In this document: positions 1 to 64,000 of the stretch, piece after piece | Layout: every line of letters begins with the position of its first letter | How positions within the stretch are numbered: position 1 is the first letter of the stretch | DNA from: Lobosporangium transversale | Lineage: Eukaryota > Mortierellomycota > Mortierellomycetes > Mortierellales > Mortierellaceae | Reading direction: 5' to 3' | NCBI RefSeq assembly: GCF_002105155.1 | Contig: NW_019028999.1 | Location: 310,001-374,000 of the forward strand | DNA length: 64,000 nucleotides | Notes under the pieces: model-generated | The model's input: only the letters and a program-made list of their open reading frames with translations | Databases searched by the model: none | What the model was told of the DNA's origin: nothing | Made by a program: the position numbers and the translations under genes

Positions 1-570
1 CGCTCCATGCTCTCAAGATAGAATTATCTACGCGATCCAACAGTATTGCTACGTAAATGGCTATGTAAATTGTAACTATTGCGGTGCTTTTGTTCTTTAT
101 TCACTCCGGAACTTCGCTGTCCTCTCATCGTGCAGATAAAAAACATGCTGTACAAGCCTGGGACATATACATACGGCAATGCCCATTTGATCTTTCTCTC
201 TTGTTTAGTGCGTGCATTCTCCTTCATCAGCTCCCTTGATGAAGAAAATGAAACATAGAAATAAAGAATGAAAAAAGAAAACTGTGTCTATGAATGGAAT
301 GTTGAATGTGATAAAATAATAATAACAATAATAAAAATAAAAAATCAGAGAATGTATGCTAAGGATAGTGATAAACAGATGGTAGTATCAAAACTCGGAA
401 ATAGATTGAGAACGATAAAAGATAAAAAGCTAATATGAAGCTTGGATATTGGAAAAAGAAACACAGAGTGTGTGAGAGAGATCGTGTGGATGTGGTGAAG
501 GCGGAAACTGTGAGCGTGGAAGATGAAAATGAGGACACAACCTGAAATACGTGTAATATACTCTTATACT
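1..570. other. intergenic, downstream of eIF4E
   Basis: A+T-rich sequence lying 3' of the eIF4E stop codon, with A-rich runs around 300-350. The short open frames here have no recognisable motif. I see no gene. Confidence 0.5.
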
Positions 571-1766
571 TTAGACAGTCCATGGTTCGGCCTTAGGAGT
601 AGAATCATGATGGCTCTGGAACTCGAGTGTTCCATGAATATTAGCAGATCGCTTGAGAGTACGACTAATATCAGTCAATAAAAAAAAAAAAGTGTAAACA
701 TCACAAAATTCATAACACCTTGATTTCTGAAGATTGTTAGGCCTTTTTTTAGTTTAAAGTCATACCCAATGTTCATGACGATCTCCTGGTTGTCGGAAGA
801 TCGTGTCCACAATGCTATCCTAAAAAATGCCTTTCGAACAGATACAACAGCGCCACACACCTCGTTCTCATGCTCAAATGCCTCGCCAATACATGCAAGC
901 ATCTAAATGTGGAGAAATCGTTACACATTATAATCCAGGAGTTAGAGCATGTTTTGGCTCAAAAAGAAAAAAAGAAAAAAAAAAACTAAGTGCTGATCAT
1001 AAATCATATCAATCCTTACAGTATACAGCCAAATATTATCAATCTCGCTTATAGTCTTGTTTCGAGGAAGCTGAATGCTCCATTTTCCACCCCGCTTATT
1101 GGCAGGATCCTCCCACATGGGCTTGATTCCCTGTTTGAACAGATGATAGTTGGAGTTGATCGCCAAATCACATGCCTTCATAACATTGTTATACACCCTA
1201 AAAAATCGTTTATCCAAAATGTATGTTAATATAAATAATAATACAGCTATATATATATATATATATGGTATTAAATACTAAGGTGGCACGATTTAGGACC
1301 GCTGTGTGGATCACAGAAAGGATCTTGCCTTCTGTGTAGATGAATCATTACAAAAATAGCAATTGGTTTTATCATGCAAGCTATTCATTTGCAGCCAAGA
1401 AATGCTGGTCAACAGATCAATGGTAATGATTATGAATCAGCCGCAGTCAAATGAGTGGGTTCGTGCGCAGAGTTGGCACAGCACTAGCGTCTTCCATGAA
1501 GAGAAATATAAAAATAAAAGGAAGCCAATGTTTACTGCTTACCCCCAAAAATCTTCAACTGTCTCGACAGTGATGAGCTCCTTGAGCGACTGTTCCCAAG
1601 TATTGGGATTGGTTTTCTTTCCAGGATTGTCAAACCATAGAGTCCACGAGTTGTTTAGTGGATGCTTGACGTTAAAGTTGACTGGGTCATTAAAAACCGT
1701 AACATATTTTGTATTTTCGGTAGGGACAGCAAGAGTGTTGTTATTATCACTGTCGTGCTGAGCCAT
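571..1766 (-). CDS. translation initiation factor eIF4E (mRNA cap-binding)
   Basis: Binds the m7G cap of mRNA and recruits eIF4G in the cytoplasm. Four exons on the minus strand: 1766-1543, 1197-1020, 902-766 and 664-571, giving 633 nt and 210 residues. The family signature is clear: HPLNNSWTLWF near the N-terminus, the cap-stacking region PMWEDPANKRGGKW, then AVVSVRKAFFRIALWTR and a C-terminal end in which the last junction restores NIGRTLKR. The tryptophans expected to sandwich the cap (NSWTLW, PMWED) and the one in RIALWT are present. Length matches the family. Intron 1 (345 nt) is the longest and holds an AT dinucleotide run near 1248-1267. The start is the first ATG of the long 5' exon. 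Confidence 0.96.
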
Positions 1767-1949
1767 GGTTAAATGAAGTGATTAGATGTCAGAAATGAGA
1801 ACAAGAAGGAACAATGAACAAAGGATCGCGTAAAAAATGTGTATACGAGATGTGGAAAAGATTTAGGAAGAAAAGAAAGATCACTAAAAAAAATGTTATT
1901 TTTTCAGGTTTTTGTGACTGCGTCTATTCTAAAATGAGCAAATTCTAAT

Positions 1950-4130
1950 TTAGAGCATTGTGCGGATCGCCCTGCTGACTCCTCCGACCCATGCCGGCGC
2001 CTGACGATCAACTGCCTTGAAAGTTCTCTCGGTCACTGGATACGTATAATGCCGAAGGGCATGGAGTTCCTATCGTTAGAAAGCAAACATAAAAAACGGG
2101 CTCAGTAAATGCCACAAGGCGCATCTTGTTAACATTGACCAGGAGATCACCTGGCGCACCAACTGTAATGTGTTAACACTATCATACTTCATGAAGACTT
2201 TTCCGTAGACTATGGTTTGATGTCACCATAAGTAGCTGCGCCTCCAAGTCCCGCACAATTGACCGATAGCCAAAGTTGGGTGATCCAATTGTCGTCATGA
2301 CAGGAAGGACGGAATTAGGAGGATACACCCATAAACCTAATGAGAAATGTGTATACAAGTCAAAATCGCATCTCTTGAGATCAACACATGGTAAAATATA
2401 TCTCATCTTTCGGATAGCTGCAGAAAAACAGAATGAGTATTACCTTTTGCATGATAGGTCCAACCCTTACGCAAATACTCTTCGATCTTTATCCGCTCCG
2501 CATTACCTGTCCTTTTGACGTTATTAAAAAACCGCCGCTCTATAAGTGTGTAGGCCATCGGTATGTACTTTGAGATTCCTGCTGAATTGTAAAATCCATT
2601 GGCCTAGTCATGTTAAATACATCAGGTTACTCGATGTACGTTCCACTCGATATGTGTCATAGCGATGTGCTTACTGAAAGACCAAATCTTACCTCAGGTG
2701 CGGCTGCAATAAGGCATACATCTGCTGCCCCGGATCGGATGATCGTCTCTGTGTATCGTTTCTCAAAGTTGAAATAGCCTGAGGTGATAAACATCTTTGC
2801 TAAACCGTCCTGGTTTTTTGCATGAAGAATGTGCTCCAAAATCGAAAGCGTCACCCGCTCATCTTGCCGTATCTCAAAAGGGCCCATCTGGATTATCGGG
2901 TGAAGAGTCGTGTCATATGAGGCATCCATGGGCAATTGTTGAACTTTGGACCATTTTCTCAAAAACTCTCGAGCCTTCTTTGTGGCATGCTTCTTGAAGC
3001 TCTTGCTATCATTTACCGGGTCAGGAACACCATCGTCCATGCTCAGATTAAACGTGTCGCCATTATCCAGTAACGAATATGATATGGAAGAAACAGTTGA
3101 AACTAAATCGCAATAATACTCCGTTAAATCTTTGTTCTGGAAGGCGATGTACCGATCTTGTCGATTCGTAAAGTAATCATGGCTCATATTTGCTCTATAT
3201 TGTAAAGATAAATCCATATATACGCCTTGTGCTTAAAAGATGAGACAATATAACGGAGAGATGTTGATTATTCAAGCGCTATCACCAAAGCGAGCAACAT
3301 ACCCGCTCATAATTAACATATCGTCAAAGGCGTAAACCTTCATGTGCATTAATCCAATCCCTTCATTAAAACGCGGAGGCATAACCTGTTTTAAAAGCCC
3401 GTTGAGATCAGGTGTGTGATACATGAATATCTGCACTTGGTTTGGATATGCTTTCATAAGAGGATACAAAAGCGATGCTGAGCTGCCCTGTCCTGAATCT
3501 CGAGTTCCACGTAATGAGTCTAAAAGCAAATTTAACTTAAGCTGTGGCCGTGCTCTTAATGCTTCAGAAAGCGCAGCAACCTGTAATTGTGAGTGAATTG
3601 TTGATAGTTACATTCAAGTTACCATCGTTAGAACCGAGTCTGCTTCTTTGGGTTATTCAAAGAGCAGGCAAAAAAAGATCTATTGAAAACAAATCGTACC
3701 AGATCAGTCTCGTTGTGTCCAAGGTATAGAGCGGCAAGAGTAATCGATCTTTGAGCTTTGCGGATGTGATCCTAAATTAAGATCAACGCTTGCCGGTTGG
3801 CCAAGTACAATCAGGAAATGTCAAAATAATAATAATAATAATAACAGTAGTAGTAATGAAATATGAAAGAAATGTGAGGCTTGAAAATACCTTCATTTCA
3901 CTGTAAAATTGAGATGGACCTAAAATTGGTTTAACATGTTCTCCTTGAATAGCAAACCGTGGTAGAGCCGGTCGTGTATCCTGAAGCAACTGCCGTATCC
4001 GTGCAACATAATCATGGTCCGAAAGTAGTGTCGTAGTTGAGGCTTGTGTGGTGAGTTGTCGCAGACTGATTGCAGCTCTTGCCGTCTTCCGTACGGGCAC
4101 GATCCGCTGCAACAGAGTGATTGGTAACAT
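1950..4130 (-). CDS. PGS1: CDP-diacylglycerol-glycerol-3-phosphate 3-phosphatidyltransferase (phosphatidylglycerophosphate synthase)
   Basis: Makes phosphatidylglycerophosphate from CDP-diacylglycerol and glycerol-3-phosphate, the committed step to cardiolipin in mitochondria. Seven exons: 4130-3891, 3771-3700, 3580-3303, 3194-2693, 2603-2444, 2336-2188 and 2069-1950; 1,521 nt, 506 residues, in phase throughout. The N-terminus (MLPITLLQRIVPVRKTARAA) is basic and hydrophobic like a mitochondrial presequence. The phospholipase-D-type HKD motif reads HMKVYAFDD, followed by MSGANMSHDYFTNRQDRY. The second, degenerate HK motif is WTYHAKGLW, formed across an exon junction. Length is close to the yeast enzyme. 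It is divergent from the RBM39-like gene, with 182 bp between their start codons. Confidence 0.95.
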
Positions 4131-4312
4131 TGAGTTTTTTCACGTTTGAAAGCGATGGTTACTGAAAGTCAGCACTCTTAGAAAAGCACTATTAAAGTGG
4201 CTTGAACTGTCCCTTGACAATAAAAAAATTCTACATTTTGGGCCATTTTGGTTTTTGGTCGCACTAATCATTATAATTTCATCTATCATTCTATTTTTCA
4301 ATTCCTAACATT
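4131..4312. promoter_or_regulatory. divergent promoter region, PGS1 / RBM39-like
   Basis: Only 182 bp separate the start codons of two opposite-strand genes, so this short A+T-rich stretch must hold both core promoters and 5' leaders. No individual element is recognised. Confidence 0.5.
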
Positions 4313-4434
4313 ATGGACTACGATACTATCGAAGCTCTGGTCGATGCACCTTTCCAAAAGGTAGCATGAACCGAATTACAATGCATATCCATAAATTAAT
4401 CAGGATCTAAGCGCATTGCAATCGTAGAATGATA

Positions 4435-4466
<32 letters not shown>

Positions 4467-7013
4467 GCTCTATTCAGGAGCATAAACCATCTCTTTCCAC
4501 GGAAATGAATACCGCACGTCGAGACTCAAGGAGGTAAGAAAAAGAAATGTATATTAGATGATACTTCCTTTAGCATAGTTGGTTTGATGTCTGTCAGTAA
4601 GATGCAAGAATATGTTGATAACGAGCTTTTGTCGTTTATAGTAGTGAACGAGTCCCGTCTGTGGATGGTTATAGAGAGAGCCGTCAGTCAGGGTCTCCTC
4701 GCGACACTGAAGGACGCTATTCTAGATCAAAAGACCGAGATGACGATCGTTCAGGAAGTAGACGCCATCGACGCTCAAGATCTCGTTCACCTAGACATTC
4801 CAGGGACCATAGGGATCATAGAGACTATGGTGATTATTACAAGGATCATAGAGACTATAGAGACTACAGAGATAGAGATTATCGTGACTACAGAGAGAGT
4901 CGCAGCCATCAGACTGACCGTTATGATAGGGATCGCCGTAGGAGTTACTCTCGTGAGCGCAGCATACGCAGAAGCAAGAGCCCCAGAGGCTATGGAGGAA
5001 GGTATGATGCCATTGCAAAGATTTTAATATAGGCTATGAGAGTTTAAATATTAGACTCAGCTTTTTAACGTAGTTTACACTTAAAAATATAGTCACCATC
5101 ACCGCCGCCGTCGATCCCCTTCCCCTCCTGCTGACGAAGCAACGTGCGACAGGAGGACTGTCTTTGTGATGCAGCTTTCTGCTCGTCTACGATCATCTGA
5201 ACTTGAGGAATTCTTTTCACGAGCGGGGAAAGTGCGAGCTGCCCGGATTATTGAGGACCGCAATACTGGAAGATCAAAGGGGTACGGTAGTAACTCTATA
5301 GTGTTGATCCGAGTGCATCTGTTCTACATGGCAAAGTCATACTCATTCATTCTCTCGTATATCGCAAATGATAGAGTTGGATATGTAGAATTTTATGAAG
5401 AGGAGTCAGTAGCCAAAGCAATTGAACTGACTGGACAGAAACTCTTAGGTATCCCCGTTATTGCGAAACATACAGAATCCGAGAAAAACCGCTTGGCTCT
5501 TCAAGCATCTAATCAAGCGTATGTTTAAAATGTATTGAGCATATTACTGATAACTTAGTTAAACATCGACATAACTCTGACTTCTTGATTAATAATTCAT
5601 ATAATTCTAGCCAAGCTGCAATGGAGACCCCAGCTCCCTCTACTCCTGTCGACTTGTCTCAACATCGACTTTATGTCGGGTCTGTAAATTTTGATTTGAC
5701 AGAAGAAGATCTTAAACAGGTTCTTGAGCCTTTTGGACCTATTGAGTTTATCAAACTACATAGGGATGCAGAGACAGGAAAATCAAAAGGCTTTGCTTTT
5801 GTTCAGTAAGTTGACTCGATATTGCGTCTTTAATACTTCTATTGCTATGTGCAATGGTATATGTCTGGCGCTATTTATTTATTTTCTGGAATTACTCGAA
5901 CTCATTTTGGTTTACAGATACAAAAATGCAATCGACGCAAAGCAGGCTATGGAACGGATGAATGGATACGTTTTGGCTGGAAGAGCTGTAAGTTTATTAT
6001 GTTTTGGCTAAGTGTTTAAGGAGCAGAGTTCTGTTCTTCAATCATAGATGAATGGCTTCTCACCCAAACATGTTCAAATTTTAGATTAAGGTCGGCCTTG
6101 TTACAGAAAAAGGAACTACACAAAATAACGGCTATCAGTACAATAGTAGTAACGGTCAAATTAATAATAGCATTAGCATTGATGACAGTGGTAAGAGCAA
6201 CTCTTGTGATTGATCATGCCAAGCTTTCGCTGTATTAGACATAAGAAGTCTCAGGCGACTGAACCCCCCACTTTTTCTTATCTTATAGATACAGCCGGGT
6301 ATGCTATGACTTCTCAGTCCCGTGCAGATTTGATGCAAAAACTAGCAAGGGGCGACGCAAGCCTTGGCGCCACTGCCAATCCTCCAGCTGCGCCGAGCCC
6401 TACTACAACATCTTTTGTGTAAGTAGCCCTTATATCGTCATACCCACTTTTTAATATCATTGCTTGCAAACAAAGACTAACAGGATTTTCTCTCTCTGCA
6501 CACAGTCCTCCTAGGCAGCTCCCTGTTGTCATGCCTTCTCGTGCAGTGTTGTTAAAAAATATGTTTACGGATGAGGAGTAAGTGAGCTACGTACTTTACA
6601 GCTTCCTGTTGGTTGATTATACTTTACCTGGTTATTTATCTTACTCTATTGTATATACATTCAAAATAGCAAATTGGAGCCAGATTGGGCCCAAGGTTTG
6701 GAAGAAGATGTCAAGGAGGAAGCTGAAAAGAGTGGTCCAGTTGTTCATATCCATGTCGAGCAAGAATCACAGGTATGTCACTATAAATATTGCGGCTTCC
6801 TTTGTCTCTTAAAGACATATACTAAACTACTTTACCTATCGTTGATGCTGCTCCATATAGGGTGAGATCTATCTAAAGTTCGATACTATTCAGTCCGCGA
6901 CAAATGCAGTGCATACGTTAGGAGGTCGCTTCTTTGCCGGTAGGCAAATTGTTGCTGCCTTCCTTCCGGAGATGCTTTATAACGTCCGCTTTCCTCGTGC
7001 AGCTAATTTGTAG
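4313..7013 (+). CDS. RBM39/CAPER-type RS splicing factor (RS domain, two RRMs, C-terminal UHM)
   Basis: Nuclear pre-mRNA splicing factor of the RBM39/CAPER (Rsd1) family, which couples U2AF/SF1-type contacts to spliceosome assembly. Twelve exons: 4313-4360, 4478-4533, 4642-5001, 5093-5281, 5375-5518, 5611-5805, 5918-5987, 6085-6190, 6289-6418, 6506-6577, 6670-6772 and 6861-7013; 1,626 nt, 541 residues. Exon 3 encodes an Arg/Ser/Asp/Tyr-rich RS-like domain. RRM1 starts at TVFVMQL with RNP1 GVGYVEF; RRM2 starts at RLYVGSVNF with RNP1 KGFAFVQY. The last exons form the U2AF-homology motif, ending GRFFAGRQIVAAF. Intron 1 carries a 26-nt T run upstream of its acceptor. The exon-intron density is high even for this window. 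Confidence 0.93.
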
Positions 7014-7339
7014 ATGATCTCAAGAGAAAACATGTGCCTTGCATCCCCGCGACAAAGCCCTTCTTGATGGTCATATTATTAAGGAGCGCCAGATACCGTC
7101 CTCAGTCACAAATACGTCTTTTTCTTTCTTTTCCTTTTCTCTCTTGCTATTGCCAGTATAGCTGTTAAGTTCATTTTTTATTCATCTCCTCGTTTTCTTG
7201 CTTCAACCGCTGCCTAGTGAACGATGCTGCAAGGAACCATGCCGATCATAATCACTATGATCTCCACTGTACGATTAATAAATTTTTTTTATTTTTGAAT
7301 AGTGCAGCACGATTGCTATCGGTGGAGACCTATTTAAAT

Positions 7340-7370
<31 letters not shown>

Positions 7371-7963
7371 AAGGACTGATGAAGTATTGAACTGGTCCAC
7401 CAAAATGAATCGATTCATGGGTATGGCTTTTTCTTTTAAAACAGAGTGACTACTTTCAAATCTGGAGAAGTTTAGAGAAGGCTAACGCAAGTTTTAAGAT
7501 TAACACGTAGGCTTAAGGCAGACCTGAAGAAATTCGGATTTGACATTTTTTGAGCTGCTTTGGTAAGATGTCTTGAGGGCTACATTCTCCTAGTCATACC
7601 TGAGGAGGAGGACGTAACTGGCTATGAAAGACAGTTTGTGTGAGAGTGAAAGTTTTTTTTTTTTTTTTTTTTTTTTTAGCTATTTACTAGACTAGAGTTA
7701 ACAAACGTTTTTTTACAAGAATACTGAGGTTAATGATGTTTGAGATAAAAACCACCAAAAAAAACTTCATCTTTGCGAGCTGCTGACATCTTTTTTACAC
7801 AAATCGATACACATCCGATGAGGAAATTAAAGATGGCGTTTTCGTTTTATTCCGTAATTTGATAAACTACAGTATATGGTACAGTGCAAGTAAAGCAATC
7901 AAGAAAGAAAGAAAGGAGAAGATTAAGAATGAAGAGGAAAGAGAAGAGTGATAGATAAAAAAA
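7014..7963. other. intergenic between two convergent genes
   Basis: This stretch holds the 3' ends of the RBM39-like gene (+) and of the orphan gene (-). It contains T runs near 7345-7370 and 7655-7677 and otherwise A+T-rich sequence. No coding or RNA gene is recognised. Confidence 0.45.
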
Positions 7964-9670
7964 TCAGCGAAGATCAATGAGATCATCCCACGACACGTTT
8001 TCAGCCACCAATTCTGCTCTAAGAGTATCGAGCGTCTTCCACTCTATAAGGATTTTGGCGTCATCTAAATTGACCCAATGGTCAGTATCACTGTCGGTAT
8101 CATCGTCATCCGATCCGCTATCGCTATCATCATCTTGACTACTGTAATCGCCGTCTGAAGTATCGTTGATGCTGCTGAGGTCATCAAGAATTTTGGATGC
8201 CTGAACATGTGCTTCTAATTTGGTACTGGAGCCAGAACCCAAAAGCTCGATTAGTGATACTGAAGCATCGGGCCTATGCTGTTGTTTCTCTTGGTCAGAT
8301 ATCCTATCTGAAACTTTATCATTGTCATGTCTTGGCCCTTCAAATCTCATATCAACGCCACTGTCTTTTTTGTCTTTGTCTTGGGATAGAGTAAAGGCCC
8401 CAAAGTCAATGCCCTCCAAATCCGCGAGTCCAGCAGGAAGTGACTGAGATTCGCAAGCCACGCTCGTATCAGTAGAACTGAAATCTAGGTCCAACAAATT
8501 TGCTGTGCCTTTGGTTTCCGGCATCGGGGAAATCTCATGCATTTGAACTGCAAAGACCGGTAGAGTCTTTGAAGATACTGTGCTTGCCATTTCAGGTACC
8601 GAATGTTCAATATCAATTAATTTGGCCATGATCTGCTCTCTATTATTTTCAAAGGCCACTGTAGATGTTTTAACATTCGCTATTGTTGTTGGTGTGGCCA
8701 TCATGACGGATGATGATGAAGTTGGAATTGATGAAGATGGTGGCTCTAGTCTTGTCGTTGGGGCCGATGCTGCTGAGGACGATGAGGAAGTAGGTGATTG
8801 AATGTGGCTGGAGCCTAGTATCTGTGTTTGGGCTTTTGTTTGGGCTTCCTTTCGCGTTTGTTCCTGTTCCTGTCCCTGCATAGGGACCCTTCCTGCCTTT
8901 GTAGCCTCCACTGTTGACGACAATGACGATAATGACGACAAGGATGATGCTGATGAGGATGATGCTGATGAGGATGAGGATGAAGATGATAACGATGATA
9001 ACGATCTGTCTGATGAGTCAACGTTCGATGTCCTATCTATATGAGGTCCTGCCGTACGAGAGCGTTGCTCACTATAATAAGCTCTAGAGCCTGCTCTTCC
9101 TGCATTTGGTTCAACGCCATTTCCGCTTCCGCGTTTTTGATCGGCTGAAAGTGCAGCAGCAACTTTTTGTTGTTCGATATTGCTGAAATTATTCCAGTCT
9201 TCAGGGGTGTAGTTTGGATTAAAAGCGTTCCACACGCCTACGGCTTTCCCAGTTCCTGGTGGATTGCGCTCTTGTCTCGGTGTGGATCCCATTGGGTGTT
9301 CAAAGTCTGTCGCAGGACGTTTATTAAAGTGAAAGCTTTTGCTACTGTTGAAATCAATACGTCCCAGGATACGAGGGTGTGGTACGGTTGGTTGTGGATA
9401 CCGATGATACGATGTCCTCTGATGAAGGACTGTTTCACGTTCAATTATGTTTTGATGAGGAGTGTATGTAGTACTGTTATAAAAGGGTCTTCTAGAACGG
9501 TCGAGTGAATGACGACCATAGTCCACAGAATAATCATTACTAGATCGTCTTCGGAATGGATGCAGCGGCTGCTGTTGCTGTTGCTGTTGTTGCACCGGCC
9601 TCTGGGCTTGCGTGGGCCTGGGAGGAGCCCACTCATTGTCAGGGAGTGGAACAAATTGGATCTCGGACAT
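7964..9670 (-). CDS. uncharacterised disordered protein, 568 residues
   Basis: Single-exon open frame whose function I do not recognise. I place the start at the ATG opening MSEIQFVPLPDNEWAPP; the frame stays open nine codons further, but that extension is hydrophobic and lies in the leader. From the N-terminus it has a short polyQ tract, an Arg/Tyr-rich stretch, a compact segment containing VWNAFNPNYTPEDWNNF, a serine run, Ser/Thr/Ala-rich linkers, an acidic Asp/Ser block, and an ordered-looking C-terminal end (WVNLDDAKILIEWKTLDTLR). The two short ordered blocks at either end of a low-complexity middle suggest a scaffold or adaptor. Sustained length and the biased composition support coding; the role is unknown. 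Confidence 0.75.
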   Translation of the reverse strand: MSEIQFVPLPDNEWAPPRPTQAQRPVQQQQQQQQPLHPFRRRSSNDYSVDYGRHSLDRSRRPFYNSTTYTPHQNIIERETVLHQRTSYHRYPQPTVPHPRILGRIDFNSSKSFHFNKRPATDFEHPMGSTPRQERNPPGTGKAVGVWNAFNPNYTPEDWNNFSNIEQQKVAAALSADQKRGSGNGVEPNAGRAGSRAYYSEQRSRTAGPHIDRTSNVDSSDRSLSSLSSSSSSSSASSSSASSLSSLSSLSSTVEATKAGRVPMQGQEQEQTRKEAQTKAQTQILGSSHIQSPTSSSSSAASAPTTRLEPPSSSIPTSSSSVMMATPTTIANVKTSTVAFENNREQIMAKLIDIEHSVPEMASTVSSKTLPVFAVQMHEISPMPETKGTANLLDLDFSSTDTSVACESQSLPAGLADLEGIDFGAFTLSQDKDKKDSGVDMRFEGPRHDNDKVSDRISDQEKQQHRPDASVSLIELLGSGSSTKLEAHVQASKILDDLSSINDTSDGDYSSQDDDSDSGSDDDDTDSDTDHWVNLDDAKILIEWKTLDTLRAELVAENVSWDDLIDLR

Positions 9671-10081
9671 GAATGGTAAAACAAAAGCAAGAAGCAAAGA
9701 GAAATCGCAGCCGATGCAAACAATAATAAGAGTTTTGTAGGGAGCTTAGTCAAGATTGGCTTAGTTAAAGATTTTATTTTAGTCAAGGTGGAAAAACGAA
9801 ATTTTTCTTCAGTCACGGGATGCCGTGTTAGGTGAAAAAATGGCGCACGATTCCACAAGGTTGGAATACGAGAACTAAGACTTTTGGGATACAAGAAATA
9901 ATGTTGTCAAGATATGCTGAATGGATGTACGTTTATCCTTGTCAAGCCAGAATCTGGAATAAGCTCAAATATCTTTCTCCTTTTCTCTCCTTCTCTTCCT
10001 TCCTCATTCTGCTATATATTAAAAAAATAGCACTCTTTAATAAAGATCTACCTTCAGTCCTATCAAGTTTTAGCTTTAACC
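9671..10081. other. intergenic, divergent leader region
   Basis: Lies between the starts of the orphan gene (-) and the degraded AIG1-like gene (+). A pyrimidine-rich patch (CTCC/TTCC repeats near 9975-10010) precedes the plus-strand gene. Nothing else is recognised. Confidence 0.4.
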
Positions 10082-10741
10082 ATGGCTTCATTCGCAGCAA
10101 GTGTATCATCCTCAGAGCTGGCTAGTCCTTCAGCGGCGGTCAGCTCTGCCCCGGTATCTTCAACTTCGGCTGTGCAGCTACCATTGTCGGACTTGCCCAT
10201 GGGTTGGCAACAACGTCACACATTAAAGACCAATCGAACCCGTACTGTGTCTTGGCCGGGATTCCCAGCTGCATCAAAATCCGTTTTGAAACCACTACCT
10301 GCGCACCATCGGTATAGGCATAGTGGGCTATCAGCACCCCTATTACTACCATTAAATGTGAGAAATACTTTTCGTCTTATGGGGATTCTCTCGGTGGTTT
10401 CCTCGCTGATGGCCCTTCCCTGGCACTCATATGGACATACGAACTACAAACAGGGGTTTGGGCGAGGGACCGAGGTAACAACATCCACAGACTTTCACAT
10501 CGAGTCACTCGAAATATGTCACACATTCACAAACATCTGATGACCAAGAAGAGTTGACATCCTAATTTTTTTTCTTCTTTACATTATACATCATATCGAT
10601 ACTCTCGAACGTGTCACAATACATGGATATTTTAGTTCTTGACTATTACAGGCATGGTAACCTTACTCTGTCTTTGCCTGGGTATTGTAGGTGATCACTT
10701 TCAGACAAAAAGTAAGTCGTATTTTTACATGTATTAAAATA

Positions 10742-10755
10742 TAGTCCGTCCCATT
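10742..10755 (+). repeat. left terminal inverted repeat of the Fanzor element
   Basis: The sequence is TAGTCCGTCCCATT, preceded by TA. It matches the opposite end in inverted orientation at 12 of 14 positions. The CCGTCCC-type tip is reminiscent of Tc1/mariner-superfamily ends. Confidence 0.6.
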
Positions 10756-10895
10756 AAAAAACGAGACATCCCATCTAGTGTTAAAAGAAGAAGTGTATTA
10801 GAACAAAGAAATAAAAAGTATTATCAAGCCAATACTTACAATTTTTTAAAACGAAGGCCTTTCTGGACCTAGTCATGTTTGTAGTAGATTGTGTC
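10756..10895 (-). other. non-coding stretch 3' of the Fanzor gene; candidate guide-RNA region
   Basis: About 140 nt lie between the Fanzor stop codon and the left terminal repeat. In Fanzor and TnpB systems the guide RNA (omega RNA) is transcribed from the 3' end of the nuclease gene through the element end, with the guide supplied by the flank. This stretch is in the right place and orientation. I could not verify a conserved fold, so this is positional inference. Confidence 0.3.
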
Positions 10896-12918
10896 CTACT
10901 GTTGTTGCCGGCTTGTCTCTCCCCCTCCTCCTGGACCCAGCAAAGGTCCTTTCGGTGGTCTTGATCCCTCTACTCCTCCTCCTCCTTCATCTGAAAATTT
11001 CCTTTTTGTGGGTCTGCTACTACTACCACCACTGCCACCACTGCCACCACTACCTCCACCGCCGCCACTACCGCTAGAAGCTTGGCCTTGAGTTCCTCCG
11101 TCCGGCGGCATATATTTTGCAGGTCGTTTTTGCTCTCTTATCTGCGACTCACAGACCCTTGCGATGTTCTCAGCACCAACAGCATCTCGATCAAAGTATG
11201 CTTTACAATTTCGACAGTACTTGGATCGAAAAGGAACATTCTCCAATATACTGTCACAGTGAGGCCGTGGACACTTGGCAGATGTGTAGTACTCATGACA
11301 ACCTACAATGGAGTAGTCTAGAGATTTTGCCTGTTCGAGCCAGATTTAATACTCGTTAAAAAAAAGACTCAAAAATTAAATGTCATTGATCAAGGGAATT
11401 TTTTTTTTTTTTTTTTTTTACCTTTTCAACAAGCTTCTTCATCAATATCCCATGCTTCGATACTTGTCCTCGGTTTGTCTTGAATGATCCTAGTCCAATA
11501 CAGATCACCGCATTCGTATTGGCATCTCTTCTTCTTCCATTGCTTCCGCCCGCAAGCTTCAGAATTGCCTTGATCACATAATCAACGCATCCGTTCTGTG
11601 CTTTTCTAATATCCCAGCTATTCCGAACAAACCACCCGTCATTATAGAAATCGACAAGCGCCCTATATATAGTCTCCCTATTGTCGTCACTGATCCCAGA
11701 TCCACTGCTACTACTGGCCTCAACTCCACTGCTACTACTGGCCCCAACCCCACTACCAGAGAAACTACCTCCAGTACTTGATGGAGCTTGATTTAGCGGC
11801 AAGCTCATATAAGCGAAATACTGTGTTAAAGTAGGCCTTGAGAATGACGGAATATTGCTTTCAATCTCTGTAATTCCTCTTCTAAGCTTTCGCCTCTCTA
11901 GCTCGCCCTGAAACTTCTTGGATGGTTTGTAAAGGTACGCTCTAGAAATCCGGAGGATCTCACGTTCGTTAGGTTTCCTTGGATCCAACTTTGCAATTGT
12001 CATCGAGTACCTCTCGCCTGGATCGATCCCAATGATAATGGTACTTTCGGAGGGAGGGCATGCTGCCTGGGTGTCATATTTAACTTCTACATTCTCGAGG
12101 AGACGGGATCTCTACCTCTTTTTTGCTTCGATGTGTCATAGGCAAGAAGTGTTAGGGCAAGGCCGTTTGTAAAGAACGATGTCCGTAGTTTCCTTCTAGG
12201 GCCATCATCAGATTGCAGTCCAACGTCCTTGTATCCTTTCAAGGAAAACAGCTCCTGCAACAATATCCCCTTGTAGTTAAGGATCTTGTCCTCTGCAGCC
12301 CCCTTGGTACTCATGTTTAGTCCCAACAATTGGACTATTTCCTCTCGAACTGTTGGGTTAGACCATAATATATCCGGGAGACAGGCTTCCGTTAAGCAGA
12401 GAGACCGAGGCGAGAAAGCAGACGTAGGGAAATACAGATATTTTTTGGCAGTTGCATTTTGCTCAAAAAAGAATTGGATGGAACTTCTTCCATCGCCTGG
12501 AATATCTATGTCAAACTAGACATTATATTGAAGAAATGATTAGGAACATTTCTATAAACATATTATAAGGTAACCTCAAAATATTATAATATATATCATA
12601 TTTACCTGCGCATTCCGATAGTGAGACCTTAGCGCTGCTTGAACAGGGACCATGACCATCCGAGACGACTTGCCGATCACCAAATCGGGATAGATCTGGT
12701 TTAAAGGACCAAGCCCTGTCTTTGCATAGAAGTATTCGTATGCTTTGAGCTGGGACGGCTTGGCTACGTTCCCTTCGCCTTTTTTCTTCACTTCCCTGCT
12801 ATACCTAGATAATGGACTCATCACTCCGTGATACAACAACGCAGCAAGGCCGTAAATAAAGCCCCTGCTATCAAGAACTTCATCTAGGAGTTGTGGGAGA
12901 CCAGCTGGATTGGATGGC
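10896..12918 (-). CDS. Fanzor (eukaryotic TnpB-like RNA-guided nuclease), N-terminus unresolved
   Basis: RuvC-family nuclease related to TnpB/Cas12. Exons as read: 12918-12606 (5' limit uncertain), 12515-12116, 12086-11422 and 11330-10896, about 600 residues. RuvC-I is IIIGIDPGERYSM near 12030-11995. A Fanzor-type IGLGSF block precedes RuvC-II, whose glutamate lies in GCHEYYTSAKCP. A zinc finger (CPRPHC, then YCRNC) leads into RuvC-III, YFDRDAVGAENIAR. A Ser/Gly-rich insert follows RuvC-I, and the tail is Gly/Ser-rich with a basic, NLS-like RPTKRKF. The RuvC-I block is in a different frame from the preceding exon; a 29-nt GT-AG intron (12115-12087) restores the frame, otherwise this is a frameshift. 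No start codon was found, so upstream exons are missing from my model. Confidence 0.86.
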
Positions 12919-13540
12919 CTAGTAATCTCTTTATTTCTATGCTTGGTCTAGATGGTGTTTTTTTATGGGGAGGACTATTTAGACAACATGTAGACCCCAC
13001 AAATCTTAATCAAAATAAATTGGTTTGGTGGCATTGTTAAAAACATCTTTGCTTAAGGGACAGAAAGATAGACACAATCAGGAAAAGGCAGGACAAAGAG
13101 TGTCAACAAGATTGACAAGAGAAAGTAGAGTCAAATAACCTTGACTACAAACAGCGCCATAGAATGTCAAAAGAAAAGATGGGAGCTTTATAGGTGAGCT
13201 TACAAACTGAGTTACCGGAAGACAAATGCTTGTTGTGAAAAGGGGAAAAAGATAAATGGCAAGGTGAACTGCAGGTGAAGAATAAGACATGTGGGGGAAC
13301 TGAAGACTTTATTAAGAAGGAAGTTTCTTTGGCTTCTATACTCGGTAGTTTCTAGGTGAGGCGGACCCGCCTATGACTACAAAGGCTTTGCGCAAAGATT
13401 AAGCTGGTTCGACAGATTAGTGGATACAAAATAAACCGAAGTTAATTTTAATGACCAGTCACACCACTTGCAATAACAAGCGAGTCAATTGGCTGCCAAT
13501 ACATTTAAGAGTATTCAAAAAATATAAGGGATCGCGACCA

Positions 13541-13554
13541 AATGGAACGGGCTA
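13541..13554 (-). repeat. right terminal inverted repeat of the Fanzor element
   Basis: The plus strand reads AATGGAACGGGCTA, followed by TA. It is the inverted partner of 10742-10755 with two mismatches. Confidence 0.6.
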
Positions 13555-14200
13555 TACTGTACCGGTATGATGCAATAACTGGGCGAAGCAATTGTGCTGG
13601 AAGTACCATCGGAGCTTTACAAACTAAAAACAGCCCCTTGTCGTGTTTTACCACTCTGTTTTAGATTGACTGCTGTGTTGGCCTTATGTATTGGTATTAT
13701 GCCCTGAGTGATCCATTCGCCATATTCGCTGATGGCATTCGCGTGTATGTCTCATTGAGTTCCTCTTACTATTGTGTTGTTGCTTTTATTATTGCTGATT
13801 TCTTTCTCTGCAAAGAAAAGTCCTTCGCAATATCAACATGTAATAACCTCAATTCCGTTCATGATCAATAGCCTTCCTTTTTGGCTTGATATCCAATTGC
13901 ATGGCCTCCCATTTGTGTTCGTTTTTGTCGAAATGTTTTTTTATTCCGATTTTCTTGTGATCAACCATTACGCCGGCCTCTCTACTTATTTTTGTTTCAG
14001 CTCTCCTATCTTGGGTGGTCCAGCTTTTGTGCTTAGATGGACAATGGTCATTGTTTTTTCAATATACACAGTATACATATACACCATTGCTTCTTCCTCA
14101 CTCACTCACTCACTCTTCTTTCTTTCTTACTTTTAATAACTCCTTTTCTCTCAACACTTTTTATGCCAATCTGATTTCATTAGCCCTATCCTATGCTTGA

Positions 14201-14589
14201 AAGAGCTGATTGCCCATGGAAAAAACTGAGAATAATGCTCAGCGGATGTAGGCTTGCTCTCTCACTACATTTCATCTTTTCCGAGGCCCATATCCGGACA
14301 AGAGCTGTCAAAAAGTTCAAAAAGGCTCTAGAGGCTACGAAAGTATTGGCCTAGCTCTAGACACATCCAAATTATAAACAAAAAAAAGCAGCAAATATAT
14401 ATGTTTATGTCTACAGTACTAGTTTTTTCTTTTATCTCCTCCTACAAAAAGTAGCCAAGAACAAAAATGTAAAGAAAGCAGTGATAAAGGGGACGGAAAT
14501 GGAAATAAAGTTGTGCTTTGCCTGATCCTGGTTGCGCGTTATAAATTGCGTAGCTCCTTTGCCCTGTCACGTATTTTCACATCCTAGAC
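14201..14589. other. intergenic, no gene seen
   Basis: Lies between the end of the AIG1-like fragments and the 3' end of the dynamitin gene. A CTCA repeat just upstream (14097-14112) is the only notable feature nearby. No coding signal was found. Confidence 0.4.
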
Positions 14590-16001
14590 TCATGCACCCA
14601 ACCGTTGCACTCGCTCGATTAGCTGAGTGACCCTTGCGTCAACCAGCTCAATATTCTTTTTGATCGCAGCGTCGTTTTCAGTCAGACTTCCTTGCAGCTA
14701 AAGTATGTTTATACATTGGTAGCACCAATTAAAAAATTGAATGTTCATATAAAACGAAGAGTGAACAGAGAAAAGCTTGCAGGATTCTTTACCTTAGCCG
14801 AGACAATATCCAGGCTCTTAAGTTCTTCACTAATTTTTGATTGTTCATTCGACATCATCTTGATGGATTCTGAAAAGATGGCTGCTTCTGTGTGTAGGCC
14901 CTTGAGTCCCTTTAGTCTTGTTACCAAAATTGGTGCTAGAGATACCAAAGGATCAATCTTGTCCACCAGTTCAAATAAAGTATTTATCTATAGAATCATT
15001 TTTTTTTCTCATTAGCGATTACAGCCATAGACAGAAGTGAATCTAAGATCCGTTGCATGCCCATATCATCCCATACCTTAGTCTCAGTTTCAGTGCTGAT
15101 TCCACTAGCTGACGACTCTTTAGCCTGAAGTTCTTGAACGCGTTCCATTTCAGCAACTACGGCTTTCAAGCGACGTGATAGTTGTTCCAATTGGCGCGGC
15201 TGAACAAGAATCCCTACATGCTGCTCAAGCTTCTCAAGAGTCCCCACTAATGATGCCTATGCAAAAATTGAAAATGACCAAAAGAATTAAAAGCGAGGAA
15301 AGTGGACTATAGATTCGTATGGTAATGATCAACCATAAAATGAGGAAGCGCGGAGGGGAGAACATCAAAATTGATTACTCACCCCAGATTGCATAGGAGT
15401 TGTCCCAACAGCTTTTTCAAGAGCAGCAAGTCGGTCAGCAAGCTCGGCAGTTTTTGTCACGGTATGCAACCTAGCATTTTCAGGGCTATAGTACAGCTCA
15501 TATGTCACAGTCTATAACACCCATAAGAACGGTAAATCATTAGAAGACGGAGGAATGTGCAGTATTTGCTTTTAATACTATACATATGGGACATGGCATG
15601 CTATCCAAACTCTTTTTCACTCCAACTTTTTTTTTCTTCTAATACCTTGTCATCTGAAGGAGCGGTCTTTTGGTCTGCAATTCCCTCTTTATCAACAGTA
15701 TTAACTGTGGTTGAAGAGACTTTCAAGGCCTGCAACTGCTGCAGCAACCGTTTACCAGCATCTGTTTGTTTGATCAAGCCTTCGCTCGAAAGAATCCCCG
15801 AGGCAGCTCCTTCACCCAATGTTTGACCAACCTCTGCCAAATCATGCTCCAATGACTTGACATGCGAAAGTAGGTCCTTGTGTGAAATCTCTCCGCCCAC
15901 CAAGTCTGCTCCTTGCTATGTTGCCAAATAATAAAATAAACATATAAATATAAAAAGAGCTGCCTTGTTTATTTTGACATGTGCTAATGAATCCTCATAC
16001 T

Positions 16002-16034
<33 letters not shown>

Positions 16035-16875
16035 TTCTCACTGAGTTCTGCTTCCTGACTAAGCTCCTTCACTTCATACATGAGTCTCCTAAGTTTTTGG
16101 ACAGGGGTTTCCTGTAAGATCATTTCCTTTGGCAGGATCTCGTACTCTGAGCTGTCTAGATTAGGCCTCCTGACAAATGTACGGTACATCGCCTTTTTAC
16201 GTTTGTTGAGTCTATCTGAAAAATCTACAGTGGATTACAGTTTTGAGGATTTCATTTACTGCTATTTTCTTGGCTGAACACGTCCCATGTGTGTGTGTGT
16301 GTGTGTTTTTTCTGGGGTTGATATGTATTTTGTCATGCACTTTTTTTTTATTACTCGGCGGTCATGTTCTCTTACCGCTTGAAGAATTATCAACCACACA
16401 GTCCTTGAAGCGGGCAGCAGCATCTTTGACCGAGATCCCAGATTTATCGATATCCTCTCTTTCTTGATCACTCTCATAATCCTAGATACAAGTTAACAAA
16501 AAGGTACATTTTAGTAAGGGAGGAAATAAAGAAAAAGAAAAAAAAAAAAAAAAAAAAAAAAGCTGACAAGTTGTTGACAACCTGGTTCTGTTTCGCACCT
16601 TGCCGTCCACACCCTGGGCACGTCCGCTACGCTCAGTTGGTTCATCAGCGGTCTCATAGACATCTGGTTGGGTATCCTAGATTAAACGAGAAGGACAATG
16701 TCAAAGAAAAAATAAAATAAAGAACTTCCTGTTTGTTTAATTGTCCTAGTCAAGGTTGGGAGCGGTTGGGCAGCTTTTTACATGCCATTGCTGTTTATGC
16801 TTTTTGGAGGGAAGAGACAAGAGGTCGTAACAATAAACGTACAATGTCGGGTAATGTAGAGTATTTGCTTGACAT
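14590..16875 (-). CDS. dynamitin (dynactin subunit 2, p50)
   Basis: Dynactin shoulder subunit that links dynein to cargo. Nine exons: 16875-16843, 16676-16599, 16481-16376, 16215-16034, 15915-15646, 15511-15383, 15256-15023, 14987-14793 and 14697-14590; 1,335 nt, 444 residues, all phases consistent. The N-terminus reads KYSTLPDI then DTQPDVYETADEPTERSGR, the conserved dynamitin start; DYESDQEREDIDKSGISV follows. The rest is predicted coiled coil (for example LEKLEQHVGILVQPRQLEQL). Exon 2 ends at a GTGCGA donor, chosen because only that site keeps the conserved reading frame. An intron contains a (TG)n run near 16289-16306. It is divergent from RIB7, with about 200 bp between start codons. Confidence 0.92.
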
Positions 16876-17076
16876 GATTGAATCTGTCTCTAGTGATAAC
16901 AACTAAGAAAGGATGAGAGAGTGTCTAGATTTATAAAGATGAAAGTGGAGTAAGCATAAAGGGAAAATGTGTAAAGGACGAGAGCGTGCCTGGTATGTGT
17001 GACTTTTTTATGGTTTGGGTAGTTAGAGACTCCAACTTGGGAAGTGGTTTCGCGTCCTCAAACAAAACATTCACAA

Positions 17077-18290
17077 ATGACCAATGTTACTATTCCTATA
17101 GATTACAACTTCTTGTTGGACTCTTCGTTGGCACTTTATAAACCCAAGGGCCGCCCGCATGTAACTCTCACATTTGCTCAGAGTCTGGACGGAAAGATAG
17201 CTGGGAAGCAGGGCAAGCAATTGACCCTTAGTGGATCCGACTCTATGAAGGCAACGCATATGTAAAGTAACATCAATGTAATATAAAATGAACATGAAGT
17301 CTTTACTCCTCCAAACACTTTCCCAACTCCTTTAGCACGCGTAAAGTAGAGCACACGCACACAAAAAGTAATGTATCTTCTGCATCTTCTAAAGTTTGAG
17401 GGCAAGACACGATACAATCTTGGTAGGGATAGGTACAGTCCTTAATGACGACCCCCGTTTAACAGGTATTAGGCATGGTCCCAGAACTAGGACTGTTTTT
17501 TATTATATATATTACCTTGATGAATAAACTCGTTTTCCTGGTTTTTTCCCGATATCTGAATAGTACGCTTGACTTTAGAGGATTTACCTTCTGGATGTCG
17601 ATCTGTTGAGCATCCACAACCAGTCATTTTGGACAGTACTTTACGGTTCCCTTCGAATGCCAAGCTCCTTTTGCCCTCATCGCCAAAGAAGCCTTGGATA
17701 TTTACTGTCTCTGGACATGACCATCAAAAACGAGCTGAACTTGAAGCCCTTGGAGCCAAGATATTTGTTCTGGATGCTGATGCACAAGGTGTGTAAAAAA
17801 GAAAAGAAAAGAAAAGAAAACTTCGCTGACCTTTCTCTAATGATGATTAAACTAATAAGCTCTATTTTATTCTATTTTCCTTAACAATCCCCAGGTCGTC
17901 CTTCGATCACACATTTACTTTCAGTTCTTCACCAGCAGTCAGCTGGATCATTGATGGTTGAAGGAGGAGCAGGTATCATCTCTACTTTTCTAAAGTCGGG
18001 ACTAGTGGACTCTTTCCTAGTGACCATTGCTCCTGTCTATGTAGGCGACATTGGTGTCAGTGCAATGCAGGATACGGAGGTAATTTCTATGGACATGTTT
18101 TATCCTTGCTGACATGATCGTCCATTTCTTTCCCCTGATTAGGAATTTCCTCATATATTCATTTGTCAACTGACATGTCTTTTGTTCTTTCATTATACGT
18201 CCATTATAGTCAGCTCTAAAGCTTGATGATATTTCATATCATTCGTTGGGGCGGGACGTGATGATTGTAGCAAAACCACGACGAGAGTAA
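17077..18290 (+). CDS. RIB7: 2,5-diamino-6-ribosylamino-4(3H)-pyrimidinone 5'-phosphate reductase (riboflavin pathway)
   Basis: NADPH-dependent reductase of fungal riboflavin synthesis, acting on the ring-opened product of GTP cyclohydrolase II. Five exons: 17077-17261, 17401-17465, 17564-17788, 17895-18079 and 18210-18290; 741 nt, 246 residues, close to the yeast enzyme. Diagnostic stretches of the RibD_C fold are RPHVTLTFAQSLDGKIA, ILVGIGTVLNDDPRLT (across the first two junctions), SLMVEGGAGIISTFL and VDSFLVTIAPVYVG. The start is the ATG opening MTNVTIPIDY; no earlier in-frame ATG is needed. This is a fungal-type stand-alone reductase, not fused to a deaminase. Confidence 0.95.
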
Positions 18291-18466
18291 ACATCAATAA
18301 AACACCTATGTTTATTTTTATTTTTATTTTTTTTTTTTAAGTATGACAGATATATAATTTACATTATGCTTTGCTAAATATGACCAAGTCAGTCATGAAC
18401 AAGTTTTTCGCCTCGTCAAGCTTATTCTTAGGATTGAAATTAACTTTTCTAGGCTTCCTTGCTCGC

Positions 18467-19364
18467 TTAGTTTGCAGGATTTGGTCCCTTGACAATGTTG
18501 GCCACAACGCCTCCACTAGTGGCTGTGGCAAGGCACTGATTCACTACTTCTAGCAAATGTGAGTTTTCTAATGCTGCTGCCACACGCTCCTTATCATTCA
18601 ACTGCTTATTGACTGCATGTTCACTTTGATGGGTTCCCTTCCTAACTGAAATATCAACCTAGTTTTTTTTTTTGTTATACGAAAACAAATGATGATATGC
18701 AGAAAAGTATTTTTTAGTAATACTTTTTATTTTTTTTATTTTGTAATATTAGGAAGAGAGAAGGGTTTTATTTTTTTACCTTAAAGCGTGAAGGAAGGCA
18801 ACGAAGCAGTCGCACACGAATGCAGAGACCAATCAAGGTCGCCATGGAACAATGTGGGATTGTTGGCGTGAATTCAACCAAGATTGTATTATTTTCGTCC
18901 GAGACCTGGATATGATCTCTCTGGGTCACATTCAACTGTTCCAATGACAGAGGATGCTCTGGATCAGAGATGGAGCGGATAAGATCTATATATGAAGATA
19001 AGTACAAGAAAAATACGATAGAAGCGAAACAGTGCAGGGCTTAGTCAGATTGTTCAATTAATTTGTATTCAATTCTGAATCCATTGTCAACATTGTAATG
19101 AGCATGTCTTGATGGCCAAGATAGCCCAGTCATTAAAGCAGAAGCAGCATTTTCGAAGAACAAGTGAATGAGAAAGGGAGAGCAAAAAGTAGATCACAAT
19201 GGAGTAGAATGGAGTGGACTTTTGTTTTAGCATTTACCAAAAACCTCCTGAGCGTCAATGGGATCAGCAGCATCTTCGTTTTCATCTTCCTCACGCCATT
19301 CTCTAGTTGAATTTCCAGCAGAGGCTTCGTAGATAATGGGATTCTGATTTATGAGAGTAGTCAT
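18467..19364 (-). CDS. CIA2: MIP18-family cytosolic Fe-S assembly protein (CIA2/FAM96B)
   Basis: Targeting-complex subunit that delivers 4Fe-4S clusters to cytosolic and nuclear apoproteins. Three exons: 19364-19238, 18985-18780 and 18658-18467; 525 nt, 174 residues. The family core is continuous across the junctions: [43 protein letters not shown] with the conserved cysteine, [13 protein letters not shown], and the C-terminal [20 protein letters not shown]. The start is the ATG of [14 protein letters not shown]. An open extension upstream runs into a 24-nt A/T run and is rejected. The gene matches the short (human-like) rather than the long yeast form. Confidence 0.94.
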
Positions 19365-19484
19365 TGCTTCAATAACGTCGCTTCGAGTAATGAGAGTAAT
19401 GTAAAGAGTTAAAAACCACTTTTTGAAAATGGAAAAAAAAAAAAAAAAAAAAAAAAAAGTCACATGCAGTTTTAATGGATCAAA

Positions 19485-21037
19485 TCAGATCGAAATCTCT
19501 AGTGGCGAAGTAAGTTTTGTGACATGGGTTGGATCGGTCTGCTTTTCATACATCTGAACATTTTGCTCATCCTCTTTCTTTTCAACACCTGCGTCTAGAA
19601 ATGGATTATTTTCCTTCTCCAAATCCCCCCAGCCATTCCACAGCAAGGATAGTTCATGTCGCCTTGAAGCTAGGACCAGCACAGGTAATACTGTGCAAGG
19701 AACAAGATATAGCAAAGCAGGCTGACCCTTGTTACTCCACATCATGGCCACAAACGTCGTCTCTAGACCCACAGCATATCCTAAAATGGCTGTCAAATGG
19801 TAGCTCCACCTCCGTCCCCTCCACCAGCCCTCCTTTCTGCAACAGGATGAGGAAGAACTGCACTCCGTCCTTAATGATGAACATGAGGATGGTAGAGTTG
19901 CCTCTAGCCGCACTGACATCGTGGAGCTTCCCAATCGGATCAGCGAATGATCCTCTTCTAACCTTGCATCACTCTCTTTCAGAAAGGTAACAAAGATTCC
20001 AGGTAAAACTACATCGCCAAATCCGAGCATGGCTTCCCCACCGCTGGGCGAAAAGCTAGGGATCCGGAAAAGCATCGGTAGAGTCTCCTTGACAGTCATA
20101 GCTGCGCCTGTAGCTGCTGCTTCCATAATGGATTCGCCTGATTTGGTGAGATACGGTGTAACAAACACAAAAAAGACATCATAAACAAATGCTGTCAGGA
20201 GAAGAAGCGTAGGTGATGACATGGATGGGGCCTTGAGCACCTTGAGCATCAACGTAATGGTAAATCCTAACAGCAAAAATATCCAACAGGGAAATATTTG
20301 GCAAAGTGTCAATATACTGTAGCACTCTTCTATAGACGAAATCAAATCGACCTCAATAATGCGATCGTGCTGTGTTATGTGAGCATTTACCACCAAGGAT
20401 GTCCTGAAAAATCCAAGAATAACTATTGCAGTGAACCAGATGAGATATAAAAAGATTGATAAGCAAATTCCATTTCTTTATCAGCAAGTCTGGATCTGGT
20501 TTGTCCATGCTTACCTCGAATTCCTATACCAGAGCCAAGAAAGAGTCAAGAGACCAGCGATAGTGCTATGGTGCCAAAGATGTCCCCGCCCTAAGCCTAG
20601 TCGCTTCATGATGTTCGGCATACACTGTTGTATACTCACGAATGATCCCATTCCAAACGTGAAGAGACTCAGGTAGACTATTTGACGCAATTGTATAAGC
20701 ATATATCCTCAAGTCAGTTCTCATAGGGAAGATACAGTGGTTTATTTAGCGCGGTTCCAGGGACTTTATGAGGCATACCAAGAACATTGGACCACATCCA
20801 CATGGCCAAGAGACCAATGCTTGCCATAAATCCAAAGCCGATGGCATGACACTTTGTTAATGCGACTGCTTCGCCACTCTCTTCTTTTTGGCGTTGCTCT
20901 TGGCGTTCCTGGACAGTGGTATCTGCAGCTGCAAGGGTCGAAAGTATAAGGACTGTGAGAGCTAGAACAGCAAGAGGTAGAAGAGGTGCTGACAAGAGAT
21001 GGGGTAAGAATATTCCCACGGCTTGAATTATTCTCAT
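19485..21037 (-). CDS. signal-peptide-peptidase-like intramembrane aspartyl protease
   Basis: GxGD-type protease that cleaves type II transmembrane segments in endomembranes. Three exons: 21037-20779, 20677-20515 and 20403-19485; 1,341 nt, 446 residues. The two catalytic aspartates are visible in FVYDVFFVF and GFGDVVLPG, and the PAL motif in GQPALLYLVP. Several other hydrophobic segments fit a multi-span protein, and the first one resembles a signal or anchor (LPHLLSAPLLPLAVLALTV). Exon 1 ends at a GTATGC donor that yields a continuous membrane helix (MWSNVLVYLSLFTFGM). A polar Ser/Cys/Arg-rich insert of about 55 residues sits between GFGD and the PAL motif and is unusual for the family. Confidence 0.9.
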
Positions 21038-21203
21038 CCTTAAAGAAATGAAGTGATGAGACGCAAGATGGAGAGGGAATGAAAAAGACAATTTGGCACA
21101 GTAAACTTTTTGTTGCAGATGGAAACCACGGGTTTGGGCCAAAAAAATTTAGGAGGAACCGCAAGGTCATGTTATTTCAATCTTATTACTACATATTTAT
21201 TGC

Positions 21204-22888
21204 CTATTTTTCATGGAGGATCGGACTTTGTGAAAAGTGCAGTGGTGGTAAAGATGGGTGATTGTTGCCATGGTAATATTCGCTTTCCCTTTGGCTGCGT
21301 TCGCGTGGATCTACGAATCCTAGACGATAATTCCGTGCTGGAGCGCCTTGATACTGGTTGTATGTGCCATATGCTGTTGAGGTATTGGATGAACCATTTT
21401 CGTAAACTGGAAGGGTCGGAGGGGGATACAAGTCCTGTGTCTCACTTCGCCGATGTTGATTAGGGGTGTGGCTGCCGCTTACAATGCCGCTATTGTTGGA
21501 AACACCGCCACTGGCAGCTGCAACTTGGTAATGATTCTGTGTAGGTGAGCGTTCTGGAGAATAAGATGCAAGGTTTTGTTGATAAAGTCGTTGTTGTTCC
21601 AACTCAAGTAAACGTTGTTGTTCCTGAACCTGATTCGCTTGTTGCGTATAGGTGCTTTTTGGCGGAACAGGATAAGAGCCGTGATCAGAAGAAGGCGGAC
21701 TCGCCTGGAGATCCTCAGCAGTGTGATTCTGTCCCCCACTGGGGTCGCTCGAATAACCGTCATTTGCAGCATAGGTGTGACTCAAAGGTGGGGTTGTTGT
21801 GTTGCATGCAGCAACAGCAGCAGAAAGTGCAAGCTCGTCTTGCGAAGGTTCGGCGATCTGTGTACGAACTGGAGGTGTACTGACAGGTTGTGGTTGCCAA
21901 CTAGTGACCGCAGCTTTTACTTGACTTACAGCGGCAGCAGTATATTCGGAGCCATTATAAATCCTCATTCTGTCTGCAGCCTGTGAATCTGTGTCAATAA
22001 CAAAGGTGATGGCTCGTCCATAGCCTGCAATAAGAGCCATCTTTTCAGCATATTCGAGCATAGCGTCGAATTTTGAATCAAAAGCATCCTTGATTGTTAT
22101 ACGTTTGAACTGCATGAGCTCCAGTTCCTGATTCAGCAATTCCGCTGACACTCGTTCGAGTGCGCTCTGAAGCTCCATCAATTTAATGGGGTTTTCTTTG
22201 CTTGACTTTTGGTGCTTTGTGATTTGCGCAGTAAGGTCGTGTTTCTTTTTCCGATTCTAGAAGATAATAAACCACACAAGGAAACAGGGATTAGCGTAAA
22301 GGAATATAGAGAGTTGTAAGTCTTATGACAAACTTTTCCTCAAGTCGGAACTTTTTTTTTTTTTGTGCAACAATGAGATCGAAAGCATGACTGACAGACA
22401 ACTAACCTCCTCCAAAGTCATCTCTTGGGTTTTGATGCTTTTAATAGCCTTTCGATATGCTGTATGTCGTAGTGAAAATGCCTGTTGGATCAATCCTACT
22501 TCCTATGTTCATCCAAGTTTGAGTGGTTGAAATGAATAAAGGGTTAGAGTGGATGATAGGTCTGATTTAAAATATAATCAATAACCGAGACCAATCCTCG
22601 AAAAAGACATGATGTCTACTAAAACTTTACCTCCATTAGTTGCGACATGCGCTGACAAACATCTGCGAGGTCATCGCCCTCTGTAGAACCCCATGTAGCG
22701 ATCAACTTTGCATCAGCCGATATTTCTTTGTCCAAGGTCTTGAGAGTTGAGTCTATATTTTTCATTTCTGCTAACCATTTGTTGATGTTTTTATAGTTGT
22801 TCCTATACATTAAAAAAAAAAAAAAAAAAAAAAAAATCAGCTTTCACATTCAACATGCTCATTCTACTAAAAGTAAAGATATTTTAAT

Positions 22889-22926
<38 letters not shown>

Positions 22927-23312
22927 CCTCCAAGCGGATTGATATTATTAAGACCTCTTCGGAGGTCATGACCCATACTTTGCATTTTCGTAAATCGAAC
23001 CGTGATGAAAAGTTTATTCTGGTAGGGTTAAAAAGATAGGGAAGATAGAATACAAAAGTAAGTGCTAGTGATAGTGTTGGTGTTAGTATGGGTAGGTAGG
23101 TGAATGAGAATGAACGTGAAAATTAAAAGAAAAGATGAATGTGCAAAAAAAAAAAAAAAAAAAAAAAAAGGACGTTAAATACAACCCAGGTGCCAAGAGA
23201 TTTGCTGTCAACGTCAACGGCACGCGGGCTTTTTTTTAAACTCATCACATCATACCTGCTGGACAATCCAAGCTCTAATAAATGTTTCAGTCTTTAATGA
23301 CAAATGATCCAT
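21204..23312 (-). CDS. eisosome core component, PIL1/LSP1 BAR-domain family
   Basis: Membrane-bending BAR protein of plasma-membrane eisosomes. Five exons: 23312-23256, 23018-22927, 22802-22631, 22502-22407 and 22256-21204; 1,470 nt, 489 residues. The BAR region includes KLIATWGSTEGDDLADVCQR, AYRKAIKSIKTQEMTLEENR and the typical distal helix ITIKDAFDSKFDAMLEYAEK then MALIAGYGRAI. After about residue 255 the protein becomes a Pro/Gln/Ser/Tyr-rich tail of more than 200 residues, much longer than in yeast Pil1. Introns carry long A/T runs (22810-22837, 22890-22920). The N-terminal exon (MDHLSLKTETFIRAWIVQQ) lacks the usual Pil1 start and is less certain. The family assignment rests on the BAR core. 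Confidence 0.83.
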
Positions 23313-23827
23313 TCTGCTTGCTTTAGTGCTATCATAAAAATAGATGATGATGTCTCTTTACCTAATCCTCTGTCCAATAAGACTGCTTCACCAGCCTCAG
23401 CACAGCCACCAATATCGAAATCCTAGAAATGCACCAGAAAAGGCTGCAGACCACCATGGACACCCTGAACACCCTGAACACTATGGACATTCTAATCATC
23501 GAAAAGAAGCAAGTCCATACGTCCTACATACTGTTGTAGACGCAGTGTATGAACATGTACAAAATTAAAGGCACACAGACAGGTGACAAACCATTCTTAC
23601 TCTCACAATGTTGTTTGTTTGTTGCGGCTCGCCCAACTCGCTGTGGAGAAGCACTGAATCCCGGAGCAAGCAATTACTAAAAAAAAAGTGAGCCGTTAAC
23701 GTATTTATTCACTTTATTTTTTTTTTTTAAAGAGAAAAGAACAACTTTTTCCATATTCCTAATACTTCCCACGCGAGTACTTTCTTTTTTTTTCTTTACT
23801 TTTTTCTTTTTCTCCTACGCAGATACA
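23313..23827. promoter_or_regulatory. divergent intergenic region, eisosome gene / SCP2 gene
   Basis: About 515 bp between two divergent start codons. A T/C-rich patch (23720-23818) sits directly upstream of the SCP2 gene. A His/Pro-rich open frame at 23344-23568 has no family features. No individual promoter element is identified. Confidence 0.45.
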
Positions 23828-24606
23828 ATGTCGAACCGTCCTTCCGCCAAGGCTATTGCCAAGCTAAATGCTTCAACGCTCTTTCCAGAGATTCGAAAAG
23901 GTAGAGTAATTGTAATTCATGGAGCTAACAGGTTGAAATGAACATGAACATCGCGTCATTTACTTCTTTTTTTTTTTTTTTTTTTTCTTTTCTTTTCTTT
24001 TCTTCTTCTTATATTAGAAATCACTGCGAATCCTTCATTGTTTGCTATCCATGGGTTCTTTATATTTAACATCACTAAGCGAGGAGTTCCTATGACTGAA
24101 TGGTATGATACCAACGCCTTTTTAGAAACATTGTAATCCCGGACCTTTTGAAACGAGATAAAGGTTCATATGATTCTATTGTCTAATATTCTAGGTACCT
24201 CCTCTTTCAGGGATTTGATGCTCCCGCTGTTGTCTCTCAGAAGAGGCCAGAAATTCCCAAAGCAAAGCGGGACCAAGACCCTATCCCTGTAGCGATTCTC
24301 CAAATCGAGGACTCGGACCTGCTCAACTTTATGAGCGGAGGCTTAACTGTAAGTGCCCTTTCTTTCCTTTCGTCGTTACTTTTTTGAAATGATACTTAAT
24401 TCATTCTTCTTTGGTTCTTTACTTTTACCTTGTTCTTTATGAAGGGCGCTCGCGGCATCGTGAGCGGAAAGATCAAGATTGCAGGTGCTATAGAGTTGGC
24501 AGAGCAATTGGAACAAATCTTTAAGAAGGCAAAGGGGCCTGAAAAGACACTCGCGTATTTGGAGCACAAGCGAGGAAAGTCTGAAAGGGCCAGGGCACGT
24601 CTTTGA
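23828..24606 (+). CDS. SCP2 sterol-binding-domain protein
   Basis: Small lipid-carrier domain protein. Four exons: 23828-23900, 24018-24102, 24195-24348 and 24445-24606; 474 nt, 157 residues. The SCP2 fold is suggested by FAIHGFFIFNIT, VPMTEWYLLFQGFDA, and above all the C-terminal LLNFMSGGLTGARGIVSGKI then KIAGAIELAEQLEQIF, where an SGK-KI-G element precedes a terminal helix. There is no obvious C-terminal PTS1 (it ends RARARL), so a peroxisomal location is not supported by sequence. Introns hold pyrimidine runs (T/C-rich at 23965-24010). Confidence 0.88.
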
Positions 24607-25110
24607 AACACAGAGTCATTTTAAAGAAATAAAAAGTTTATTTTGTGAGGAAACGAGAAAACGCATGACAAATACATTTAAAGAAAGGAAGAAAGGCCTT
24701 GGTGCCAGAGCAAATGCAGCCAAAGGTCAGTGCGTAGCATAGTGGGGAAAAACGCGTGCACAAATCTACTTTTCACTCTCAAGTAAGAAACAGTAACAAG
24801 TCCAGTGCTCACAAGGCAAGCGATAAGGATATGAAAGAAAGAAAAGAAAGAGAGATAATGATGTACGTTTATATATATATTCCTTATTGCGATTGAAATA
24901 TTGGCGACATGTCGTATAGTCGAGAGAAGTGTATTGTATGGATGCATTCTATACATGCAGTAATGTATATGTTACATGATCACAAGAATAGGAAAGTTTG
25001 TTGTTAAGAAAGAAAAGAAAAGATGAAAAGAAAAAGACACGTATAAAAAATCTTTTTTAGTTTGCTGGCGCAGTCTGCATGGTCAAACGCGGCAGTCTGT
25101 TTCACCAGCC

Positions 25111-25142
<32 letters not shown>

Positions 25143-25396
25143 CGCCTTCTTTTTTATTTTTCTTTCTTGCCGCTCTTTTCTTTTTCTTTCTTTCTCTTTT
25201 TTTATTTGCTTGTTCACATCTACATCCACGTCCCCCCATCCCCCATCCCCATCCTCCTCGCTATCCCTCTCTCTAGTCTCTTCTCTTTTTAATCCTCGCC
25301 CACTTTCTTTCATTAATCTCCCTTCTATCTCTTCTCTTTTTATCAACTCTAATTTGATAAAAAAAAATAAATAAAAAATTTCTTCAGCATCTCACC
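24607..25396. promoter_or_regulatory. leader region of the SH3/polyQ gene with long pyrimidine-rich block
   Basis: After an A run (about 25111-25141), positions 25142-25345 of the plus strand are almost pure C/T with a few A, directly upstream of the ATG at 25397. CT-rich blocks of this type are common before highly expressed fungal genes. No separate gene is seen in the interval. Confidence 0.45.
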
Positions 25397-25524
25397 ATGT
25401 CTCCTGCCATGGCCGAAGCTGCTTGTTCGCACATTGTGCAGACACTTCAAGGCCACATCATCTTCCTCAATGACCAAGGTGTCATCACAGACGAATCTCT
25501 CAAAGTGTAAGCACGCTCTTAATA

Positions 25525-25560
<36 letters not shown>

Positions 25561-27406
25561 ATTAATAGTTTTGAATACTAAACTTCTTTTTTCCCCTCGC
25601 TTTCCTCTTTCGACACTTTTAGAATCCTGTCAGAACTATGCAAACTCGATCTACAAGCAATCTCCTCACCTGGGACCGTTGTTCCTGCTTTAGCCCCAGC
25701 TCCAACCCCACGTTCTCAACCTCGTCAGGAAGCCCAATCTGAACACAGAACGTCAATTGATAATGACCTACAGATGCTCATCCTCCCTTCACGGTCTTCA
25801 ACCAATGTAGTAGAGTTCACCAAGCAATCCCCAACCTCCACCGCCACTCAGAATAAAGCTCACGATCATACCCTTGCCTCTCAAACCTCTCAGCATAATG
25901 AACGTCATGATGAGGACTCTGACAACGAAAGCGATTATGAGCTTAGCCAAGAGACTGACCGTTTGCAGCAGGAGCGCCTTCTGAGACTGGAGGACATGGA
26001 CCATGCTCCAGGTGACCACAACAATACAGATCTCACGACTGGAGAGCTCGATAATCTCCTAGCCACCAGTACAACAGACGACTTGGACCAGGACGAGAGC
26101 GAGGTCGCCGTGCTTGAGGATGCTGAAGCCGACGAAGACCAGAACCAGTCAACGACCCAGGTTGTGAAGGAACGCTCTTTATCTGTAGCCTCTAGTCCTG
26201 TTGTACTTAACACTGCCGTGGTGTCTCCACACCAAGCTGTTGAGGCTCCTCCTGCTGCAGTGCCACATTCTCAAGGTTCTATTGCAAGTTCTGTGAATAA
26301 TTCTTCCGTTGCCTTTGTACCTGCTGCTCAGGAAAAATCTGAAGAGCAATCAGGAAGGAGCACCCAGCCTTCTGACTCTGGAACAACAACATCTGGTGTA
26401 AACATTCAAGAGCATTCTGAGCACCATCACACACAATCCCAGCCCGCACATTATGAGCATTCACATCATGTCGTCAGCCCTGTCTATACCCATGGACATC
26501 CGGCGGAGCCCGTTTCAGCGCAACCGGTCGTTTACAATGCAGCTCAGCCCAGCTCTGTATCTTCACCGCCAGTATTCTACCCATCCCAGGTGTTCACTCC
26601 TCCCCATCAGCATCAACAGCATCAACAACATCAACATCAGCATCAGCAATTGGAGCATCCACAACAGACAAATCCGCCCAATGTGTCTTCTCCCATAAGA
26701 GAGACAAACATGTCCATCTCCGATATTTTAGAAGAAATGGGGGATACCAAGCGCCCTACACATGCTCAAGAGCTCTCTTCATCCCGCCACGTCCACGAAA
26801 CCTCTGCTAGTACTGCGGAAACCACTGATGGAAAAGACTCAATGACCTCCATTGATACCGGAAACCATTCTGAACAGCATGCACCAACTCCACCCCCAAA
26901 GGATGAATATATCACTCCTGTGACCTATCAGCCTCCAGTCTTGCGTCAAACACCTCACTCTAATGCCGAAATAGCGCCCGTGCCAGCGTCGTCATCCTTC
27001 CCAGAGCAGATCATCCCACAACCATTGGCAATGCCTGTTCAGGCCTATCAGTTGTATCAACCCAAGCCTTACCAACCAAAGTCGAAACCATCTGTTAAAT
27101 CTCAACCTCCAACTCAGTCATCTCAGGAACAAGTGCAAATTTCTGCGCAAGCACCTGTTCAAGCACCGACACCCGCACAAACACATGAGCCCACACCGAC
27201 GCAGGACATCACTGCACAGAATCTGGCTCATTCGCAAGCTCCGGTTCAACCTCATTTACAACAGGCGTCGTTCCAGTCTCAAGCTCCTTCACAGCTCCCT
27301 GTGCAAGGCCAAGGTCAAGTTATATCAAACTCAACTCAGGCGCCAGCATCGGCACAAACCCCCCAGCACCAGTATCACCAGACGTTGCCTCATCAACAGT
27401 CATATG

Positions 27407-27437
<31 letters not shown>

Positions 27438-27501
27438 ACACTATCACCAACAACAACACCCTACCCACAATCAGTTACAACATCAACAAAATATGTACTT
27501 T

Positions 27502-27535
<34 letters not shown>

Positions 27536-28338
27536 CACTGCCACACCCACCTATACATACAGGAATAGATTTGCATAATGCTTCCAGTGCCGCAGAACCA
27601 CCTTCAGCAGGCTCCTCAGTAAGTGAATCGTCAGCAAAGCCAGCAGGAAAGCGCTGGATGAATGCTATCCGTCACTCTTTGCTCCCCAAAGATAAAGATC
27701 CCAAGAAGGAAGACAAAGATGGTAAAGGTAACCAGGGTATACATCATGAGGCGGTAGTCACTCCATCACCCCAAATGCAATTTACACCCGGACAGGCTCA
27801 ATTTTCTCCTCTGGGTCAGTATGGTGTTCAGCAGATTCAGCCACAGCCCCAAATCCAACCTCAAATCCAACCCCAGTATGTGCAAGGACAAGTCGCAGTC
27901 TCGTCACCCTATAGTCTCAATCAGCCCTTGAACCCTATCTCCAGCGCTCAGGCATCTGCTGCAGCAATTGCAACATCTCTTCACAATCGTCAGGATTCAT
28001 TCCAGAGCAACCCTTCCACACCCCAAATCCGACAGCAATCACATCCTTATCTACCCCAACAGGAACAGAGCCAACAACAGAGTCATCAACAGGCTCATCA
28101 ACAGGTTCAACAGCAGGTTCAACAGCAGGTTCAACAGCAGATTCCACAGGGTCAACAGCAGGGTCAGCAGCAGAGCCAACACCAGATTCCACAGCAAGGT
28201 CAACACCAGATTCCACAGCAGGATCAACAGCAGATTCCACAACAGGGTCAGCAACACGGTCAACGTCAGCCCCTGCAGCCCCTGCAGCAACATCAACAAC
28301 CCTTCCAAGCCCAACAGCCAGGACAGCAGCAATCATAC

Positions 28339-28421
<83 letters not shown>

Positions 28422-29298
28422 GCAATCGCACCATGGCCCCTTGCAGGTCATCACGGCGTTGACTTCGGAAAGTAACCCATCAGGATCTATGGCTGCCCAG
28501 ACAACCCGGGACAGACATACTAAGCATTTGTCTAACCTTTCCAACACTTCATTTAATGGAACTTCGCTGAAGCCTGAAACGCACGAGGCTGCCTCTGCCG
28601 CCTCTGCAGCCTCTGCAGCAATCAAGGCTGCACGTCTGTCGACCTCATCCTCGCCTGTAGCTTCTCAAAACGCTAGAATGGAAGGTCCAACCCTCGGTCC
28701 CTATCAGACACCAACGCAGCCTCAGCAGCAGCCGATGGTCCAGCAGCAAGAGAGCCAACAACCACCTCCATCACCTGTATCAGATGCCGGCAGCCATATC
28801 TCTATCATCTCTGAATCTCGTAGTATTCAGGTTATTGCTCGTGCCCAAGCCATGTTTGACTTTGCAGGCGAAGACGAGGGCGATTTGCCCTTCAAGGTTG
28901 GCGATATTATCAACGTCATTGAGTACCGTAAGTGCCTTTCGCTTGGAAGCCATGCTCTGCTGCAGTAAAGTTTAATTGTGCACTATTTCTAGCGTACTTA
29001 GCATTGTTTTATTTTATTTCACTATACCCGTAGTAAATGCGGATTGGTGGCGTGGTATTCTGAGGAAGAATATTGGAATTTTCCCTACGGCATATGTTCA
29101 GCTCTTGTAAGTACGATTATCTATCACATAAATTACCAACAAGTTTATAGTCTAAGCTAAGCATACTAATCAAAGTTTGGTATAATTATTAAACTTCTTT
29201 GGTAATTAGGAAACCTCCTACTAACGGCCAGTATCCGGCTATCAATGTCTCTGTCCGTCAGTCCATAATTGGCCCATTATCTCCTAGTGATGGCGCCC

Positions 29299-29368
<70 letters not shown>

Positions 29369-30101
29369 ACAGCAACAGCAGCAACATCAACAGCAGCAAA
29401 ATGTAGGGCATCAGAACAATCAGCTTCATCAGCAGCCTACATTCCGCGCCAACTACGAGCCTTCAGCGATGAGCGGTGATGGTACATCAGTGCCCACATC
29501 ATCAGCGACTCCTCAATCAAGCGCCCCTTTCCAGCCTATGGCTGTGGCTTTGACTAATGCAAAGACAGGCGGATCCCAATCAAATCTTCATGCATCCGAA
29601 GAGGCAGGATCAGCTGGTTTCCCTACTCCACCGCCACCTCCCCCGGTCTCTCAGTCAGCAACATCTGTGTATACATACTTCCCAGGCTCTGGAAACCAAC
29701 CTCCTATTTCACCTCCACCAAACATGAGGAATAGTGTAAGTCAAGTGCGACCTCCATTCTCGCAAGGGTCAGGATCTTTTCAGGGACAAGGCGGAATTCT
29801 TCCGAGTACTGTAGCCTCGCCCTCGTCATTTGCGCCAAACCAGAGCCATCCAGTGTCACCTATTTCTCCACAACAGCACCGATATAGTCAGCAGCCAACA
29901 CAATACCAGCAGCAACCTACACAGTTTCAGCAACAACAATTCCAACAACAAGGTCAGTACCAGACGCCATATTCACAGCAACCACAGCAACCTGGATCCT
30001 TGAGTCCAGCAGGGACGACAGATGCCATTGGGACCCACTCCCATATGACGACTAAGCAGATGGCTGCAGCTGTCAAGAAAAAGTTTGGCTCAAAGTGGTA
30101 A
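25397..30101 (+). CDS. large glutamine-rich SH3-domain protein (LSB1/PIN3-like layout)
   Basis: Four exons: 25397-25506, 25623-28927, 29034-29106 and 29210-30101; 4,380 nt, 1,459 residues. A short helical N-terminus (HIVQTLQGHIIFLNDQGVIT) resembles the start of yeast Lsb1/Pin3. About 1,000 disordered residues rich in Q, P, S and H follow, with polyQ tracts. A single SH3 domain is assembled across two introns: ARAQAMFDFAGEDEGDLPF, then GDIINVIEYLNADWWRG and GIFPTAYVQLL. Another Q/P-rich tail ends in a basic KKKFGSKW. Likely an actin-patch or signalling adaptor binding proline motifs. The Lsb1-like order (N-terminal helix, SH3, Q/P-rich tail) supports the comparison; the huge insert between the first two parts is unusual. 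Confidence 0.9.
28339..28425 (+). repeat. coding CAA/CAG repeat, 29 consecutive glutamines
   Basis: The tract mixes CAA and CAG, mostly as alternating CAACAG units, inside the SH3/polyQ protein. The mixed codons slow slippage compared with a pure CAG tract. Other shorter Q tracts lie near 27411-27439 and 27500-27532. Confidence 0.95.
29298..29384 (+). repeat. coding CAA/CAG repeat, 29 consecutive glutamines (second tract)
   Basis: It begins as pure CAA units and shifts to mixed CAG/CAA, then continues after one histidine. It lies C-terminal to the SH3 domain of the same protein. Confidence 0.95.
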
Positions 30102-32575
<2,474 letters not shown>

Positions 32576-32736
32576 ATGCAATAGTTTCTCATTCACAAAC
32601 GCATAGATAGTCTTTTTGTTGCTATGCATTATAAAAAAACAATAAACCCCCTTCAAAAGATTGATCTCAAAATTAAAACTACATGTGAATGCACATTTTA
32701 TGTACTTTTATTAATATTGTATTTTACAACTTTTTT

Positions 32737-33924
32737 TTACAGCTTAGACTTAGGGTTGTCAGGCTCCATGATGGCGCGCATGTTGAGTTCCTGAGCACAT
32801 ACCTCTGGGTATCCGTTGGCCATGCTGGGCTGCAACCAGTTTCCGCCATCGACGATCAAGACCTGTCCAGTAACGAAGGCACCAGCCTCGGAGGCAAGAT
32901 ACAAAGTGGCATGTTCAATGTCACGGACTTCGCCTAGACGCCCAATGGGAACACGAACCCCATCGGCCTCTCCGGGAGATAATTTGGACATTCCAACTGT
33001 GTTGGCAATTGGACCGGGGGCAATGCAGTTGGAACGGATACCAAGAGGGCCCCACTCGTTGGCCCAGACAAGGGAAAGAGCATCAACACCAGCTTTGGCA
33101 GCACAGGCATGTGCTTGGAAGACCTGACCGTTATAGGCTAATGTGGCGGAGACATTAATGATAGAACCCTTGGATTCCTTCAAGTAAGGGAAACAGCACT
33201 TTGTGGTATTGAAGGTTCCGATCAGATCAATCTCAATCACGGATCGGAAGGCATTGAAGGATAGATGTTGAGAGAGTGACAAGAAGTTTCCAGCTGCACC
33301 ATTGACGAGGATGTCGAGACGACCATAATGCGCAATATGCTTCTCCACAGCTTCTTGTACTTGTTTAGGATCACGGACATCAGCGGCCACAGCAAAAATC
33401 TCTCCACCAGTTGAAGCGCGCATCTCCTTGGCTGCAGCCTCTAACTTTGACAAGCTTTTTTTTTTTTTTTTTTTTAAAAGAAATTGAAACTCAGTATTCT
33501 CAAAGAAAAAAAAGGTGGTGATCCTCGTCCCTTTTCCTTCGGCTGACAAAAGGAGAAAACATCGATCAGGAGGGAAAAAAAAAAAAAAAAAAAAAACTGC
33601 TTACGTTCTGCTGACAATAGTGACCTTGGCACCATGACGGGCCAATGCCTCCGCCATGCCCTTGCAGATACCGGATCCGCCACCTTTTTTTTTTTTTTTT
33701 TGTTATTTTTTTTTAGTATTGTACAAAAAAAAAAAAAAGGTAAGTATAAGGCAGCGTGGTTGAGTATAGCATTAACAGATCAACTCTCTCCTGCATTGGC
33801 TGACATGACAATGTTCATTTGCATGGAGATGAAGAAAAAAAAATGTACCTGTAACAAAGGCAACTTTGCCTTTAAGGATATCCTCCTTGAAAATGGAGTT
33901 GGTGGGAACAACTGGATTAGGCAT
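32737..33924 (-). CDS. peroxisomal 2,4-dienoyl-CoA reductase (SDR family)
   Basis: Reduces 2,4-dienoyl-CoA intermediates so that unsaturated fatty acids can enter beta-oxidation. Three exons: 33924-33849, 33683-33605 and 33454-32737; 873 nt, 290 residues. The SDR cofactor motif is formed across the first junction (VTGGGSGICKGMAEALA), followed by DILVNGAAGNF, the catalytic-lysine region HACAAKAGVDALSL, IRSNCIAPGPI and VTGQVLIVDGG. The lysine without a paired tyrosine matches the dienoyl-CoA reductase subfamily. The protein ends in SKL, a strong PTS1 peroxisomal signal (compare yeast Sps19). Both introns contain 17-26-nt A/T runs close to the splice sites. Confidence 0.94.
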
Positions 33925-34676
33925 AATGTAGTAGTTTAGTTGGGTAGAAAAAGACTTTGTAAAGGTGAAAGCGAAGAGTGAAGAGAAAGTGAGAGCGGTG
34001 GAGAGGTGAATAATAGCAGGATAAAGAAGAAATAGTGTAAAAGATCATGGGCCGAATATACTTAAATGGATAGCATTTTCGATCGCAATGGAAAAATTAT
34101 GCCGAGGCGAGGAACGAGGGTATTTTTTGCTTTTGATCGCTTCAGGTCTGTTGAGCATATTTAAGCTTTTTTTGCACTCGGGCATACCTTGAACCTCATT
34201 CTTTATAGCCAATCTGGGTAAAATGTAACCGAGAGGTCTATTCGCTTTGTTAAGACAAAGAAGGTCTAAAAATAAATAAAAAATATTATCAATGGATCGA
34301 AGGCCTCTCATTATACTACATAGCCCATGAGTGATTGAGTATAGGCAGTCTCTCTTTTGTTTCATCATCCTCACCCAAGCTTTACATGGAGATTACTAAG
34401 GAGAAGTTGAAAATGAAATAATAATACACTTTCACATTTGGTTATCGATCAATTTATTTGTAGACTACATAAGAAGGGTTTGTGTATGGTCTTTAACGAG
34501 ACTTTTTTTTTCTTATTTTTTTTTTTTTTTTTTTGTTTAACAGCTTTTCTTCTCCTTGGACAAATCGAAGCAAAATAGACGAATATGGTTTTATTCAGAT
34601 GTGAATATCCTGACATTAAAGAGATCGCCTTGCTTTGTTGCTCTTAATTATCCTGACATCGTGGTTATTTTTTTTT
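33925..34676. other. intergenic, no gene seen
   Basis: Between the dienoyl-CoA reductase promoter and the UBC12 3' end. A minus-strand open frame at 34045-34374 has no recognisable motif and biased composition. T runs lie at 34503-34536. Confidence 0.4.
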
Positions 34677-35472
34677 TTAATGCGTCATGACATTGTCATA
34701 TTGAATACCGTTGACAGAACCTCCACGAATACTCTTGGCGACATTGGTTTCAAAGTTACGACGGTTCGTTCGCAAGTCTTCTGCTGCCTCCTTATTAAGC
34801 GGATCATCAGCATTAGGTTCCAGAAGAAGATATTGCAATCCAACCATTACAGAATTTAGCGTCAAGACAGGTTTCCAATCCTCACGAAGAATATTTAAAC
34901 AGATCTTGCCGTCCGCCTGAATGTTGGGATGGTAGATCTAAGCAAGTTTTTGTTTCAAATGCGTGGATAAAACGTGAAATTTTCCAAATCCAATCAAATT
35001 TGTTAGAAGCTATTTGGTGGCAAATCGAAGCCTCGTGATGCTTGACACTGAATAACAAATAAAGTCATCACTCTCCCTTTGGATTGGATTGCATCCAATA
35101 CCTTTTGCAAACACTTGACACTGGGTGCATCATGAGGATAGTTTCCGTTAACAGAGAATGAAAACTTGAAAGTTCCTCCAGCGTAAAAACCTAAATGCCA
35201 TAGGACAGTGATAATAGGGTGTAAGTATTGATTCAATGAATTGTTACTCCACGCAAGCTATTTTTGTGAAATTGAAGGGCTGCTAATATCAATGTTCTTT
35301 CCAGCAAAGAAATTGTTTATGCTAGGAAAAAGGAATGTACCCGTTCCAAAAGTCTTTCTTTTTTTTTTTGAGCGGTTTGCTGATTACACATCAGTCTCAT
35401 TACACTGCCATGGTTTCCAGAAATCTTTTTTGTTGTTGTTATTTTGCAGTTGAATCACTTATATGCTTGAAT

Positions 35473-35506
<34 letters not shown>

Positions 35507-35838
35507 CCTCATGTCCTGCACGTTTGTCCTCACCTTCATCAGGAGAAATTTCAAGTTCAAAGTTAAGCAAATCATCAGGAACTGGGAATGTCATCTTCAT
35601 TGTCTTTGGTAGGTCCAGTTCACTCAAATCTGTTACGAAGAAGTTTTTGATATAATAAATAGGTTAGTACCTTCAATAATAATAGTCAACACTCTCCAGC
35701 ACGAAAATAAAAAGTTCTTTGGGCTGTATGGTAGTGATCAACCGGACCTTTCTGCACACGAATCTGACCGGCAGTGACTTTTTGCTTCTTCTTATCAACC
35801 CCGGCATTCTCTTTCTTCATGGTCCAGATTTTAATCAT
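34677..35838 (-). CDS. UBC12: NEDD8-conjugating E2 enzyme UBC12
   Basis: E2 that transfers NEDD8/Rub1 to cullins. Four exons: 35838-35748, 35629-35534, 35190-35102 and 34937-34677; 537 nt, 178 residues. The UBC12-specific N-terminal tail starts [13 protein letters not shown], the E1-docking extension. The core shows [57 protein letters not shown] with the catalytic cysteine, and [18 protein letters not shown]. The first intron has a GTCCGG donor, weak but required by phase. Length matches the family. The stop codon is followed at once by a run of A in the sense strand. Confidence 0.96.
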
Positions 35839-37146
35839 TGTGAAAAGTCGCTTGCCGAAAAAAATATATATGGATATTAAAGTCTCTAAAAGGAGGATGA
35901 GGTGAGATGCAGATTTATGGTAAATGTCAAAGAGTCGATGGTTGATGAGCTGAGGAATGTGTTGATGAAAAAGGCGAAGTATGTGAAGAGCGAATGGAGT
36001 GGAAACAAAAAAAAAAAAAAAAAAAAAAAAAAGAATTACATTTCATGTTCTGCGGCATTCAATTCTGTCACACCATTTCTAATCTTCAAGAAGCATCCTT
36101 CAATTGCACAGATCCCAGAAATACAAGATCGACTAGTCACTTTTTTTTTTTAGTCACCAGAGTGATTTTAGTGATTACAAATCTTTGCTGACAAAAAAAA
36201 AGAAAGAAAGATATTAGAACTTAAGAAAGCACCATTAAGCGGTACGATGTTAAGGAAATAGAATGAGTGCTATTAACGTATACAAAGGACAAGGGCTGAC
36301 AAGGGTATGTGGGAGGCTATCTACGTGTTGAACAATTTTGTAAAATACACAAACTCACAGCTTACCCTCATGCATTACATTGACCACGGTTTTTGCAAGC
36401 TTGCTCAAAGCACTACACCAAATCTTCATGGGGTTTTGTGTTTTTACTGAATTATGAACCTTCCATAATTCGAATTCACTAAAACTGCTATCTATCCACG
36501 GGTTAATTGAACAGCAAGGAGGGGTTTTTTTCCTTTTTTTCTTGGCCTGATTTGGGCGAAGCACCAAAGCTATGAAATGAAAGAATGCTCCGTATAAGCA
36601 AGACTTGATCTCTTTTCTGCTACTAACGATTATGACCGAGCTTGTTAACCAGGATAAGGTCCTTACTAACGGAAATTTGCATTCTAAGAGATCTATGTGG
36701 CAACATGCACGCTGAACATCTGATTATAAAATATAGTGTACGACACACGAGCTAGTACACAGCATCACCTAGACGGGCTGAATTCTTCGTAGACCAGATC
36801 AACTCTTTTTCAAGCACAAAAATATATATGATAGGGGCGAAGGTAGAGAGATACAAGTCGACAAAACATTGACTGGACGAAATGTTGAGATATAAACTGA
36901 AGAGACAATGAAAAAAAAAAAGACGCTTTCGTTTAATATCGTTAAGTGAAGGAACATAGAAGAAATATTGATTAATATATAATGTCTATGTGTATGATAA
37001 GAGCGAGATGCTTAGATTGATAAGGAGCTAACAAATGCATAAGAGATATATATTACAGAAATAGAGCAGAACAAAGATGAGGACGGTAAATAAAGAAAAT
37101 TATAAAAATCGATGGGACTACAGTGCCGAGTGATTAGTGATCCAAA
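35839..37146. other. intergenic, 1.3 kb without a recognised gene
   Basis: Upstream of UBC12 and downstream of CGR1. Contains an A run (36007-36032) and a minus-strand open frame at 36355-36567 ending in LAKTVVNVMHEGKL, which may be a remnant but lacks a partner exon. The last 350 bp are A+T-rich 3' sequence of CGR1. Confidence 0.4.
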
Positions 37147-37649
37147 CTAGCGTCCCTTGAGGTTCCCAGCCTTCTTTTTGAGTCTCTTGAGCTTGTTGGC
37201 GGACATCTTGGCGGCAAGATTGGCAACTCTCTCCTTCTCTTCCTGAATCTTCTTCCTTTCTTCAGTAATCTCTCTCTTGCGCTATCAAAAAGTGTATCAA
37301 ATAAGATAGATCATAGATGATAAGGTGATGTTAGGAGCATTAGTTAAAACATTACCATATATTCTAATACAAAGATTACTTGTTGCAACCATCCTGATAC
37401 AATAAAAGGGAATGTTTTTTTTTTTTTTTTTTTTCAACTTACTCGCTTCTCATCAATCTTCTCCTGAGTCAATGATTTTGCAAGATTTCTAACAATGTCA
37501 TGTTGTTTAGTTTTGGCCATGCGCTCTGTATATGCTTGTTTCAAGGCCTTGGGCATCTGTGAACGACGAGTAGGGGCCTTTGCCAACTTCCATTCCTTCC
37601 CAGATACACGACTTGATGGTTCCTGTGGTGTGGGCTGTTTGGCAGTCAT
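37147..37649 (-). CDS. CGR1: rRNA-processing protein CGR1
   Basis: Small basic nucleolar protein needed for 60S ribosomal subunit pre-rRNA processing. Two exons: 37649-37443 and 37281-37147; 342 nt, 113 residues. It carries the family block VSGKEWKLAKAPTRRSQMP, a long Lys/Arg/Glu helix (RKREITEERKKIQEEKERV) and the C-terminal ANLAAKMSANKLKRLKKKAG. Length fits the family. A 20-nt T run (sense A) lies just inside the intron donor. Confidence 0.92.
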
Positions 37650-38319
37650 TCTCAGAAGGGTTTGTTGTTTAATGATAGATGAAAAAAAAAAAAATAAAAA
37701 AAAAAAAATGATGCTTTTACAAAAAAAACAGAAACAATGATCACGTGCTATTAGCTGTGAATTAACAATGGTATATATAATGTGAACAGTAAACTGGCGT
37801 TGATACCCATTGATTTTTGTATTACGATTATTACTTCCATAAAGGTTTTTTTTTTTTTCAGTGCTGCGCATCGCTTTCTCTGGTATTTTACATTACAGGT
37901 CAGTAAAGAAAAACCCAACGCAACACACCCTTTGCTCATTTATGATCCATCCAACTATATGGGGCTGTCGCGTGAACGTGTTTTATTACAAAGTTTGACC
38001 TCATACATACCCTTTCACTCTTCATATTACATATTATATTTCTTTGGATCGGGGCTCATCCCTTCTCTGATCACATCCTTCTTCAACCGGATCTACCTTG
38101 GACGCAATCGCATCTGCCATTCGAAACTCTTTGCCAGTTGCAGGAGGGAGCCATTCCGACTGTTCTTTAAAATCTTTCTCACTCTCTCACTGTCTCACAC
38201 ACTCTTTCTTTCCATCAAGATCCTCTCTTTGCCCCTACAGCACTGCTTCACTCCTGCCCCTCGCCCCCTTCAGCCTCTCTCCACGACACTAGATTTAATC
38301 TAGGTGGGCTTAAAGCATC
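37650..38319. promoter_or_regulatory. divergent region between CGR1 and PP4R3, with CT-rich leader
   Basis: About 670 bp separate the two start codons. Positions 38160-38285 are C/T-rich with repeated CTCT/CTCC directly upstream of the PP4R3 start. An overlapping open frame from 37782 is dominated by this biased tract and is not called. Confidence 0.4.
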
Positions 38320-41300
38320 ATGGAATCAAATGCAAAGATGCGTGTAAAAGTGTACAAGCTCAGCACTGGGAACCAATGGATCGATCAAGGCACGGGTCAT
38401 TGTTCATGCGAGTTCAACTTGGTAAGGAACTATGTAATCAAATCAGGCACACAAAGGAATTGCATCGTCCGTGAAAGTGATTGAATGTCATCATAAGCAG
38501 GGTGCCATGGAGGACCATTAGGGTGCCGACACCAACTCGTCATCTGACCTTGTGTGACTCTGAAAGTTTCAAAAAAAGAAAAATTGCTTTGTCAGCGACA
38601 TGTGTGAACATGTATCTAAATTGATCATAAAGCCAAAAACCTAAATAAGCAAGTGCACTCTCACGCTCGCAGAGACAGCAAGAATGTCTTGAGGGTTGGG
38701 GCTCATGGGCTGCATGTCGTTTCCCTATTGGAACCATATGAAATACTGACACAATAGGGATACTCTCCCGGTCAACACCTTTTATTAGGACAAATCTGAA
38801 GGCACCCTAATTGTTCATTCCGAGGATGAGGAGGATAAAATCTTGTTGAGGACACGGATAAGAGTCGGCGAGGATCTATACCAGCGGCAACAAGGTATGA
38901 TGGTTACGAAATGATCCTTATAACATAGTTAAGTCTGCTTTGTGGAAACTTATTTTATTCCCTCTAACATGGTGATACCCATTGCTCGATAGAAACCTTG
39001 ATTGTATGGTCTGAGGATGATGGAGAGGACTTGGCACTCAGCTTTCAGGAAGCAGAAGGCTGTGGCGAGATATGGTAACGCAATTCAAGGGGCTATTTCG
39101 GCTTAGACTGAGACAAGAACTAAGCTCATTGTTACGCATTGACATAATCATTAATTAACTTATATTAATCGTTTTTTTGCGGTGTTACATAGGGATAATA
39201 TCAACGAGGTTCAGCAGCATTATGGTATGGTGGTGGTAATATGAGGGCTACACTGCAGTTTCTTTATTCCAAAAGTCATTACGGATCGATATATTAACTC
39301 TGGATTATCTCTTCTCTCACATAGCCGAGGACCTTTTTTCGGACCCTTCAGATGCAAATGGCGCCGGCAGCGGTGATTTTATTACGCTTCCCGATCCTGA
39401 TATTTCCAACCTTGCAGAGATTGAAATCCTCATCAAAGAAGCTCAGAATGGAATCAACGAAAAAGAAAAGTTGGCTGGCTATATTATCATCGATGTATGT
39501 GATCGTCATTAGAAAACAAGGGAGTGCCTCCCATAAATCGATGCGAAATAAGGAATAAAAGGGCTTTAGAGATTCTCACTAACGTTTCATCATCGTCTCT
39601 CTCATATAATAGAATTATATAGACAAGCTCTTCCCGATCCTAGAGACCTGTGAGGATTTGGAGAGTCGTTCAGACTTACATCTGTTGCACGGCATTATGC
39701 TTGGGATCAGTGAGTGACATATGATGTTGTTTTGATTAACTGGAGATCTTACAGGCAAATAATGTTAGAAAAATTGACAATTTACTCATTATTATCACCA
39801 TATTCATATCTCTTCCTGATCATCAATAATAGTCATGCTGAACGACATTGCTATTATCCAATATATTCTCAAGGATGAAATCATTATTGGCTGCTTGGGA
39901 ATGCTGGAATGTAAGAGAGTTATCCGGATTTTCTGAATTTATGGCGTCTTTTTCTTGAAAGAAACTTACCAATTATGCTTTCGCCACATTCCTTTTTGTA
40001 GACGATCCAGAGCTTGGTGACCAAAAGCAAGAATATAGGGAATTTCTCACTAAGCGGTCAAAGTATAAGCAAATTGTGCCTATTAATGACCCAGAAGTGG
40101 AGCAAAAGATCCATCAGGCCTATCGGTTGCATTTCCTAAGGGACACTGTATTGGCGCGCTTTGCAGACGAGCACTTGTCTTCGATCCTGGGCTCTTTAAT
40201 TTTCTTTCATAATATCGATATTGTCACTTATATTCATCAGGATCGGGCATTTTTGAAGGAGCTCTTTGGTATTTTGGAGAATGACTCGGAACCACTGGAG
40301 CGGAAAAGAGATGTGATCTTATTTGTACAACAAGTCTGCTCTATCGCCAAGACTACCCAACTTCCAACACGCGCTGGACTTTATCGGTATGCGATATACA
40401 CCCTCTAGACGGTGGGTATGTGACAAATGATATATATAATGAACATTTTCTGACAGAATACAATGTCTTCTAATTTAAACAGGACTCTTAGTCAAACTGG
40501 ACTATTCAACCTATTTGAGGCTGCTCTATCAGACACAGATCCAAAAATCAAGATGGCAGGGACAGAGATATTTATGTTTGCAATGGAGTACGATCCAAAT
40601 CTGATTAGGGCACATATCGTGAGACAAGCTGAGGAGAAGTCCTCAAAGCAGCTTATGGACATCATTTTGGATCAGTTTCTCGGAGAAGAAGACATGGGCA
40701 TCAAGCTACAGTACTCAGAGACTATTCGCCTCTTGTTAGACACTAATACAAGTCAAGGAGACAATGGTATTACAGCGACTTTAGACCCGACGCCTAATCT
40801 GGATCCGGATTCAGACAAGTTTCTCGAATTATTTTATGGCCCCTATATCGGAAAATTTGTATCGCCATTATTGGAACTTTCTGAAGGCAAGTACGGTTAT
40901 GCTATTTGCTTATTAACCATCTACATCTGTGGTCCATTCGACGATTTCATTTGATTCACTCGATTCTTTATAACGCTCTATCTAACTCTTCCCTTTTTTT
41001 CCTTTTTCCTTTTTTTTTTTTTTTTTTTTTTTTTGCTAATAGATGCCACAGTGTTTTCACGCTCAACAGCAACTGTCTGTGAAAACATTTGTCAGATCCT
41101 GTCGTTCATTGTTCGAAACCATACCTTTAGGAGCAAGTATTATGTCCTTTCAAGCGGCGTTGTTAGCAAAGTCTGTGTTCTGTTGAAAAATCGTGACCAA
41201 CACTTGCGGTTGTGTAAGTTGATAAGTTGATTTATATCATCTTCTATTGACTCCTATGCTATCCGTCCTCATCTTAATTATGTGTACTACTATATTGTAC

Positions 41301-42779
41301 GTAAATAGCTGCACTTCGGTTTTTCAGGACATGCATCGGCATGAATGACGACTTTTATCACCGCTATCTGATCAAACAAAACATCATCCAGTATATCGTG
41401 GACATGCTTCTCTCAACTAATAACAAAAACAACCTGTTGAATTCCGCTTGCATCGAGTTTTTTGATTATATTCGCAATGTACGTCAAACTATCAATAATT
41501 TACATGGTATAGTCAGGCATACTTACTAAAGATTATGAGGAGGAGGGATTGACTTCTTTTTCTTTGTTATTTGCTGCATCATTAGGAAAATATCAAGTCG
41601 TTAATATCGCACATTGTACCTCTTTATGGTGACAAATTCAAAGATATCGAGTATGTTAATACTTTCAAGGCATTGATTAGGAGATATGAACAACAGCAGG
41701 ATACCTCAGTGGCTGACGCCGAAGCTGCAGATGCAGTCGCGAGTGAAGCAAGTGCCACTAAACGAGTAGGGCTGGGACAGAAAGCCTGGTCATCATCAAC
41801 AATGGACGATGATGAAGAAGCGTATTTCAACAACTCTGATGATGAAGACGAAGTACCAAACGAAAGCAAGCAAGAGGACGATCCACCAACGTCTGACCTT
41901 AGGAGGAGAGTTAAAGAGTCTTCTGATGATGATTCGGGAGAAGAACATGAAGGACATGATTTATCTGGAAATGAGGTAGATAAAGGTACAGAACCTGTCC
42001 TTGCTTCTCAAACTTCGCCGCCACCGCCACCTACTCTGATGCGGAGGAAACTCGTAGATTATCTAGACGATGATGACAATGAAGAAGAGTGGGCATTTAA
42101 TCGAAGCTTGAGAAAGCCCACCTCTCCAGCATCGCCGCCTCCAGATCCCACATCAACAGAGTCTCCAGAGAAAAAAATCAAGCTTGATTCTGAGCAGACA
42201 GGAGGAAGTCATCAGGATCAACTGATGGGAGACGTTTCGAATACCAATGATACACCAGGAACTTCCCTTGAGGGATCAAATTCACCCATTAAGTTCAAGC
42301 TGAATAGTCTACGGAATGGGCGATCGCCTTCACCATTATCCTCCTCTAGCCCTAAATCCAGATCGGTATCACCGTTGTCGTCTGGATTGCCTCCAGTTGC
42401 CACGCGTACCGGAATTGCGTTTGTCAAAGCCAGTTCTGTCGATACTGAAAGTCATTCTAGCGATAGTGAATCTGGCTCGGCCTCAATTGATAAGACAGAT
42501 ATGCTTTCTGCAGCGGCAATTCATTTAAGAAGCGACATGGCTAGGGACTTCAAACGGTTAGCAGACGAAGAAGAAAAAGGAAAAGAAGAAGAAGAAGAAG
42601 AGAGTCTTAGCCTCAACGGGGAAACACAAGTATCATCAGGTGACTTAAAAGGCGCAATTTCAGCCTCAACTGATGATACAACGAAATTGGTAGAGCCAAA
42701 CATAGCCGCTATTTCTAACGCAGGTGAAAGCACGACCTCAGAAGAGACATCAAACAGCCCTACCAGTTATGCAGAATAG
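38320..42779 (+). CDS. protein phosphatase 4 regulatory subunit 3 (PSY2/SMEK)
   Basis: Targeting subunit of PP4, acting in DNA-damage and checkpoint recovery. Twelve exons: 38320-38421, 38789-38894, 38993-39074, 39193-39224, 39325-39494, 39613-39709, 39833-39910, 40002-40386, 40483-40886, 41043-41213, 41309-41478 and 41586-42779; 2,889 nt, 962 residues. An N-terminal EVH1/PH-like domain ([40 protein letters not shown]) is followed by the SMK-1 domain with [19 protein letters not shown] and armadillo-like helices. The last exon is a disordered acidic Ser/Glu tail. The intron after exon 9 uses a GC donor (40887), which is the only site that keeps phase with [10 protein letters not shown]. Exon 4 is only 32 nt. 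Confidence 0.95.
40887..41042 (+). other. GC-AG intron in PP4R3
   Basis: The exon ends CTGAAG and the intron begins GCAAGT, otherwise a perfect donor consensus. Phase and protein alignment (ELSE joined to DATVF) require this site. The intron contains a T run at about 41012-41034 before the acceptor. Confidence 0.85.
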
Positions 42780-43129
42780 CGGTGCTTCTGCCATCAGTTA
42801 CCTTTCAGCACTGTCGCAGTACGTTTCGAGAACATTCAATGACAGTCATGACTCTAATCCTCTCCAACTTTACTCATCTTTTTGTCCATTTTTTTTTTTC
42901 TCATGCATCCCTTCTCTCAATCATATTACCCGCGCAACATTCAAGTACCTCCGAAGGAAAAAAAAGAAAAAAAAAGGAGTGCAAAAATTTATGATCTATC
43001 TTGTACACTACTATTATTATTAAATACACATCTACATAAAAAAGAAAAAGGAAAACATCCCGTGTATTTCTTTTGAAAAAAATGTGCAAGGCTATAAGAA
43101 TGTTGAAGACAAAAAAATATTTATACTAT
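42780..43129. other. intergenic between convergent genes
   Basis: Shared 3' sequence of PP4R3 (+) and the BBE-type oxidase (-), with A runs around 42958-42976. No gene is seen. Confidence 0.45.
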
Positions 43130-44659
43130 TTACTCCAGAGGAATACTCTGTGGGAATCTGAAAACGTTAGAAGGGTCGTATGTGGATTTGATCTGTTTTA
43201 GGCGAGGGACAGCAGAGCCGTAGTAGGCCTCTAACCAGTTAGGGATGTCCAAGTCGATGTAGTTCTGGTATCCACGCACAGTTTCAGAGTAATTCTCTTT
43301 GTAGTCGGCTAAGAGCTCCTCATACATGTCATCCATCCACTTCAGGCAAGGCTTGCAATCAGGTTTGCCGGGTTTGGCCTTGGGATTTGCATCCCACTCA
43401 GCAACGAACTCGACGACAGTGTATGCATCGCGATGGATAAAGGAAGTAGCGGAAGCAGACGTGTCCTTGACAGCACCGCCCCAGAGGTCGATAATGAGGT
43501 AGTTGGCAGTCATGCCCTTTGGTTTTATAGCACCCCATTTGCCAAACAAAGCAATAGTAGAAGCCTTAAGCATTGTAGGGTAGACCAGGGACTTGCCTTT
43601 GGTATAACGAGAGTCGCCAGGATAATAAGGAGGTCGAAGAGCCAAGCCCTCAATGTTCTTGGGATCAGGGCCGGAAATGAAGGCGAAACGAAGTTGAGCA
43701 TCAATATGTCGCTCCTCACGGACATCTGAGCCTCTAGGCTTGGGAGCAGCATTGAAGAAAGACTTCATAGCAGCAGCAGCTTGGCTCTTAGTCCCCTGGA
43801 ATATTCCATACATCATCAATCCGTCGGGAGCGACATTCATTTCGACACCGACGTCGCGGCTACCCTTCTGGAATTCTAGATAGGCCTTGAGAACATCATC
43901 GTTGTCTGAAAGATTCCACTCATATGTGAAGGAAGTCACCTTGGAAGCAGGCTTGACAGGTTTGATAGTGAAGGAGGTGACAACGCCAAAGGATCCACCG
44001 CCAGCACCACGGAGTGCATAGAACAGATCTGGGTGGCTGGTAGCAGAGACCTTCAGGAGTTCACCATCCGCGTTAACGACCTCCATCTCTTCAATACGGT
44101 CAATCAAAAGACCATATTTACGAGAGAGTAATCCAAATCCACCACCAAGAGCATGTCCGCCAATGCCGACACTGGGGCATGTTCCTGCATTGATGGTCCA
44201 GCCTCCTTGTTTAAATAACTCGAGATAGAGCTTTCCAAGACGGACACCAGCCCCGACCTTGGCTTTAGAGCCTGTCACTTTGACTGTACCCAGGCCAGCC
44301 AAGTCTATGACCAGGGATCCATCCTGGCCGCCGATGGAATAGCCCTCAAAGGAATGGCCACCTGATCGAGGTGCCACAGCGACATTGGCATCTTTAGCAC
44401 ACCTGACCGCTAATTGAACATCAGCTGCAGAGGAGGCCTTGACAATGACCTCGGGTTCAAATGTATACCGCAAATCAAATGCATAGCGTTCCTTCTCATA
44501 GGCTCCAGAGTTTGCACTGGTAATGACTTTACTACCCAATGACTTTAAGCATTTGGCGAGCTGTTGTGAGGAACCGGAGGGAGCAGTAGGGGCAGCTGCC
44601 AGTGCCATGGAACTGATGGCCAGAAGCAGCGTCGCGCTTCCAAGTGTATGCATAATCAT
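43130..44659 (-). CDS. secreted FAD-linked oxidase, BBE / oligosaccharide-oxidase type
   Basis: Single-exon gene of 509 residues. It starts with a signal-peptide-like segment (LGSATLLLAISSMALAAAPT). The FAD-binding type-4 domain shows VAVAPRSGGHSFEGYS, where the histidine is the usual covalent FAD site, and NAGTCPSVGIGGHALGGGFG, where the cysteine is the second covalent site, so bicovalent FAD is expected. The C-terminal berberine-bridge segment (YYGSAVPRLKQIKSTYDP, VFRFPQSIP) is present. Members oxidise sugars, oligosaccharides or alkaloids; the substrate cannot be read here. The lack of introns in a window where nearly all genes have several is notable. A second ATG two codons downstream is equally possible. 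Confidence 0.93.
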   Translation of the reverse strand: MIMHTLGSATLLLAISSMALAAAPTAPSGSSQQLAKCLKSLGSKVITSANSGAYEKERYAFDLRYTFEPEVIVKASSAADVQLAVRCAKDANVAVAPRSGGHSFEGYSIGGQDGSLVIDLAGLGTVKVTGSKAKVGAGVRLGKLYLELFKQGGWTINAGTCPSVGIGGHALGGGFGLLSRKYGLLIDRIEEMEVVNADGELLKVSATSHPDLFYALRGAGGGSFGVVTSFTIKPVKPASKVTSFTYEWNLSDNDDVLKAYLEFQKGSRDVGVEMNVAPDGLMMYGIFQGTKSQAAAAMKSFFNAAPKPRGSDVREERHIDAQLRFAFISGPDPKNIEGLALRPPYYPGDSRYTKGKSLVYPTMLKASTIALFGKWGAIKPKGMTANYLIIDLWGGAVKDTSASATSFIHRDAYTVVEFVAEWDANPKAKPGKPDCKPCLKWMDDMYEELLADYKENYSETVRGYQNYIDLDIPNWLEAYYGSAVPRLKQIKSTYDPSNVFRFPQSIPLE

Positions 44660-45512
44660 TATAAATTCCTTTTTTTTTTTTCTATTGAAGGAATATAAAA
44701 AAACAAAAATGGGGACGAGGAATTTAGTATGAGAAAGAAAAAGGTGTGGAGAAGAAAAATAGAGAGAAGAAAAGGAAGAAGGGAAGGAGAGCTTTAAAAG
44801 AAAAAAGAAGCTTTAACGGAGGGTAACTGAGACACAGAGAGAGGGTGAACAATTGAGGTACAAAGTCCACGAAAAATGGGACAATAAATTAACTAATTAT
44901 AAATTATTTTTTTATTTTACATGGATGAGATGGAAACTGATTAGAATGGGCTTTCAAACAATTATGACGCCTAGTTGCTGAACTCGGGAGCAGGGTCCGT
45001 TTTACACAATACCGTAAGTACATGAATATGCACGCTCGAAGACATCGAGGACATTGAAGGCATGGAAAAACTCTTTTTTTTTTCCCATCACTAAAAGGAG
45101 TAAAGCTATTTTTATAAAGGCGTGCAAATAAGAAACACGATCAGCCAATCACCCGATGATCCTGGGGACCTAATCGTTTGGATAGGAGCAATAGGAGATG
45201 AAAAAGATGTTGCATTGCTTTTTTTCCTGTGATGTCAAGGGGGTCGAAAAGGTCATCCATGGCGTCGTATAAAAGTTACAAAAATAGGATTTTTTTAACC
45301 GCCGTTTGTCTGTGTGTCCGTCTATTTATTGCATGTGTTGTGTCTTTTTTCATCAATCTCTGTTTACTGCTTTTCGTGAGTCTACCTTTGTCTGTCTCCT
45401 GTACCACCAAAAATGCAAATGCGCCGCACTTGCAAGTATAAAAGGAACAACATGTCATTGTGGACTAAATATAAATTCAAAAATATAATGGCAAATTTTG
45501 GATCATAAATGT
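44660..45512. promoter_or_regulatory. promoter side of the BBE-type oxidase; otherwise empty
   Basis: In the sense of the oxidase (minus strand), 44700-44815 is C/T-rich, a probable leader. The remaining 600 bp up to the arrestin gene 3' end show no gene. Confidence 0.4.
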
Positions 45513-48500
45513 TTATGGTCGTGCACTCGCTGCTAAATTATATTTCTGGATGTACGCCTGTAGTTTAGGGTTTATCGCTTTGGGTGCTCCGCGTACGCCT
45601 GCAGGACCAGTCTCAAATCCTCTGTTAATCGATGTCTCACCTGCGCTTGGATCATTACCTAGTCTTGGCAATGGTTTGTTACTAATAGGAGATACAGGCC
45701 CTTGCGTAGATGGTGATATATTAATAAAACCATTGCTTTGATCACTGCTGGTGCTGGAACTAGCCTTGAGTGGTGGAATGGCCTTCTTGTTTTTATAATC
45801 TACTGGTCTCTCAATCATCCTAGACCGAGATGTCGATTCATGAATTTTAGGTAGCGTTTTATCAAAGTTTGGAGCGGCCACTGATGCTGCTGGCGCTGAC
45901 GCGGATATTGGCTCGATGGCAATAGCTTCAACCGCAAGTGGCACGGAGATGGCTGGCAAAGGTTCAGCACGAGTTGACTCGTCCAAAAATCTAGACCCTG
46001 GTTGTGAACGGCTTTGGGCTTGTTGCGTAGTCAAAATAACTGGGCTTGCTGTCTTTACTAGATGATGGCTCTTAGACCGTCCATATTCGTTATGGTTTGT
46101 TTCGGCTAGATTGGGCGTGGTACTCACTATGATACTTGATATTGGTACTGCTGGAAGATCAAGCATGGGGGGCTGTTGAACATCCATTGAATAAATTGTT
46201 TGAAAGTGAATATCCCTCATGGTTAGGTCGTGTTGTTGCTCAACAAGCTGATGGCTACCATGTGATAAAGGCGAAAACTTCTTGCTGTTACTTTCTAGAT
46301 CTATAGGTTGGCCATCTCTGTCATCCACAGCTGGTAATGAAGGTTGTATTGGAGATGTAGAATTTCCATCGCTGGTATTACTAGAGTTTAGCTTTAGCCA
46401 ACCAAAGCCTGAAGCCGCCGCCGTAGCGGCATTCAGTGCACCTCCAGCCAGCGCATGGATCAAGTGGCCACTGTTATTGTTACTATTGTTATTATTATCA
46501 TTGATGACTTGTCGGAGTTTGCCCGTATTTACCATGTACCCGCCTGTATGTGCGCCAGTTGCGCGGATGCTGTACTTGGCTGCAATGGCCTGAGCACGGA
46601 TGTCATTGTGCATTTGCTGTTGTGATTCTGCACTCGTAAGTTGATCTATTTGATTGGTATCCTTATTATCCTCATCTGCTTCCTCTATTGCACTCGTTAA
46701 ATCCCTAGGAGAAGCAGCAGTGGCTATTTCAGACTCTAGGACTGGAATTACTTGAGGAGCTCTTACAGAAGGTGCAGGAGCTAATGGTCGCTCAAGCTCG
46801 TGAACTCCATCATCTGTTGCTCTTGCTTCATTTGGATGATTCTGAGGATGATGCTGATCGACGTTTGCATGATCCTCAGGACTCATCATGGCAGTCGCGA
46901 CTGAGATAGGCACATGAGAAAGTGACTTTCCTGTTTCTTGATTTAAATGGTTCGAAGGAATACTCAAGGCCTTAGGCTTCGCCGCAACAGAAGGCTTGGT
47001 CCCTGAAACTGGCTTACGAGCTGCCTTGGGATAAACAAATCCACTATTAGAACTCTGAGTTGCACCTGGTATCATGCTCCGTTCGTTAATCTTCTTCACA
47101 TTATGGGCATTGATCCCAGTGGTCGAACCGGTTTGGGTAGAGGTGATGGAGTGTTGAATGGGAGCAGGTGGTTTTGCTTTGGGCACTGGCGTTGGCTTTG
47201 GGACATAGGCATTTTGTCGAACAAAGCTGATTGAATCTTGTTTCCTGTGCTCTTTGAGAGGTAAATGGCCTGATCGTGTCGGTGGCTCGAATCTCGGTGG
47301 AGATTTTGATAGCCCCCGGGGCTGCTGCAAATGCTTTGACTGTCCATACGAAGTAGACGTAGCCGACTGCATCTTAGATTCTAGGCTTAACCTAGGCTCA
47401 AAATTACGTGAGGAGGAACCAGCTTTAATGTTTGGTTGTTGTGAATTAAGAACTGGAATAGGTAATGGTCTACTCATCGGAATGTGTCGCAGCTCAGCAC
47501 TAGATTTTGGCTGCGTGGAGGGAGTGTCCTTGGTTGCTTCTCCCTCTTGCAGGTCCTTTGGCAAATCAGTCGACTCTGCACTTCTACTCAAGAGCCGTGA
47601 AAGGCCTGACGGATTATTTGGGCGGCTTGAAGAGACCGAAACTAGGATAGGGACTCTGGTGTTGGGATTTGATTCAACAGAGGATGTAGTGTGGGGGCCA
47701 ACTGGCTCTGGCTGGGGTGCACTTTTCCTAAGGCTTGCAGTATCTACCATATGATCCTGGACGGGGGAAGCAATCTTCTTGACGCGTTCAAACGCCTCTC
47801 GAGCAAGAGCTAAACTTTCGGGTGTCTGAAGAGGAATAGGGACAGGGGAGAGAGATCGCGCACGTGCTGTAGCCATGGTGGCTCCTGCTCGCAAAGACGA
47901 CCCGGCCCCTGGTGGGGAGGGCAAGGGTAGCGGTTTCGCAAATAGCGGTGGGTCGGTAATACAGTCTTCAGGTGCACTGCCAAACGCTTCTGTCTGTGGT
48001 GCTGCGGGCTGACGATGCGGGTGGTGTAAGAATCGAGAAGTTGTTTGATTGGTATAAGGCATGGCCTTTGGGGACGGAGGGAATTGACTGCTGGCGCCAA
48101 ACGCCGTTGGACTATCATAGCTCTGCGGAGATGCCCCTGTAGGACTATATTGAGAGGTGAATGACCCAACTTGCGTATTGATAGGATCTACGTCAGGTCG
48201 TCGCCTGTTCGGAGAAGCAGCTGGGATTTGAATAGGCGAAACGGATCGAGCAATTGGTTGAGCTTCAGGCATTTGACCGTACATCCCATCAAGCTCTTTC
48301 TTCGTAATCCATTGATGAATAGCGGACGCCATCTTTTTATCATCTAAATCAAATTCGACGTTATCTCCTTCAAAACGCGATAGGGCACCATTCTTAGCCA
48401 TTTCTTGCTGATACTGAGCAGCAGCTTTCAAGAACTCTTTGGCTTTGGTTGTCGGTGGAGGCTGAAATGGTGTGTAACGGACACGCTCCACAGCTGGAAC

Positions 48501-50824
48501 ATATGCAATCGGCATCGCAGGCCCCAATGGTGGCGATTTAGCTAACTGGCGGCGTCCTTGCTGTTCGTCCATATGCTTAGATCCTTGCCGATGTTCGTGT
48601 TGGAGATGACTACTTGATGACGGACTGGTTGATCGCTGGATTTTGTCCGCGAGCTTACTTAGTTTTTGTTTTGGACTAGAAAGGATACTTTTGATGGATG
48701 TGATAGAATTAGCGGGAGATAACTCTCTCGCGTCTTGACTCCATTCACCCATACGTCCACTATCTGCATATCCATCCTGTTTCTCGGTTCCGTCAGAAGT
48801 CCAAGGCAACTCGCGTCCGGTGCCACTACCAGCATGACGACCACCAGCCGTTGGCGAGGCCAAGCTGTCATTGGACCCTACTCTTCTGCTGGAACGAGTC
48901 GGCTTATTGTTGTCCAAATCCAACTCCTCATCTACAAGATTATAGTGATGTGGTAAATGATTTTCATCTAGCTTCGGTTTAGGTGCGGGCGTTAAGGATG
49001 CAGGATGACAGATTTTTACTGGGATCTCTACAGATAATTCGCCACTATTAAGGAGCAATGAAGAGTATTATTTTTATTTTTTTTTTTTAGATATTTAGCG
49101 ATTCAAAAAAAAAGAAAAAAAAAGAAAAAAAAAGAAAAAAAAAATGGCCTTTTGATAAATACCTGAATGCGCCTAGGAGCATGGAAACCACAACAAAGCA
49201 TGTCACTTCAAACAGCGCTGTTCCTCGAATTGTCCGGGCATTCCCGGGGACAATCATATTGAGGGTCGTTGTACGTTCCTCACCTGTGTCGAACAGGTAG
49301 CTAGATGATTTGAATTCCTGTGTCCCCATTACTTCCGAGACACTCACTGTATCAATCTGAAGTCCTGGATTTTGTTGCGCTTTGGCTTTATTCGAGACCA
49401 TTTCCAGCCTCCTTGCGACGCCTAGGCGGATGCCTTGAACCTATATACAGTTTTTAAAAAAAAAAAAAAAAAAAAAAAATCAGTGCTTTGCCTCAAAGAC
49501 TTGAAAATATGACCATGAAAAGCAACTATAGATCGAGTATTAGTAATCACCTTACGACTCGTATTGTTCTTGACCTTGACCTCGACATTCAAATTTCCTC
49601 CTGCACTATGTAGTTTCTCCGATAGCTTCGCTTCGAGAACAAGTGATCCACTGCCACCCCAAAACAGCTTTGTTGAATTGCTTGCCTGAACAGGTAATTT
49701 ATAATCTGGATTGTATCCGTCCCACGCCTCTACTACGAAAGCCTCCTTCGTTTTCATGATGGTTTCATCTTTACCATGATAGAAGACCTGAACTAGCCTT
49801 TTTTTTTTTTTTTTTTTTTTTTTTACAACAAGCAAATAAATATTAGTAAAGAAAAGGGCTTACAAAATTCTAAAGTTGGCACCTCTAGTTCCCAAAGCTG
49901 CCTGATTTAATCTCTATTGAACATACCCTGTGACAACATATCGAAGACTGGCTGTCTGACCAAATACCAGACTACTAGGACAATCCAGAGGGAGTTGAAA
50001 TGCAAACGGAAATGTGGTCTTACCCTTCTTGGCCATCCAGAATCCGTCTTCATCACATGGACCATGGACCGCATTGGAGGGTGGGATATTCGGGCCTTGA
50101 AAACAAAGACGCGACGAGAGAAAGGACTGGGTTGCAGTGAAATCTTTGGATGTGATTTCTATATCCGTGACAAGAAAAAAAAAAAGTTAATAAGTTTATA
50201 TTATGGAGACATAATCATATATTTTCTTTTTTCCTTGCTATTACCTTCATAGGCTGCCAATTCAACAGCAATTTCACCTAGTTTCAAAGACCGTGAGCTA
50301 GTTGCAGTGATCTCCATGCGACCAAATAGATTCCCTCCAGCCTGAAAGATGGTGGAATCAAAAAAGATGCGAATCTTGAGTTTACTACATTTTGCGGGCT
50401 GAGTAGTCGTAGGTCTGAATGCAATGCTGTTGGCGAGGGTTAGTGCTGATGCTGCCGCTGCCTCTATGCCAGACACAAACCCAGAGCCTCCTCCTGATGA
50501 CTCAGGGACGGATCCAGGTGGTGGTAGAATAGGAGGCATTTTGGGTTGTACTGCGCTTGGTGGCGCGGCTGGAATGTTTGTTTTATTAGGCGGTTGTTCA
50601 TATTGTTTGTTATATCGTTGAGTGACCATGGATGTAGTAGAGGGTTGGTGGGAGTCATAGTAATCATCTTCTTGTCGTTGTTCGGTAGGATCAAAATGCC
50701 GGTATCGAGACCGTCCTCTTTCTGCTACATCATGATGTGCATACGAACTATAAGAAAGAGGAGAAGAATCGACCGGAGAGCGCGGATGGTGGGTACGGTT
50801 TATCTCGACAGCAGCTGAATACAT
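45513..50824 (-). CDS. large arrestin-domain protein with disordered C-terminal half; apparent one-base frame break
   Basis: Alpha-arrestin-like protein, probably an adaptor for ubiquitin-dependent trafficking. Exons: 50824-50245, 50159-49927, 49797-49551, 49440-49163 and 49044-45513, about 1,620 residues. The arrestin N-lobe is KLKIRIFFDSTIFQAGGNLF then GRMEITATSSRSLKLGEIAV; the C-lobe includes SLVLEAKLSEKLHSAGGNL and TLNMIVPGNARTIRGTALFE, ending SGELSVEIPVKICHP. A Pro/Ser-rich tail of more than 1,100 residues follows. In exon 2 the family-like frame SKDFTATQSFLSSRLCF and the frame FQGPNIPPSNAV differ by one base, at a T5 in the sense strand (50100-50104). This is either a sequencing indel or a real mutation. 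The start codon is provisional: the frame remains open to 50932. Confidence 0.83.
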
Positions 50825-51793
50825 AGCGTCGAGTGAAAAGAGTTGCAATTGATCGTGGTGAGATGCAGGAACAGTGCTACGACAGGCAAGGGGTAATTTC
50901 GACTGAATGTGTAAAGTAATTGATGATATCAAAAGGTCGTAGTGATAGCACGGATGCAGACCAAGAATTAGAGCTATTTAGGTGGCAACTGGAAGAGACA
51001 GAAGGAGGGATGGCATGTAAAAAGTGAAGGCTAAAAAGCGGTGAGGGTTTTTGTGTGGAAAGTGAAAGAGAGTAATATGAATCAATCAATGTTCGATCGC
51101 TATACTTGACAAAGTGGAAGAGAAGAGGAAGGGAATGGAGAAAGGAGTGAAAAAAAAAAAAAAAAAAAAAAAAAAGTCGCCATCGTCGTCATAGACAATG
51201 CAGTTTTTCAGGTCAGGTACGTTGCTACAACCCCTTGGTTCTATTTTACAATACAATCCCCTGCTGATTGTACGAGAATGATGATGGATGATGATGCAGT
51301 TTCCCCAGAGAGAAAGAAAAAAAAAAGCCCCTATTATTCAACTCATGACCAGCAGCCTCGCTGTCTGCGCAAGACTTGTGGAAAGCACAAATGACCGGTA
51401 TCGTAACGTTCCCCCTTTTTAAAAAAAAATTAGGAACGAAGTTTGCATGTACCAAAGCTGTTGTCATTGAATACACCAAATTGTTCCCATGGCAACCAGA
51501 GCAAAATCAAAAAAAAAAAAAAAAAAAAAAAAAAATTACGCGCCACCAAATGGCGAACTAAGGATGTGTATTGTTGATTGCTAGTTTAAATTAGCACCCC
51601 GTAATCGTGCAGCAAATGCGATGGATCTCTTTTTTTACACGCTCGGTGACAAAAGGCATCTCAGGAGCTCGCATTGCAAACCAATCTTTCATTGCTCATT
51701 TCTTTTCACATCCGCTGTGGGCAACTAAGCGTTTTTTAAACTACAAAAACTGAAAAGAAGGAAAGAAAAAGAAAAAAAGTCTATCTCAACGCA
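50825..51793. promoter_or_regulatory. divergent region between the arrestin and TMX2-like genes
   Basis: Nearly 970 bp with A runs at 51149-51175 and 51509-51534. It must contain both promoters. The short open frames are compositionally biased and are not called. Confidence 0.4.
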
Positions 51794-52944
51794 ATGTCAT
51801 TGGCAAGACGCCTCTTACATCCACATTATGTTGCGAACGTGGCCCTTGCGGTAGCGTATCCAGTCTATCAGATTATTCATCATCCTGAGTACTTATCAAC
51901 CTTGAGCATCGCATCTTATTCTCGCTACCTCCTGCCGGCGATGGTCGTATTTTTCATCAAAGTGCAAGGGTCACAATCAGCTGAAGAGCTTGTCAGTGTC
52001 ATGGCCCTTTATATCAAAGTATATTCACTCTATGGCTTCTGGACTATTGCCAAGGACCCTGCTATACTCTGGGGAATCTCCTGGAGTGGATGGTGGAGAG
52101 TTTTCTTTTTCCTTTTGTCTTGGCTCGGTAACTATGGGTTTGATCGTTTCAAGCAAGGCTATTGACTGTATTTTGATTTCAATAGTTAACACTCTCATTT
52201 CAATTATTGTGAAAAACCAGCTATCTTCACCGTGCTACCTCAACCTCCTTACCAAGGTCCTTCAAAGATCATTTGGCTGGATGCATCCCAGTTAGATCGC
52301 TTAACAAGGCCTATTCTATCAAAGTCAAAGGGTATAGGGAAATCAACAGCAAAAATTGTAGAACTAGATGAAGAGGGCGTCCCTGCATATAACGATGAGG
52401 AAGAGCCAACTGTTCAAGAATATGGGCAGGATCAAAAACTCAAAGACTCTGAATTGGATCCAAGTCATTACTGGATTATAGCCTTTAACACCACATGGAG
52501 CTCACCCTGCAGATATTTTGAAGCTGTGTTGGCGCGGTGCTCTATCAAGTAATCTTTTTATATTATTAACTGATGTTTTCTATGATAAGGATAGTTTCAT
52601 AGGAAGCAAAGGGGTAACCGCTTCTTTTATATTCATGCTCATTTAGATATGAAAGAAAGAATGTTCACTTTGCAAAGATCGATATGGATATGGTTCCTGA
52701 GGGTGATGAAATCGCAGAACGCTTCAAGATCAATCTTGCAGCCACAACATTGGATTTACCTACGCTGATCTTGTTCAAAGATGGCAAGGCTTTAAAGCAA
52801 CTGCCACTTAAATTGGGGATGAAGGTTGGAGGCGATGTCCTAGGCAAAATGGGGTGGGATCGATCTGAGAGTTCGGTGCTTAGTGCATTTGAATTGGACA
52901 AATTAGGCACCGGGAAGGAGTCATTTTCGGCATTGAGTAAATAA
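51794..52944 (+). CDS. TMX2-like thioredoxin-related transmembrane protein
   Basis: ER/mitochondria-associated membrane protein with a redox-inactive or atypical thioredoxin fold. Three exons: 51794-52127, 52221-52548 and 52647-52944; 960 nt, 319 residues. The N-terminal half is hydrophobic with several possible membrane spans (VANVALAVAYPVYQII, YLLPAMVVFFIKVQ). The luminal/cytosolic domain has the thioredoxin core YWIIAFNTTWSSPCRYFEAV, where the active site is S-x-x-C rather than C-x-x-C, a known feature of TMX2. PTLILFKDGKALKQLP contains the cis-proline. The C-terminus has no clear retrieval signal. Confidence 0.92.
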
Positions 52945-53311
52945 ATATTTAGGAACCAAGACAGACGCTCGTTTTCATAAACTTTTTTTTTTTTTTTTTT
53001 TTTTTTTGGGACACTTCAGTGACAAAATGTATTACAAGAGTAACGACGCATTCTTTGCTCCATGTACCAACGGAATGACATTCCTGCCATCGCTTGGGTC
53101 ATTACATCTATTCCACTTCTCTCTAAGGTTCCTATTTTATGACATAAAACTCACGCATAGAAGAAAAAATCCTTGCTCTTTATTGCTGTTGCCGCTGTTG
53201 GTGTTGCTGTTGTTGCTGCTGTTGTTGCTGTTGTTATTGTTGGCGCTGTTGCTGTTGTTATGGTTGCTGCTGTTGTTGTTGTTTTTGTATACTTTCTTGT
53301 TCTTCAACGGC

Positions 53312-53342
<31 letters not shown>

Positions 53343-53583
53343 GCCCAATTGCGAATACAGCATGGTTTTATTATTTCTGTCATGTTTTGTAACATGTGTC
53401 AGTCTATCAGCCTATTGACAGCTTTTTTTTTTCCAGTTCTCCAATTGCTTGCTTTCTATCCTTAATTCTCTTTCTTTCTTTCCTCAACTCTTTTAAACTC
53501 TGTCCTCTCTTTCTCTTTTTAATCACTTCCTCTTTTTTATTTTTGCTCTATTACTTTCCAGACATAAATCTTCGGAAAAAACA
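52945..53583. other. intergenic with imperfect TTG/CTG repeat and CT-rich leader
   Basis: A T run (52982-53008), an imperfect triplet tract of CTG/TTG units at about 53185-53290 and an A run (53312-53335) precede a C/T-rich stretch (53445-53565) that leads to the next gene's ATG. The triplet tract would encode polyQ/N on the minus strand but has no surrounding gene. Confidence 0.45.
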
Positions 53584-55039
53584 ATGGAACAACTAACATG
53601 CACCGGCGAGTTTGACCAGCAACAGACACAGCGCCTAACTGATGCAACCACTTCATCACTCGCAATAGATAAATCCTCAAGTATATCATACGAGCCAAAC
53701 ACACCTGTGAGTACCAGCGCTGATACTCCTCCTTTAAGCGCCTCTGAATCAGATCCAGAAGAAGAACCAGCAGCTTCACCTTCAACTCAAACTGACCCAA
53801 GTTCAGGATCGCAGCTTGTGAGCGTTGTTGGAGATAGATCTGTCCGGTCAGATATTCCTCTTCACGTACTTCAACAGCTCTATTTGCCTGATATAGCCAA
53901 CAGATATCACAGGCTCAATGCAGACAACACCCTATCGTTCCCACACACCCCTTCTTTTCCCGCTGTCAAGGCATTACCAAGCCATGAACGGAAACGAATT
54001 TTGGTCACCGGCGGTGCTGGATTCGTAGGCTCGCATCTTGTTGACCGGCTGATGCTCATGGGCCATGAAGTCATTGTACTTGACAACTTTTTCACTGGAA
54101 GCAAGCGAAATGTTCAACATTGGATGGGACACCCACATTTCGAACTCATTCGACACGACGTGGTTGATCCATTCATGATTGAGGTTGATCAGATCTATCA
54201 CCTTGCATGTCCAGCCTCACCACCACACTATCAGTATAACCCCATCAAGACAGTCAAGACCTCGGTCATGGGCACGATCAATATGTTAGGGCTCGCTAAG
54301 CGCACAAAAGCTCGTTTCCTCTTGACATCAACATCTGGTATTACCGTGTTTCAAACCAAAGTCTTAGTTAATTCATCACTGATCAAAAGTTACTGACTCT
54401 TTTCTCCCTCAACCTGTCTGTTTCTTAACTGTAGAGGTGTATGGAGATCCAGAAGAGCATCCCCAAAAAGAGACATATTGGGGTCATGTTAATCCGATAG
54501 GGCCTCGGGCGTGCTATGACGAGGGCAAACGTGTCGCAGAAACATTGACGTATTCGTACATGCATCAGGACGATGTCGACGTTCGAGTAGCACGAATCTT
54601 CAACACATTTGGGCCAAGAATGAATGAAAACGACGGTCGTGTAGTCAGTAACTTTATCATGCAGGCATTGAGGGGCGACGAATTGACAATCTATGGTGAT
54701 GGACAACAGACACGATCCTTCCAATACATTCATGATCTAGTTGATGGTTTAATCCTGCTCATGAACAAAAATTACAAGGAGCCTGTTAATCTTGGCAATC
54801 CTGAAGAATATACCATTCGTGAATTTGCAGAGATGATCCGTGGTGAGATCAATACCAATGTGGAAATCATGAGCCTACCACCAACGGAGGATGATCCACA
54901 GAGGCGACGACCTGATATCGGGCGGGCGCAAAGGCATTTAGGGTGGGCTCCCAAGTTCTCAGTAGGCCAAGGCATTAGGGAAACAGTTGAATACTTTAAG
55001 AATACCAAAATGGAACAAACTTGGTACCCCTCTACTTAG
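53584..55039 (+). CDS. UXS1: UDP-glucuronate decarboxylase (UDP-xylose synthase)
   Basis: Converts UDP-glucuronate to UDP-xylose using bound NAD. Two exons: 53584-54337 and 54435-55039; 1,359 nt, 452 residues. Extended SDR signatures: the Rossmann motif [58 protein letters not shown], then [19 protein letters not shown] across the junction, the catalytic YDEGK with surrounding [26 protein letters not shown] and [19 protein letters not shown]. The N-terminal 130 residues are Ser/Thr/Pro-rich with no clear membrane anchor, unlike animal Golgi UXS1. A role in xylose-containing glycans is likely. Confidence 0.96.
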
Positions 55040-55142
55040 CCCATTCTCACTTCATAATCCCATATTACCATTTTATCACGCTCCAAGCTCTCATTAGTAT
55101 CGGGCAAAACTATTTTTGAAATATAATTTCAACGGCGCAACT

Positions 55143-55175
<33 letters not shown>

Positions 55176-55207
55176 AATTATTAACCATCTCCGCCTTCAT
55201 TCTCATC

Positions 55208-56015
55208 ATGACAATGGAGTCCATTAGAACACCCCATCCATACTTTCCAGAGAATTTGGTGCTCGATCACTATGTTCCAAACACGAATTCGGTCTTTTTG
55301 ACACTATCATATGTGTCGATCACATTCATCTTTATCACTCTTGTCACCATTGCTCTTGGATATCCAAAGCGGCATTCGTGTCTCAGTAGTATAGGGGATC
55401 GCTTGGCGTTTTTTTGGTTTATCCTATGCGTCTTCCTTCATATTTTCTTTGAAGGTTATTTTGGGCTCTATCATAAAACGTTAGCAGGTGATAACAGCCC
55501 AGTGGCTCAAGTGTGGAAGGAATACGCGTTGAGTGATTCGCGTTACCTCTCAAGTGATACGTTTGTTCTCATTGCTGAACTTGTAACCATTGTATGAGCT
55601 GAATAAAAACAAAGAGGATCATAAGTTGACATCCAAAGTGAAAAAAAAAAAAAAAAAAAATGCTCAACTAACTCATGCTCTTATTCTCTTTTTTTTCTTT
55701 CTTATGGGATGGGGGAATGTTTATTCCTGTCGATCAAAGATAATCTGGGGTCCATTAGCGCTTTTTAATGCATGGTCAACGTATCATAATTTGCCATCAC
55801 GGCATATTGGTCAATTGATACTCTCGTTGGGTCAAGTCTACAGTTGCACACTCTATTATTTTACATCCATTGTAGAAGGCTCACCCGAATGCCGCCCAGA
55901 ACCATACTATTACTATTTTTACTTTTGGTTTTTCAATGCCTTTTGGATGGTTGCGCCCGTTATCCTCATCAAAAACTCAATCAAGACGTTATATAATGCC
56001 ATGGCACAATTATGA
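55208..56015 (+). CDS. EBP-type sterol delta8-delta7 isomerase (emopamil-binding / EXPERA family)
   Basis: Multi-span ER membrane protein. Two exons: 55208-55591 and 55740-56015; 660 nt, 219 residues. The junction at ELVTI joined to IIWGPLAL gives the conserved E-x-x-TA-x-x-x-GPL type segment. HIFFEGYFGLYH and VWKEYALSDSRY match the active-site histidine/glutamate helices and the family hallmark. Four or more hydrophobic segments are visible. The start could be either of two in-frame ATGs two codons apart. Most fungi are described as using the unrelated ERG2 isomerase, so an EBP-type enzyme is of interest. It converges on ERG6, with 243 bp between stop codons. Whether it acts on sterols cannot be proved from sequence. 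Confidence 0.85.
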
Positions 56016-56226
56016 TTTCTTTTGTAATGATTAATATCCAACATTTCATAGGATTTTTATTACCATTAAAACTATTATTATTATTTTATCTTTGAATGAA
56101 ACATTGTCAAGTATAACAATGATAATGGAATGAGAATTAGATGAAAAGGCATGAGCGAGTGTTTCTTTTTGCTTCTTATCGAAAGATAGCGAACATTATG
56201 ATAAAAGAAGGTTAAAGTGGGAATTA

Positions 56227-56258
<32 letters not shown>

Positions 56259-56259
<1 letters not shown>

Positions 56260-58289
56260 CACTCCAAGGCGGTAAGAGGTTTGCGGGCGACGAAAAAGTA
56301 CATTGGCGTAAAAATGCCAAGCAAAGCCCCTTCAAGGACAGAATCAGCAGCCGTTTGGAGAATACTTGAGACCTTTGCACTACCAGGAGCAATCAAGCCA
56401 AGTTTTTCGAGGGTCTTGACCATATATGTGGTCGTGGCACGTCCGGCGGTCGTTGTGCGGAGGACTGTCAAGTAATCCCAAAAGGCATTGGCCTGTCGAA
56501 TATCACCCTGCAAAGGATAATACCACTTGATTTTGTCGTCTGTTGCACCCATATCCATATTCTTCTCAATCGTGAAGCCTACTGTTTCAAGAGCCTTGAG
56601 GCAATCCTTGACGGTCATCATTTTTGCAACGCCGTTTCCGACCTCGAGTCCACGGACGATACGAAGGTGTTCGGGATTGGTAGGGTCATATTTATCTGTC
56701 ATGACCCATTCATAACAGCCAAAGACTCCGCCAGGTTTGAGGACCCTGTAGGCCTCGCCATAGACACCTTCTAAAGACGAAGCGTGAACTGTAGCCTCGA
56801 TAGCATAGCAAGCATCAAACGAGCTATCCTCAACGGGCATATTCATAAAGTCACCCTTGATAAAATCTGATTTATGCTCGAGTCCATAGGTCACTGCGTA
56901 ACGCTTTGCACGATTGATTTGGTAGTCATTGTTGTTGAGGCCAGTGATATGGGCACCCGTGAAGTGACCAATCTCACGAGCAGGACCGCCTACGCCACAG
57001 CCAATATCAAGCACCTTGTGATGAGGCTGGATGCCCATATTGGCAGCAAGGTAATGTTCATGTCGAGCCATAGCCTGTTGAAAGGGTTCGCGCGGACGGA
57101 ATCTGCAAAAATGGAAAGAAGTACCCCATGCGTACTAAGTTGACAAGTACATATATAATATATAAAGAGATGTTAATATGATTATAAAGATAAAAATATA
57201 AATGTTTGTAAATATTCTAATTTTTATAATTGATGTAAACAACCAAACAGTTGTATGTTATTTTCTGTTCAGCAATTGACGCGTTTTTATGACAGTCACT
57301 CCGCAATCCGGAATGATGCGCCTACAAAAATCAGGCCAACAAGAAACCCTCCAGCCTTTTAGTTGATGAAATCATTCATGATAAACAACGCCCAAAGATA
57401 TGTAAATTGTGCTGCGGAAAATGAATTGTGAGTACACAACAAGGAGTATGTGTTACCGAATTGCGCCTAAAATCAGATGAAGAAGTAGGGACTTTGAGCC
57501 ATACTGGAGTCTTTGATGCTTTAACCACTTTTTTTTTCGAAATTCCAACATCCCCCAATACAGCATTGTAATTGACTCGGACCGTCATCGAAGGATTTTA
57601 GACTTATCAAGGAATCGCGAGGCAACAAAAAAAAAAAAAAAAAAAAAAAAAAGGGTAGGACAAGGCAAAAAGAAGATGGCGAATACGATATACTTCTTTT
57701 GCTTTACTATTACCCACTATACTTCAACTCACCAGTGAACCTGCTATTCAAGATGTTTTTCAAAAATCTTCACTCCCCCCAATATTCCTCACGCTGCTAG
57801 AAGCAGGGCGTTTATAATGCAGAAGGTGTGGGTAAATTTGTGGAGCGTTCTGCTGTAGCAACGACGATCGCTGATGTCTGCAATTATTGTAACAGCGTTA
57901 TATACATCTGAAGAAATCCTTCTGCTAAATATCGTAGCCTTCTAACCAAGTTATATGTATATAGGTTTTTTTTTTTCTTGTATCTATCCATTTACCTCAT
58001 AGAAATCCGTGGCAAGGTCATAAAAAGAGTTTGCGACAGCCTTGTAAGCATTCTGTCGTTCAACCTTGGCCTCCTCAGTCTCATTCTCGGGTTTGGTTTC
58101 CTTCCAGTTGTCTAGATAGTTATCAACGACTGTGGGAGTAAACTCGCGATCCTTGTTCTTCAGCTTGGAAATGAAGGAATCTTGATGATGGTCCTCATTC
58201 CAGCTTTGGCCATGCAGGGTCTTGGACAAGGCTAGATCCTCGAAGTTATGCTGAGTGATTAAAGCACTGGATGTTCTTGCAGGAGCCAT
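56259..58289 (-). CDS. ERG6: sterol 24-C-methyltransferase
   Basis: S-adenosylmethionine-dependent C-24 methylation of sterols, the step specific to fungal and plant sterols. Two exons: 58289-57996 and 57134-56259; 1,170 nt, 389 residues, near the yeast length. Motif I is VLDIGCGVGGPAREIGHFTG; post-I and later motifs include FMNMPVEDSSFDACYAIEAT and VLKPGGVFGCYEWVMTD. The sterol-binding region YEYAWGTSFHFCRF is rebuilt across the junction. The C-terminal domain ends LGIFTPMYFFVARKPLTALE. The single intron (57135-57995, 861 nt) is by far the longest in the window. In the sense strand the TGA stop is followed directly by about 30 A. Confidence 0.96.
57135..57995 (-). other. 861-nt intron of ERG6 with an internal open frame
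   Basis: Clear GTAAAT donor and TTAG acceptor. It contains an A/T run (57628-57651 on the plus strand) and a minus-strand open frame at 57376-57588 with no recognised motif. The size suggests an insertion inside an older, shorter intron; no terminal repeats were found. Confidence 0.55.
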
Positions 58290-60485
58290 TGTGATCGCCC
58301 TTTTTTAAATTTGATCTATCAGATGTGCAAGGTTGAAAAATTTGAAAGTGGAAGGGAAAAAAACGTTTGATGTTGAAGAAAAAAAAAAAAAAAAGTATCC
58401 AATAGCAGGCAAAATTAGAATGAAAGAGGAGAAATAGAAGGGAATAACCTGGCCATTTTTATATTTTTTAGGGCCTCAATTGCGCATTATGAATTGATAT
58501 TGATTCAGGTGCATATCGAGAGGTGTTTGTGTGGCATGACATGACATGATTTTTTTTTCTCCATGCACTCCAACGATCATGATAGGGATATATTAACTTC
58601 CGTAATTCAGTATTCAATCGCTCTACATAATTCACTCACAATCACAATGATGTTATATTCATAAAGATCCCTTTGCCTTGAAACCAATCTCAATCGATTC
58701 ATTTGCTCCTTAGTCTAAGGAAGATATACGGGTTGTCCCTGTTTTGCTTGTCCATCTGACCGGGGTTGGACTACAAGTAGAATGGTACAGCAAAAAGGGT
58801 TCAAGGAGATCTTCCTCTCATGGTATATATCATAGTTTACATTGAGTACTTATTTAATTGATTTGTCACTCGATACATGACTACGCAGCAGAATATGCGC
58901 AAAACTGAAAATTGAAAGCCAATAGATTGGATCAGTCTTTGCTTTATATCCTCATGTATCCCTCATTATAATCATGATCATCAATATCCCGTTTATGACA
59001 AAAAAAAAAAAAAAGAAAAGAAAGTAATAACATCCGATTGGAAGAATACCGTTCAGTCTCTCTCTTCCGCCCAACTATCGTACTTTTAATCGAAAATGGT
59101 TTCATTCAGCTGATACAATTACATTTGTTGTACTGTCCACCTTCGTTGATCTTGTCCACTTCTGCTACGTAAAAAACCAGCCTCGCCTTGTCGAGCTCCT
59201 GGATCAACAAAAAGTGTCTTTTTTCTTTCTTTTCTTCTCATACAGCGTATTGTACTCCATCCTTGTAGCCCTGTAAAAAAAAAAAAAAAAAAAAAAAGCA
59301 TAGCAGTAGGGTAGGCGGACATGTTTGAGGAAGAAATAATGCAAACCAACGCAATATAAAAAAGTCTTTGCCCAACAAGATGATGAGAAGGACTGTGCAG
59401 AATGCAGCAAAAATGTGAAATGATGAGCGGAATCATTCACTCTAATATGCTCATTATTCAGACGTGTAGGTTTGACGCCTTCAATCCCAGATGTGCCTAA
59501 TGAGAGTGCTTTGAATGACAATGAAATAAAAATAAAATAAAAATATACAATACAATAAAGATAAATAAAAAGCGCCTGCGGAATCCTATCGATCTGACAG
59601 AAATCTTTTTGTCGTTGTTGCTCTTGTTGCAGTCATTGTCATGACTGCTACTGAATTGGACATTCTCCCAAGCTTTTGTTTCATAAACCACGCCATGTTG
59701 GTATAGTTCACATGGAGATAAATGGACTTTCATCTCTTTGCAAACATTTGGGGATCTCTTCCTCATTTTATCAAATGCTACATGGTCTGATGAACGTTTT
59801 AAACTTCATTCCTGAGCGGTTTAAAGCTGAGTTAAACTGAGTCTGTTGATCCGTTTGTGCTTTTTAAGCAGAACAAATCCATGTACACTCCGGTGCACTT
59901 TGCACATTCTTTGATAAGGTTCAAATGTATAAGCGCAAAAGGAAATGAGGCAAGCGTCATTTTTTTTTTTTTTTTTTTCCTTTCCCTGTTCTTTAAGAAA
60001 CTCAGTCGGTGGTCATTCTGAGCTGAGACGTTTTTTTTTTTTCTTTCTAAATACGGCCGCCGCTTTCGCTTGCTTGCTCCTGGTTTTTACATGCTCAGTC
60101 GCATAAAGATCAAGATGGAAAGGGTCGGCAACGTGGATACGCAGCCACGGCCCCTAAGATGTAGACATGTGGACATATGGACATGAAAATTAAATAATAT
60201 TAACTTTCCTTGCACAGGCTCCAGGTTCTGGTTGAACTGCATTTCGGTGCAACCTGATAAATGTTTTACCATCGGAGTTAACAACCTTTACACGAGTCTC
60301 CATAAGGATAAGGATTCCCACCATTAGAGGATGTAGAAAGGTATAGAGGATAAACATATTCCCTTCGATCAACAAGGCGGATTCACCAACATTTGCAAAG
60401 ATGATATATTCTATATATAATATGGTATTCATAGTCAATCATATGTATTATATTCTATCATTCTATCAACAATGTACAAAAATGC
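58290..60485. other. 2.2-kb region without a recognised gene
   Basis: Largest empty interval. It contains A/T runs (near 59276-59297 and 59960-59978), short unrelated open frames (59497-59766 minus, 60190-60438 minus), and a hairpin-like CTCAG/CTGAG pair at about 60001-60030 followed by a T tract. None gives a convincing product. Confidence 0.4.
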
Positions 60486-62461
60486 CTAATTGATCTCCAG
60501 CACCTTCTTCATCCTCTCGTACACTGTGAACGAGATCGCAACCATTGGTGTAACCTTGAGATATCCAATACTTAGTCCCACGAAGAATCCACGCACTCCT
60601 TTAGCTATATACAATCGTTTCGCTGTCTCCCACATGCCTATAAATTCTTTGGGATCCAGTGCTCCCGCAACCTGCATCTTACGTCTGACTACTTCTAATG
60701 GATATGACGCCGTCTGTGAAATCGCCCCTGCAAGACCTCCGCACGCAAGCTCAGCTATAGTCCGTAGTTCAGGGCGTGCATAGTCGCCATTCTTGTCGGG
60801 CAAGCCCCGGTTCTGTGTTGGTTTGAGTGTCCAGGGCAAGTATTCACGACAAAACTCTTGAGCCACATCGTGTGTAAAGAAAGATACTCCTGCGTATGGG
60901 ATCATCCCTGCTACAGTACAGAGAAACCCCCGGTAGAAGTTTGAGACTTTCAGCGCTGGTAACCATCTCATATGAGCTGAGCGGTGGCGTCCAGCAGGCT
61001 CATTATAAATCTTGTTCACAAGTGCTGTGTAGGGTGTAGCCTTAGTTTCATATGCAAGGCGTACTCTGATCAAATCTAATGGATATGTGAAAAATACAGA
61101 TGTGACACCTATGGCAGACAAAAATACATGAATGTTAAAACTAAAAAGCAAAAACTATCAAAGAAAGAAAGCCATATAACCATATATGCGTTTTCATTAC
61201 CAGCCAAAGATCCCGCCAGCAATTTCTTGTAAGGCGTTTCATCCCTTCTTGTTGGCATTAGAAGCTAATAGTATTCAACATTCCATAAAGAAAGCAAAAA
61301 TTTTAGTGGACATTGCATTTTTATTTACTTGGAATCAGCTGGCAAAAATTCATATACTCACACTGCGGTATTGCTCATACGCCATAAACTTGATCGCGGC
61401 ATAGGGAAAGATCCTGAAGACAGTTGCCAAATTACCCTGGAATAATCCGCGAACACCTCCTGACCTCTGAATATCCCTTGCGGCTTTGAATACACCCGTC
61501 CAAGTCCCTATAGCGTTGATTAAAAATGACAATATACTCAGCATAAAATTTAAATTGACAAGTTATGATACATCTCTGAAGCACTGTACAACCTCACTGT
61601 TCTGTCAAGAACTCGGTGCATTCGTAGCATAGTTAGCTCAACATGACCAATCGTTTTTTTTTTTTTTTTTTTTTCCCTCTTTTCATTAATCAAAATTACT
61701 GCTAGACTGGGAAAGTTTGTTGTTATTAACGGCCTTTATACTCACTAAAATTATCAAAATGTCTTACCTGCATATTTTTCAAATTGAGGGTTGCTTGCTT
61801 GGAATAAGATTTTGACTCGATCTAGAGGAGCAATAGCTGTTTTGGCCTAGAAACACATTATGACCGTGGGAGGAATAAAAAAAAAATTTAAAGGCTCTGC
61901 TAATTCACATTTGGTGGCTGATCAGCATAGACATTGAAGCAATGCGTAGGAGTATTGTACTCGAAGTGGTGCTTTTATATATGTTACTCGCCGCTCGTTA
62001 AGTAGATATATTGTGTTTGTTAAAGTTGAACAAATCTCCATCATTTGTTCCCAATAGTTCTACCTATCCTTGTCAAGATCAATGATGATGGCTTATTGCT
62101 GACTTTATACTAGTCAAGAGCATGTGAGCCGATACAGTTGGTTCTTCTTTTTTTGTTCATGCCTAAGTCTTTACGTTCTATTGTTACTTACGGCTGTACC
62201 AGCGATTCCTCCTGCAAGCATTGTCCGTGCGACATAATCGAGTGACTTTGTTTCTCTAACAGTTACTCTCGGCTGTTTGTTCTCGGTACGATAAGTAATT
62301 CCAGCAGATTCGGCTTCAGGAGACGCCAATGAAGACGTGGAGGAGCTTAATTGATTCCCGTTATGGCTACTAGTAGTGTGCTGGAGTTGGCCGTTGTTCT
62401 GCTGGTTGGTTTGAAGTCTACCCAAGGCCGAGTCAGAACCGGCAGAGGAGATCGTAGCCAT
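60486..62461 (-). CDS. LEU5: mitochondrial coenzyme A carrier (LEU5 / SLC25A16-42 type)
   Basis: Inner-membrane carrier supplying CoA to the matrix. Five exons: 62461-62192, 61846-61768, 61507-61362, 61264-61201 and 61108-60486; 1,182 nt, 393 residues. Three carrier repeats are visible with signature motifs [24 protein letters not shown] and [10 protein letters not shown]. Family-specific stretches shared with yeast Leu5 include [40 protein letters not shown] and [19 protein letters not shown]. An N-terminal Ser/Gln/Asn-rich extension of about 75 residues precedes the first repeat. The start is the ATG opening MATISSAGS. Confidence 0.95.
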
Positions 62462-63577
62462 CAAAGAGATGAAGGAGACTGAAAAGGAATAGAATAAAAT
62501 AAAGTATAGACTTTAATGGTTAAATGTCAAGCTTTACAGGATCAAGTGGGATCGTTGATTAAAAAGGGGAAGAAAGAAAAGGAAATGGGACTAGATTGGT
62601 GCATGTAACGTATGCTGAATGTGGAGTCAAATATTGCGATAAATATGAATAATCATACAAGACAGGCGGAGCCCTAGAGGCTATTTTATCTTTAATGAAG
62701 CTCTAATCAGTCAACGATGGGCAAAAGTCGTTGTACAATGCATAAAAAATATAATTATTAAAATGATTGTGAATGGAGAAATAAAAAAGAAACCCGAGCG
62801 ACAGATGTCCGTTGTAAAGAAACTTTCACATGCATGCTTCAAACCCTTAAGAAACAACGAATTAACCAAAAGTGACTCTGTCACTCATGTAAAATATAAT
62901 TCCGCTTTGCTTTATTGCATCTGCCTTGCGGCTTAAAAAATCGTCGCAAGGCAAATAAATTTGATGGGAATAATTATATATAAAAAGAGCTACTTCTAAT
63001 CAACTCCTGATCCTGATTGCTAGTTCACTCTACTAAAAGTGTGCGTTTCTCACCCAGGTTCCCTTGATGGTCGGCACGGCTTCTATGATTCCTAGACACG
63101 TCTCTGGGGTGGTGGTGGTGGTGGCGCTCCACGACTGATGGTTTGTGTCAACAGGAACATATACAGAAAAAAAAAAAGAAAAAAAAAAGGAGAACAGAAC
63201 GTCGGTTCCCGAAAAAAAAAAAAATCCGTCAATGCTGATTGATCTTCTGCGCAGGTTCTTCTTAATTGGAAATTGCATGAGACGCCTCTGACCAAGGTTT
63301 CATCTCGCGAAGCATTGAATCCCAAGTGCAATTAGGTCAAATACTGCCCTCCCGATCCCGCTCCAGCTCTGTATAGGATAGCCCTCCAATGCATCCCAAA
63401 AGTAGTAAATAAATAAAAGAATATGGACTCTGAAACAACTCAATCCTTAACTATCAAAGGAGTTGTAGTACCCACATGTCGCCGTTTTCATATATCATAT
63501 CTTGAGGTCACAGTGGCAGAAAACGAGCAGGAAGGAAGAGGGGAAGATTTTCTTGCATTCGAATGCTCAAAGAAAAA
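62462..63577. other. intergenic, 1.1 kb, no gene seen
   Basis: Promoter side of LEU5 and 3' side of the SR-protein gene. The open frames near 63033-63331 (minus) are driven by A/T runs and a GGT/GGC repeat and are not supported. Confidence 0.4.
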
Positions 63578-64000
63578 TCAAATCAATGGAGCCTGATCAG
63601 GAATAGTCAAATGGCTATAATGTAAAGGTAACTTACCCATATGGGCTCGGCGAACGACCCCGTCCGCTATCACGGTAATAAGGCGAGGGAGATCGGCCAC
63701 GATAGCCTCCAGAATGATAAGGGGAGCGAGGGCGATAGCCGTACCCCCGGTCGGGTGATCTCGAATAGCCACGTCCACGATATCCATAGTCATATGGGTC
63801 CCTTCCATACGGTCCTGGAGAGCGCCCTCGGCCGTAGCGAGGAGGCGGGGGAGGCCCTCGGCGATAATCACTGTATGAAGGCCCATATCGCCTAGAGCTA
63901 GGGCCTCGGCAAAAGCGTGCCAAATGGCCGGGTTCGCCACATTTGAAGCACTTCCCGGATTTGACATCCATACCCTTCTCGCTCGCTTCTGGACATTCTC
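63578..64000 (-). CDS. SR protein with CCHC zinc knuckle (SRSF7/RSZ-like), 3' part only
   Basis: Splicing-factor fragment entering from the right edge. Visible exons: from the edge at 64000 to 63637, and 63614-63578 with the stop; the upstream exon(s), expected to encode the RRM, lie outside the window. The zinc knuckle is KCFKCGEPGHLARFCRG, followed by a Gly/Arg/Tyr/Pro-rich region with repeated RGRSPSPY and SRSPDRGYGYRP units, an RS-type tail. The small last exon adds GHLTIPDQAPLI. The layout (RRM, single CCHC, RS tail) is that of 9G8/SRSF7 and plant RSZ proteins; the absence of the RRM in the window limits certainty. Confidence 0.85.
   Translation of the reverse strand, partial: ENVQKRARRVWMSNPGSASNVANPAIWHAFAEALALGDMGLHTVIIAEGLPRLLATAEGALQDRMEGTHMTMDIVDVAIRDHPTGGTAIALAPLIILEAIVADLPRLITVIADGVVRRAHMGKLPLHYSHLTIPDQAPLI

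Follow-up and report, generated by a model that had tools for sequence, protein, structure and literature searches.

The question raised by this locus is whether the Fanzor-like sequence on its minus strand is a gene at the service of its host or the remains of a mobile element. Within the window, by which the whole analysed stretch of 64,000 nucleotides is meant, the initial annotation had placed a Fanzor/TnpB-related gene at 10896..12918 and described it as intron-containing, adapted to a eukaryotic host and apparently intact in its catalytic residues. The RuvC motifs and the zinc finger are all present on the minus strand of 10896–12923 and in the proposed order, namely IIIGIDPG, IGLGSF, GCHEYYTSAKCP, CPRPHC/YCRNC and DRDAVGAENIAR. 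The relationship proposed from them is borne out by a profile above its cut-off: the window frame 10896–11345, which encloses exon 4, matches PF07282 (TnpB/Cas12f zinc-ribbon) with E=1.2e-6, and the last exon of the window reaches 29.0 bits where 26.3 are required. A chance order of the motifs was also considered and is ruled out by this match and by the many copies. The same profile is matched by 16 of the 18 members of the compared set A4. Furthermore, the Fanzor signature, described in PMC10711439 as a DPG in RuvC-I and a glutamate in an alternative place, is found in the window as GIDPG and HEYYTSAKCP. It is similar in most relatives, with exceptions among their models such as VDLG in P0023 and IEPG in P0022. 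As judged from the sequence, the window copy and its family are Fanzor/TnpB-related, and the absence of a profile match, which the initial annotation had named as a refutation, did not come about.

The annotated interval contains the motifs, but the whole element is wider. Comparison with 20 loci of 10 kb each from the same genome placed the ends of the repeat unit, which are common to many copies, at 10742 and 13554, and with the flanking TA on both sides the element spans 10740..13556. Its left TIR, TAGCCCGTTCCATTTG, lies at 13539..13554 and has GTA just outside, a candidate TAM and TSD; the right TIR, AATGGGACGGACTA, lies at 10742..10755 and is followed by TA. Read along the minus strand, the element contains a remnant of exon 2 (12606..12923, the Fanzor N-terminal region, its original start gone) and exon 3 (11422..12515, REC/WED to RuvC) with the RuvC-I motif IIIGIDPGERYS and its DPG signature at approximately 12010..12040. 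Then follows exon 4 (10896..11330), which encodes the alternative RuvC-II glutamate HEYYTSAKCP, the zinc finger, RuvC-III (DRDAVGAENIA) and a Gly/Ser-rich tail. The introns that had been proposed are present at 12605–12516 and 11421–11331, both GT..AG and both in agreement with the sister copies.

The claim of an intact gene has to be given up. At the junction 12922..12923, 3,033 bp are absent in comparison with the sister copies L010 and L016 and 3,046 bp in comparison with L018, and this deletion took the FEN1/EXO1-like exon together with intron 1 and the first part of exon 2, with which the Fanzor part begins. A second deletion at about 12112 removed approximately 300 bp (300, 300 and 301 against the three copies), and exon 3 has 1,094 bases in the window versus 1,374 in L010. 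Because of this second deletion the frame is broken: direct translation of exon 3 ends with ...KRGRDPVSSRM and a stop, and RuvC-I lies in another frame. The visibility of all motifs is what speaks for an intact, host-adapted gene, but the two deletions, the frameshift and the missing N-terminus leave this reading with next to no probability. Barring rescue of the frame by cryptic splicing, the comparison of sequences indicates that the window copy is a dead, internally deleted and frame-shifted transposon copy.

Among 21 copies (the 20 loci and the window), the upstream nuclease domain is whole or nearly whole in 10, reduced to a stub in 2 and absent from 9, the window included. Three copies were spliced end to end and none is fully open, since L010 has one stop at codon 767 and L016 and L026 are frame-shifted; stops occur in 5 of the 16 copies of exon 3. 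In L022, L024 and L026 the last exon is enlarged (675–690 bases versus 423–438 in the others), and part of the Gly/Ser-rich tail is matched repeatedly.

The earlier reading overlooked that at other places in the genome there are fuller copies, in which Fanzor is fused to a FEN1/EXO1-family nuclease. The gene they form has about 1,220 codons once spliced, and in it an N-terminal Rad2/XPG-family nuclease (FEN1/EXO1-like) is followed by a lysine-rich linker and by the Fanzor nuclease, for which RNA guidance is predicted. The 42.7-Mb genome of Lobosporangium transversale contains at least 146 matches to the last exon, 22 of which (counting that of the window) show at least 94% identity over at least 139 of 149 residues, and at least 104 to the nuclease domain. 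The linkage of both parts was counted on 66 of these 104 nuclease-domain places and 106 of the 146 last-exon places: a Fanzor C-terminus follows on the same strand, at most 8 kb downstream, at 58 of the 66, and any other arrangement was seen at 5. A second family, with 31% identity in the nuclease domain, has the identical order of parts. An antisense remnant resembling this second family (...FANGLVLNPLAYDT...) is present on the minus strand of L016 at about 1660–1900, as a nested relic inside the 5' part of the first family.

The fusion is not confined to this genome. Protein searches, which reach relatives sharing short words, returned 27 proteins, 12 of them with both domains by the chosen cut-offs, including proteins from Podila, Benniella, Mortierella antarctica, M. 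alpina and Mortierella sp. GBAus27b; open fused proteins are on record from other fungi. The remaining proteins include partial records and models that lack one domain or start inside it. The named records come from Lobosporangium, Benniella, Podila, Mortierella, Dissophora and Gamsiella, all of them Mortierellales. Among viral contigs, 18 pattern matches gave no confirmed relative. Trees of the nuclease and the Fanzor domain, built from 13 proteins, have 7 of 10 splits in common. Within the young family of L. transversale, the nuclease domain has a pN/pS of 0.43 in 10 copies without stops, exon 3 one of 0.58 in 16 copies, 5 of which contain stops, and the conserved part of exon 4 one of 0.52 in 21 copies without stops; in the second family, from three copies only, the values are 0.69 for the nuclease domain and 0.56 for the exon of linker and REC. 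The fusion of a FEN1/EXO1-family nuclease with Fanzor is almost certainly an architecture that several fungal genera have conserved and that TIR elements carry in this genome. The fusion P0010 of M. alpina has an extra N-terminal stretch ahead of the nuclease domain (residues 1–182), which looks BRCT-like by eye only and has no Pfam match.

The identity of the N-terminal domain was approached by structure search, in which the closest listed folds are EXO1, FEN1, XPG, Rad2 and GEN1, many of them DNA-bound, at about 16% identity to structures of this family. The active site comprises seven acidic residues and a basic K/R pair, and these nine positions are complete in 11 of the 13 proteins aligned; in P0022 two acids are missing within a gap, and in P0012 the K/R position differs beside a stretch absent from its model. 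At the position of FEN1 E160 the fusion proteins carry Asp. Since the Pfam XPG models stay below their curated cut-offs (XPG_I 13.0–16.0 versus 24.9 bits, XPG_I_2 17.5 versus 24.2), the claim is limited to fold and active site: according to the structural comparison, the domain is a divergent relative with the fold and the active site of the Rad2/XPG family, which Pfam misses. In contrast to FEN1, EXO1, XPG and GEN1 themselves, it is fused to a predicted RNA-guided nuclease and encoded by a transposon.

The Fanzor part resembles Fanzor1 (SpuFz1, GtFz1, PpFz1) in its RuvC with DPG and alternative glutamate, in the zinc finger ahead of RuvC-III and in its location on a TIR transposon with TSD. 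It differs in the N-terminal nuclease, in the acidic and lysine-rich linkers, in the length of about 1,200 aa, and at the WED position reported as TDG for Fanzor1, which reads TNG in L010 and others and CNG in P0004. The SpuFz1 structure 8gkh is matched by the fusion profile with E 0.019. When the window exon was compared with the PDB by phmmer, most matches were to Gly/Ser linkers, and the TnpB-like protein 9b0l appeared at E=0.92; P0003 alone gave a similar outcome. With TnpB of IS200/IS605 and IS607 the family shares PF07282 and, in the C-terminal part, a weak match below cut-off to guided_TnpB (NF040570), NCBIfam yielding sub-threshold matches only; unlike these TnpB proteins it has the alternative instead of the canonical glutamate, introns, a eukaryotic TIR element and the extra nuclease domain.

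The ends of the element are well defined. The 5' end TAGCCCGTTCCATTTG was found at 21 exact places and the 3' end CGTTTTTTAATGGGACGGACTA at 26, with none for the reversed controls. The TIRs of the family, TAGCCCGTTCCATTTG and TAGTCCGTCCCATT, are unequal and have TA on both sides (left T 25/25 and A 23/25, right T 27/29 and A 24/29). No transposase was found among the ORFs of L016 and L018. A related element of 6.98 kb, L032 (C37:189700-197050), is flanked by TA on either side, has identical TIRs of at least 160 bp and contains a 621-aa ORF matching HTH_Tnp_Tc3_2 (E 0.009) and DDE_3 (E 0.095), both below the Pfam cut-offs; this transposase candidate gave no sequence match in the PDB. The fusion element shares with the Tc1/mariner-like L032 the TA flank and the TIR start TAGCCCGTTyCATTTGG, about 91% identical over 44 bp, whereas its own TIRs are short and unequal instead of long and equal. 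L032 is a possible autonomous partner, and because a candidate transposase lies in this related element and none in the ORFs of L016 and L018, the fusion element is at most a non-autonomous Tc1/mariner-type TIR element. The TIR pattern with up to one mismatch occurs at 110 places, most of those listed belonging to the TTTCATTTG sub-type. MITEs of about 200 bp with the same left TIR are present as L103–L105 and among the TIR-pattern places, and another ORF of L032 has a weak HSDR_N match (E 0.0019).

A one-sided motif flanks the element. In the first family, G precedes TA in 23 of 25 distinct left flanks, with A as the next base out in 18, compared to G in 5 of 29 right flanks read in the same sense and in 12 of 41 flanks of the related TIR family (Fisher p 2e-8 for left versus right, 5e-7 for left versus related family). 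Here, duplicated flanks were counted once, L050 (one TIR mismatch, also AGTA) was omitted, two control-family ends in L017 and L018 were placed in neither group, and the control flanks came from 40 listed TIR-pattern places, in listing order with some skipped, and from L032. In the second Fanzor family it is C that precedes TA, in 11 of 13 distinct left flanks, and the complementary G is found in 2 of 9 right flanks (p 0.007), as counted by eye from 15 of 22 left and 10 of 35 right ends.

Whether the G belongs to the target or to the element can be addressed at L017, the left flank of which lies inside a MITE of the related family. Three uninterrupted MITEs read GGTA at this place, and the G before TA therefore probably predates the insertion at L017. 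The alternative, that the G is part of the element, is contradicted, at this one site, by the MITE copies that have GGTA and no insertion. At L017 the rest of the MITE is gone, hence no clean empty site is given there; among 17 joined sites no uninterrupted copy was found, and of these only L017, in its left half, falls within a repeat that occurs elsewhere. TAMs known for Fanzors include CATA, TTAA and ATN, according to PMC11423790. If copies were retained in a TAM-dependent manner, each family would be left with a one-sided motif of its own; the main rival is an orientation bias of the transposase.

The 3' end of the element (10740..10895, minus strand, in the window) is a candidate guide-RNA (reRNA) end. 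Past the stop codon, 19 copies have a conserved block of about 60 bases, an AT-rich, intron-like stretch of variable length, which in most copies begins with GTAAGT and ends with AG, and a conserved end holding the TIR. When this stretch is left out, the joined ends form a hairpin that includes TIR and TSD (z -2.16, -3.00 and -2.55 in three spliced forms, which represent two copies); the unspliced 3' end folds no better than shuffles (z -0.83). The whole 3' stretch diverges by 6.1% versus 0.5% for intron 2 and 1.3% for intron 1 and is no more conserved than these coding introns, which argues against a strong constraint on the spacer and gives the guide RNA no support beyond the two end blocks. 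Rfam gave one match, far below the gathering score. A guide scaffold that includes TIR and TSD has been predicted before for Fanzor1 (PMC10711439), a further likeness to the present family.

Taken together with the fusion and its conservation, the fold of the nuclease, the TIR/TA structure and the one-sided G-TA or C-TA flanks, these features can be arranged into a mechanism. The fusion element, in which no transposase of its own was seen, would be moved in trans by the Tc1/mariner-type DDE transposase of related TA-using TIR elements. The 3' end of its transcript, that is the conserved block and the TIR/TSD hairpin, would serve as guide scaffold and the right-hand flank as guide. Excision would leave an emptied and resealed site consisting of (A)GTA and a match to the guide, which Fanzor would cut with (A)GTA as its TAM. 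The fused FEN1/EXO1-like domain could then remove a 5' flap or chew back the 5' ends to give 3' single strands, and copying from a sister or homologous copy with the element would repair the break, so that the element is kept and can spread. As a whole, the account of a dead TIR-transposon copy of a fusion family with trans mobilisation, guided cutting and copy-back repair appears to us somewhat more probable than improbable, and its copy-back step is put forward tentatively.

Several explanations compete with this account. Since in both families the left TIR is unlike the right one in sequence and Tc1/mariner-type transposases can prefer extended TA sites, a transposase that holds the unlike TIRs in fixed orientation could also yield a one-sided motif; the G-TA or C-TA would then be a target preference and no TAM, and the fusion would still be real. 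This reading has a serious, if minor, share of the probability. Against it, the related family with the same TIR start has G in 12 of 41 flanks, less than the 55% expected with a shared one-sided target in either orientation (binomial p 0.0009, where the ends of one element are not independent and the transposase of the related family may differ), and the two Fanzor families have different bases, G and C, at the same position. The FEN1/EXO1-like domain might instead serve transposition, trimming ends or gap-repair intermediates after transposase cutting and uncoupled from RNA-guided cutting. It does lie within a TIR element, the ORFs of L016 and L018 include no transposase, and the flaps or gaps left when DDE transposases integrate are trimmed afterwards. 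We hold this unlikely, as the domain forms one polypeptide with Fanzor in 12 proteins and its tree agrees with that of Fanzor to the extent given above.

The domain could also act on RNA and mature the 5' end of the guide RNA, as a PIN-like fold might. The public record of the homologue P0007 is named PIN domain-like, and Rad2/FEN1 domains are part of the wider PIN-like fold, but the nearest listed folds are those of the DNA nucleases named above, many of them solved with DNA, and a role on RNA appears improbable. Even less probable is a gene-model artefact that joins two separate genes or proteins. Some public L. transversale models (P0007, P0001) do contain one part only; fused models are on record, however, for Podila, Benniella and several Mortierella, the L. 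transversale record P0002 spans the splice of exon 1 and exon 2, and intron 1 preserves the frame in L010.

Returning to the account of guided cutting and copy-back repair, a conserved natural fusion that pairs an RNA-guided nuclease with a structure-specific 5' nuclease suggests a part for Fanzor, among eukaryotic transposons, in directing how the cut is repaired. It is conceivable, though doubtful, that this Fanzor lineage of Mortierella-like fungi is a self-contained cut-and-resect machine, in which RNA-guided homing has built-in end processing and the TAMs, (A)GTA and (A)CTA, have diverged between families. Dozens of copies, two families and predicted TAMs make the system suitable for testing, and the TAM prediction can be tested directly by means of the flanks of the copies. 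The fusion could also point towards a natural editor in which a single chain both cuts and resects.

The finding in the window alone, a relic, is ordinary; what is unusual is the architecture of its family. No FEN1/EXO1–Fanzor fusion was found in the literature searched, and subscription papers lie mostly outside it, so that an earlier mention is possible. In the same literature Fanzor is not mentioned together with XPG, PIN domain or Lobosporangium. The words XPG and flap are absent from the accessible main text of the Fanzor papers PMC3627910, PMC10432273, PMC10711439 and PMC11423790, and the co-mentions of Fanzor with flap or FEN1 among the matches listed are, by title, editing reviews or methods.

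In the surroundings of the relic, the C-terminus of a dynamitin (PF04912, E 1.3e-15) is encoded on the minus strand at about 14590–14987 of the window, with its stop near 14590 by eye, and the relic sits about 1 kb downstream of it. Further along, the window contains CAACAG-type tandem repeats and a perfect (ATG)26 run at 28102–28425 and 32448–32525.
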